36,698 nucleotides of DNA from Gammaproteobacteria bacterium (GTDB lineage Bacteria; Pseudomonadota; Gammaproteobacteria; JAJPIJ01), in the NCBI GenBank assembly GCA_021324815.1, contig JAJPIJ010000011.1, forward strand, positions 1 through 36,698. Direction: 5' to 3'. The notes under the pieces are model-generated. The model worked only from the letters and a program-made list of their open reading frames with translations. It searched no databases and was not told the DNA's origin. The position numbers were made by a program, and so were the translations under genes. Shown here one piece after another: positions 1 through 36,698 of this stretch (positions are counted from its first letter, which is position 1; each line of letters opens with the position of its first letter).

Positions 1-1076
1 ATGTGGCCCGGCATGCGCCCGGCCACCGGGTGGATCGCGAAGCGGACGTTGACGCCCCGGTCGCGCAGCAGCTTCGTGATTTCGTAAACGGTGTGCTGGG
101 CCTGCGCCACCGCCATGCCATAGCCGGGGACGATGATGACGTTCTTCGCCTCGCGCAGCAGCGCCGCGGTGTCCGCGGCGCTGATCGGAGACACCTCGCC
201 GGCCGGCTTGGCGCCGGCGGCGGCGGGCGCGCCGCCCTCGGTGCCGAAGCCGCCGGCGATGACGCTCAGGAAGTGCCGGTTCATGGCGCGGCACATGATG
301 TAGGACAGAATGGCGCCGCTGGAGCCGACCAGGGCGCCGACGACGATGAGCAGATCATTCGACAACATGAAGCCGGTGGCGGAGGCCGCCCAGCCGGAAT
401 AGCTGTTGAGCATGGACACCACGACCGGCATGTCGGCGCCGCCGATGGCCATGACCATGTGCACGCCGAAGGCGAGCGCGATGGCGGTCATGAGAATCAG
501 CGGCGGCAGGCCGCCTTCCACGTTGAGAAAGACCCTGCCGAGCAGGATCACTGCGATGAGACCGGCGAGATTGAGCCAGTGCCGGCCGGGCAGCAGCACG
601 GGCTTGCCGCTGATCTTGGCGGACAGCTTGCCGAAGGCGATCACCGATCCGGAGAAGGTCACCGCGCCGATCAAAACGCCGATGTAAATCTCCAGGATGT
701 GGATGGTCTTCTCGGCGCCGGTGAAATGCGCCGTCGGGTCGATGTAGTTGGCGTAGCCGACGAACACCGCCGCGAGGCCCACCAGGCTGTGCATCAGCGC
801 CACCAGCTCCGGCATTTGCGTCATCTTGACGACGCGCGCGGCGTAGACGCCGACGCTGCCGCCGGCCAGCATGGCGAGGATGATGCCGATGAGCGCCCCC
901 GCGCCGCCCTGGGCGACCCGCTGGCTCGACAGGGTGGCGAGGATGGCGATGGCCATGCCGATGATGCCGTAGAAATTGCCGCGGCGCGCGGTCTCCGGAT
1001 TGCTCAATCCGCCGAGGCTCAAAATGAACAATATGGTTGCGCCGATGTACGAGACAGTGACCAGTCCTTCCGACAT
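1..1076 (-). CDS. pntB: NAD(P) transhydrogenase subunit beta (partial, C-terminus outside window)
   Basis: Beta subunit of the proton-translocating transhydrogenase, which couples the proton gradient to hydride transfer from NADH to NADP in the inner membrane. The translation starts [18 protein letters not shown] and continues through successive hydrophobic membrane helices, including [20 protein letters not shown]. It ends at the window edge inside the NADP-binding domain III ([15 protein letters not shown], then [13 protein letters not shown]). About 358 residues are visible; E. coli PntB has 462, so roughly 100 C-terminal residues are missing. The ATG at 1074-1076 follows a GGGAG ribosome site and lies 16 bases after the pntA stop. 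Family assignment is secure. Confidence 0.96.
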
Positions 1077-1092
1077 TTTTTTCTTCTCCCTG

Positions 1093-4015
<2,923 letters not shown>

Positions 4016-4103
4016 CTAGTGTAGCGCGGCTTCCCGTCAAACGCGATTGCAACGGTGCGACTCTCCATCGGACGGTCGGTCGATTCATGATTGCCTGCGA
4101 GTC

Positions 4104-4132
4104 TTGCGCCGGCAGGCCGATTCCATTATTCT
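4104..4132 (+). promoter_or_regulatory. Sigma70-like promoter of the fluoride operon
   Basis: A TTGCGC -35 box (4104-4109), a 17-base spacer and a TATTCT -10 box (4127-4132) predict transcription starting near 4139-4141. That is directly at the 5' edge of the fluoride riboswitch, which is what supports the call. The flanking stretches 3950-4103 and 4242-4390 hold nothing I can name; open frames there on both strands have no recognisable protein. Confidence 0.55.
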
Positions 4133-4141
4133 CAAGTTTAC

Positions 4142-4191
4142 GGGAGATGGCATTCCTCCTGGTAATAACCGCCGCAAGGCTGATGATGCCT
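4142..4191 (+). promoter_or_regulatory. Fluoride riboswitch (crcB motif)
   Basis: A short aptamer that binds fluoride through magnesium ions and turns on fluoride-export genes. It matches the family fold in order: stem GGAG (4143-4146) with CUCC (4156-4159); a loop holding GGCAU (4149-4153) that can form the pseudoknot with AUGCC (4186-4190); the conserved AAC before a small hairpin GCC-GCAA-GGC (4171-4180); then UGAUG just before the pseudoknot strand. It lies on the same strand as crcB1, about 230 bases upstream, and begins where the promoter predicts the transcript to start. Both the motif and the gene context support it. Confidence 0.93.
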
Positions 4192-4241
4192 GCTTGAATA
4201 TCCACCGGGGTGCAAGGCAGGCGGCATCCATGCCTCCCTTG
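4185..4241 (+). promoter_or_regulatory. Candidate riboswitch expression platform (mutually exclusive hairpins)
   Basis: GATGCC (4185-4190), TGC and TTG can pair with CAA (4213-4215), GCA (4217-4219) and GGCATC (4223-4228), with small bulges. This would use up the pseudoknot strand of the aptamer. Alternatively CAAGG.AGGC (4213-4222) pairs with GCCT.CCTTG (4232-4241). The two structures exclude each other, as expected for a switch. Neither is followed by a run of T, so this is not a standard intrinsic terminator. Rho-dependent or translational control is possible but not shown. Confidence 0.45.
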
Positions 4242-4390
4242 TGTCCCTTGACCGGGAATAACAGTGTGGCAGGCGCAAAGGTTGCGGCAAACATCACATC
4301 TCCGTCCGCGGCAATATTCGCGATGCGATCCATTAACAATCGCGGATTCGCCGTCGCAACACCTCTCGCTGGTCTGCATGAATCCTCCAA

Positions 4391-4405
4391 CGGCTTCAGA
4401 AGCCG
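4391..4405 (+). promoter_or_regulatory. Small hairpin just upstream of crcB1 start
   Basis: CGGCTT-CAG-AAGCCG is a perfect 6-bp stem ending 15 bases before the crcB1 ATG. The leader has no strong Shine-Dalgarno sequence; the best candidate is CCGGA at the hairpin's 3' edge. The hairpin could therefore influence ribosome access. Confidence 0.3.
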
Positions 4406-4420
4406 CCGGAACCACAACGT

Positions 4421-4822
4421 ATGAGTTTGGTTGACATCCTGGCCGTTGGCGTGGGAGCCATGCTGGGCGCATGGTTGCGCTGGTGGCTGGGAATGCTGCT
4501 GAACCCCGTCTTTCCCACGCTGCCGCCGGGGACCCTCGCCGCCAATCTCATCGGCGGATACGTCATCGGCCTCGCCGTGGGCGCCGTGGACATGGAACTG
4601 GGATTGCCGTCGCAGGCGAGGCTTTTTCTGATGACGGGCTTCTGCGGCGGATTGACGACGTTCTCCACATTTTCCGCCGAAACCTTCACCCTGATTTCGG
4701 AAGGTCAGCTCGCCTGGGCGCTCGGTGAAATTCTCCTGCATGTCTGCGGATCACTGCTGTCCACCGCGCTGGGATTTTTCAGCGTGAAACTCCTGCACCA
4801 TCTGATGGGAAACCCGCCATGA
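4421..4822 (+). CDS. crcB: Fluoride channel CrcB/Fluc, copy 1
   Basis: Inner-membrane fluoride-selective channel that lets toxic fluoride leave the cell. The protein has 133 residues and four hydrophobic helices, the usual size. Family landmarks are GAMLGAWLRWW (R20), GTLAANLIGGYVIG with the pore asparagine N42, and the canonical Phe-box TGFCGGLTTFSTFS with F81, S82, T83 and F84. Fluc channels are dual-topology dimers. The gene lies downstream of the fluoride riboswitch and overlaps the next gene by ATGA. A second, divergent copy lies 2 kb downstream, so a heterodimer is possible. Translation start is the only ATG consistent with the first helix. Confidence 0.96.
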   Translation: MSLVDILAVGVGAMLGAWLRWWLGMLLNPVFPTLPPGTLAANLIGGYVIGLAVGAVDMELGLPSQARLFLMTGFCGGLTTFSTFSAETFTLISEGQLAWALGEILLHVCGSLLSTALGFFSVKLLHHLMGNPP

Positions 4823-5223
4823 ATCAACCCCGACGCGATTGGAAAACACACGGCATGGAAGGCGTGTTTCTGCGCTTCATTCTCCATGAAAATCGCAAAC
4901 ACAAGGGCCGGCTGGTCTACGACTGGCTCCTGCTGAAGGCCAGGACGCTCGGCATTCACGGCGGATCGGCGTTCCACGGCATCGCCGGCTTCGGCCGCCA
5001 CGGCGTGCTGCACGAACAGCATTTCTGGGAGCTGGCCGGTGATCTGCCGGTCGAGGTGCGATTCATATGCAGCGAAAACGAGGCCAATAAACTGCTTGAT
5101 GCGGTCGAGGACGCCGGCCTCTCCCTGTTTTACGTGATTTCACCGGCACGGTACGGCGTGACCGGCGTGCAACAGACCGAACAGGCCGGGGCGATGCCGC
5201 CGGTCAAGGGGGAACCGCAATGA
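4819..5223 (+). CDS. DUF190 / COG1993 PII-like protein, copy 1
   Basis: A small cytoplasmic protein of the DUF190 family, which is annotated as PII-like and often found beside crcB; its molecular role is not established. The 134-residue protein shows the family pattern: an N-terminal strand (GVFLRFILHENRKHKGRL), the YDWLLLKARTLGIHGGSAF helix, the GIAGFGRHGVLH loop, LPVEVRFICSE, and a second helix. It overlaps crcB1 upstream and the antiporter gene downstream by ATGA, so all three are translationally coupled. By analogy with PII proteins gating transporters, it may bind or modulate CrcB. That is inference only. Confidence 0.85.
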   Translation: MNQPRRDWKTHGMEGVFLRFILHENRKHKGRLVYDWLLLKARTLGIHGGSAFHGIAGFGRHGVLHEQHFWELAGDLPVEVRFICSENEANKLLDAVEDAGLSLFYVISPARYGVTGVQQTEQAGAMPPVKGEPQ

Positions 5224-6446
5224 CCGAAATCTGGGCGCAGTCGGCATTGTGGGTGGGCCTGGCGCTCCTCGCAACGTTGCTGTCGATCTGGTTCCGGGTC
5301 GCCACCGCGCTGTCGGAAATTGTCGTGGGCACCGTGGCGCAACTGCTCATCGGCGCGCTCATCGGAACCACGCTGCGCGCCACCGATTCCCTGTGGGTCA
5401 AATATCTCTCGGGGACGGGCGCGATCGTGCTGACGTTTCTAGCCGGGGCCGAGCTTGACCCCGAGGTGTTCCGGCGCCAATGGAAGGAGGCCACCGTCAC
5501 GGGTTTGATCGGTTTTTTTGCGCCGTTCATCGGTTGCGCCGCCGGCGCCTACTGGCTGCTGGGATGGGAACGCGAGCCGAGCCTGCTTGCCGGGATCGCG
5601 ATGTCCACGACCTCGGTCGCGGTGGTGTACGCCGTGATGCTCGAATTCGGTCTGAACAAGACGGATTACGGCAAAACCGTGCTCGCCGCCTGTTTCATCA
5701 ACGATCTGGGGACCGTCATCGGTCTCGGTCTGATCTTTGCCCCTTTTACGTTCAAGACGCTGGTGTTCGTCGCCGGGATGGCCGCGGCGGCGCTGATACT
5801 CCCGTGGCTGACACCGCGCTTTTTCAAGCGCTATGGCGGCAGGCCGTCGGAGACGGAAGCCAAGTACCTGCTGCTCTGCCTGTTTGGTCTCGGCGCCCTG
5901 GCGGGCTGGGCCGACAGCGAAGCCGTGCTGCCCGCCTATCTCATCGGCATGGTGCTGGCGGGCACCGTGGGCAAGGATCACGCCCTGGTGCGCCGACTGC
6001 GCACGCTCACCTTCGGCCTGTTGACGCCGTTCTATTTCATCCGCGCCGGCTCGCTCGTTTCCATACCGGCGCTGATTGCCGCCCCCCTCGCCTTTGTGGC
6101 CATGCTGCTGGTAAAGATGGCGACAAAGTTCGCCGGCATCTACCCGGTCACCAAGACCTTCCGAGCCCCGCGGAAGGAGGGCTTCTATACGACGTTTCTG
6201 ATGTCCACCGGACTCACCTTCGGCACGATCTCCTCCCTTTTCGGACTGTCGCATGGAATAATCGATCAGGCGCAATATTCGGCCCTGGTCGCGGCGGTGG
6301 TGGGCAGCGCGGTCATCCCGACCCTGATTGCCAACACCTGGTTCCTCCCGCACCACCTGTTGCCCAGGGCGGGGGAGGACGAATGGGTGGAACCTGGCGT
6401 ATCATCACCGCCGGCGGGAAAAGCGGCGCGGACAGGCACGGGGTGA
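5220..6446 (+). CDS. CPA-superfamily cation:proton antiporter (Kef/Nha-like)
   Basis: A 408-residue membrane protein with about a dozen hydrophobic segments, resembling monovalent cation:proton antiporters of the CPA type. The helix carrying the likely ion site reads AACFINDLGTV, with N161-D162. In this superfamily an N-D pair is associated with electroneutral exchange and D-D with electrogenic exchange. The C-terminus after about residue 385 is a short polar tail without a TrkA-N domain, unlike full KefB/KefC. Antiporters of this sort are known associates of fluoride riboswitches, probably managing pH or ions when HF enters and dissociates. It starts at an ATGA overlap with the DUF190 gene. 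The transported cation cannot be read from sequence. Confidence 0.88.
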   Translation: MTEIWAQSALWVGLALLATLLSIWFRVATALSEIVVGTVAQLLIGALIGTTLRATDSLWVKYLSGTGAIVLTFLAGAELDPEVFRRQWKEATVTGLIGFFAPFIGCAAGAYWLLGWEREPSLLAGIAMSTTSVAVVYAVMLEFGLNKTDYGKTVLAACFINDLGTVIGLGLIFAPFTFKTLVFVAGMAAAALILPWLTPRFFKRYGGRPSETEAKYLLLCLFGLGALAGWADSEAVLPAYLIGMVLAGTVGKDHALVRRLRTLTFGLLTPFYFIRAGSLVSIPALIAAPLAFVAMLLVKMATKFAGIYPVTKTFRAPRKEGFYTTFLMSTGLTFGTISSLFGLSHGIIDQAQYSALVAAVVGSAVIPTLIANTWFLPHHLLPRAGEDEWVEPGVSSPPAGKAARTGTG

Positions 6447-6450
6447 AACC

Positions 6451-6867
6451 ATGTACAAAAAAATCCTGGTCGCCTACGACGGTTCCCAGTCGGGCAGGAA
6501 GGCGTTTGATACGGCGCTTGATCTCGCCGCCGCGCACGGCGCCGAGATTTATGTGGTGTCGGTGGTGAGAACGCTGGAAATCGCGGATGATGTCGAAACC
6601 GAGGCCGTCATCGAAAACTCGCGCTCATACCACACCGAGCAACTCGCGCCGCTCAGAGAGCTTATTTCGCAAAAGGGCCTCCAGGGACATTTCGAGGTTA
6701 CCGTGGGCCACCCGGCCGAACAGATTATCTACAGCGCAGACCGGCATAATGTGGATCTGATCGTCGTCGGACACACCGGCAGATCCAGATTCGCCCGCCT
6801 CCTGCTGGGCTCGGTGTCCGAGAACGTGGTGCGATATGCCAGCCGCCCGGTGATGGTGGTCCGATGA
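6451..6867 (+). CDS. Universal stress protein, UspA family
   Basis: A 138-residue single-domain Usp, a cytoplasmic nucleotide-binding stress protein. It starts MYKKILVAYDGSQSGRKAF, the classic first strand with its D-G-S. It has the ATP-type binding motif VVGHTGRSRFARLLLGSVSENVVRYA (G-x2-G-x9-G-S) and ends with the strand RPVMVVR. I chose the ATG at 6451 because it follows GGGGTG at the right distance and gives a typical Usp N-terminus; a longer frame exists upstream but overlaps the antiporter. Usp genes are recurring partners of fluoride riboswitches. Its role within this operon is unknown. Confidence 0.93.
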   Translation: MYKKILVAYDGSQSGRKAFDTALDLAAAHGAEIYVVSVVRTLEIADDVETEAVIENSRSYHTEQLAPLRELISQKGLQGHFEVTVGHPAEQIIYSADRHNVDLIVVGHTGRSRFARLLLGSVSENVVRYASRPVMVVR

Positions 6868-6890
6868 CACGCCGGCCTTGAGGACATTTC

Positions 6891-7265
6891 GTGAAGGACG
6901 TGATCTGGATCGCCGTGGGGGCGATCTTCGGCGCGAACCTGCGCTACGCCGTCAACCGCCTGGCGCTGAAACATCTTTCCGCGTCGATCCCCTACGGAAC
7001 CTTGATCGTCAACGTCACCGGTAGCTTCATTCTCGGCTTTTTTCTTGCCTGGACCTCCGAGCGCGTGATGGCGGACCCGCGCTGGCGCGCCCTGGTGGCA
7101 ATCGGTTTTTGCGGCGCCTATACGACTTATTCCAGTTACAGCTACGAGACGGTGGTGCTGCTGGAACAAGGCCATTATGGTCTCGCAACGATGAATTTTC
7201 TCGCCAACAATGTCCTGGCGCTCGCCGGCGTGGTTGCAGGCATGATTCTGGCACGAGCCCTCTGA
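6891..7265 (+). CDS. crcB: Fluoride channel CrcB/Fluc, copy 2, with Tyr-box
   Basis: Second Fluc-family channel, 124 residues with four hydrophobic helices. It has GAIFGANLRYAVNRL (R18), GTLIVNVTGSFILGFF with pore asparagine N41, and GFCGAYTTYSSYSYE where copy 1 and typical family members have TTFSTF. Both Phe-box residues are therefore tyrosines (Y80, Y83), and the threonine between them is serine (S82). The start is GTG at 6891, preceded by GAGG. It lies 23 bases after the Usp gene and almost touches the second DUF190 gene. It may be a fluoride channel with altered pore chemistry, a heterodimer partner of copy 1, or a channel for another anion. Family assignment is firm, exact function open. 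Confidence 0.92.
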   Translation: MKDVIWIAVGAIFGANLRYAVNRLALKHLSASIPYGTLIVNVTGSFILGFFLAWTSERVMADPRWRALVAIGFCGAYTTYSSYSYETVVLLEQGHYGLATMNFLANNVLALAGVVAGMILARAL

Positions 7266-7266
7266 C

Positions 7267-7590
7267 ATGAGCGGCGAATTCATCCGCGTTTCCGTGTATA
7301 TCAATGAGGCCGATGAATGGCGCCATCGACCGCTTCATCTTGAAGTTCTGCGGATGTTGCACGATCGCGGCGTCGCGGGCGGCACGGTCCTGCGCGCCGT
7401 CGCCGGATTCACCGCCAGGGGTGCGGTGGAAACCACGTCGCTGGTGGATGCCGGCGGCAAACTGCCCCTGGTCATCGAGTTCATCGACACCATGGAGAAA
7501 ATCGATCTCGTCATGCCCGAACTGAGAAAAATGGTCGGACGCCGGCTGATTGTGCACGAGCGGGTGCAGGTCGATGGTCCGGACGACTGA
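7267..7590 (+). CDS. DUF190 / COG1993 PII-like protein, copy 2
   Basis: A 107-residue DUF190 protein, closer to the family norm than copy 1. It has the first strand FIRVSVYINEADEW, helix LHLEVLRMLHDRGVAGGTVL, loop AVAGFTARGAVETT, and LPLVIEFIDTMEKIDLVMPEL, ending RRLIVHERVQV. The ATG at 7267 is one base after the crcB2 stop, so the pair is tightly coupled, mirroring crcB1 with the first DUF190 gene. It is the last gene of the fluoride operon; the next gene converges from the minus strand 16 bases away. No biochemical role is established for the family. Confidence 0.87.
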   Translation: MSGEFIRVSVYINEADEWRHRPLHLEVLRMLHDRGVAGGTVLRAVAGFTARGAVETTSLVDAGGKLPLVIEFIDTMEKIDLVMPELRKMVGRRLIVHERVQVDGPDD

Positions 7591-7606
7591 GGCGCCCGCT
7601 CCCGCT

Positions 7607-8083
7607 TCATGATCTCAGGCCGGCCGTCAGCCGCCCGGGATTCAGCAGCAAATCGAGCGCGGCATGGATTGATGGAGCGACAAGGCTGGCGGTGGTCACG
7701 GCCTGGCTGAAGGCGCCCTCGGCGCCGAGCACGCATATGGAAAGCGCCGCCGCGCGGAACATTTCCAGATCGTTGCGCCCGTTGCCGATGGCGACAACGC
7801 TGGAAGCGCCGAGCGTCCTGACCCGACGCGCCTTGTCGCGGCCATTGGCAATCACCGTGCAGGGAATCCCCGTTCGCCTGAGCGCCCGGCTTGCGGTTCC
7901 GAAGGTGTCCGCCGTCAACACCTCGATTGCCAGGATCTTCCGCAGCTTTTTCAATCTGCCCGCCACGCCACGAATCAGGCGGCCATCGCAGGCCAGCGTG
8001 CCGTTGAAATCCAGAACCAGATGACGCAAAAGCAACTCGCCCCGCCCTGGTATTTCAATATTCAGGCCGGTGCGATCAGTCAT
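7607..8083 (-). CDS. HAD-family soluble P-type-ATPase-like phosphatase
   Basis: A small cytoplasmic protein of 158 residues that resembles the isolated phosphorylation/hydrolase domain of P-type ATPases (COG4087-type). Motif I is [11 protein letters not shown] near residue 25, with the nucleophile aspartate followed by N rather than the D of most HAD phosphatases. Motif III/IV reads [13 protein letters not shown]. No transmembrane segment is apparent. The start codon lies inside the 3' end of rarA (8-base overlap), which suggests cotranscription with lolA and rarA. It converges with the fluoride operon. The substrate is unknown. Confidence 0.8.
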
Positions 8084-9434
8084 GACCGCCGTCTTGCCCG
8101 CGGGTCGGACTCACCGAAATCGCCTTCGCGCCGCTTTTTCCACGCGCCGCCTCATCCAGGGCCCGCAACTGACGCAGCTTTTCGGCGATTCTGGCCTCCA
8201 GGCCGCGGTCGGTGGGCTCGTAATAGCGCCGGCCGCGCAACTTCTCCGGCAGGTAATTCTCGCCGGCGGCATAGGCGTCCTGTTCGTCATGGGCGTAGCG
8301 GTAATCCCTGCCGTAGCCGAGATTCTTCATGAGACGGGTCGGGGCGTTGCGCAGCTGCAGCGGCACCTCCAGCGAGCCCTGCTCCCGCGCATCGTGCATG
8401 GCGCCGTTGAAGGCGGCGTAGACGGCGTTGCTCTTGGCGCAGCAGGCGAGATACACCACCGCCTGCGCGATTGCGAGCTCCCCCTCCGGGCTGCCGAGGC
8501 GCTCATACGCGTCCCAGGCGTCCAGCGCGACGGCCAGGGCGCGCGGATCGGCGTTGCCGATGTCCTCCGCGGCGATGCGCACCGCGCGGCGGGCGACGTA
8601 CAGCGGATCGCAGCCGCCGTCGAGCATGCGCGCCAGCCAGTACAGGGCCGCGTCGGGGTTCGATCCCCGCACCGATTTGTGCAAAGCCGAGATCTGGTCG
8701 TAAAACGCCTCGCCGCCCTTGTCGAAGCGTCGCAGGCTGCCGCCGGTGATGACCTCGTCCAGCAGCGCTTCGTTGATTTCCCCGCCTTCCGAGAGCGACA
8801 TGGCGATTTCAAGATAAATCAGCGCGCGTCGCGCGTCGCCATCGGCGGCCTGCGCCAGCCTGTCACGGACACCCGGGGCCATGACCGCGCCCGTGGCCGC
8901 AAGCGCGGAATCGATGAGCATGCGCAGATGCGGCAACTCCAGGCTCTTCAGGACATAGACGCGCACCCGCGACAGCAGCGCGCTGTTCAGCTCAAAGGAG
9001 GGATTTTCCGTGGTGGCGCCGATGAAAATGATCGTGCCGTCCTCGATGTGCGGCAGGAAGGAATCCTGCTGGGACTTGTTGAAGCGGTGCGCCTCGTCGA
9101 TGAACAGAATCGTCCGCCTGCCCTGCTCCTCCTTGATCTTCCTAGCCTGATCGATGGCGGCGCGGATCTCCTTCACGCCGGAGAGAACCGCCGAGAGTTG
9201 CAGGAATTCGGCGTTGCTTTGGGCGGCGATCAAACGCGCCAGCGTGGTCTTGCCGGAGCCGGGCGGCCCCCAGAAGATCATGGAATGCACCTGGCCCGTT
9301 TCGATGGCCCGGCGCAGCGGCTTTCCCGGCGCCAGCAGGTGCTCCTGGCCGACGACCTCGTCGATGCGCCGCGGACGCAGTCGATCCGCCAGCGGGCGGA
9401 AATCAGGAGCCTTGATGCCGTCGGGTTTGTTCAA
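8076..9434 (-). CDS. rarA: Replication-associated recombination protein A (AAA+ ATPase)
   Basis: Cytoplasmic clamp-loader-like AAA+ ATPase of the RarA/MgsA/WRNIP1 family, acting at stalled replication forks. The 452-residue length is typical. Visible are the N-terminal [21 protein letters not shown], Walker [10 protein letters not shown] (56-64), Walker [10 protein letters not shown] (111-118), sensor 1 [12 protein letters not shown], and the C-terminal family domain with [22 protein letters not shown] and [12 protein letters not shown]. The start is TTG at 9432-9434, overlapping the lolA stop as TTGA. Gene order ftsK-lolA-rarA matches the conserved gammaproteobacterial arrangement. Confidence 0.97.
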
Positions 9435-10078
9435 GGCCCGGGGGCGTCGCGGGGGCGACTCAAGTCGTTGACATCGACGCCCGCGGGCGGCGTGAACGTG
9501 AACTCCGTCGCATCGATGGCGGCGTTGCGCTGTTCGTCCTTGAATTTGAGACGCGTCACCTGGCCGAAATTGTCCGCCAGCTCCATCTCGCGCAGACTGG
9601 ACTTCTCAAAGCCGAGCTTGATGCCGGCGTAGTCATGGCTGGCGTCCTTGGGGATGAGTGAGATCCATTGCACGCCGTTTTTCTCGCCCAGCTCGGTGAT
9701 GGTGTACTTGTCGTCCACGTGCGCCTGGTTGCCTAGGATCAGCGCCGGCGCGCTGTTCAGCACCTTGTCGATGGGCCGGATGGTCACCTGCTCCAGGTCC
9801 TTGTCGTAAATCCAGACCTTCTGACCGTCGCCGATGATGGACTGTTCATAGGGTTTGGTGTACTCCCAGTGGAATTTGCCGGGACGCTCCAGATACACCG
9901 TCCCCTGCGAGGTCTCGCGGAGCTTGCCCTGCTCGTCGGTGACGGTCTGCTCGAATCGCGCCTTGAGCGTCTTGAAATCGGCGAGATAGTCATCCAGCGC
10001 CTTCCTCGCCTCGCCTGCCGCAACCGGCCGGGCCGCGAGCGCCAACACGGATAACACCATCACTTTCAATATCTTCAT
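9431..10078 (-). CDS. lolA: Outer-membrane lipoprotein carrier protein LolA
   Basis: Periplasmic chaperone that carries lipoproteins from LolCDE to the outer-membrane receptor LolB. The 215-residue translation starts [23 protein letters not shown], a Sec signal peptide with a likely cut near residue 22. The mature part has the LolA pattern: [55 protein letters not shown] and a C-terminal [14 protein letters not shown] longer in-frame start at 10237 exists, but the signal peptide fixes the start at 10078. The stop overlaps the rarA TTG start. Confidence 0.96.
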
Positions 10079-10185
10079 TGCGTTGGATCGCAAACGCTTG
10101 TTTTCAATTGACCCATGGATATGGCCGTGGTTCTGAATCATCGCATGTTCGCAAGAACGCAACAAACACATGAGAACCGGGGGAT

Positions 10186-10214
10186 TTGCAGGACCTGGCC
10201 AATCAGTCAATACT
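10186..10214 (+). promoter_or_regulatory. Candidate sigma70 promoter for the DUF2238 gene
   Basis: TTGCAG (10186-10191), 17 bases, then AATACT (10209-10214), placed about 50 bases before the DUF2238 start in the only gap available to it. Boxes are imperfect. Confidence 0.35.
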
Positions 10215-10262
10215 GATATGAGTCGTTTGACAAGCAAAAGAAGCCGCCCTTGAGTCAGGAAT

Positions 10263-11024
10263 ATGCGCCAATCGACCCGGCGATCGGCAAATCAAAACTC
10301 CCTGCTGCGCGATGCCGGGCGCCATGAGCCGTTGATTTTATTGCTCGCCGGCGCGGTGCTGCTGATCGTCTCCGGCATCGCGCCGCACGATCGGCTGACG
10401 TGGTGGCTGGAGACCCTGCCCATTTTCATCATCGTGCCGATCCTGATCGCCACCGGCCGCGAGTTTCCCTTCACGCCCCTGGCCTACCGGCTGATGTTTT
10501 TGCACGCCATCGTGCTCATGACCGGGGGGCACTACACCTATGCGCAGGTGCCGCTGGGCTTCTGGATGGAACAGTGGTTCGACTTCAGCCGCAATAATTT
10601 CGACCGCATCGGCCACTTCATGCAGGGCTTCGTGCCGGCCATCGCGGTGCGCGAAATCCTGCTGCGCCGCTCGCCGCTGTTTCCGGGACGCTGGCTGTTC
10701 ACGCTGGTGACGGCGACCTGTCTTGCCGTCAGCGCCGCTTATGAATTGCTCGAATGGGCGGCGGCAGTGACTCTGGGTCAGGCCGCAAGCGCCTTCCTCG
10801 GCACGCAGGGCGATCCGTGGGACACGCAGTGGGACATGCTCTTTGCCCTGATCGGCGCGCTGATCTCGCAGCTCCTGCTCTCGCGAATCCACAACCGGCA
10901 GATTTACAACCTCGCCCTGACCCCCCGATTGCTCACCTCGAAATATTCCCACACCGCCCTGCGGCGCCTGCGCCGCCTGCTCATCCGCGCCGGCATCAAC
11001 GTTTACCGCCTGCACCTGGGATAG
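10263..11024 (+). CDS. DUF2238 (YjdF-like) inner-membrane protein
   Basis: A multipass inner-membrane protein of 253 residues, function unknown. It has several hydrophobic helices (PLILLLAGAVLLIVSGIA, ETLPIFIIVPILIATG, RLMFLHAIVLMTGGHYTYA, and others). The family signature residues are FDRIGHFMQGFVPAIAVREILLR, AYELLEWAAAV and FLGTQGDPWDTQWDMLFALIGA, rich in conserved acidic and histidine positions. After RIHNRQI it has a basic C-terminal extension of about 40 residues. It sits alone on plus between minus-strand lolA and ftsK, interrupting the usual ftsK-lolA adjacency. AGGA lies close before the ATG. Confidence 0.85.
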   Translation: MRQSTRRSANQNSLLRDAGRHEPLILLLAGAVLLIVSGIAPHDRLTWWLETLPIFIIVPILIATGREFPFTPLAYRLMFLHAIVLMTGGHYTYAQVPLGFWMEQWFDFSRNNFDRIGHFMQGFVPAIAVREILLRRSPLFPGRWLFTLVTATCLAVSAAYELLEWAAAVTLGQAASAFLGTQGDPWDTQWDMLFALIGALISQLLLSRIHNRQIYNLALTPRLLTSKYSHTALRRLRRLLIRAGINVYRLHLG

Positions 11025-11054
11025 AACTCGTTGCCAGAATATCGTCCGCTCCAA

Positions 11055-11110
11055 GGCATCGAAGATGCGGAGCGAAAGCCGCTCATGGTTCGATGCCCCG
11101 CCCGAGCGGG
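11055..11110. terminator. Two hairpins in the convergent DUF2238/ftsK gap
   Basis: GGCATCGAA (11055-11063) pairs perfectly with TTCGATGCC (11089-11097), with an inner GCGG/CCGC stem (11067-11070 and 11079-11082). It is followed at once by CCCGC-CCGA-GCGGG (11097-11110). They fill the gap between the DUF2238 stop and the ftsK stop, so a two-way terminator is likely, although no T-run follows. Confidence 0.45.
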
Positions 11111-11116
11111 CCGGCC

Positions 11117-13432
11117 TCACGAAACCTTCGGCGGCGGAGGGGCCAGAACTTCGCGGCTGCCATTGGACTGCAACGCGCCGACGATGCCGGCGCGCTCCAT
11201 GTCCTCCACCAGCCGCGCGGCGCGGTTGTATCCGATCTTGAGCCGCCGCTGCACGCCGGAGACCGAGGCGCGCCGTGTTTCCGTCACGATGCGCACGGCT
11301 TGATCGTACAGATCGTCCTTTTCACCGCCGCCGCCATTGGTGTACCCCTGCGCCTCGGCGCCCGCCGCCTCCTCTTCTTCGAGATCGCCCAGCACGATGG
11401 CCTCGATGTATTCCGGCTTGCCGGAGCGCTTGAGCCGATCCACCACCTTGTGCACCTCCTGGTCGGAGACGAAGGCGCCGTGCACGCGCGTGGGCAGGCC
11501 GACGCCGGGCGGCAGATAGAGCATGTCGCCGTGGCCGAGCAGGTTCTCGGCGCCCATTTGATCGAGGATGGTGCGCGAATCCACCCGCGAGGACACCTGG
11601 AACGCAATGCGGCTGGGGATGTTGGCCTTGATCAAGCCGGTGATCACGTCGACGGAGGGGCGCTGCGTCGCCAGGATCAGATGAATGCCGGAGGCGCGCG
11701 CCTTCTGCGCCAGCCGCGCAATCAACTCCTCCACCTTCTTGCCGACGGTCATCATCATGTCGGCCAGTTCGTCGACGATGACGACGATGTAGGGCAGCGG
11801 TTTCAACACCGGCGCGGCCTCGCCGCCGCCCGCCGGGTCGGGCTGGTACAGCGGGTCATGCAGCGGCTGGCCGCTCCTGGCGGCGTCCTCCACCTTGCGG
11901 TTGTAGCCGCTGACGTTGCGCACGCCCAGCGCCGCCATCAGCCGGTAGCGGCGTTCCATCTCGTTGACGCACCAGCGCAGCGCGTTGGCGGCCTCCTTCA
12001 TGTCCGTCACCACCGGCGCCAGCAGCGGCGGGATGCCTTCATAGACGGACAGCTCCAGCATCTTGGGGTCAATCATGATGAGTCGCGTCTGCACCGCCGT
12101 GGTTTTGTAGAGCAGGCTCAAGACCATGGCGTTCAAGGCGACGGATTTGCCCGACCCCGTCGTGCCCGCCACCAGCAGGTGGGGCATGCGCGCTAGATCG
12201 ACCACCACCGGCTTGCCGCCGATGTCCTTGCCCAGCGCCAGCGTCAGGGGCGACGCGCTTTCCTCGTATTCTCGCGAGCTCAGGATTTCGGAGAGCGTGA
12301 CCAGTTCGCGCTGGGCGTTGGGGATCTCCAGGCCGATGACGGACTTGCCGGGAATCACCTCCACCACGCGCACGCTGACGGTGGACAGCGAACGGGCCAG
12401 GTCCTTGGACAGGTTGCTGATGCGGCTGGCCTTGACGCCGGGCGCGGGCTGCAGCTCGAAGCGCGTGATCACCGGGCCGGGATGGACGGCGACCACCTGC
12501 GCCTCGACGCCGAAATCCTTGAGCTTCAATTCCACCTGCCGCGACATCGCCTCCAGCGCCTCGGTGGAATAGCCACCCTTGGGAGGCGGCGGCCGATCCA
12601 GAAGATCAAGCGACGGCAGTTCGGAGGGCGCCAGCGGCGTGTCGAACAACTTCTCCTGCCTGGACCTGACCGCTCGCTTGCTGACCTCGGGGGTCAGCAC
12701 CGGCACCTCGATCTTGGGTTTGGGACGGCTGACGACCCGTTCGATCTCCTCCTTGACGTGACTCTCACGTTCGCGTTTGGCCCGCTGTCCGGCGACATAA
12801 TCCACCAGGATTTCAAACAGCCGCTGCAACATGTCCGCCAGACCCAGGGTGTGGCGTCCGACGGTCTCCATCAGCCACAGCCAGGACAGGCCGGTCAGCA
12901 GGGTGACGCCGGTGAGAAACAGGGCCAGCATCAGCAGAATGCCGCCGCGGGCGCCAAAAATGGCGAGGCAGGCCTTGCCCACCACGTCACCCAGGATGCC
13001 GCCTCCCGTCTGCTGGGGAGGGACGCCGCGCAGATTCGCCCATAACAGGCCGCAACCCATGACGACGGTGAGCAGAAAACCCACGATGCGGGCGGTGATG
13101 TGGAAGTAATCGAACTCGCGCGGCTTGAATTCCAGCCGGTACACGCGCCACGCCGCGCCGGCGATGATGAGCGGAAAGAGATAGGCCGTGTAACCAAACA
13201 GGTAAAGCACCCAGTCCGCCACATAGGCGCCGACGATGCCGCCTTGGTTGTGGATGCGGCCCGCGCCACCGGCGTGCGACCAGCCCGGATCGTCCGGGCT
13301 GTGCGTCAACAATGCCAGCAACAGGAACAGGGCCACCGCGGCCAGCACGATGAGCCCGCCCTCGCGCAAGCGTCTGGCCAGATGCAACGTGACCGGCTGG
13401 GAGGACTGAGTCTTGCGTACGGCTTGCGCCAA
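11117..13432 (-). CDS. ftsK: DNA translocase FtsK
   Basis: Septum-anchored DNA pump that clears and aligns chromosome termini during division. The protein has 771 residues. The N-terminal 190 residues hold the membrane anchor helices ([20 protein letters not shown] and others). A short charged linker of about 90 residues follows, far shorter than in E. coli. The motor has Walker [17 protein letters not shown], Walker [15 protein letters not shown] and [15 protein letters not shown]. The C-terminal gamma winged helix, which reads KOPS sites, is [20 protein letters not shown] with [14 protein letters not shown]. The short-linker form resembles SpoIIIE-type lengths. It is the first gene of its minus-strand group. 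Confidence 0.97.
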
Positions 13433-13537
13433 GTAAGCTAATCCTGTTTAATTAAAATATAATATAACACTATGAATTCAGTTAACTATAAACCGTAACA
13501 TAAAGTACTTTATATTTCGACGGCGGCCGCCGCCTCA
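13433..13537. promoter_or_regulatory. AT-rich divergent intergenic region, ftsK promoter candidate
   Basis: This is a conspicuous AT-rich island in GC-rich surroundings, between divergent ftsK and the metallophosphoesterase gene. On the minus strand TTAACT (13485-13480) and TATATT (13461-13456) are 18 bases apart, a plausible promoter for ftsK. No protein-binding site is recognised. Confidence 0.4.
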
Positions 13538-13564
13538 TTGCTACTCATTCACGCCTCTCCCCGC

Positions 13565-14293
13565 ATGCGCATTCAATTCTTCTCCGACATCCACCTGGAA
13601 TTCGGACCGCTGGTGTTCCGGGAGGCGGACGCGGAGGTGATCGTCGCGGCGGGTGACATCGGTCTGGGCATGGATGGCTTGCGCTGGCTGCAGGCCGCCA
13701 CTGTGCCAGTGATCTACGTGGCCGGCAATCACGAATATTACAGCGCCGACATGCCCGGCCTGCTGGATCAACTGCGCGCGGAAGGTCGTGGCAATCCCGT
13801 GCATTTTCTGGAAAATGATGAGGTCATCATCGACGGCGTGCGTTTTCTGGGCACGACGCTGTGGACGGATTTCAATGGCGGCGATCAGGTGCTCCTCAGC
13901 AAATCTCGGTTGCAGATGAACGACTACTGGCAGATCGGCAATGGCCGCGAACGCCTGCTGCCGGAGGACACCTGGCGTGTCCATCACGAGGCGCGGCGCT
14001 GGCTCATGGCGCGGCTGGCGGAGCCATTCCAGGGCAAAACCGTCGTGGTGACGCATCACGCCCCCAGCCTGCGCAGCTGGCACGGCGAACGGGACTCGCC
14101 CTTTCTGCACATCTACTGCAGTGACATGGACGGTGAATTGCGTGACAGTGGCGCGGCGCTCTGGATTCACGGCCACATTCACCACCACAACGACTACGCC
14201 ATCGGGCGGACGCGGGTGGTCAGCAACACCCGGGGTTATGCCGGGGTGCAGGACATCGACGGCTTTGATCTCTGCAAGGTGGTTGAAATCTAG
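13565..14293 (+). CDS. Calcineurin-like metallophosphoesterase
   Basis: A 242-residue cytoplasmic phosphoesterase with the complete metal-binding set: D8-x-H10 (FFSDIHLEF), G-D31 (AAGDIG), G-N55-H56-E (AGNHEYY), a downstream VVTHHAPS and C-terminal WIHGHIHHHNDY. The substrate cannot be inferred. I chose ATG at 13565 because the protein then begins directly with the first strand MRIQFFSDIH; a TTG at 13538 would add nine residues without support. Its stop overlaps the convergent DUF1820 stop at a shared CTAG. Confidence 0.9.
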   Translation: MRIQFFSDIHLEFGPLVFREADAEVIVAAGDIGLGMDGLRWLQAATVPVIYVAGNHEYYSADMPGLLDQLRAEGRGNPVHFLENDEVIIDGVRFLGTTLWTDFNGGDQVLLSKSRLQMNDYWQIGNGRERLLPEDTWRVHHEARRWLMARLAEPFQGKTVVVTHHAPSLRSWHGERDSPFLHIYCSDMDGELRDSGAALWIHGHIHHHNDYAIGRTRVVSNTRGYAGVQDIDGFDLCKVVEI

Positions 14294-14622
14294 GTTTTCC
14301 TGCCATCGCCCTGCGTATACACCGGGAAGGGGGTGATGTTGGACGCGGCGCCCGCCATGGCTGTGATCTTGCCGTGGCCCTGCTTTTCAACCTCGTCGAT
14401 GCGGATGATGGAATGGATCGGTAGAAAGGTCCGCATCACGCCCTTGAACTCCGTTTTCAGGTGCTCCTCGGAGGGATCCAGCACCACGGTGGATTTCTCG
14501 CCGAACAGGAGCTTCTCAATCTCGACAAAACCCATCATGCCGCTTTGGTGCACGCTGCGGGCGAAAACCTCGTAGACCTTGCCCTGGTTGTGAAAGATGA
14601 CCTTGTAGATGGGTTTGGCCAC
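14290..14622 (-). CDS. DUF1820 family protein
   Basis: A 110-residue cytoplasmic protein of unknown function, conserved in Gammaproteobacteria. It begins MAKPIYKVIFHNQGKVYEVFAR and includes GMMGFVEIEKLLFGEKSTVVLDPSEEHLK and FLPIHSIIRIDEVEKQG, the usual pattern. It has no signal peptide, membrane segment or enzyme motif. The start is GTG at 14622 with AGG nine bases upstream; the leader holds the tandem repeat GATTTCAG-GATTTCAG. The 3' end overlaps the metallophosphoesterase stop. Confidence 0.85.
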   Translation of the reverse strand: MAKPIYKVIFHNQGKVYEVFARSVHQSGMMGFVEIEKLLFGEKSTVVLDPSEEHLKTEFKGVMRTFLPIHSIIRIDEVEKQGHGKITAMAGAASNITPFPVYTQGDGRKT

Positions 14623-14719
14623 GTGTATCGCCTGAAATCCTGAAATCCGTCGAAGCTGTTATCGTAGCATGGGAGCCGGCGCTCATTAAGAGCATATTCA
14701 GCCCCGGCGATATAGAATA

Positions 14720-14741
14720 AAACGGCTTTTAAAAGCCGTTT
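14720..14741. repeat. Perfect 22-bp palindrome in divergent promoter region
   Basis: The half-sites AAACGGCTTTT and AAAAGCCGTTT meet with no spacer, so both strands read the same. It lies between the divergent DUF1820 and glycine-zipper genes, downstream of a TATAGAAT box. It may be a dimeric-regulator operator or a leader hairpin; the minus strand continues into TTTTATT, as a terminator would. Confidence 0.6.
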
Positions 14742-14824
14742 CAGGAGCCGGTCAAATCGGCCCTGGGTCGCCGAATGCCGGCGGCTGGTCTATGCTTGAG
14801 GATATAAATGACGAGGTGCCGTTC

Positions 14825-15322
14825 ATGTTGAGGATACTTTCGCTGGTGACGATGTGCGGTTTTCTGCTGGTTTCATCCCCCGTCCGCGCCGAGTGCAATT
14901 CGCAGCAAACCGGCGGCGGCGAGGTGGTCGGCACTCTGCTGGGCGCGGCGGTGGGCGGCCTGATCGGATCGCAGATCGGCAAGGGCACGGGCAACAAGGT
15001 CGCCATCGGCGCCGGCGTGCTGGCCGGCGGCCTGCTGGGCAACAAGCTTGGCGCGCAACTGGACTGCAGGGACCAGGAATATCACGCCAGCACCGCCCAG
15101 AATTCCTTCGAGACACAGAAGACGGGCACCACCAGCACCTGGGTGAATCCCGACACCGGCCACAGCGGATCAGTGACGCCGACGCGCACCTACCAATCCG
15201 ATGACGGCACCCCCTGCCGTGAATTCACGCAGACCATCGAAGTCAACGGCCAGAAACAGACCGGCTACGGCACCGCCTGCCGCCAGTCCGACGGCAGTTG
15301 GAAGATCGTCAGCAGCAATTGA
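14825..15322 (+). CDS. Glycine-zipper envelope protein (17-kDa surface antigen-like)
   Basis: A secreted protein of 165 residues. A Sec signal peptide (MLRILSLVTMCGFLLVSSPVRA, predicted cut before ECNSQQ) leads to a glycine-zipper 2TM segment, GGGEVVGTLLGAAVGGLIGS through AGGLLGNKLGAQLD. A C-terminal beta domain follows with YQSDDGTPCREFTQTI and GTACRQSDGSWKIV, as in 17-kDa antigen-like proteins. Mature cysteines could form disulfides. The ATG at 14825 follows GAGG; an upstream in-frame ATG at 14792 would spoil the signal peptide. Probable location is the outer membrane or periplasm; function unknown. Confidence 0.85.
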   Translation: MLRILSLVTMCGFLLVSSPVRAECNSQQTGGGEVVGTLLGAAVGGLIGSQIGKGTGNKVAIGAGVLAGGLLGNKLGAQLDCRDQEYHASTAQNSFETQKTGTTSTWVNPDTGHSGSVTPTRTYQSDDGTPCREFTQTIEVNGQKQTGYGTACRQSDGSWKIVSSN

Positions 15323-15338
15323 GTCAAGCCCTGAACAG

Positions 15339-15357
15339 GAAGTCCATCCCGGACTTC
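15339..15357. terminator. Hairpin in convergent gap (glycine-zipper gene / apbE)
   Basis: GAAGTCC-ATCCC-GGACTTC is a perfect 7-bp stem 17 bases after the glycine-zipper stop. No T-run follows, so an intrinsic terminator is only possible. The rest of this 152-base gap is unassigned. Confidence 0.35.
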
Positions 15358-15474
15358 GCCGGGCCCGGCCGGCATAAAAGCGGTTTTGCCAGCCCCCGAT
15401 TTTCAATGACTGCCCGCCATGGAAAATAATGGCGCATCCCCGCGCCACTGCAAACTCCGCTTTTTCCGGATTCC

Positions 15475-16563
15475 TTATTCCCGGGGTTCCCCTGGCCGCA
15501 AGTACGGTTCGAATTGCGGCGTCGCAAGCACTTCGAAACCATTCCGAGCGGATTCGGCGCGGACGACAAACAACACCGGCATCTTCAACCTCAAAGCCAG
15601 GGCCCGGCCACGCGCCGGCCCCATGGCCATGAGCGCGGTGTCCCAGGCGTCCGCCGTGACCGCGTTCGGCGCAATCACCGACACCGAGGTCAACGCATGC
15701 GTGATCGGCCGTCCCGTCGCCGGATCGAGGATGTGAGAATAGCGCCGGCCTTCCTGGTCAAAATATTCGCGATAGTCGCCGGCAGTGGACAAACCGCCCG
15801 TCGTCAGCTCGACCACCCGCAAGGCCTCGCGATTCGTCTTCAGCGGCTTTTCTATCGCCACGCGCCAGGCGCCGCCCCCCGGCCGCTGCCCCCGCGCCCG
15901 CACCGCCCCGCCCAGCTCGACGAGGTAATCCCGGATGCCGGCGCGATCGAGCGCCGCGGCGATGCGATCCACGGTGTATCCCGGCCCCAGGGAATTCACG
16001 TCGATTCGCAACCCGGGGATGTCCTTGCGCAGCGCCGGCGGATCGCGCCGGCTGTGGAGATGGCCGTAACCCACCCGCTCGCGTGCGCGTTCAATCTCCG
16101 CCTCCGTCGGCACGCGGAACGCATGCGCCTGCGGCCCGAAATCCCATAACTCGGTCAGCGGCGCCACCGTGATGTCGTAGGCGCCGGCGGTCTCAAGGCT
16201 GACCTGCAGCGCGACGTCCACCACCTCCCGCAGCTCGGCGGACACGGGAAACCAGTCCGTCGTCCGGCTGGCGTTGAAGCGCGACAGATCGGAGTCAGGT
16301 CGCCAGGCGGATAATTCCCGATCGATTCGCGCAAGCACGGCCCCGATCTCGCGCTGCAGGGCCTCCCGCGGCAGGGGCTCGCGCGGCTGCACCAGCTTGA
16401 CGTGGTAGGTCGTGCCCTCGGCCGTGCCACTGAAGGTTTCAACCGCCGGCGGGGATCGATCGCAGGACTGGATGGCAAGGCTTGACGCCAGAATCGCCGC
16501 CGCATGCCTGAACCGGCGGCGCCAATTGCGGTCAGAGACGGTACAATCTTCAGCGTGTGCCAT
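15475..16563 (-). CDS. apbE: FAD:protein FMN transferase ApbE
   Basis: Periplasmic enzyme that attaches FMN covalently to threonine in partner flavoproteins such as Nqr/Rnf subunits. The 362-residue protein has a basic N-terminus, a hydrophobic stretch and a possible lipobox ending AIQSC34, so it is likely a lipoprotein. Core motifs are TAEGTTYHVKL, LSAWRPDSDLSRFN, LRIDVNSLGPGYTVDRIA, YLVELGGAVRARG, GGLSTAGDYREYF, YSHILDPATGRPI and the metal/FAD region VTADAWDTALMAMG. It diverges from the moxR gene 38 bases away. Its target flavoprotein is not in this window. Confidence 0.95.
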   Translation of the reverse strand: MAHAEDCTVSDRNWRRRFRHAAAILASSLAIQSCDRSPPAVETFSGTAEGTTYHVKLVQPREPLPREALQREIGAVLARIDRELSAWRPDSDLSRFNASRTTDWFPVSAELREVVDVALQVSLETAGAYDITVAPLTELWDFGPQAHAFRVPTEAEIERARERVGYGHLHSRRDPPALRKDIPGLRIDVNSLGPGYTVDRIAAALDRAGIRDYLVELGGAVRARGQRPGGGAWRVAIEKPLKTNREALRVVELTTGGLSTAGDYREYFDQEGRRYSHILDPATGRPITHALTSVSVIAPNAVTADAWDTALMAMGPARGRALALRLKMPVLFVVRAESARNGFEVLATPQFEPYLRPGEPRE

Positions 16564-16600
16564 TACCTTCAGTCATCCCGGCAAGAAAGGCCTCCCCATC

Positions 16601-17581
16601 ATGAATGACACCGCCACAGGCACCGCCGACGCCATCGGCCGGCTGCGCGGCTACATCCAGAGCCGCATCATCGGCCAGGACAAACTCGTCGACAGCCTGC
16701 TCATCGCCCTGCTCGCCGACGGTCATTTGCTCGTCGAGGGCGCGCCGGGACTGGCCAAGACACGGCTCGTCAAGGTGCTGGCGCAGGGCATTGAGGCCAG
16801 TTTTCACCGCATCCAGTTTACACCCGATCTGCTGCCGGCCGACCTGACCGGCACCGAGGTCTTTCAGCCGCACGACGGCCAGTTCCGTTTCCAGCAGGGA
16901 CCGCTGTTCCAGAATCTCGTGCTCGCCGATGAAATCAACCGCGCGCCGGCCAAGGTGCAATCGGCGTTGCTGGAGGCGATGGCGGAACGGCAGATCACGG
17001 TGGGCCGCACCACCCATGCTTTGCCGGAATTATTCATGGTCATGGCCACGCAAAACCCCCTCGAACAGGAGGGCACCTACCCGCTGCCGGAGGCCCAGCT
17101 CGATCGTTTCCTGCTCTACGTGCGCATAGAACATCCGCATGTCGAGGAGGAGGCGCGCATCCTCGCGCTGGCGCGCAGCGAGGCGATGATGGACGCAAAC
17201 ACGCCGCCTCCGCCGCCCGTCATCCCCCAGCGGGACATCCTGGCCGCCCGCCGCGCCGTCCTGAACGTCCATCTGGCGCCGGCGCTGGAGACCTACCTGC
17301 TGCAGCTGGTGCAGGCCACCCGTCATCCGGGCGCCTATCACGCCGCCTTGCAGCGCTGGTTGCGCCATGGCGCGAGCCCCCGCGCCAGCATCGCGCTGGA
17401 TCGCTGCTCCCGCGTGCTGGCCTGGCTGCGGGGGCGGGACTACGTGACACCCGAGGACATCCAGGCGGTGGCGCCGGACATCCTGCGTCACCGCATTCTG
17501 CTGAGTTATGAGGCGGAGGCGGAGCAGGTGAGCCGCGATCACATCGTCAATGAAATCCTGGCGCGCGTGGGTGTGCCATGA
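16601..17581 (+). CDS. MoxR-family AAA+ ATPase
   Basis: Cytoplasmic AAA+ chaperone-like ATPase, 326 residues. It has Walker A GAPGLAKT (47-54), the pre-sensor TPDLLPADLTGTEVF, Walker B LVLADEINRAPAKVQSALLEAM (106-127), sensor 1 MATQNPLEQEGTYPLPEAQL and the C-terminal lid helices. MoxR proteins work with vWA-domain partners to mature or insert cofactors or protein complexes. It is the first gene of the bat-type operon; its stop overlaps the next start (ATGA). The ATG at 16601 follows AAGAAAGG, whereas the longer frame upstream would overlap apbE. Confidence 0.95.
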   Translation: MNDTATGTADAIGRLRGYIQSRIIGQDKLVDSLLIALLADGHLLVEGAPGLAKTRLVKVLAQGIEASFHRIQFTPDLLPADLTGTEVFQPHDGQFRFQQGPLFQNLVLADEINRAPAKVQSALLEAMAERQITVGRTTHALPELFMVMATQNPLEQEGTYPLPEAQLDRFLLYVRIEHPHVEEEARILALARSEAMMDANTPPPPPVIPQRDILAARRAVLNVHLAPALETYLLQLVQATRHPGAYHAALQRWLRHGASPRASIALDRCSRVLAWLRGRDYVTPEDIQAVAPDILRHRILLSYEAEAEQVSRDHIVNEILARVGVP

Positions 17582-18474
17582 CGATGCCGCCGGCCGCGGT
17601 CCGGTTCGAGGAATTGCTGGCGCTCCGCCACGCGGCCCGCCTGCTGCCGGCGTGGCGGCGGCATCCTCGATCCCTGTCGAGCGGCCAGCGGCTGTCGCCG
17701 TTCAAGGGCCGCGGCATGGAATACGATGAGTCGCGGCCGTATCAAGCCGGCGATGACGCCCGTCGCATGGACTGGCGGGTGACCGCCCGCACCGGCCGCC
17801 CCCACGTCAAGGTGTTCCGCGAGGAGCGCGAACAGCCGGTCTGGCTGTGGGTGGATTACCGCCCCGCCATGTTTTTCGCCACCCGCGGCACGTTCAAAAA
17901 CGTGCTGGCGGCGCGGATCGCCGCGCTGCACGCCTGGCAGGCGCTGGAGCACGGCGACCGCGTCGGTGGCTGGATCGCCGGCGCCCGCGGCGTGCGGGAG
18001 CAAATCCCGCAACGCGGCCGGTCATCGGCATTGATACTGTTTCGTCATCTGGTGCAGGACTCCATCACCGCGGGTGATTCGGCCCGCAAGGTCACGCCGG
18101 ATCTGCGCGCGCAATTCCGGCAGGTGCGTCCCGGCGGCCGGCTGGTGATGGTGAGCGATTTCCGTGATCTTCCCGATCTGGAGGCCGTCGTCGAGACGGT
18201 GTCGCGGCACAGCCAGGTGGTGTTGTGCTTCGTCTACGATCCGCTGGAACAGCGCCTGCCGCCGCCGGGTCGCTATTCCATGACCGACGGCGCGCGCAGG
18301 ATGACGTTGTCGATCCATGACGACGCCTTGACGCGGGCGCATGCCAGGTGGTTTTCCTTGCGCCAGCAACAACTCCTGCAACTCGCCCGGCGCTGCCAGG
18401 CGAGGCTGTATTCCTGCGCCACCACCGACAACCCGCTGCTGGTCCTGCAGGGATTCGAACTGCAGGCGGCCTAG
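17578..18474 (+). CDS. DUF58 domain protein (vWA-like, MoxR partner)
   Basis: A 298-residue cytoplasmic protein of the DUF58 family, which has a von Willebrand A-like fold and almost always sits next to moxR. Signature: LSPFKGRGMEYDESRPYQAGDD, RRMDWRVTARTGRPHVKVFREER and WLWVDYRPAMFF. The MIDAS-like site is degenerate (WVDYRPAM instead of DxSxS). It overlaps moxR by ATGA. It is a presumed adaptor of the MoxR machine; no catalytic residue is evident. Confidence 0.9.
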   Translation: MTMPPAAVRFEELLALRHAARLLPAWRRHPRSLSSGQRLSPFKGRGMEYDESRPYQAGDDARRMDWRVTARTGRPHVKVFREEREQPVWLWVDYRPAMFFATRGTFKNVLAARIAALHAWQALEHGDRVGGWIAGARGVREQIPQRGRSSALILFRHLVQDSITAGDSARKVTPDLRAQFRQVRPGGRLVMVSDFRDLPDLEAVVETVSRHSQVVLCFVYDPLEQRLPPPGRYSMTDGARRMTLSIHDDALTRAHARWFSLRQQQLLQLARRCQARLYSCATTDNPLLVLQGFELQAA

Positions 18475-18485
18475 CCTCCCTGTCG

Positions 18486-18986
18486 ATGGACCCGGAACAA
18501 CTGCCGCTGCGCGACATCCACCTGCCCCCGCCGGTATCGTGGTGGCCGCCGGCGCCGGGTTGGTGGGCCGTGTTGCTGATCCTTCTCGCCACCGGCCTGC
18601 TGGCGCGGCATTTTTACAGGCGGCGCGGCATGGTGCATTGGGATCGCATTGCGGGACGGGAATTGTCGCTGATACGGCGTCGGTACGAAGCCACGCGCGA
18701 TGCGCATATGCTGGTTTGCGCGCTGTCGACGTTATTGCGCCGGGTGTGTATGAGCCTTTATCCCCGCCGGCTGGTGGCTGGACTGACGGGCGAGCGCTGG
18801 CTGGCGTTCCTCGATCAGCAGGCGGGCATGGATGGATTCCAGCATGGGACCGGCCGCCTGCTCGCCAGCGCGCCCTACCAGCCCGTGGCGCCGGCGGATA
18901 CTGAAGCCCTGCTCGACCTGTGCGCGAGCTGGTTGCGCGCAGTCACTGCAAAACCGTCATCTCCACCCCGGCGTCCACATGTTTGA
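18486..18986 (+). CDS. DUF4381 membrane protein of the bat operon
   Basis: A 166-residue protein with one transmembrane helix (APGWWAVLLILLATGLLARHF, about residues 25-45), preceded by a short proline-rich segment LRDIHLPPPVSWWPPAPG. A cytoplasmic helical domain follows (YEATRDAHMLVCALSTLLRRVC, GERWLAFLDQQ). This is the DUF4381 pattern, found between DUF58 and BatA genes. The ATG at 18486 fits the family N-terminus (MDPEQLPLRDIHLP). The 3' end overlaps the BatA-like start by 8 bases. Probably a membrane anchor for the complex. Confidence 0.85.
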   Translation: MDPEQLPLRDIHLPPPVSWWPPAPGWWAVLLILLATGLLARHFYRRRGMVHWDRIAGRELSLIRRRYEATRDAHMLVCALSTLLRRVCMSLYPRRLVAGLTGERWLAFLDQQAGMDGFQHGTGRLLASAPYQPVAPADTEALLDLCASWLRAVTAKPSSPPRRPHV

Positions 18987-19974
18987 ATTCGGCTGGCCCT
19001 GGCTGTTGCTCATCCTGCCGCTGCCCATCGTGCTGCGGCTGTGGCTGCCGCCGGTCCGCGCCGCCCCCGGCGCGGCGTTGCGGGTCCCTTTTCTCGACGA
19101 TTTTCTGCGCCTGGAAAAAATGGCATCGCAACGCCGCCTCCCGCGCGGCCTGCTGCTGATGGCGATGCTGGCCTGGTCGCTGCTGGTCGCGGCGGCGGCG
19201 CGTCCGCAGTGGGTGGCCGGGGCGGCGGACGTCCCCCTCTCCGGGCGGGACCTGCTGCTGGCGGTCGACCTCTCCCGCAGCATGGAACAAAACGACATGT
19301 CATGGGGCGGCGAGACCGTCGATCGGCTCACCGCCGTGAAAAGGGTGGCCGGCGAGTTCATCGATCGGCGCGCGGGCGATCGCGTGGGCCTCATACTCTT
19401 CGGCGAACGGCCCTATCTCCAGGCGCCGCTGACCTTCGATCGCCAGACCGTCAAGACGCTGCTGGACGAGGCGCAAATCGGGATTGCCGGCGACGCCACC
19501 GCCATCGGTGATGCGATCGGCCTCGCCTTGAAGCGCCTGCGCAAAACCGAACATGCCAATGCCGTGCTGGTGCTGCTCACCGATGGCGCCAACACCGCGG
19601 GCGAGCTGGAACCGTTGCAGGCCGCGGAAATAGCGGCGCGGCAGGGCGTGCGCATCTACACCATCGGCATCGGCGCCGAACCCGGCAGCGGCGGGTTGTT
19701 CGGATTTTTGCAGCGCAATCCGGGACAGGATCTCGATGAGAAAAGCCTGACCACGATAGCCCGGATCACGGGCGGAAGATATTTCCGCGCCCGCGATCTG
19801 GATGAACTCGACAAGATTTATCGCGTCCTCGATCAAATCGAGCCCGCGGTGCAGGACCCCAGGCGCTTCCGGCCGGTGACACCGTTGTTTCAATTTCCGC
19901 TGAGCCTGGCATTGCTGCTGAGCCTGCTCATCTTTTTGCGGCAAGCTGGTGTATTACGCCATGTCCGTGGCTGA
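18979..19974 (+). CDS. batA: BatA-like von Willebrand A membrane protein
   Basis: A 331-residue inner-membrane protein. It has two N-terminal helices (WPWLLLILPLPIVLRLWL and LLLMAMLAWSLLVAAAA), then a vWA domain with intact MIDAS DLSRSM (97-102) plus the downstream LLTDGANTAGE aspartate, and a C-terminal helix FPLSLALLLSLLIFL. vWA proteins of the Bat system are linked to oxidative and envelope stress tolerance in Bacteroides and Leptospira. The start at 18979 overlaps the previous gene; the BatB/C start lies inside this 3' end. Confidence 0.9.
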   Translation: MFEFGWPWLLLILPLPIVLRLWLPPVRAAPGAALRVPFLDDFLRLEKMASQRRLPRGLLLMAMLAWSLLVAAAARPQWVAGAADVPLSGRDLLLAVDLSRSMEQNDMSWGGETVDRLTAVKRVAGEFIDRRAGDRVGLILFGERPYLQAPLTFDRQTVKTLLDEAQIGIAGDATAIGDAIGLALKRLRKTEHANAVLVLLTDGANTAGELEPLQAAEIAARQGVRIYTIGIGAEPGSGGLFGFLQRNPGQDLDEKSLTTIARITGGRYFRARDLDELDKIYRVLDQIEPAVQDPRRFRPVTPLFQFPLSLALLLSLLIFLRQAGVLRHVRG

Positions 19975-21772
19975 TCTGCATTTCCTGCGTCCCTGGTGGC
20001 TGCTGGCCCTGCTGCTGCTGCCGGTGCTGTGGCGCGCTTGGGTCGGATCGGGCCTGCGGAACAATCCATGGCGGCGGTTCTGCGACGCCGCGTTGCTGCC
20101 ACATATCCTGGAAGGACCCGAAACCACGGGCGGCCCGCGATGGAAGCGAATCGAATTGTGGGCGGCGCTGGCGCTGCTGCTGGCCCTCATGGCGCTGGCC
20201 GGGCCGGCCTGGAAGAAACAGCCGGTCCCCGTGGCGCGTTCCACCGCCGCACTGGTGATCGCGCTGGATTTGTCGCGATCCATGGATGCCGCCGATCTCG
20301 CTCCCAGCCGGCTCACCCGGGCGCGATTCAAGATCGCCGACCTGTTGACGGCGCGCCGCGAGGGCCAAACCGCCCTGCTGGTTTATGCCGCGCAGCCGTA
20401 CGTCGTGGCGCCGTTGACGGACGACAGCGAAACCCTGCTGGCTCAGCTGCCGTCCTTGTCCACGGACATCATGCCGGCGCAGGGCAACCGCCCCGATCTC
20501 GCGCTGCGCAAGGCCGCCGAGCTTCTGAGCCAGGGGGGAATCGCGCACGGGGACATTTTGCTGGTGACGGATGAAATCCACCCCGATCACGTCGACGCCG
20601 CCCGCAAGATCATTTCCACCCTGCCGCATCGCGTATCCGTCCTGGCGGTGGGCACCCCGGACGGCGCCCCCATTCCCCTCCCCGGCGGCGGCTTTGTGAA
20701 GGATGACGCCGGCAAAATCGTCATCGCCGCCGTCAACCAGGCCGATTTGCGCGCGCTGGCCGCCGCGGGACACGGCCGCTACCTCGAGGCCACCGCCGAT
20801 GATGGTGACACGCGCGCCTATGCGGATTTTTTGCGATCCGCATCGCCGATCGGATCAGCAATCCCGGCCGGGCTCAAGACGCCGCGCTGGCAGGACGCGG
20901 GCCCCTGGCTGCTGCTGCCGCTGCTGCCGCTCGCCGCGCTTGCGTTCCGGCGCGGCCTGCTGCTTGCGGCGTTCCTCATCATCTTCCTGCCCATGCCCCG
21001 CCCCGCGCTGGCGCTGGAATGGCAGGATTTATGGTGGCGTCACGATCAACAGGCCGCGCGCGCGTTCGCGCGCGGCGAACACGAACGCGCGGCGGCGGAA
21101 TTCGACGACCCCCGCTGGCGGGCCGCCGCCCAGTACCGCGCCCGCCGTTACCACGATGTTTTGCGTGCGCTGGCGCGGCCGGAGGGCGGCGACGATCATT
21201 ACAATCGCGGCAACGCCCTGGCGCGGCTGGGACGGTTCGAAAACGCCATCGCCGAATATGAAGAGGCGTTGCGGTTGAATCCGAATAACGACGACGCCAG
21301 ATACAACCGCGATCTGTTGAAAAAGAGGCTGGAGGATCAACCGCGGCAGTCAGGTGCCGGCGGCCGGAATTCGCAGGCTGCAAAGCCCGAACGCGGAGGC
21401 GACGACGGTGCCGGACGCGGCGCGCCCGCCGACACCTTGCCGGAAAAACAGAATTCCTCCACCGCCCGGGCTGAAGGTGACGGGGAACGCCGGCGGCCTC
21501 AACCACACGATCAATCCGCACCGCGGAAGGCGGAAGCAGACAAATCCCCCGCGCAAAAAAGCCAAGGACAGACGGAAGGCCGGACGGCGGAACGGGCCGG
21601 CGAGGAGCCCTGGCCGAGGCCCGAAAGCGGCCATCAGAAAAGCGAAACATCCCTGGCTGATGAACAATGGCTGCGGCGCGTCCCTGATGATCCGGGCGGC
21701 CTTTTACGTCGCAAGTTTTTGCTGCAATACCGGGCGCAAGCCGAGCCCAATGTCGAGGCGCAGCCATGGTAG
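19961..21772 (+). CDS. BatB/BatC fusion: vWA domain plus TPR membrane protein
   Basis: A 603-residue protein joining what are separate BatB and BatC genes in Bacteroides. The N-terminus MSVADLHFLRPWWLLALL begins with two helices. Next is a vWA domain with MIDAS DLSRSM (103-108), two more helices near 310-345, then a TPR region (HYNRGNALARLGRFENAIAE, YEEALRLNPNNDDARYNRD). A long polar, low-complexity tail rich in Q, E, R, A and P follows, before the conserved end RRVPDDPGGLLRRKFLLQY. I prefer the ATG at 19961; GTG at 19949 would add four residues. It overlaps batD by 7 bases. Confidence 0.9.
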   Translation: MSVADLHFLRPWWLLALLLLPVLWRAWVGSGLRNNPWRRFCDAALLPHILEGPETTGGPRWKRIELWAALALLLALMALAGPAWKKQPVPVARSTAALVIALDLSRSMDAADLAPSRLTRARFKIADLLTARREGQTALLVYAAQPYVVAPLTDDSETLLAQLPSLSTDIMPAQGNRPDLALRKAAELLSQGGIAHGDILLVTDEIHPDHVDAARKIISTLPHRVSVLAVGTPDGAPIPLPGGGFVKDDAGKIVIAAVNQADLRALAAAGHGRYLEATADDGDTRAYADFLRSASPIGSAIPAGLKTPRWQDAGPWLLLPLLPLAALAFRRGLLLAAFLIIFLPMPRPALALEWQDLWWRHDQQAARAFARGEHERAAAEFDDPRWRAAAQYRARRYHDVLRALARPEGGDDHYNRGNALARLGRFENAIAEYEEALRLNPNNDDARYNRDLLKKRLEDQPRQSGAGGRNSQAAKPERGGDDGAGRGAPADTLPEKQNSSTARAEGDGERRRPQPHDQSAPRKAEADKSPAQKSQGQTEGRTAERAGEEPWPRPESGHQKSETSLADEQWLRRVPDDPGGLLRRKFLLQYRAQAEPNVEAQPW

Positions 21773-23448
21773 CGGCTCCCCGGCGGCTGGCGGCGACGCT
21801 GTTTTTGTGCTGCGCCCTCGTCGCACGTCCCTCGTCTGCAGCGGAAGCCTCATTGGATCGGGACACCGTTGGTTTCGGCGAGTCCTTCGTCCTCACCATT
21901 GAAGCCAAAACCAGCGACGACCCGGATTTGGGCCCCCTGGCCGCGGACTTTGACGTCCTCGGCACCAGCAAGCGCAGCCAGATCAGCGTCGTCAACGGTC
22001 ATTTCAACAAATCCAGCAGCTGGCAGATCAATCTCATGGCCAGACGCGAGGGAGACCTCGTGATCCCGCCTCTCAAGGTGGGTGACGAGCGGACCGCCGC
22101 GCTGGCCATACACGTCATCCCGTCCGCCGCCGGCGGCACGGCGGCGAAGGAATTGTTCATGGAGGTGGAGGTCACGCCGCGCGATCCCTACGTGCAGGCG
22201 CAATGTCTGTACACCTTGCGCGTGCTGGCGGACTCACGCTGGGACGTCGACAACCCCAATCTGGACGACCCCAAAACCGATGCCGGCGCGGCCATCATCA
22301 AAAAACTGGGCAAGGACAGGATCACCCAGACCACGCGCGGGGGCAAACGCTATGACGTGCTGGAGCGCATCTATGCCATCTACCCGCAGCGAGCCGGCGA
22401 CCTCGTCATTCCGCCCGTGGCATTTCAGGGCCAGATCAGCCGCGGCGGCGGTTTGCTGCTCGACCCCTTCTCCGGCGCCATGAGCACGCGGCGCCTGCTA
22501 TCCAGCCCGGTCACTCTGCATGTCAAACCGATCCCGGCGGCCTTTGCCGGCAGGGCCTGGCTGCCGGCCCGGTCGCTGCAACTTCACGAGACCTGGTCGG
22601 ACGACCCGGAAAATCTCAGGGCGGGAGAGCCGGTCACGCGCACCATCTCGCTGCTGGCCAACGGGTTGACCGCGGCTCAACTGCCGGAGTTCGACGCCAT
22701 CCGCGTCGCCGGATTGAAAACCTACGCCGATCAACCGCTGCTCGACGATCAAATCCATCCCAGTGGCATCACCGGCCTGCGGCAGCAAAAGATTGCCGTC
22801 ATCGCCGGCGCCGGCGACGTCGCACTGCCGGAGATCCGCATTCCGTGGTGGAACACGGGAACGGATCGCATGGAGGAGGCGGTGCTGCCGGCGCGTGTTC
22901 TGCACGTGATCGCGGCCGTGACCGCGCCAAATCCGCGGATCCAGACAACTCCGCCGGTCGTGACGCGGCCGCAACCGCGAAACAATGGCCCCCCCGCTCC
23001 CACGCCGCGGCCGGCGCCCCCCTGGCTGGCCCTGGGGTTGGGTTTGGGATGGTTGCTGACCCTGCTGTCCTGGTGGTGGTCCGGCGCGCGAACACGCCGC
23101 AGACGCGCGGAGGCACTTCAACATCGCAGGCAAAAGGAACGCGCTCTGTTGCAGGCGGCGGTGGCCGCCTGCAACACCGGAGATCCACGGCGTTGTCGCG
23201 GCGCCCTGCTGGACTGGGCGGGGGCGCGCTGGCCGGATCATCCGCCGCAAGGGCTCGCCGCCATTGAGAAGCGCGAACCCTCGCTATCCGGTCCGATCGA
23301 TGAGTTAAACCGCGCGCTCTATTCCAAGGACGGACAGCAGTGGCATGGCGGCGCGCTCGCCGCCGCGCTTGAAAACCTGGGCCACGCAAAACCTCCGCCG
23401 CTCCCCGCCGCGCCGCCGCCCGCTCTCGAGCCGCTATTCCGCGCCTAG
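21766..23448 (+). CDS. batD: BatD-like protein
   Basis: A 560-residue protein with a Sec signal (ATLFLCCALVARPSSA), then tandem beta-sandwich oxygen-tolerance domains. Typical BatD phrases are ASLDRDTVGFGESFVLTIEA, FDVLGTSKRSQISVVNGH, VIPPLKVGDERT, and RAGDLVIPPVAFQGQ. A transmembrane helix (WLALGLGLGWLLTLLSWWW, about 425-443) leads to a basic cytoplasmic tail. Most of the protein is thus periplasmic, with the tail facing the MoxR machinery. It is the last gene of the operon; fccB converges 31 bases downstream. Confidence 0.9.
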   Translation: MVAAPRRLAATLFLCCALVARPSSAAEASLDRDTVGFGESFVLTIEAKTSDDPDLGPLAADFDVLGTSKRSQISVVNGHFNKSSSWQINLMARREGDLVIPPLKVGDERTAALAIHVIPSAAGGTAAKELFMEVEVTPRDPYVQAQCLYTLRVLADSRWDVDNPNLDDPKTDAGAAIIKKLGKDRITQTTRGGKRYDVLERIYAIYPQRAGDLVIPPVAFQGQISRGGGLLLDPFSGAMSTRRLLSSPVTLHVKPIPAAFAGRAWLPARSLQLHETWSDDPENLRAGEPVTRTISLLANGLTAAQLPEFDAIRVAGLKTYADQPLLDDQIHPSGITGLRQQKIAVIAGAGDVALPEIRIPWWNTGTDRMEEAVLPARVLHVIAAVTAPNPRIQTTPPVVTRPQPRNNGPPAPTPRPAPPWLALGLGLGWLLTLLSWWWSGARTRRRRAEALQHRRQKERALLQAAVAACNTGDPRRCRGALLDWAGARWPDHPPQGLAAIEKREPSLSGPIDELNRALYSKDGQQWHGGALAAALENLGHAKPPPLPAAPPPALEPLFRA

Positions 23449-23479
23449 CGCAGCGGTCGTTCTCCGGCGGAGCGGCCCG

Positions 23480-24748
23480 TCAGCCAAAGGAGTCGGCGAC
23501 GATGCTTTGATACCACGACCGGTCATAGGCCGCCTCGCGGGCGCGAAATTCCGCGGCGGCGCTGAGCGGGCTGATCCCGCCCGAGCCTTCCACGACGGTG
23601 ATTTTCCCGTCAATCACCTGGAAAATCTCGTTGACGGAGATGCCGTAATGCGGCGCGACCAGGCTGTAGCAGGTATTGTGCAGCGACGGCGATCCCGGCG
23701 CGGCGCCGTTGACCAGCGCGGCGATGGCAAGGGCGCAGTTTTTCGCCTGGCTGTTGGCCGCCGAGGCCGATTTCGGCATCGGGTTGGCGATGCAGGCGTC
23801 GCCGATGACGTGCACGCCCGGCATGCGTCTGGACTCGAAAGTGTCGCTGTCCACGGCGCACCAGCCGGAATCCTCCGCCAGGCCGGAGGTCAGCGCCAGC
23901 CGGCCGGCCGTCTGCGCCGGAATGACGTTGGCGACATCCACCTTGTGATCCTCAAGCTCGGTGTGCAGCGTCATGGTCTTCACGTCCACGCGCCGCACCG
24001 CGCCGCCCTCGGTCACCGAAATGCGTTCAATGAGACCGGGATACAGGGCTTCCCACGCCTCCAGGAAAAGGGGTTGTTTGGAAAACTTGTCATTGGCATC
24101 GAGGATCAGCACCTTCGAGCGCGGCTTGTGCTGCTTCAGGTAATGAGCGATGAGGCTGGCGCGCTCGTAGGGGCCGGGCGGGCAGCGAAACGGCGCCGCC
24201 GGCACGCTGATCGCCACGACGCCGCCATTCTTCATCGCCCGCAACTGGTCGCGCAGAAGCTCCGTCTGCGGCCCCGCCCGCCAGGCATGTGGCATGCGCT
24301 TCGCCGCCTCGGCATCGTAGCCTTCCGGGCTGCCCCATTTGAAATCCACGCCCGGCGCCACCACCAGCCGGTCGTAACCCAGCCTTCTGCCGCCGGCCAG
24401 CGTGACCTGCCTCCCCACTCCATCCACCGCCTCCACCCGGCCGCGTATCTGCTCAACGCCGGCCCGCGTCAGACCGGCGCGATTCACGCGCAGTCTCGTC
24501 ATGCTCCCCACCCCGCCGATGACCCAGTTGCTCAGCGGGCAGGCCAGATACTCGCGTTGATCGTCGACCACCGTGACATGGATGTCGGGATCCAGCCTGC
24601 GCAAATAGCGGGCGCAGGTCGCACCCGCAAAGCCTCCGCCGACGATGACCACGCGCGCCCTGGCGCGCATCTCCTCCCTGGCGCGCAAGGACAACGGCAG
24701 CATCCCCGCCAGGGTCGCCGTCATTTGAAGAAAGGCGCGCCGCTTCAC
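23480..24748 (-). CDS. fccB: Flavocytochrome c sulfide dehydrogenase, flavoprotein subunit
   Basis: Periplasmic FAD protein that oxidises sulfide and passes electrons to its cytochrome partner. It has 422 residues. A twin-arginine signal (KRRAFLQMTATLAGML) precedes the FAD fold VVIVGGGFAGATCA. C70 in EYLACPLSNWVIGG matches the cysteine that binds FAD covalently in Allochromatium FccB. C189 (FRCPPGPYERA) and C360 (NTCYSLVAPHYGI) match the redox disulfide pair. I chose GTG at 24748: it lies one base after the fccA stop, with AGG upstream, and gives a clean Tat signal. A sulfide role is likely; related flavoproteins with other donors exist. Confidence 0.92.
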   Translation of the reverse strand: MKRRAFLQMTATLAGMLPLSLRAREEMRARARVVIVGGGFAGATCARYLRRLDPDIHVTVVDDQREYLACPLSNWVIGGVGSMTRLRVNRAGLTRAGVEQIRGRVEAVDGVGRQVTLAGGRRLGYDRLVVAPGVDFKWGSPEGYDAEAAKRMPHAWRAGPQTELLRDQLRAMKNGGVVAISVPAAPFRCPPGPYERASLIAHYLKQHKPRSKVLILDANDKFSKQPLFLEAWEALYPGLIERISVTEGGAVRRVDVKTMTLHTELEDHKVDVANVIPAQTAGRLALTSGLAEDSGWCAVDSDTFESRRMPGVHVIGDACIANPMPKSASAANSQAKNCALAIAALVNGAAPGSPSLHNTCYSLVAPHYGISVNEIFQVIDGKITVVEGSGGISPLSAAAEFRAREAAYDRSWYQSIVADSFG

Positions 24749-24749
24749 G

Positions 24750-25085
24750 TTACCTGCCCTTCCGGTCCTGGGCTCGCAGATCGTCTGCAAGAAATTCCGC
24801 GATGCGCGCCAGTTCCTCGTCGCTGTAACCCCGGGCGATGCGGCTCATGAGGGTGGCGTCGCCGGCGCCGTTCTTGAAGTCCCGCAATTTCTGCAGCAGC
24901 GTCGCGGCGGATTTGCCCTTCAGCGATGAGATGTCCCCCTTCCCGCGCCGCACCTGCGGTGCATGGCAGGTGTAGCAATTGAAGGCCAGCGCCTCGGTGC
25001 TGCGCGGCGGGGATTCGGCGGCGCCGGTGATGGGAAGGAGCATCGCCAGGGCGCAAAGCCAGCCTGACCGGTATAAGATGGGCAT
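24750..25085 (-). CDS. fccA: Flavocytochrome c cytochrome subunit, monoheme
   Basis: A periplasmic c-type cytochrome of 111 residues. The signal peptide (YRSGWLCALAMLLPITGAAE) is followed by one heme site CYTCH (37-41), with M80 as probable axial ligand in DATLMSRIARGYSDEELARI, the class I C-terminal pattern. Only one CxxCH is present, as in the Chlorobium form; the Allochromatium subunit is diheme. It lies directly before fccB with a one-base gap and accepts its electrons. No clear ribosome site is seen before the ATG. Confidence 0.9.
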   Translation of the reverse strand: MPILYRSGWLCALAMLLPITGAAESPPRSTEALAFNCYTCHAPQVRRGKGDISSLKGKSAATLLQKLRDFKNGAGDATLMSRIARGYSDEELARIAEFLADDLRAQDRKGR

Positions 25086-25190
25086 GGTGTCCGATGCGCG
25101 TGGTGTATTCGTTTATCGCAGGATTATACAGGGTCCACTATTCATGAAGACTGGTGAGTCGGACAGGAGTTCGCATCGGGGGGTGCACCG

Positions 25191-26111
25191 ATGACGGCGT
25201 ATCTCAGCCACGCGGATTGCCTGCTGCACGAGATGGGCCCGGACCACCCCGAATGCCCGGCACGGCTCTCCGCCATTGAAGACGCCCTCCACAAGGCAGG
25301 ACTCTATGACTTGCTGCATCACCACGAAGCGCCGCTGGCCACCGAAGAGCAATTGAAGCGAGCCCATGATGCGGATTACGTCGAGGCGTTGATCGCCGCC
25401 GCGCCGCGGAGCGGGCACGTTTATCTTGACGGCGACACCAGCATGAACCCGCACAGCCTGCAGGCGGCGCTGCGGGCCGCCGGCGCGCTGGTGCGGGCGG
25501 TGGACCTGGTCATGAGCGGGCGGGAATCCACGGCGTTTTGCAATGTCCGGCCGCCGGGCCATCATGCCGAACGCCGGCAGGCCATGGGTTTCTGTCTGTT
25601 CAACAACGTCGCCGTGGGCGCGACGCATGCCTTGCATCATCACCGCCTTGACCGCGTCGCCATCGTGGATTTCGACGTGCATCACGGCAACGGCACCGAG
25701 GATATCTTCGACATGGAACCGCGCGTGATGTTGTGCTCGTCGTTTCAATATCCGTTTTATCCCGGCAAGGCCGGCCCCTCCGTGGATGGTCACCGGATCA
25801 ATGTCCCCTTGCCCGCGGGCACCTCCGGGCGGGAATACAGGCACGCCGTGTCCGCGGCGTGGTTTCCACAGCTGGAGCGCTTTCAGCCGGAGCTGATTCT
25901 GATCTCCGCCGGCTTCGACGCCCATCACGACGATCCGCTCGCCAGCTTGAACCTGCTGGAGCAGGATTACGACTGGATCACGCGCGAGATCATGACGATT
26001 GCCGGCCGCCACGCGCAGGGACGCGTCGTGTCCACCCTGGAGGGTGGCTACGCCCTGCGGGCCCTGGGACGCAGCGCCGCGGCGCATGTGCGCGCCCTGA
26101 TGAAACTGTAG
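25191..26111 (+). CDS. Histone deacetylase-family (acetylpolyamine/lysine) amidohydrolase
   Basis: A zinc amidohydrolase of 306 residues, complete. It has the N-terminal MGPDHPECPARLSAIEDAL and catalytic histidine pair PPGHHAE (124-125). The zinc ligands are D162 and H164 in VDFDVHHGNGTED and the aspartate of SAGFDAHHDDPL. The glycine-rich STLEGGYAL carries the transition-state tyrosine. Bacterial relatives remove acetyl groups from small amines or proteins; the substrate here is unknown. The ATG at 25191 follows GGGGGTG. A strong terminator follows. Confidence 0.93.
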   Translation: MTAYLSHADCLLHEMGPDHPECPARLSAIEDALHKAGLYDLLHHHEAPLATEEQLKRAHDADYVEALIAAAPRSGHVYLDGDTSMNPHSLQAALRAAGALVRAVDLVMSGRESTAFCNVRPPGHHAERRQAMGFCLFNNVAVGATHALHHHRLDRVAIVDFDVHHGNGTEDIFDMEPRVMLCSSFQYPFYPGKAGPSVDGHRINVPLPAGTSGREYRHAVSAAWFPQLERFQPELILISAGFDAHHDDPLASLNLLEQDYDWITREIMTIAGRHAQGRVVSTLEGGYALRALGRSAAAHVRALMKL

Positions 26112-26113
26112 AA

Positions 26114-26141
26114 AAAAACGGCGCCCGCAGGCGCCGTTTTT
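26114..26141. terminator. Bidirectional rho-independent terminator
   Basis: The stem CGGCGCC (26119-26125) pairs with GGCGCCG (26130-26136) around a CGCA loop. It is flanked by a run of A (26112-26118) and a run of T (26137-26141), so it can stop transcription from the deacetylase gene (plus) and the porin gene (minus). Confidence 0.92.
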
Positions 26142-26162
26142 GTTTCAAAGCACGCTCCCGGC

Positions 26163-27146
26163 TCAGGGGAAGGTGAAGTTGCGGGAAATCGTCGCCACGA
26201 CATGAGGCTCAATCAAGCTGCGAGGATTGACTTCCGCGCCGGGATTGTCGAAATAAAAGTTCTTGAGGCTGGTCGTCTCACTAGTGCCGTAATAGCTGAT
26301 GTCAACGAGGAAACCATCGATGGTCTTGTTCACTCCCACACGCCACCACGTGTAGTCATAACCGTCTTGATATTTCGTTCCCGCAGGATTACCTAGCACC
26401 GCATCGCATGCCGCACTCGTGCTGCCGTCACCGGTGCCCGCAGTGATGGGCGCGCAAAGACGCTTGCCGGAGGATTCATCGCCGTCAACGTTCTGGTATC
26501 CCACCGTGGCGATGAAACCCAAGTCTCCCAATCCCAGGGGGCCGGTCGGTATGGTCAGCGCCAGGTCGCCTTCCACATGCTCAGCATCGCTGTCTGAACC
26601 ATAGAAATCGGGCGAGTACTGAAACTTCAACGTCACACTGGGCGAAAGGAAGGTGTCGCTGAAGGCGTAATTGACAATGCCCTGGAATTCGCCGTAATCG
26701 GCATCCGGGCAGATGGACTTCCCGAAGGCATCCACACCCGCCGGGTTACCCGCGTCGGCGCCGGTGCCACCGGTCAGTTTTGTTTTACGGCAGCTGTCGC
26801 CCGGGTAGGTGTAATACAGGCCGCCGACATCGAAGTTGAATCCACTCCAGGACCAGCGATAACCGCCGTAAAAATCGAGCTCGACATCACTGTCGCTGAA
26901 GTTGGTGTTCGAACTCCATGCCGTCAGATACCAGCCGTTGTAGACCCAGTTGATGTCGCCTTGAATGGCGGGATCATTGGTGTTGGCTATGCCGCGAAAT
27001 ATGTAATGGTTGGTGAAGTACAAATCCGCATTGAAGTTGGAAATTGCCAGTGGGCCGGCATCTTTGGCGTCATCTGCGATTGCCATTGAAGGAGCGGTGA
27101 CCGCCGTCAAAGCCAATATTGCCGCCATTCCGATTTTACGCATCAT
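26163..27146 (-). CDS. TorF-family putative outer-membrane porin (TIGR02001-like)
   Basis: A 327-residue outer-membrane beta-barrel protein. The signal peptide (MMRKIGMAAILALTAVTAPSMAIA) is followed by FNADLYFTNHYIFRGIANTNDPAIQGDINW, the family's N-terminal signature. Alternating aromatic strands follow (WYLTAWSSNTNF, VELDFYGGYRWSWSGFNFDVGGLYYTYPG, TLKFQYSPDF) and a terminal aromatic near the C-terminus (ISRNFTFP). Cysteines in the extracellular-type loops could form disulfides. AGGGGA lies before the ATG pair. The transported solute is unknown. Confidence 0.88.
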   Translation of the reverse strand: MMRKIGMAAILALTAVTAPSMAIADDAKDAGPLAISNFNADLYFTNHYIFRGIANTNDPAIQGDINWVYNGWYLTAWSSNTNFSDSDVELDFYGGYRWSWSGFNFDVGGLYYTYPGDSCRKTKLTGGTGADAGNPAGVDAFGKSICPDADYGEFQGIVNYAFSDTFLSPSVTLKFQYSPDFYGSDSDAEHVEGDLALTIPTGPLGLGDLGFIATVGYQNVDGDESSGKRLCAPITAGTGDGSTSAACDAVLGNPAGTKYQDGYDYTWWRVGVNKTIDGFLVDISYYGTSETTSLKNFYFDNPGAEVNPRSLIEPHVVATISRNFTFP

Positions 27147-27432
27147 GTTTAATCCCCTAATATGTGCCCCAAAATTGAACGGTTTTGCACTGAAAAAGTG
27201 CGGTTATTAAAATAAAAACATGGAGTTAACTGTCATTTTTAGCAGAATCTCACATTGTGCAATTAAGAGTCAAGTTCCGTGCCAACAAGCCGTAATCTGT
27301 GACATAAAAAGCTCTTGTCACTTGCAATATCCCTGGCGGCTGTAGCGGTAAATATCCACCCCAAAAATCCGCCTTTACGTATCATATGCCGCCCCGAAAC
27401 TTGTTTCTTAACCCGTAGAGAGAAAAATATAC
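27147..27432. other. Divergent intergenic region between porin and ettA
   Basis: 286 bases of locally AT-rich DNA. It holds a short hairpin GCACT-GAAAA-AGTGC (27187-27201) in the porin leader and the inverted repeat listed separately. Possible -35-like boxes exist on both strands, but no convincing complete promoter. Confidence 0.6.
27299..27321. repeat. Inverted repeat GTGACA-N11-TGTCAC
   Basis: Half-sites at 27299-27304 and 27316-27321 are perfect complements with an 11-base spacer. It lies in the porin/ettA divergent region, so an operator is possible; the half-site resembles but does not match the CRP/FNR spacing. Confidence 0.35.
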
Positions 27433-29106
<1,674 letters not shown>

Positions 29107-29114
29107 GATCGCCC

Positions 29115-29537
29115 ATGCCGCAACCCCTCCCCCAGTATGTCCAGGATCGCATTTTCGATCTCGCCACCGCCATGAAAGACGCTTCCGAACAAGGCGATGC
29201 AGCGGCGACAGCGGAATGTTACGAGGAAATGCGGGATTACTGTCTGACGCTCATCCATGAGGGATACGAGTGCGCCGCACTTTGGGAGACGCTGGGCGAT
29301 TTCACCCGTGATGATGAACAGGCGCTGAAATTCTACGATCGCGCCCTGGCATGCGCCGGGCGCGACAAAGAGGACATCCACGGCATCCTGATCGCCATGG
29401 GCGAGCGGCATGCCGACAACCGGCGCCATGAACTGGCGCGCGAACTGCTCTCGCGCGGCCTGCATCTCGCCGTCGCCGCCGGTGACGCGGACATGGTCGC
29501 GCGCGCCGACGTGTTGTTGAGCGAGCTGCCGTCCTGA
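29115..29537 (+). CDS. Small helical TPR-like protein
   Basis: I do not recognise a named family. The 140-residue cytoplasmic protein has no signal peptide or membrane segment. It looks all-helical, with TPR-like spacing of A, L, G and Y residues (ECAALWETLGDFTRDDEQALKFYDRALACA, then HELARELLSRGLHLAVAAGD). It begins 8 bases after the ettA stop and ends 13 bases before rlmJ, so it is probably cotranscribed with two translation/ribosome genes. A role as an adaptor in that context is a guess. Confidence 0.75.
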   Translation: MPQPLPQYVQDRIFDLATAMKDASEQGDAAATAECYEEMRDYCLTLIHEGYECAALWETLGDFTRDDEQALKFYDRALACAGRDKEDIHGILIAMGERHADNRRHELARELLSRGLHLAVAAGDADMVARADVLLSELPS

Positions 29538-29550
29538 ATCCCCGCGCTCA

Positions 29551-30399
29551 ATGTTGAGCTACCGCCACGCCTATCACGCCGGCAATTTCGCCGACGTGTT
29601 CAAGCACATCGTGCTCGTGCTGCTTCTTGAGGCGCTGCGTCGCAAGGACAAGCCCTTCCTGTATCTGGACACGCACGCCGGCGCCGGACGCTACGACCTG
29701 AAGAGCGAAATGGCGTCAAGGAACCGTGAATATCTCGACGGGATCGGGCGCTTGTGGAAGGCCCCGACACCCCCCGCCGCCGTGACGGCGTATCTCGATG
29801 CCATCCATGCGCTCAATGCCAATGCCCCGGCGCTGCCGCGATGGTATCCGGGCTCATCCCGGATTGCGCGTCATTTTTTGCGACGGGGGGACCGCATGTT
29901 GCTGGCGGAAAAACACCCGGCGGACGGCGCCTTGTTGCGCCGGGAATTCTCCGGCGATCGACAGGTCCGCGTATCAAGGGAGGACGGCTACCAGCTGCTC
30001 AAGTCGCAGCTCCCGCCGCGCGAGCACCGCGCCCTGGTGCTGATCGATCCTGCTTATGAGTTGTGCGATGAGTTGGAAAGGGTGTACGCAGGGCTGAAGG
30101 CGGGACATCAGCGCATGGCGACGGGGATATTCGCCGCATGGTATCCGGTCATGCCCAAGCTCAATGCCGACGGACTTCGAGCGAAATTACTGGAATCGGG
30201 AATCCGCCGGGTGCTGAACACGGAACTCTGCATCCATCCCCGCGACAATCCGCTGGGCCTGAACGGCTCCGGGCTCATCATCGTCAATCCGCCGTGGCAA
30301 CTGGATGAGGCCATTCAAGGCCTGCTGCCATGGTTGTGGCGGACTTTATCGCCCGCCGGGCGGGGCGATCACTTCGTGCGATGGCTGGCGGGGGAATAG
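29551..30399 (+). CDS. rlmJ: 23S rRNA (adenine-2030-N6)-methyltransferase RlmJ
   Basis: SAM-dependent enzyme that N6-methylates A2030 of 23S rRNA. The 282-residue protein begins MLSYRHAYHAGNFADVFKHI, the hallmark of the family. It has the SAM motif FLYLDTHAGAGRYDL and catalytic motif IV as VLIDPAYEL. The usual motif is DPPY/DPPF; here the second proline is alanine. The C-terminal ERVYAGLKAGHQRMATGIFA and SGLIIVNPPWQLDEAI complete the fold. A CCGCGT-GAA-ACGCGG hairpin (30402-30416) fills the gap to the next convergent gene. Confidence 0.95.
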   Translation: MLSYRHAYHAGNFADVFKHIVLVLLLEALRRKDKPFLYLDTHAGAGRYDLKSEMASRNREYLDGIGRLWKAPTPPAAVTAYLDAIHALNANAPALPRWYPGSSRIARHFLRRGDRMLLAEKHPADGALLRREFSGDRQVRVSREDGYQLLKSQLPPREHRALVLIDPAYELCDELERVYAGLKAGHQRMATGIFAAWYPVMPKLNADGLRAKLLESGIRRVLNTELCIHPRDNPLGLNGSGLIIVNPPWQLDEAIQGLLPWLWRTLSPAGRGDHFVRWLAGE

Positions 30400-30401
30400 T
30401 G

Positions 30402-30416
30402 CCGCGTGAAACGCGG
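30402..30416. terminator. Short hairpin between convergent rlmJ and Rieske-fusion gene
   Basis: CCGCGT-GAA-ACGCGG, a perfect 6-bp stem occupying nearly the whole 17-base gap between two stop codons. There is no T-run, so termination is only possible. Confidence 0.35.
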
Positions 30417-31046
30417 TCACCAGCGCGCGAGGAGCTTGCCATCCTCTATTTTGCACTCGTAACTGCGCAGGGGCCTGTTTCCGACTTTGACGCAGGTTCC
30501 GTCTTTGACGTCGAATGTCCAGCCGTGTTTCGGGCAGGTCAGTTGACGGCCGCTCAATGCCGTTTCCGGAATCAAGGTGCCTTGATGCGGGCAGCGGCGA
30601 TCATAGACGCGGGGTTCCGTGTTCGGATATTGAAAAATCAGCAACGGGCGGCCATCGCGTTCCACCGCCAGCGCCCGGCCCGGTGTCAACGAAGCCAATG
30701 GAATGAGTTCGTGCCACTGGGCCTGTGATTGCAAGGCCTCCTCGCGGAATTCCGGCAGGTCCATGCCATTGATGATCCCGACGGCCCAGACGATTTTGTT
30801 CAAGCCCAGGATGGGCAGGGACAGCAGCATGGCGTCCAGCAATTCACCGCCGCTCCAGCCCGCCTGCAACGCCCGCCGCAGATACTGCCTCAATCCCGGA
30901 TCGGACTGCGCGTCGACCTTGCTCAGGAAGGACAGCAGGGAGCGCGTCCTTGGATCGAGACGGCCGCCGGCGTCCTTGAAAAAGTCGAAATGAGCCCGCA
31001 TGGCTTCTGGCCGCACCCGCAGCAAAAAATCCAGTGCTTCGCTCAT
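30417..31046 (-). CDS. Carboxymuconolactone-decarboxylase-like / Rieske [2Fe-2S] fusion protein
   Basis: A 209-residue cytoplasmic protein of two domains. Residues 1-100 look like an AhpD/CMD-type helical domain (LDPRTRSLLSFLSKV, LRRALQAGWSGGELLDAML, LNKIVWAVGIINGM). They contain no cysteine at all, so the CxxC peroxidase site of AhpD is absent. Residues 110-209 form a Rieske ferredoxin domain with C152-x-H154 (CPHQGT) and C171-x2-H174 (CPKHGWTFD), the full cluster-ligand set, and LRSYECKIEDGKLLARW at the end. The start ATG has AGGAG upstream. It may transfer electrons to or from a substrate bound by the first domain; no function is established. Confidence 0.82.
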   Translation of the reverse strand: MSEALDFLLRVRPEAMRAHFDFFKDAGGRLDPRTRSLLSFLSKVDAQSDPGLRQYLRRALQAGWSGGELLDAMLLSLPILGLNKIVWAVGIINGMDLPEFREEALQSQAQWHELIPLASLTPGRALAVERDGRPLLIFQYPNTEPRVYDRRCPHQGTLIPETALSGRQLTCPKHGWTFDVKDGTCVKVGNRPLRSYECKIEDGKLLARW

Positions 31047-31056
31047 CGCCTTTCTC

Positions 31057-31539
31057 CTATGAGCCCGCCGGTGTCAGCTCAATCACGGTCTCCCGGAATG
31101 CCAGTTTGGGGATGTCGGCAAAATCCACGGGCAGGAAATAATGCACATAATTGGGATGCAAAAAGGCCAGTGTCACGGTGCCAGTATCGCGCATCACGTA
31201 TCGCTCGCTCTTCTTGAACAGCCAGGTGCGGGTGTCCAGGCGGGCGACGACGAAATTCAGTTCGATGCGACCCGCGTCATCCTCGGGTTTGGAGGAACAG
31301 GCGCCCTCCTTGCGCCCGATGAAACACTCGATGTGCACGCCTTCGATTGCCCTGCCGGTGCCCTTCTCCACCAGTTTGAAACGCGGATGCAGCACGTCGC
31401 TCGACATCTGTTCGCGGGTGCCGAACAATCCGTAATAATCCGCCGCCACCGCCGCGCCGGCCAGCAGCACCGCCCCCACCGCAAGTTTGTTGATCATGCC
31501 GCGCATGCCCCCGCTGGTTTTGTGTGCACTGCGTATCAT
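31057..31539 (-). CDS. Membrane-anchored beta-rich protein of unknown function
   Basis: Not recognised. The 160-residue protein has one N-terminal helix (LAVGAVLLAGAAVAADYYGLF, about residues 19-39). The following extracytoplasmic domain (HPRFKLVEKGTGRAIEGVHIEC, AGRIELNFVVARLDTRTWLF, VTLAFLHPNYVHYFLPVDF) resembles a carboxypeptidase-regulatory or transthyretin-like beta sandwich, a weak impression. Two cysteines (IECFIGRKEGACSS) could form a disulfide. The ATG at 31539 has AGGGGG six bases upstream; ATGs at 31506 and 31497 are alternatives. It lies 10 bases upstream of the Rieske fusion, likely one operon. Confidence 0.7.
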   Translation of the reverse strand: MIRSAHKTSGGMRGMINKLAVGAVLLAGAAVAADYYGLFGTREQMSSDVLHPRFKLVEKGTGRAIEGVHIECFIGRKEGACSSKPEDDAGRIELNFVVARLDTRTWLFKKSERYVMRDTGTVTLAFLHPNYVHYFLPVDFADIPKLAFRETVIELTPAGS

Positions 31540-31762
31540 ACAAAACCCCCTGCGGCAGTGCGGCCAGACCGCCTCGCAGTCCAATGCCGGCCACCGCAAT
31601 CCACGGCAACCTGAACCATGCCGCCATGTTCATTTCGTGACGCGTTCCGGCATTCCGGCGCCCGCGCCTTTGTCAATTCGGCAAGGCGCTGATACCATTG
31701 CATTATTGCGAACCGACCCTTATCGCCCAATATTAAACAACTGAAATCAAGCGATTATAACC

Positions 31763-33715
31763 ATGGTGTTCTCCTTTGACATGTCGGGTTCGCAAATCAA
31801 CGGCGCCCGGGATTACCAGGAAGACGCTTTTCTCATCACCCATCTGGGTGACAGCGACAATCCCGACGAAAAGGCGTCGCTGGTCATCGTTGCCGACGGC
31901 ATGGGCGGTCATGCCGCCGGCAACGTCGCCAGCAACATGGCGGTGCAGACCTTCAACAAGTATCTCACCGGCAACTACCCCAGCGATCAGATGCAGACGG
32001 TGCTGCGCGAGGCGGTGCTCGCCGCCAACGGCTCGATAGAACACACCGTCAAGGAAACCGAGGCGCTGAAGGGCATGGGCTGCACCTTCGTCGGCGTCAT
32101 CCTGCACAAATCCAAGATGCGCTGGGTCAGCGTCGGCGACAGCAATTTGTACCTGCTGCGCGACAAGAAACTCATCAAGAAAAACGCCGATCACAGCTAC
32201 GGCGGTTTCCTCGATCGCATGAAGGCCGCCGGCACGCCGGTGAAGCCCGAGCCGGGTTTCTCGCGCAACATGCTGATGAGCGCGCTGACGGGCGAGGACA
32301 TCGCCGAAATTGACTGTCCCGCCGAACCCTTCGAACTCAGGGGCGGCGATCGCATCATTGTTTCCACCGACGGCCTTGACACCCTTTCCGAAGCCAAGAT
32401 CCTGCATTACTGCGACGGCGCCAAAACCGCCAAGGAATGCGTCAAGGCGCTGCTCGACGGCGTCGAGGAGGCGAAGATCCCCCGCCAGGACAACACCACC
32501 GTCGTGGTCATCGACGTCATTGCAAAGGAGGAGAAGGTGGCGGTCGCCCCCCCACCCCCGCCACCTCCCCCACCCCCGCCCCCCCCGCCGGCGCGTGCGT
32601 TGACGGAGGAGGAAGAACAGGACCTCGCCATCACCAAATACGCCCCGCCCGGCGCCGCGCCGCCGATCGTGCCAAAACGCAAGGCCACGCCACCGCCACC
32701 ACCCGTCGAAGAAGAACCGAAACGCAACTGGCCGGCCATCGCCGCCGCCGTTGCGGGGGTGCTCATCGTGGCCGGCGGCGCCGCCTATTACTTCTCCGCG
32801 GGCGGCGGCAAACCCGCGCCGCATGTCGCCGCCAGAAAGCATCACGAAGGGGCGGAAACCGCCCCCGCGGCGCCCACCGCGCCCGCGATGGAGGAAAAGC
32901 CCGCGGCCCCCGCGCCCACGACGGCCGCGGCGCCGCCGGCGCCTGCGCCCGTCACTCCCGCGCCGGCGCCGGCCGCGAAGGCCGAGGAATTCCAGGATGC
33001 GCTCAAGTCCGGCGGCAGCGGACCGGTGATGGTGTGGATCCCGCCCGGCAAATTCGAGATGGGCGCGCCCGCCAGCGCCCCGGAGGCGGATCAACGCCCG
33101 CGGCATGCCGTGCAGATCGGCAAAAAATTCGCCATGAGCAAGTATGAGATCACCGTGGCCGAATACGAAAAGTTCACCAAGGCGGCCGGGCGGCCCGCGC
33201 CCAAGCTGGGCCCCGATTTCAAACCCGAGCATCCGGTGGTCATGGTGTCATGGGAGGACGCGCTCGCCTACAGCCACTGGCTCACCGAGCAGACCGGCTT
33301 CAAATACCGGCTGCCGAGCGAGGCGGAATGGGAATACGCCGCGGCGGCAGGCACCGACAGCTACGAATGGTGGTGGGGGCGCGATCCGGGCCAGGGCAAT
33401 GCCCATTGCTTCGGCTGCGGCTCCGATTTCGACAGCCGCCGCCCCGCCAAGGTGGGGAGTTTCAAGCCCAACCCCTTCGGCCTCTACGACACGGCGGGCA
33501 ACGCCGCCGAGTGGGTGCAGGATTGCTATCACAGCAACTACGAGGGCGCGCCCACCGACGGCAGCGTCTGGGAGGGCGGCAACTGCAACGAACGCGTGGT
33601 GCGGGGCGGCTCCTATGACCAGCCCCCCAAGTCCATCCGCGCCTGCTACCGCGACAAGTTTGATTCCTCGAAGGCCAACGAAGACATCGGCATCCGCGTT
33701 CTGCGCGAGCCCTGA
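31763..33715 (+). CDS. PP2C Ser/Thr phosphatase - transmembrane - SUMF1-like fusion protein
   Basis: A 650-residue fusion. Residues 1-255 form a PP2C phosphatase with the metal-binding set RDYQED (16-21), DGMGGH (45-50), GD125-126, TDG (202-204) and DN (243-244). A run of 14 prolines (263-276) and a charged linker lead to one transmembrane helix (about 324-344) and an Ala/Pro linker. Residues 421-650 are a SUMF1/formylglycine-generating-enzyme-like domain (FEMG, RLPSEAEWEYAAAAG, NPFGLYDTAGNAAEWVQD, RVVRGGSYDQPP). The catalytic cysteines of true FGE are absent after RGGSY, so it is probably a binding fold. The predicted phosphatase is cytoplasmic and the SUMF1 part periplasmic. No good ribosome site precedes the ATG. 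Confidence 0.9.
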   Translation: MVFSFDMSGSQINGARDYQEDAFLITHLGDSDNPDEKASLVIVADGMGGHAAGNVASNMAVQTFNKYLTGNYPSDQMQTVLREAVLAANGSIEHTVKETEALKGMGCTFVGVILHKSKMRWVSVGDSNLYLLRDKKLIKKNADHSYGGFLDRMKAAGTPVKPEPGFSRNMLMSALTGEDIAEIDCPAEPFELRGGDRIIVSTDGLDTLSEAKILHYCDGAKTAKECVKALLDGVEEAKIPRQDNTTVVVIDVIAKEEKVAVAPPPPPPPPPPPPPPARALTEEEEQDLAITKYAPPGAAPPIVPKRKATPPPPPVEEEPKRNWPAIAAAVAGVLIVAGGAAYYFSAGGGKPAPHVAARKHHEGAETAPAAPTAPAMEEKPAAPAPTTAAAPPAPAPVTPAPAPAAKAEEFQDALKSGGSGPVMVWIPPGKFEMGAPASAPEADQRPRHAVQIGKKFAMSKYEITVAEYEKFTKAAGRPAPKLGPDFKPEHPVVMVSWEDALAYSHWLTEQTGFKYRLPSEAEWEYAAAAGTDSYEWWWGRDPGQGNAHCFGCGSDFDSRRPAKVGSFKPNPFGLYDTAGNAAEWVQDCYHSNYEGAPTDGSVWEGGNCNERVVRGGSYDQPPKSIRACYRDKFDSSKANEDIGIRVLREP

Positions 33716-33742
33716 GTCCGCGGCGGGTCAGCCCAAATCAAA

Positions 33743-33768
33743 AAAGACCCCGCCAAAGCGGGGTCTTT
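33743..33768. terminator. Bidirectional rho-independent terminator
   Basis: AAAGACCCCGC (33743-33753) and GCGGGGTCTTT (33758-33768) form a perfect 11-bp stem with loop CAAA. On the minus strand it is followed by a run of T, so it ends the small secreted-protein gene well; on plus it follows the PP2C fusion gene with TTTGA. Confidence 0.9.
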
Positions 33769-33805
33769 GATGCCTCTATCGCCGCCGCCGCGGGCGACGC
33801 GGCAC

Positions 33806-34120
33806 TTATTTTTTCTTCTTGTGGCCGCCGCCGCCTTTGACGTATTTGATGGAACACTTGGCCTCCTTGAAGGTGCCGCATACGGCGGGGTCCTTCGCGC
33901 CCGTCCCAATCTTGCCGCCGGCGTAGGCGCCAGTGGGATCGCCGCCATAGGTAAAGCCGGCGGGCATCTCCACCTCCTTGCCGGTCATGTCGTGACCGGT
34001 CGCCGCCACCATGAAGCCGCCGGAAAATTCCCGTGCAGCGAATGGGTTCTCCGCGGCATTGGCGATGGGTGTTGCACTCAAAGTAATGGCTATCGCAGTG
34101 GTTAACGTGGTTTTTTTCAT
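33806..34120 (-). CDS. Small secreted protein with HvfA/BufA1-like N-terminus
   Basis: A 104-residue secreted protein. The signal peptide MKKTTLTTAIAITLSATPIANA is followed immediately by ENPFAAREFSGGFMVAATG, which resembles the conserved NPF...LSxGYMVA segment of HvfA/BufA1 copper-binding peptide precursors. The rest (GFTYGGDPTGAYAGGKIGTG, CGTFKEAKCS, GGGGHKKKK) is glycine- and lysine-rich with two cysteines (C81, C89). It lacks the EGKCG repeats of those precursors, and no BufB or BufC gene is nearby. AGGAG precedes the ATG; the strong terminator at 33743 ends it. The gene is clear; family assignment is tentative. Confidence 0.72.
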   Translation of the reverse strand: MKKTTLTTAIAITLSATPIANAAENPFAAREFSGGFMVAATGHDMTGKEVEMPAGFTYGGDPTGAYAGGKIGTGAKDPAVCGTFKEAKCSIKYVKGGGGHKKKK

Positions 34121-34278
34121 GACGTTTCTCCTCAAACTTGATTCCCGTGGAAACTCGCGACCCCTCCACAGCACTCCCGGAACCGCACCAACTCCGAAAC
34201 TACAATAACCCAAGATGGGTCGGGATGGAAACCGTGACCGTTATTAGAGACGGCAGTCGCCCCTGCACGTCCAGGCGT

Positions 34279-34560
34279 TCACTCCCGTTTGTCGCTGTGG
34301 CCGAGTGGCTTGTCGGGCGCGATGCGGTCGCGGATTAATTGCTTTAGTTCCCTGGCTTCGGGGAAAACACCCGTTTGCGCCTTCGAATAAACGAGCTCGC
34401 CGTCCAGTCGAATTTCAAAAACGCCCCCCGCCGCCGGAACCAGGGTGACCCCGCCCAATTCCTCCGCGAAGGTGAACAGCAGCTCCTGCGCCAGCCAGGT
34501 CGCGCGCAAAACGAAGCGACACTGGCTGCAATAGATGATTTCGACGTGCGGCTTGTTCAC
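34279..34560 (-). CDS. SelT/SelW/SelH (Rdx) family thioredoxin-fold protein
   Basis: A 93-residue protein of the Rdx family, small thioredoxin-fold redox proteins. Starting VEIIYCSQCRFVLRATWLAQEL, it has CxxC (YCSQCRF), where selenoprotein W has CxxU, so this is the cysteine form. It continues GGVFEIRLDGELVYSKAQTGVFPEARELKQLIRD, the family's glycine and D-G pattern. The start is GTG at 34560, overlapping the stop of the AmpG-like gene (GTGA), so the two are cotranscribed. The partner is unknown. Confidence 0.9.
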   Translation of the reverse strand: MNKPHVEIIYCSQCRFVLRATWLAQELLFTFAEELGGVTLVPAAGGVFEIRLDGELVYSKAQTGVFPEARELKQLIRDRIAPDKPLGHSDKRE

Positions 34561-35783
34561 GCGGGTTGCGCCTCCGCGTCCACGGCGAGGATTTGAGCCT
34601 GCAGCAGCCTCAACACCCCCAACGCCGGCCAGGCCAGCACAAAGCTCAGCAGAAAATAGTTGCCCCAGCCCATGCCTTCCACAAGATAGCCCGCGCCGCC
34701 GCCCACGACGATGCGACCGATGGAGGCCAGCGCCGTCAGCAGGGCGAATTGGGTCGCCGAATAGCGATGATCACACAAGGCCATCAACAGCGCGGTGAAG
34801 GCGCAGGTGCCCATGCCGCTGGTCAGGTTCTCCAGCGTCACCACCAACACCAATCCCCAATGACTCTTGCCCATGACGAGCAGGCCGTAAAACCCCAGAA
34901 TGGTCACCGCCTGCAGGACGCCGAACGCCATCAGCGCCGGATACAGGCGCCAGCGCGCCAGCAGGGCGCCGGCGAACAGCGCGCCGAACAGGGTCGCCGC
35001 CAGCCCCACGCCCTTGTTGATGAGACCGACATCCGCGGCAGTGTACTGCATCTCGCGCAGCAGGAAGGTGGTGCTGAGCGCCCCCGCCAGCGCGTCGCCC
35101 AGCTTGTACAGCACGACGAACAGCAGCAACCATTCGATCCGCGGGCGCGACAACAGCGACTCAAACGGCTCACGCAGCGCCTGCGCCAGCGCGCGGCGGG
35201 GCAGTTCAAGCGCGGGCACCGGCGGCGCATGCCATGTCGAGATGACGCCGATTCCCATCAGCGCCGCCATCAACAGATAAACCTTGCGCCAGCCGATGTC
35301 CTCGCTCAGGATCAGCGCCAGGGCGCCGGAGGTCAGCATGGCGACGCGGTAGCCCACGGTGGTCAGGGCCGTGCCCATGCCGCGCTCATGCACGCCCAGC
35401 ATGTCCGTGCGGTAGGCGTCGTAGGCCACGTCCTGCGACGCCGAGGCGAAGGCGGCGAACAGCGCCAGCGCGGCGATCCAGTGCATCCCCTGCGCCGGCG
35501 ACCATCCCGCCATCATGACCAGGCCCGCGATCAAGGCCAGCTGGCAGATCAGCATCCAGCCGCGGCGGCGATCGAGCCATCCCGGCGCATACGCGTCCAT
35601 CCACGGCGCCCACAGAAACTTGAGCGTGTACGGCAGTCCGGCCAGCGCGAACAGGCCGATTTGCCTGACGGGCACGTCCACCATCGTGAGCCAGGCCTGC
35701 AGGGTGCCGGAGGTGAGCGCCAGCGGCAGGCCGGAGGCAAACCCAAGCGGCAGCAGCACCGCCATGCGACGTGAACTCAGCAT
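34557..35783 (-). CDS. ampG: AmpG-type muropeptide MFS permease
   Basis: Inner-membrane MFS transporter that imports anhydromuropeptides for cell-wall recycling. The 408-residue protein has about twelve helices. Family phrases are MAVLLPLGFASGLPLALTSG and LQAWLTMVDVPVRQIGLFAL at the N-terminus, YTLKFLWAPWMD, SASQDVAYDAYRTDML, GMGTALTTVGYRVAML, LYKLGDALAG and TLENLTSGMGTCAFTALLMALC. It is shorter than E. coli AmpG (491) and lacks the two extra C-terminal helices. It starts the minus-strand pair with the SelW-like gene; no AmpR or beta-lactamase gene is nearby. Confidence 0.92.
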   Translation of the reverse strand: MLSSRRMAVLLPLGFASGLPLALTSGTLQAWLTMVDVPVRQIGLFALAGLPYTLKFLWAPWMDAYAPGWLDRRRGWMLICQLALIAGLVMMAGWSPAQGMHWIAALALFAAFASASQDVAYDAYRTDMLGVHERGMGTALTTVGYRVAMLTSGALALILSEDIGWRKVYLLMAALMGIGVISTWHAPPVPALELPRRALAQALREPFESLLSRPRIEWLLLFVVLYKLGDALAGALSTTFLLREMQYTAADVGLINKGVGLAATLFGALFAGALLARWRLYPALMAFGVLQAVTILGFYGLLVMGKSHWGLVLVVTLENLTSGMGTCAFTALLMALCDHRYSATQFALLTALASIGRIVVGGGAGYLVEGMGWGNYFLLSFVLAWPALGVLRLLQAQILAVDAEAQPA

Positions 35784-35866
35784 GTCCGCGTTTCCTTTCC
35801 CCTGTGCGCGGCGATGGACAGCCGCCGGAATACTGAAGCATGATCCCGCCGTGGAGAATACACACG

Positions 35867-36349
35867 ATGGCGCGTGAAATCGAACGCAAATTTCTCCTGA
35901 AAAACGATGGCTGGCGCGCGGCGATCACAAGAACCTCGCGCTACCGGCAGGGCTACCTGCGCACCGGCGCGGACAGCGGCTGTTCCGTGCGCGTGCGCAT
36001 CGAGGGCGATGAGGCGAAGCTCAACATCAAGAGCATGACGCTGGGCGCCTCCCGCGCGGAATTCGAATTTTCCATCCCGATGGCGGAGGCGCGAAGCCTG
36101 CTGGAAACGCTGTGCGTGCCGCCGTTCATCGATAAGGTGCGGCATTTCGTTCAACACGCGGGCCATACCTGGGAGGTGGACGTCTTCGAGGGCGACAACG
36201 CCGGTCTCGTGATCGCCGAGATCGAATTGAAGGATATCAACGAGCCATTCGCCCGTCCCGGCTGGCTGGGCAAGGAAGTGACCGACGATCCGCGCTACTA
36301 CAACGTCAGCCTCGCCGGCAATCCCTACAAAAACTGGCGCGATCAGTGA
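35867..36349 (+). CDS. CYTH-domain protein (inorganic triphosphatase-like)
   Basis: A 160-residue CYTH enzyme, probably a tripolyphosphatase. The signature ExExK is E4-I-E6-R-K8 (MAREIERKFLLKNDGW). Charged strands forming the triphosphate tunnel follow: YRQGYLRTG, SVRVRIEGDEAKLNIKS, FEFSIPMAEARSLLETLC, KVRHFVQHAGHTWEVDVFEG, LVIAEIELKDINEPF and WLGKEVTDDPRYYNVSLAGNPY. The ATG at 35867 puts the signature at the usual position and has GGAGA upstream; 35840 is an alternative. Convergent with the transporter at the edge, whose stop codon lies 1 base upstream of this stop. Confidence 0.92.
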   Translation: MAREIERKFLLKNDGWRAAITRTSRYRQGYLRTGADSGCSVRVRIEGDEAKLNIKSMTLGASRAEFEFSIPMAEARSLLETLCVPPFIDKVRHFVQHAGHTWEVDVFEGDNAGLVIAEIELKDINEPFARPGWLGKEVTDDPRYYNVSLAGNPYKNWRDQ

Positions 36350-36698
36350 AACAGTCTGGCGGCGGTCAGCAAGGTTTCATAGATGCCCCATCCCAGCGGG
36401 ATGCCCACCAGCGTCCAGCTGATCACAACGAGGACCCAGCTCCCGGCGCTGGGATGTTCCGAATTCGAGGATGAATTCTGCCTCCACGTCACGCCATCGT
36501 GGGCGAGCTTGTGCTCGGCCTCCAGCTCGGCGTCGCTCATGTGGAAGCGCGCAGCCACCGGCCGCACCGTCAGGTTGCACAGAAAGCCGAGAAACAGCAG
36601 TCCCGTCATCACGTACATGGTGATGTTATAGGCCTGGGCATTGGGCACGCCGTGTGCGATCTGGAATTCACGGATGTAATTGACCAGCACCGGCCCCA
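36343..36698 (-). CDS. OFA-family MFS transporter, C-terminal fragment
   Basis: Only the last 117 or so residues are visible; the gene continues past the right edge. The sequence GPVLVNYIREFQIAHGVPNA followed by YNITMYVMTGLLFLGFLCNLTVRPV matches the terminal helices of the oxalate/formate antiporter family. A cytoplasmic stretch and a further helix (WVLVVISWTLVGIPLGWGIYETL) follow. The last helix resembles the small MFS-associated membrane subunit found next to OFA transporters, so it may be fused here. Substrate unknown; relatives move formate, oxalate or other carboxylates. Confidence 0.8.
   Translation of the reverse strand, partial: GPVLVNYIREFQIAHGVPNAQAYNITMYVMTGLLFLGFLCNLTVRPVAARFHMSDAELEAEHKLAHDGVTWRQNSSSNSEHPSAGSWVLVVISWTLVGIPLGWGIYETLLTAARLFH

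Follow-up and report, generated by a model that had tools for sequence, protein, structure and literature searches.

A gammaproteobacterial contig, analyzed here as a stretch of 36,698 nucleotides (the window), carries a gene in which a PP2C-type Ser/Thr phosphatase is joined through a membrane helix to a SUMF1/FGE-like domain, and this raises the question of which kinases such a phosphatase opposes and what the second domain does for it. The original prediction saw in the protein a one-protein transmembrane receptor whose outer domain would likely sense or bind a ligand. The reading favored here, to which we give a probability of about one half, is that of a single-pass PP2C which would oppose Hanks-type kinases, above all a type with a C-terminal cNMP-binding domain (kinase-cNMP), and whose periplasmic SUMF1 domain would tether or cluster the phosphatase at sites of the envelope.

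Organization of the Gene

The open reading frame starts with ATG, runs over 650 codons without an internal stop and represents a real gene; its parts are as follows.

31763..33715 (+): whole gene, PP2C, linker, transmembrane (TM) helix, linker and SUMF1-like domain; 650 amino acids plus stop; open reading frame and translation, 34 full-length non-redundant homologues
31775..32518 (+): PP2C/PPM phosphatase domain, predicted cytoplasmic, residues ~5-252; Pfam, NCBIfam Stp1 match, PDB relatives including mycobacterial PstP, invariance in the 34 homologues
32519..32737 (+): inner linker, residues 253-325, rich in Pro, Ala and Glu and containing a poly-Pro run; not conserved and predicted to be disordered; pLDDT <50 at 257-324
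32738..32794 (+): core of the TM helix, residues 326-344 (helix 323-345 in the model), predicted N-in/C-out; hydropathy in 34/34 copies, Lys/Arg bias 24 versus 3, helix in the model
32795..32989 (+): outer linker, residues 345-409, Pro/Ala-rich, unconserved, predicted disordered; pLDDT <50 at 346-405
32990..33712 (+): SUMF1/FGE-like domain, predicted extracytoplasmic, residues 410-650; Pfam PF03781 at 3.9e-56, PDB 5hha, conservation

The alignment of 34 non-redundant homologues across both domains indicates that the fusion frame is not a product of chance. A 499-residue frame on the opposite strand (31733-33232, -), which overlaps the gene, was rejected as an Arg/Gly-rich shadow frame.

Both domains and the single helix between them, as read initially from the letters, are borne out by profile searches and hydropathy. 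In the front half, PP2C_2 matches residues 36-206 (2.2e-11; 44.2 bits versus a gathering score of 24), PP2C reaches 34.3 versus 20.3 bits, and SpoIIE is likewise above its Pfam cut-off; in the back half, FGE-sulfatase (PF03781) matches residues 421-648 with 191 bits, versus a gathering cut-off of 23.3. Among NCBIfam models, the front half lies nearest to Stp1/IreP (NF033484), with 136.4 bits against a curated cut-off of 230, and is thus related but below the equivalog level, while the back half lies nearest to PvdO (NF051459), with 159.5 bits, short of the equivalog cut-off of 500. The nearest solved structures by sequence are PvdO (5hha, 3e-38) for the back half and bacterial PP2Cs for the front half, including PstP, whose chain 2cm1 matches the PP2C part at 2.7e-22 in a PDB sequence search.

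Conserved Residues and Catalytic Potential

Conservation was assessed over the 34 non-redundant full-length copies of the fusion, whose mean pairwise identity is 58% in PP2C and 52% in SUMF1. The metal- and phosphate-binding residues of PP2C (R16, D21, D45, G46, D126, D203 and D243) are all present, as had been noticed, and invariant in these homologues; the domain is therefore very probably active. The distance matrices of the two domains are correlated (r 0.60, a value reached in 0 of 2000 permutations), as expected for a long joint inheritance.

The core residues of the SUMF1 part are also strongly conserved. Four cysteines, C549, C552, C588 and C608, are invariant and all belong to this part, while the linkers are Cys-free in the 34 copies and C107 of the PP2C part is found in 97% of them; such a confinement of the invariant cysteines to SUMF1, with none in the linkers, is what would be expected if this domain faced an oxidising compartment outside. 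The catalytic pair of FGE (C336/C341 in the human enzyme) is not conserved among the 34 copies: in the pairwise alignment of the window's copy, C628 stands opposite one of the two cysteines, the second is absent, and other copies differ at position 628, in line with the early reading of the pair as missing.

These residues bear on the possibility that catalysis also takes place in the outer domain, as in PvdO or some other oxidoreductase of the SUMF1 type, and that the phosphatase merely shares its location in the membrane. PvdO, a pyoverdine synthesis protein named as a dehydrogenase in NCBIfam, is the closest solved relative; it has the cysteine pair at the 588/608 positions in common with the fusion, and neither the CxxC pair nor a PP2C domain. 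The conserved SUMF1 core would suit a catalytic role; however, the profile score lies far under the PvdO equivalog level, the FGE cysteine pair is absent, and no biosynthetic genes are found as neighbors, which leaves this explanation improbable.

Membrane Orientation

One hydrophobic segment, sited in the linker region, is found by hydropathy in 34/34 copies, with none elsewhere in the protein. In 24 copies the Lys and Arg residues beside the helix are more numerous towards PP2C than towards SUMF1, and in 3 they are less numerous there (means 2.97 versus 1.12), the window's own copy having 2 versus 3 around the helix and no excess on the PP2C side. Hydropathy and charge together support a predicted topology with PP2C inside and SUMF1 outside, so that the two domains would lie on opposite sides of the membrane, as first proposed; the predicted layout of an inner PP2C (charge bias 24 versus 3), one helix (34/34) and a C-terminal outer domain is that of PstP.

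The linkers vary between 37 and 95 residues on the inner side and between 54 and 106 on the outer side; they are rich in Pro, Ala and Glu and nearly unconserved, with a mean frequency of the top residue of 0.16 (inner) and 0.28 (outer), versus 0.69 in PP2C and 0.64 in SUMF1. Both have pLDDT <50 in an AlphaFold model built from 7 sequences; this model, with a mean pLDDT of 57.7 and its SUMF1 part mostly unresolved, was set aside for fold comparison.

It is on the linkers that the receptor proposed originally is judged. A ligand signal received by SUMF1 would have to pass through the helix and switch PP2C, for example via dimerization and the switch helices of PP2C. The order of parts is that of signaling receptors, switching of PP2C domains through dimerization and through regulatory domains has been described (PMC5468089), and SUMF1 occurs on other inner signaling modules, including a kinase; but linkers so long, unconserved and of such low confidence offer no rigid path, and they fit a tether or a clustering device equally well or better. 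Since linkers of this kind, predicted disordered, would transmit little torque, tethering or clustering is preferred to rigid signaling through the membrane, and the receptor is kept as a possible but less probable explanation.

Occurrence Among Gammaproteobacteria

Six short peptide patterns, run against 84,980 species genomes, retrieved 41 loci, six of which (L019, L020, L021, L022, L028 and L054) have the complete architecture, all in gammaproteobacterial MAGs. In the family/order of the window the fusion was present in 4/4 genomes examined, the three relatives being 86%, 54% and 56% identical to the window's copy. In an even sample of Gammaproteobacteria, PP2C and SUMF1 occur in one frame of about 600-730 residues in 38 of 369 genomes, belonging to 16 families; this is a hand tally from a search that scored only the top three or four candidates per genome, so that absences may reflect the limits of the search, and the counts apply to Gammaproteobacteria, other taxa being hardly sampled. 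In a search of 150 genomes across the phylum, all the matches among those listed were of the same class, and no match covering 80% of the fusion protein was found in plasmid and phage collections. The architecture is thus found in other genomes, on which the original prediction depended; its description as unusual holds for the searched literature, in which the fusion is rare, but not for Gammaproteobacteria, in which it is recurrent.

The neighborhoods of 25 loci, taken across families, consist mostly of housekeeping synteny, and neither a kinase nor any other fixed partner was found beside the fusion gene in them; an operon partner was consequently ruled out. Recurrent neighbors are a DEAH helicase with DUF3418, a Rieske protein, a Na/H exchanger, an MFS transporter, and CYTH and Rdx genes. 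The fusion gene is vertically inherited, single and without a fixed partner.

Three genes close to the fusion in the window deserve a mention in their own right. The product of 30417-31046 (-) joins an N-terminal part resembling carboxymuconolactone decarboxylase (just below cut-off) to a Rieske [2Fe-2S] domain at its C-terminus, an odd combination that is retained near the fusion in 8 of the compared loci. The gene at 31057-31599 (-) is conserved next to the Rieske gene, and its cluster occurs in 8 loci; its product begins with a hydrophobic stretch and matches neither Pfam nor NCBIfam models. On the other side, 33806-34213 (-) encodes a small, secreted-looking protein with a 'NPFAAREFSGGFMVAA' stretch and a Gly/Lys-rich tail, also without an NCBIfam or Pfam match, which is reminiscent of HvfA-like precursors.

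Association with a Type of Hanks Kinase

The window was said to contain no kinase, and a Pfam search of the whole genome agrees: 12 Pkinase matches were obtained, none of them in the window and all on contigs other than its own (C9). A cognate kinase, which the original prediction had suggested looking for elsewhere in the genome, thus has 12 candidates. The same genome has three PP2C_2 matches, and the two PP2Cs other than the fusion, on C26 and C41, both adjoin kinases. At least four of the kinases are of the kinase-cNMP type (three were scanned with Pfam; four match over the full length), and it is this type, exemplified by the 444-residue protein of L009, that tracks the fusion. Over the 369 genomes, kinase-cNMP is present in 34/38 with the fusion versus 31/331 of the others (odds ratio 82, p 1e-25); by family, in 15/16 with the fusion versus 18/166 without it. 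Among 47 genomes with other strong SUMF1 matches it was found in 6, two of which are PP2C-bearing intermediates. Kinases with CHASE2 domains served as a control: their odds ratio of 6.3 overall falls to 1.0 within kinase-cNMP genomes, and the CHASE2 kinase was rejected as a partner, while the kinase-cNMP association persists inside the CHASE2-kinase strata, with odds ratios of 25 and 138. In family f112, the sole one with such linkage, the fusion and a kinase-cNMP gene are separated by a few kb. The fusion and kinase-cNMP are strongly associated; this falls short of proof of a partnership, as kinship was handled at the level of family counts.

The same data weigh on another explanation, in which SUMF1 is a passive anchor and the phosphatase counteracts the kinases of the cell in general, kinase-cNMP having no special place among them. 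A genome with 12 kinases and only three PP2C_2 matches, two of them beside kinases, and a fusion gene with no fixed neighbor would agree with it; on the other side, the co-occurrence is specific to kinase-cNMP in the stratified tests, and SUMF1 is nearly as conserved as PP2C, beyond what a passive anchor would be expected to show. This explanation retains some plausibility, but is considered rather unlikely.

In the mechanism favored here, the protein would be a single-pass Ser/Thr phosphatase of the inner membrane, whose N-terminal PP2C most likely dephosphorylates the targets of Hanks kinases, above all those of the soluble kinase-cNMP type. The C-terminal, non-FGE SUMF1 domain, which would reach into the periplasm at the end of a flexible tether of Pro and Ala, most likely binds a component of the envelope; the phosphatase would thereby be held, clustered or dimerized at certain envelope sites, where local dephosphorylation would be set.

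Proteins with Related SUMF1 Domains

Close relatives of the SUMF1 domain are found in gammaproteobacterial proteins composed of two cNMP-binding domains, a rhodanese domain, a long coiled coil, a TM helix and SUMF1 (L023-L030 and others). As in the fusion, SUMF1 follows the helix; they differ from it in having no PP2C and in carrying their own cNMP-binding, rhodanese and coiled-coil parts. A further relative, L140, sits on a kinase with PEGA repeats. The two designs are united in a protein from two genomes of one family, in which PP2C is placed between the rhodanese domain and the coiled coil (L125:3779-8986, complete; L126:3704-8629, ending where the reading frame ends). In a tree of SUMF1 domains, many forks of which are weakly supported, the PP2C-linked domains cluster save L130, and L125 sits with the coiled-coil type. 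No family in the sample of 369 genomes has both PP2C-SUMF1 and coiled-coil-SUMF1 proteins, versus about two expected by chance on a rough estimate, and complementarity of the two is not claimed.

Other proteins of the FGE fold were noticed in passing. In the source genome, one region (L063, G000 C41:3500-16500) holds adjacent genes for a nucleotide cyclase-FHA protein, a PP2C, a 1447-residue kinase with a degenerate SUMF1 and a 753-residue SUMF1 protein, and looks like a self-contained phospho-signaling cluster. In another (L064, G000 C33), an EgtB-like FGE-fold protein adjoins an EgtD-like methyltransferase, read by eye as ergothioneine-type synthesis genes. Microcystis phages (record NC_008562.1, 41691-42416) encode SUMF1-like proteins about 37% identical to the domain of the window, one of which is annotated 'kinase'.

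Relation to Described Systems

PstP is the nearest known design, having the same order of parts, with PP2C at the N-terminus, and a flexible juxtamembrane linker. As summarized in a recent PP2C survey (PMC12088040), PstP of Mycobacterium tuberculosis is a single-pass membrane protein with a cytoplasmic PP2C and an outer part, a putative PASTA in place of the SUMF1-like domain of the fusion. Unlike PstP, the fusion has no adjacent kinase operon, and its host is Gram-negative. The Ser/Thr kinases with SUMF1/FGE domains, such as the chlamydial DUF323 kinases, already surveyed (PMC1262709), the C41 kinase of the source genome and L140, likewise combine an inner module of Hanks signaling with a C-terminal SUMF1; in them the inner module is a kinase, whereas in the fusion it is the opposing enzyme.

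The H1-T6SS of Pseudomonas aeruginosa uses a SUMF1-like protein, TagR. In that threonine-phosphorylation pathway, periplasmic TagR acts upstream of the Hanks kinase PpkA, whose phosphatase counterpart is PppA (PMC10482370), so that the fusion might be conceived as a fused PppA/TagR-like protein. There, these are separate proteins of a T6SS locus. TssC (PF05943) was not found in the source genome or in three relatives of its family (G000-G003), and occurred in only 1/20 in the search of relatives; T6SS membership is largely refuted for the source genome, and this reading of the fusion is very unlikely.

According to the same PP2C survey (PMC12088040), 90% of annotated PP2C sequences have no extra domain, and the 119 partner domains counted include zinc ribbon, kinase, TPR, cNMP, FHA, MerR and PASTA; FGE/sulfatase is not mentioned in its main text. 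A full-text search for FGE-sulfatase together with PP2C returned only an unrelated co-mention, and no published description of the PP2C-SUMF1 fusion was found. What is new is the PP2C-SUMF1 variant, since membrane PP2Cs, such as PstP, and SUMF1-kinases are already known designs.

Significance

It may tentatively be proposed that these proteins belong to an undescribed pathway, widespread in Gammaproteobacteria, in which the counterpart of cytosolic Hanks kinases gated by cyclic nucleotides would be a membrane PP2C, with an extracytoplasmic SUMF1 determining how active this phosphatase is or where it is located; SUMF1 would act as a swappable outer head, found also on the cNMP-rhodanese-coiled-coil proteins and on kinases. 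If so, an internal second messenger and an envelope signal would be integrated in one circuit. Many outer domains of bacterial Ser/Thr kinases have been studied, while little is known of signals on the side of the PP2C phosphatases; with a conserved outer domain on an intact phosphatase, and a kinase type that is statistically favored, the control of dephosphorylation from the envelope becomes a testable question.
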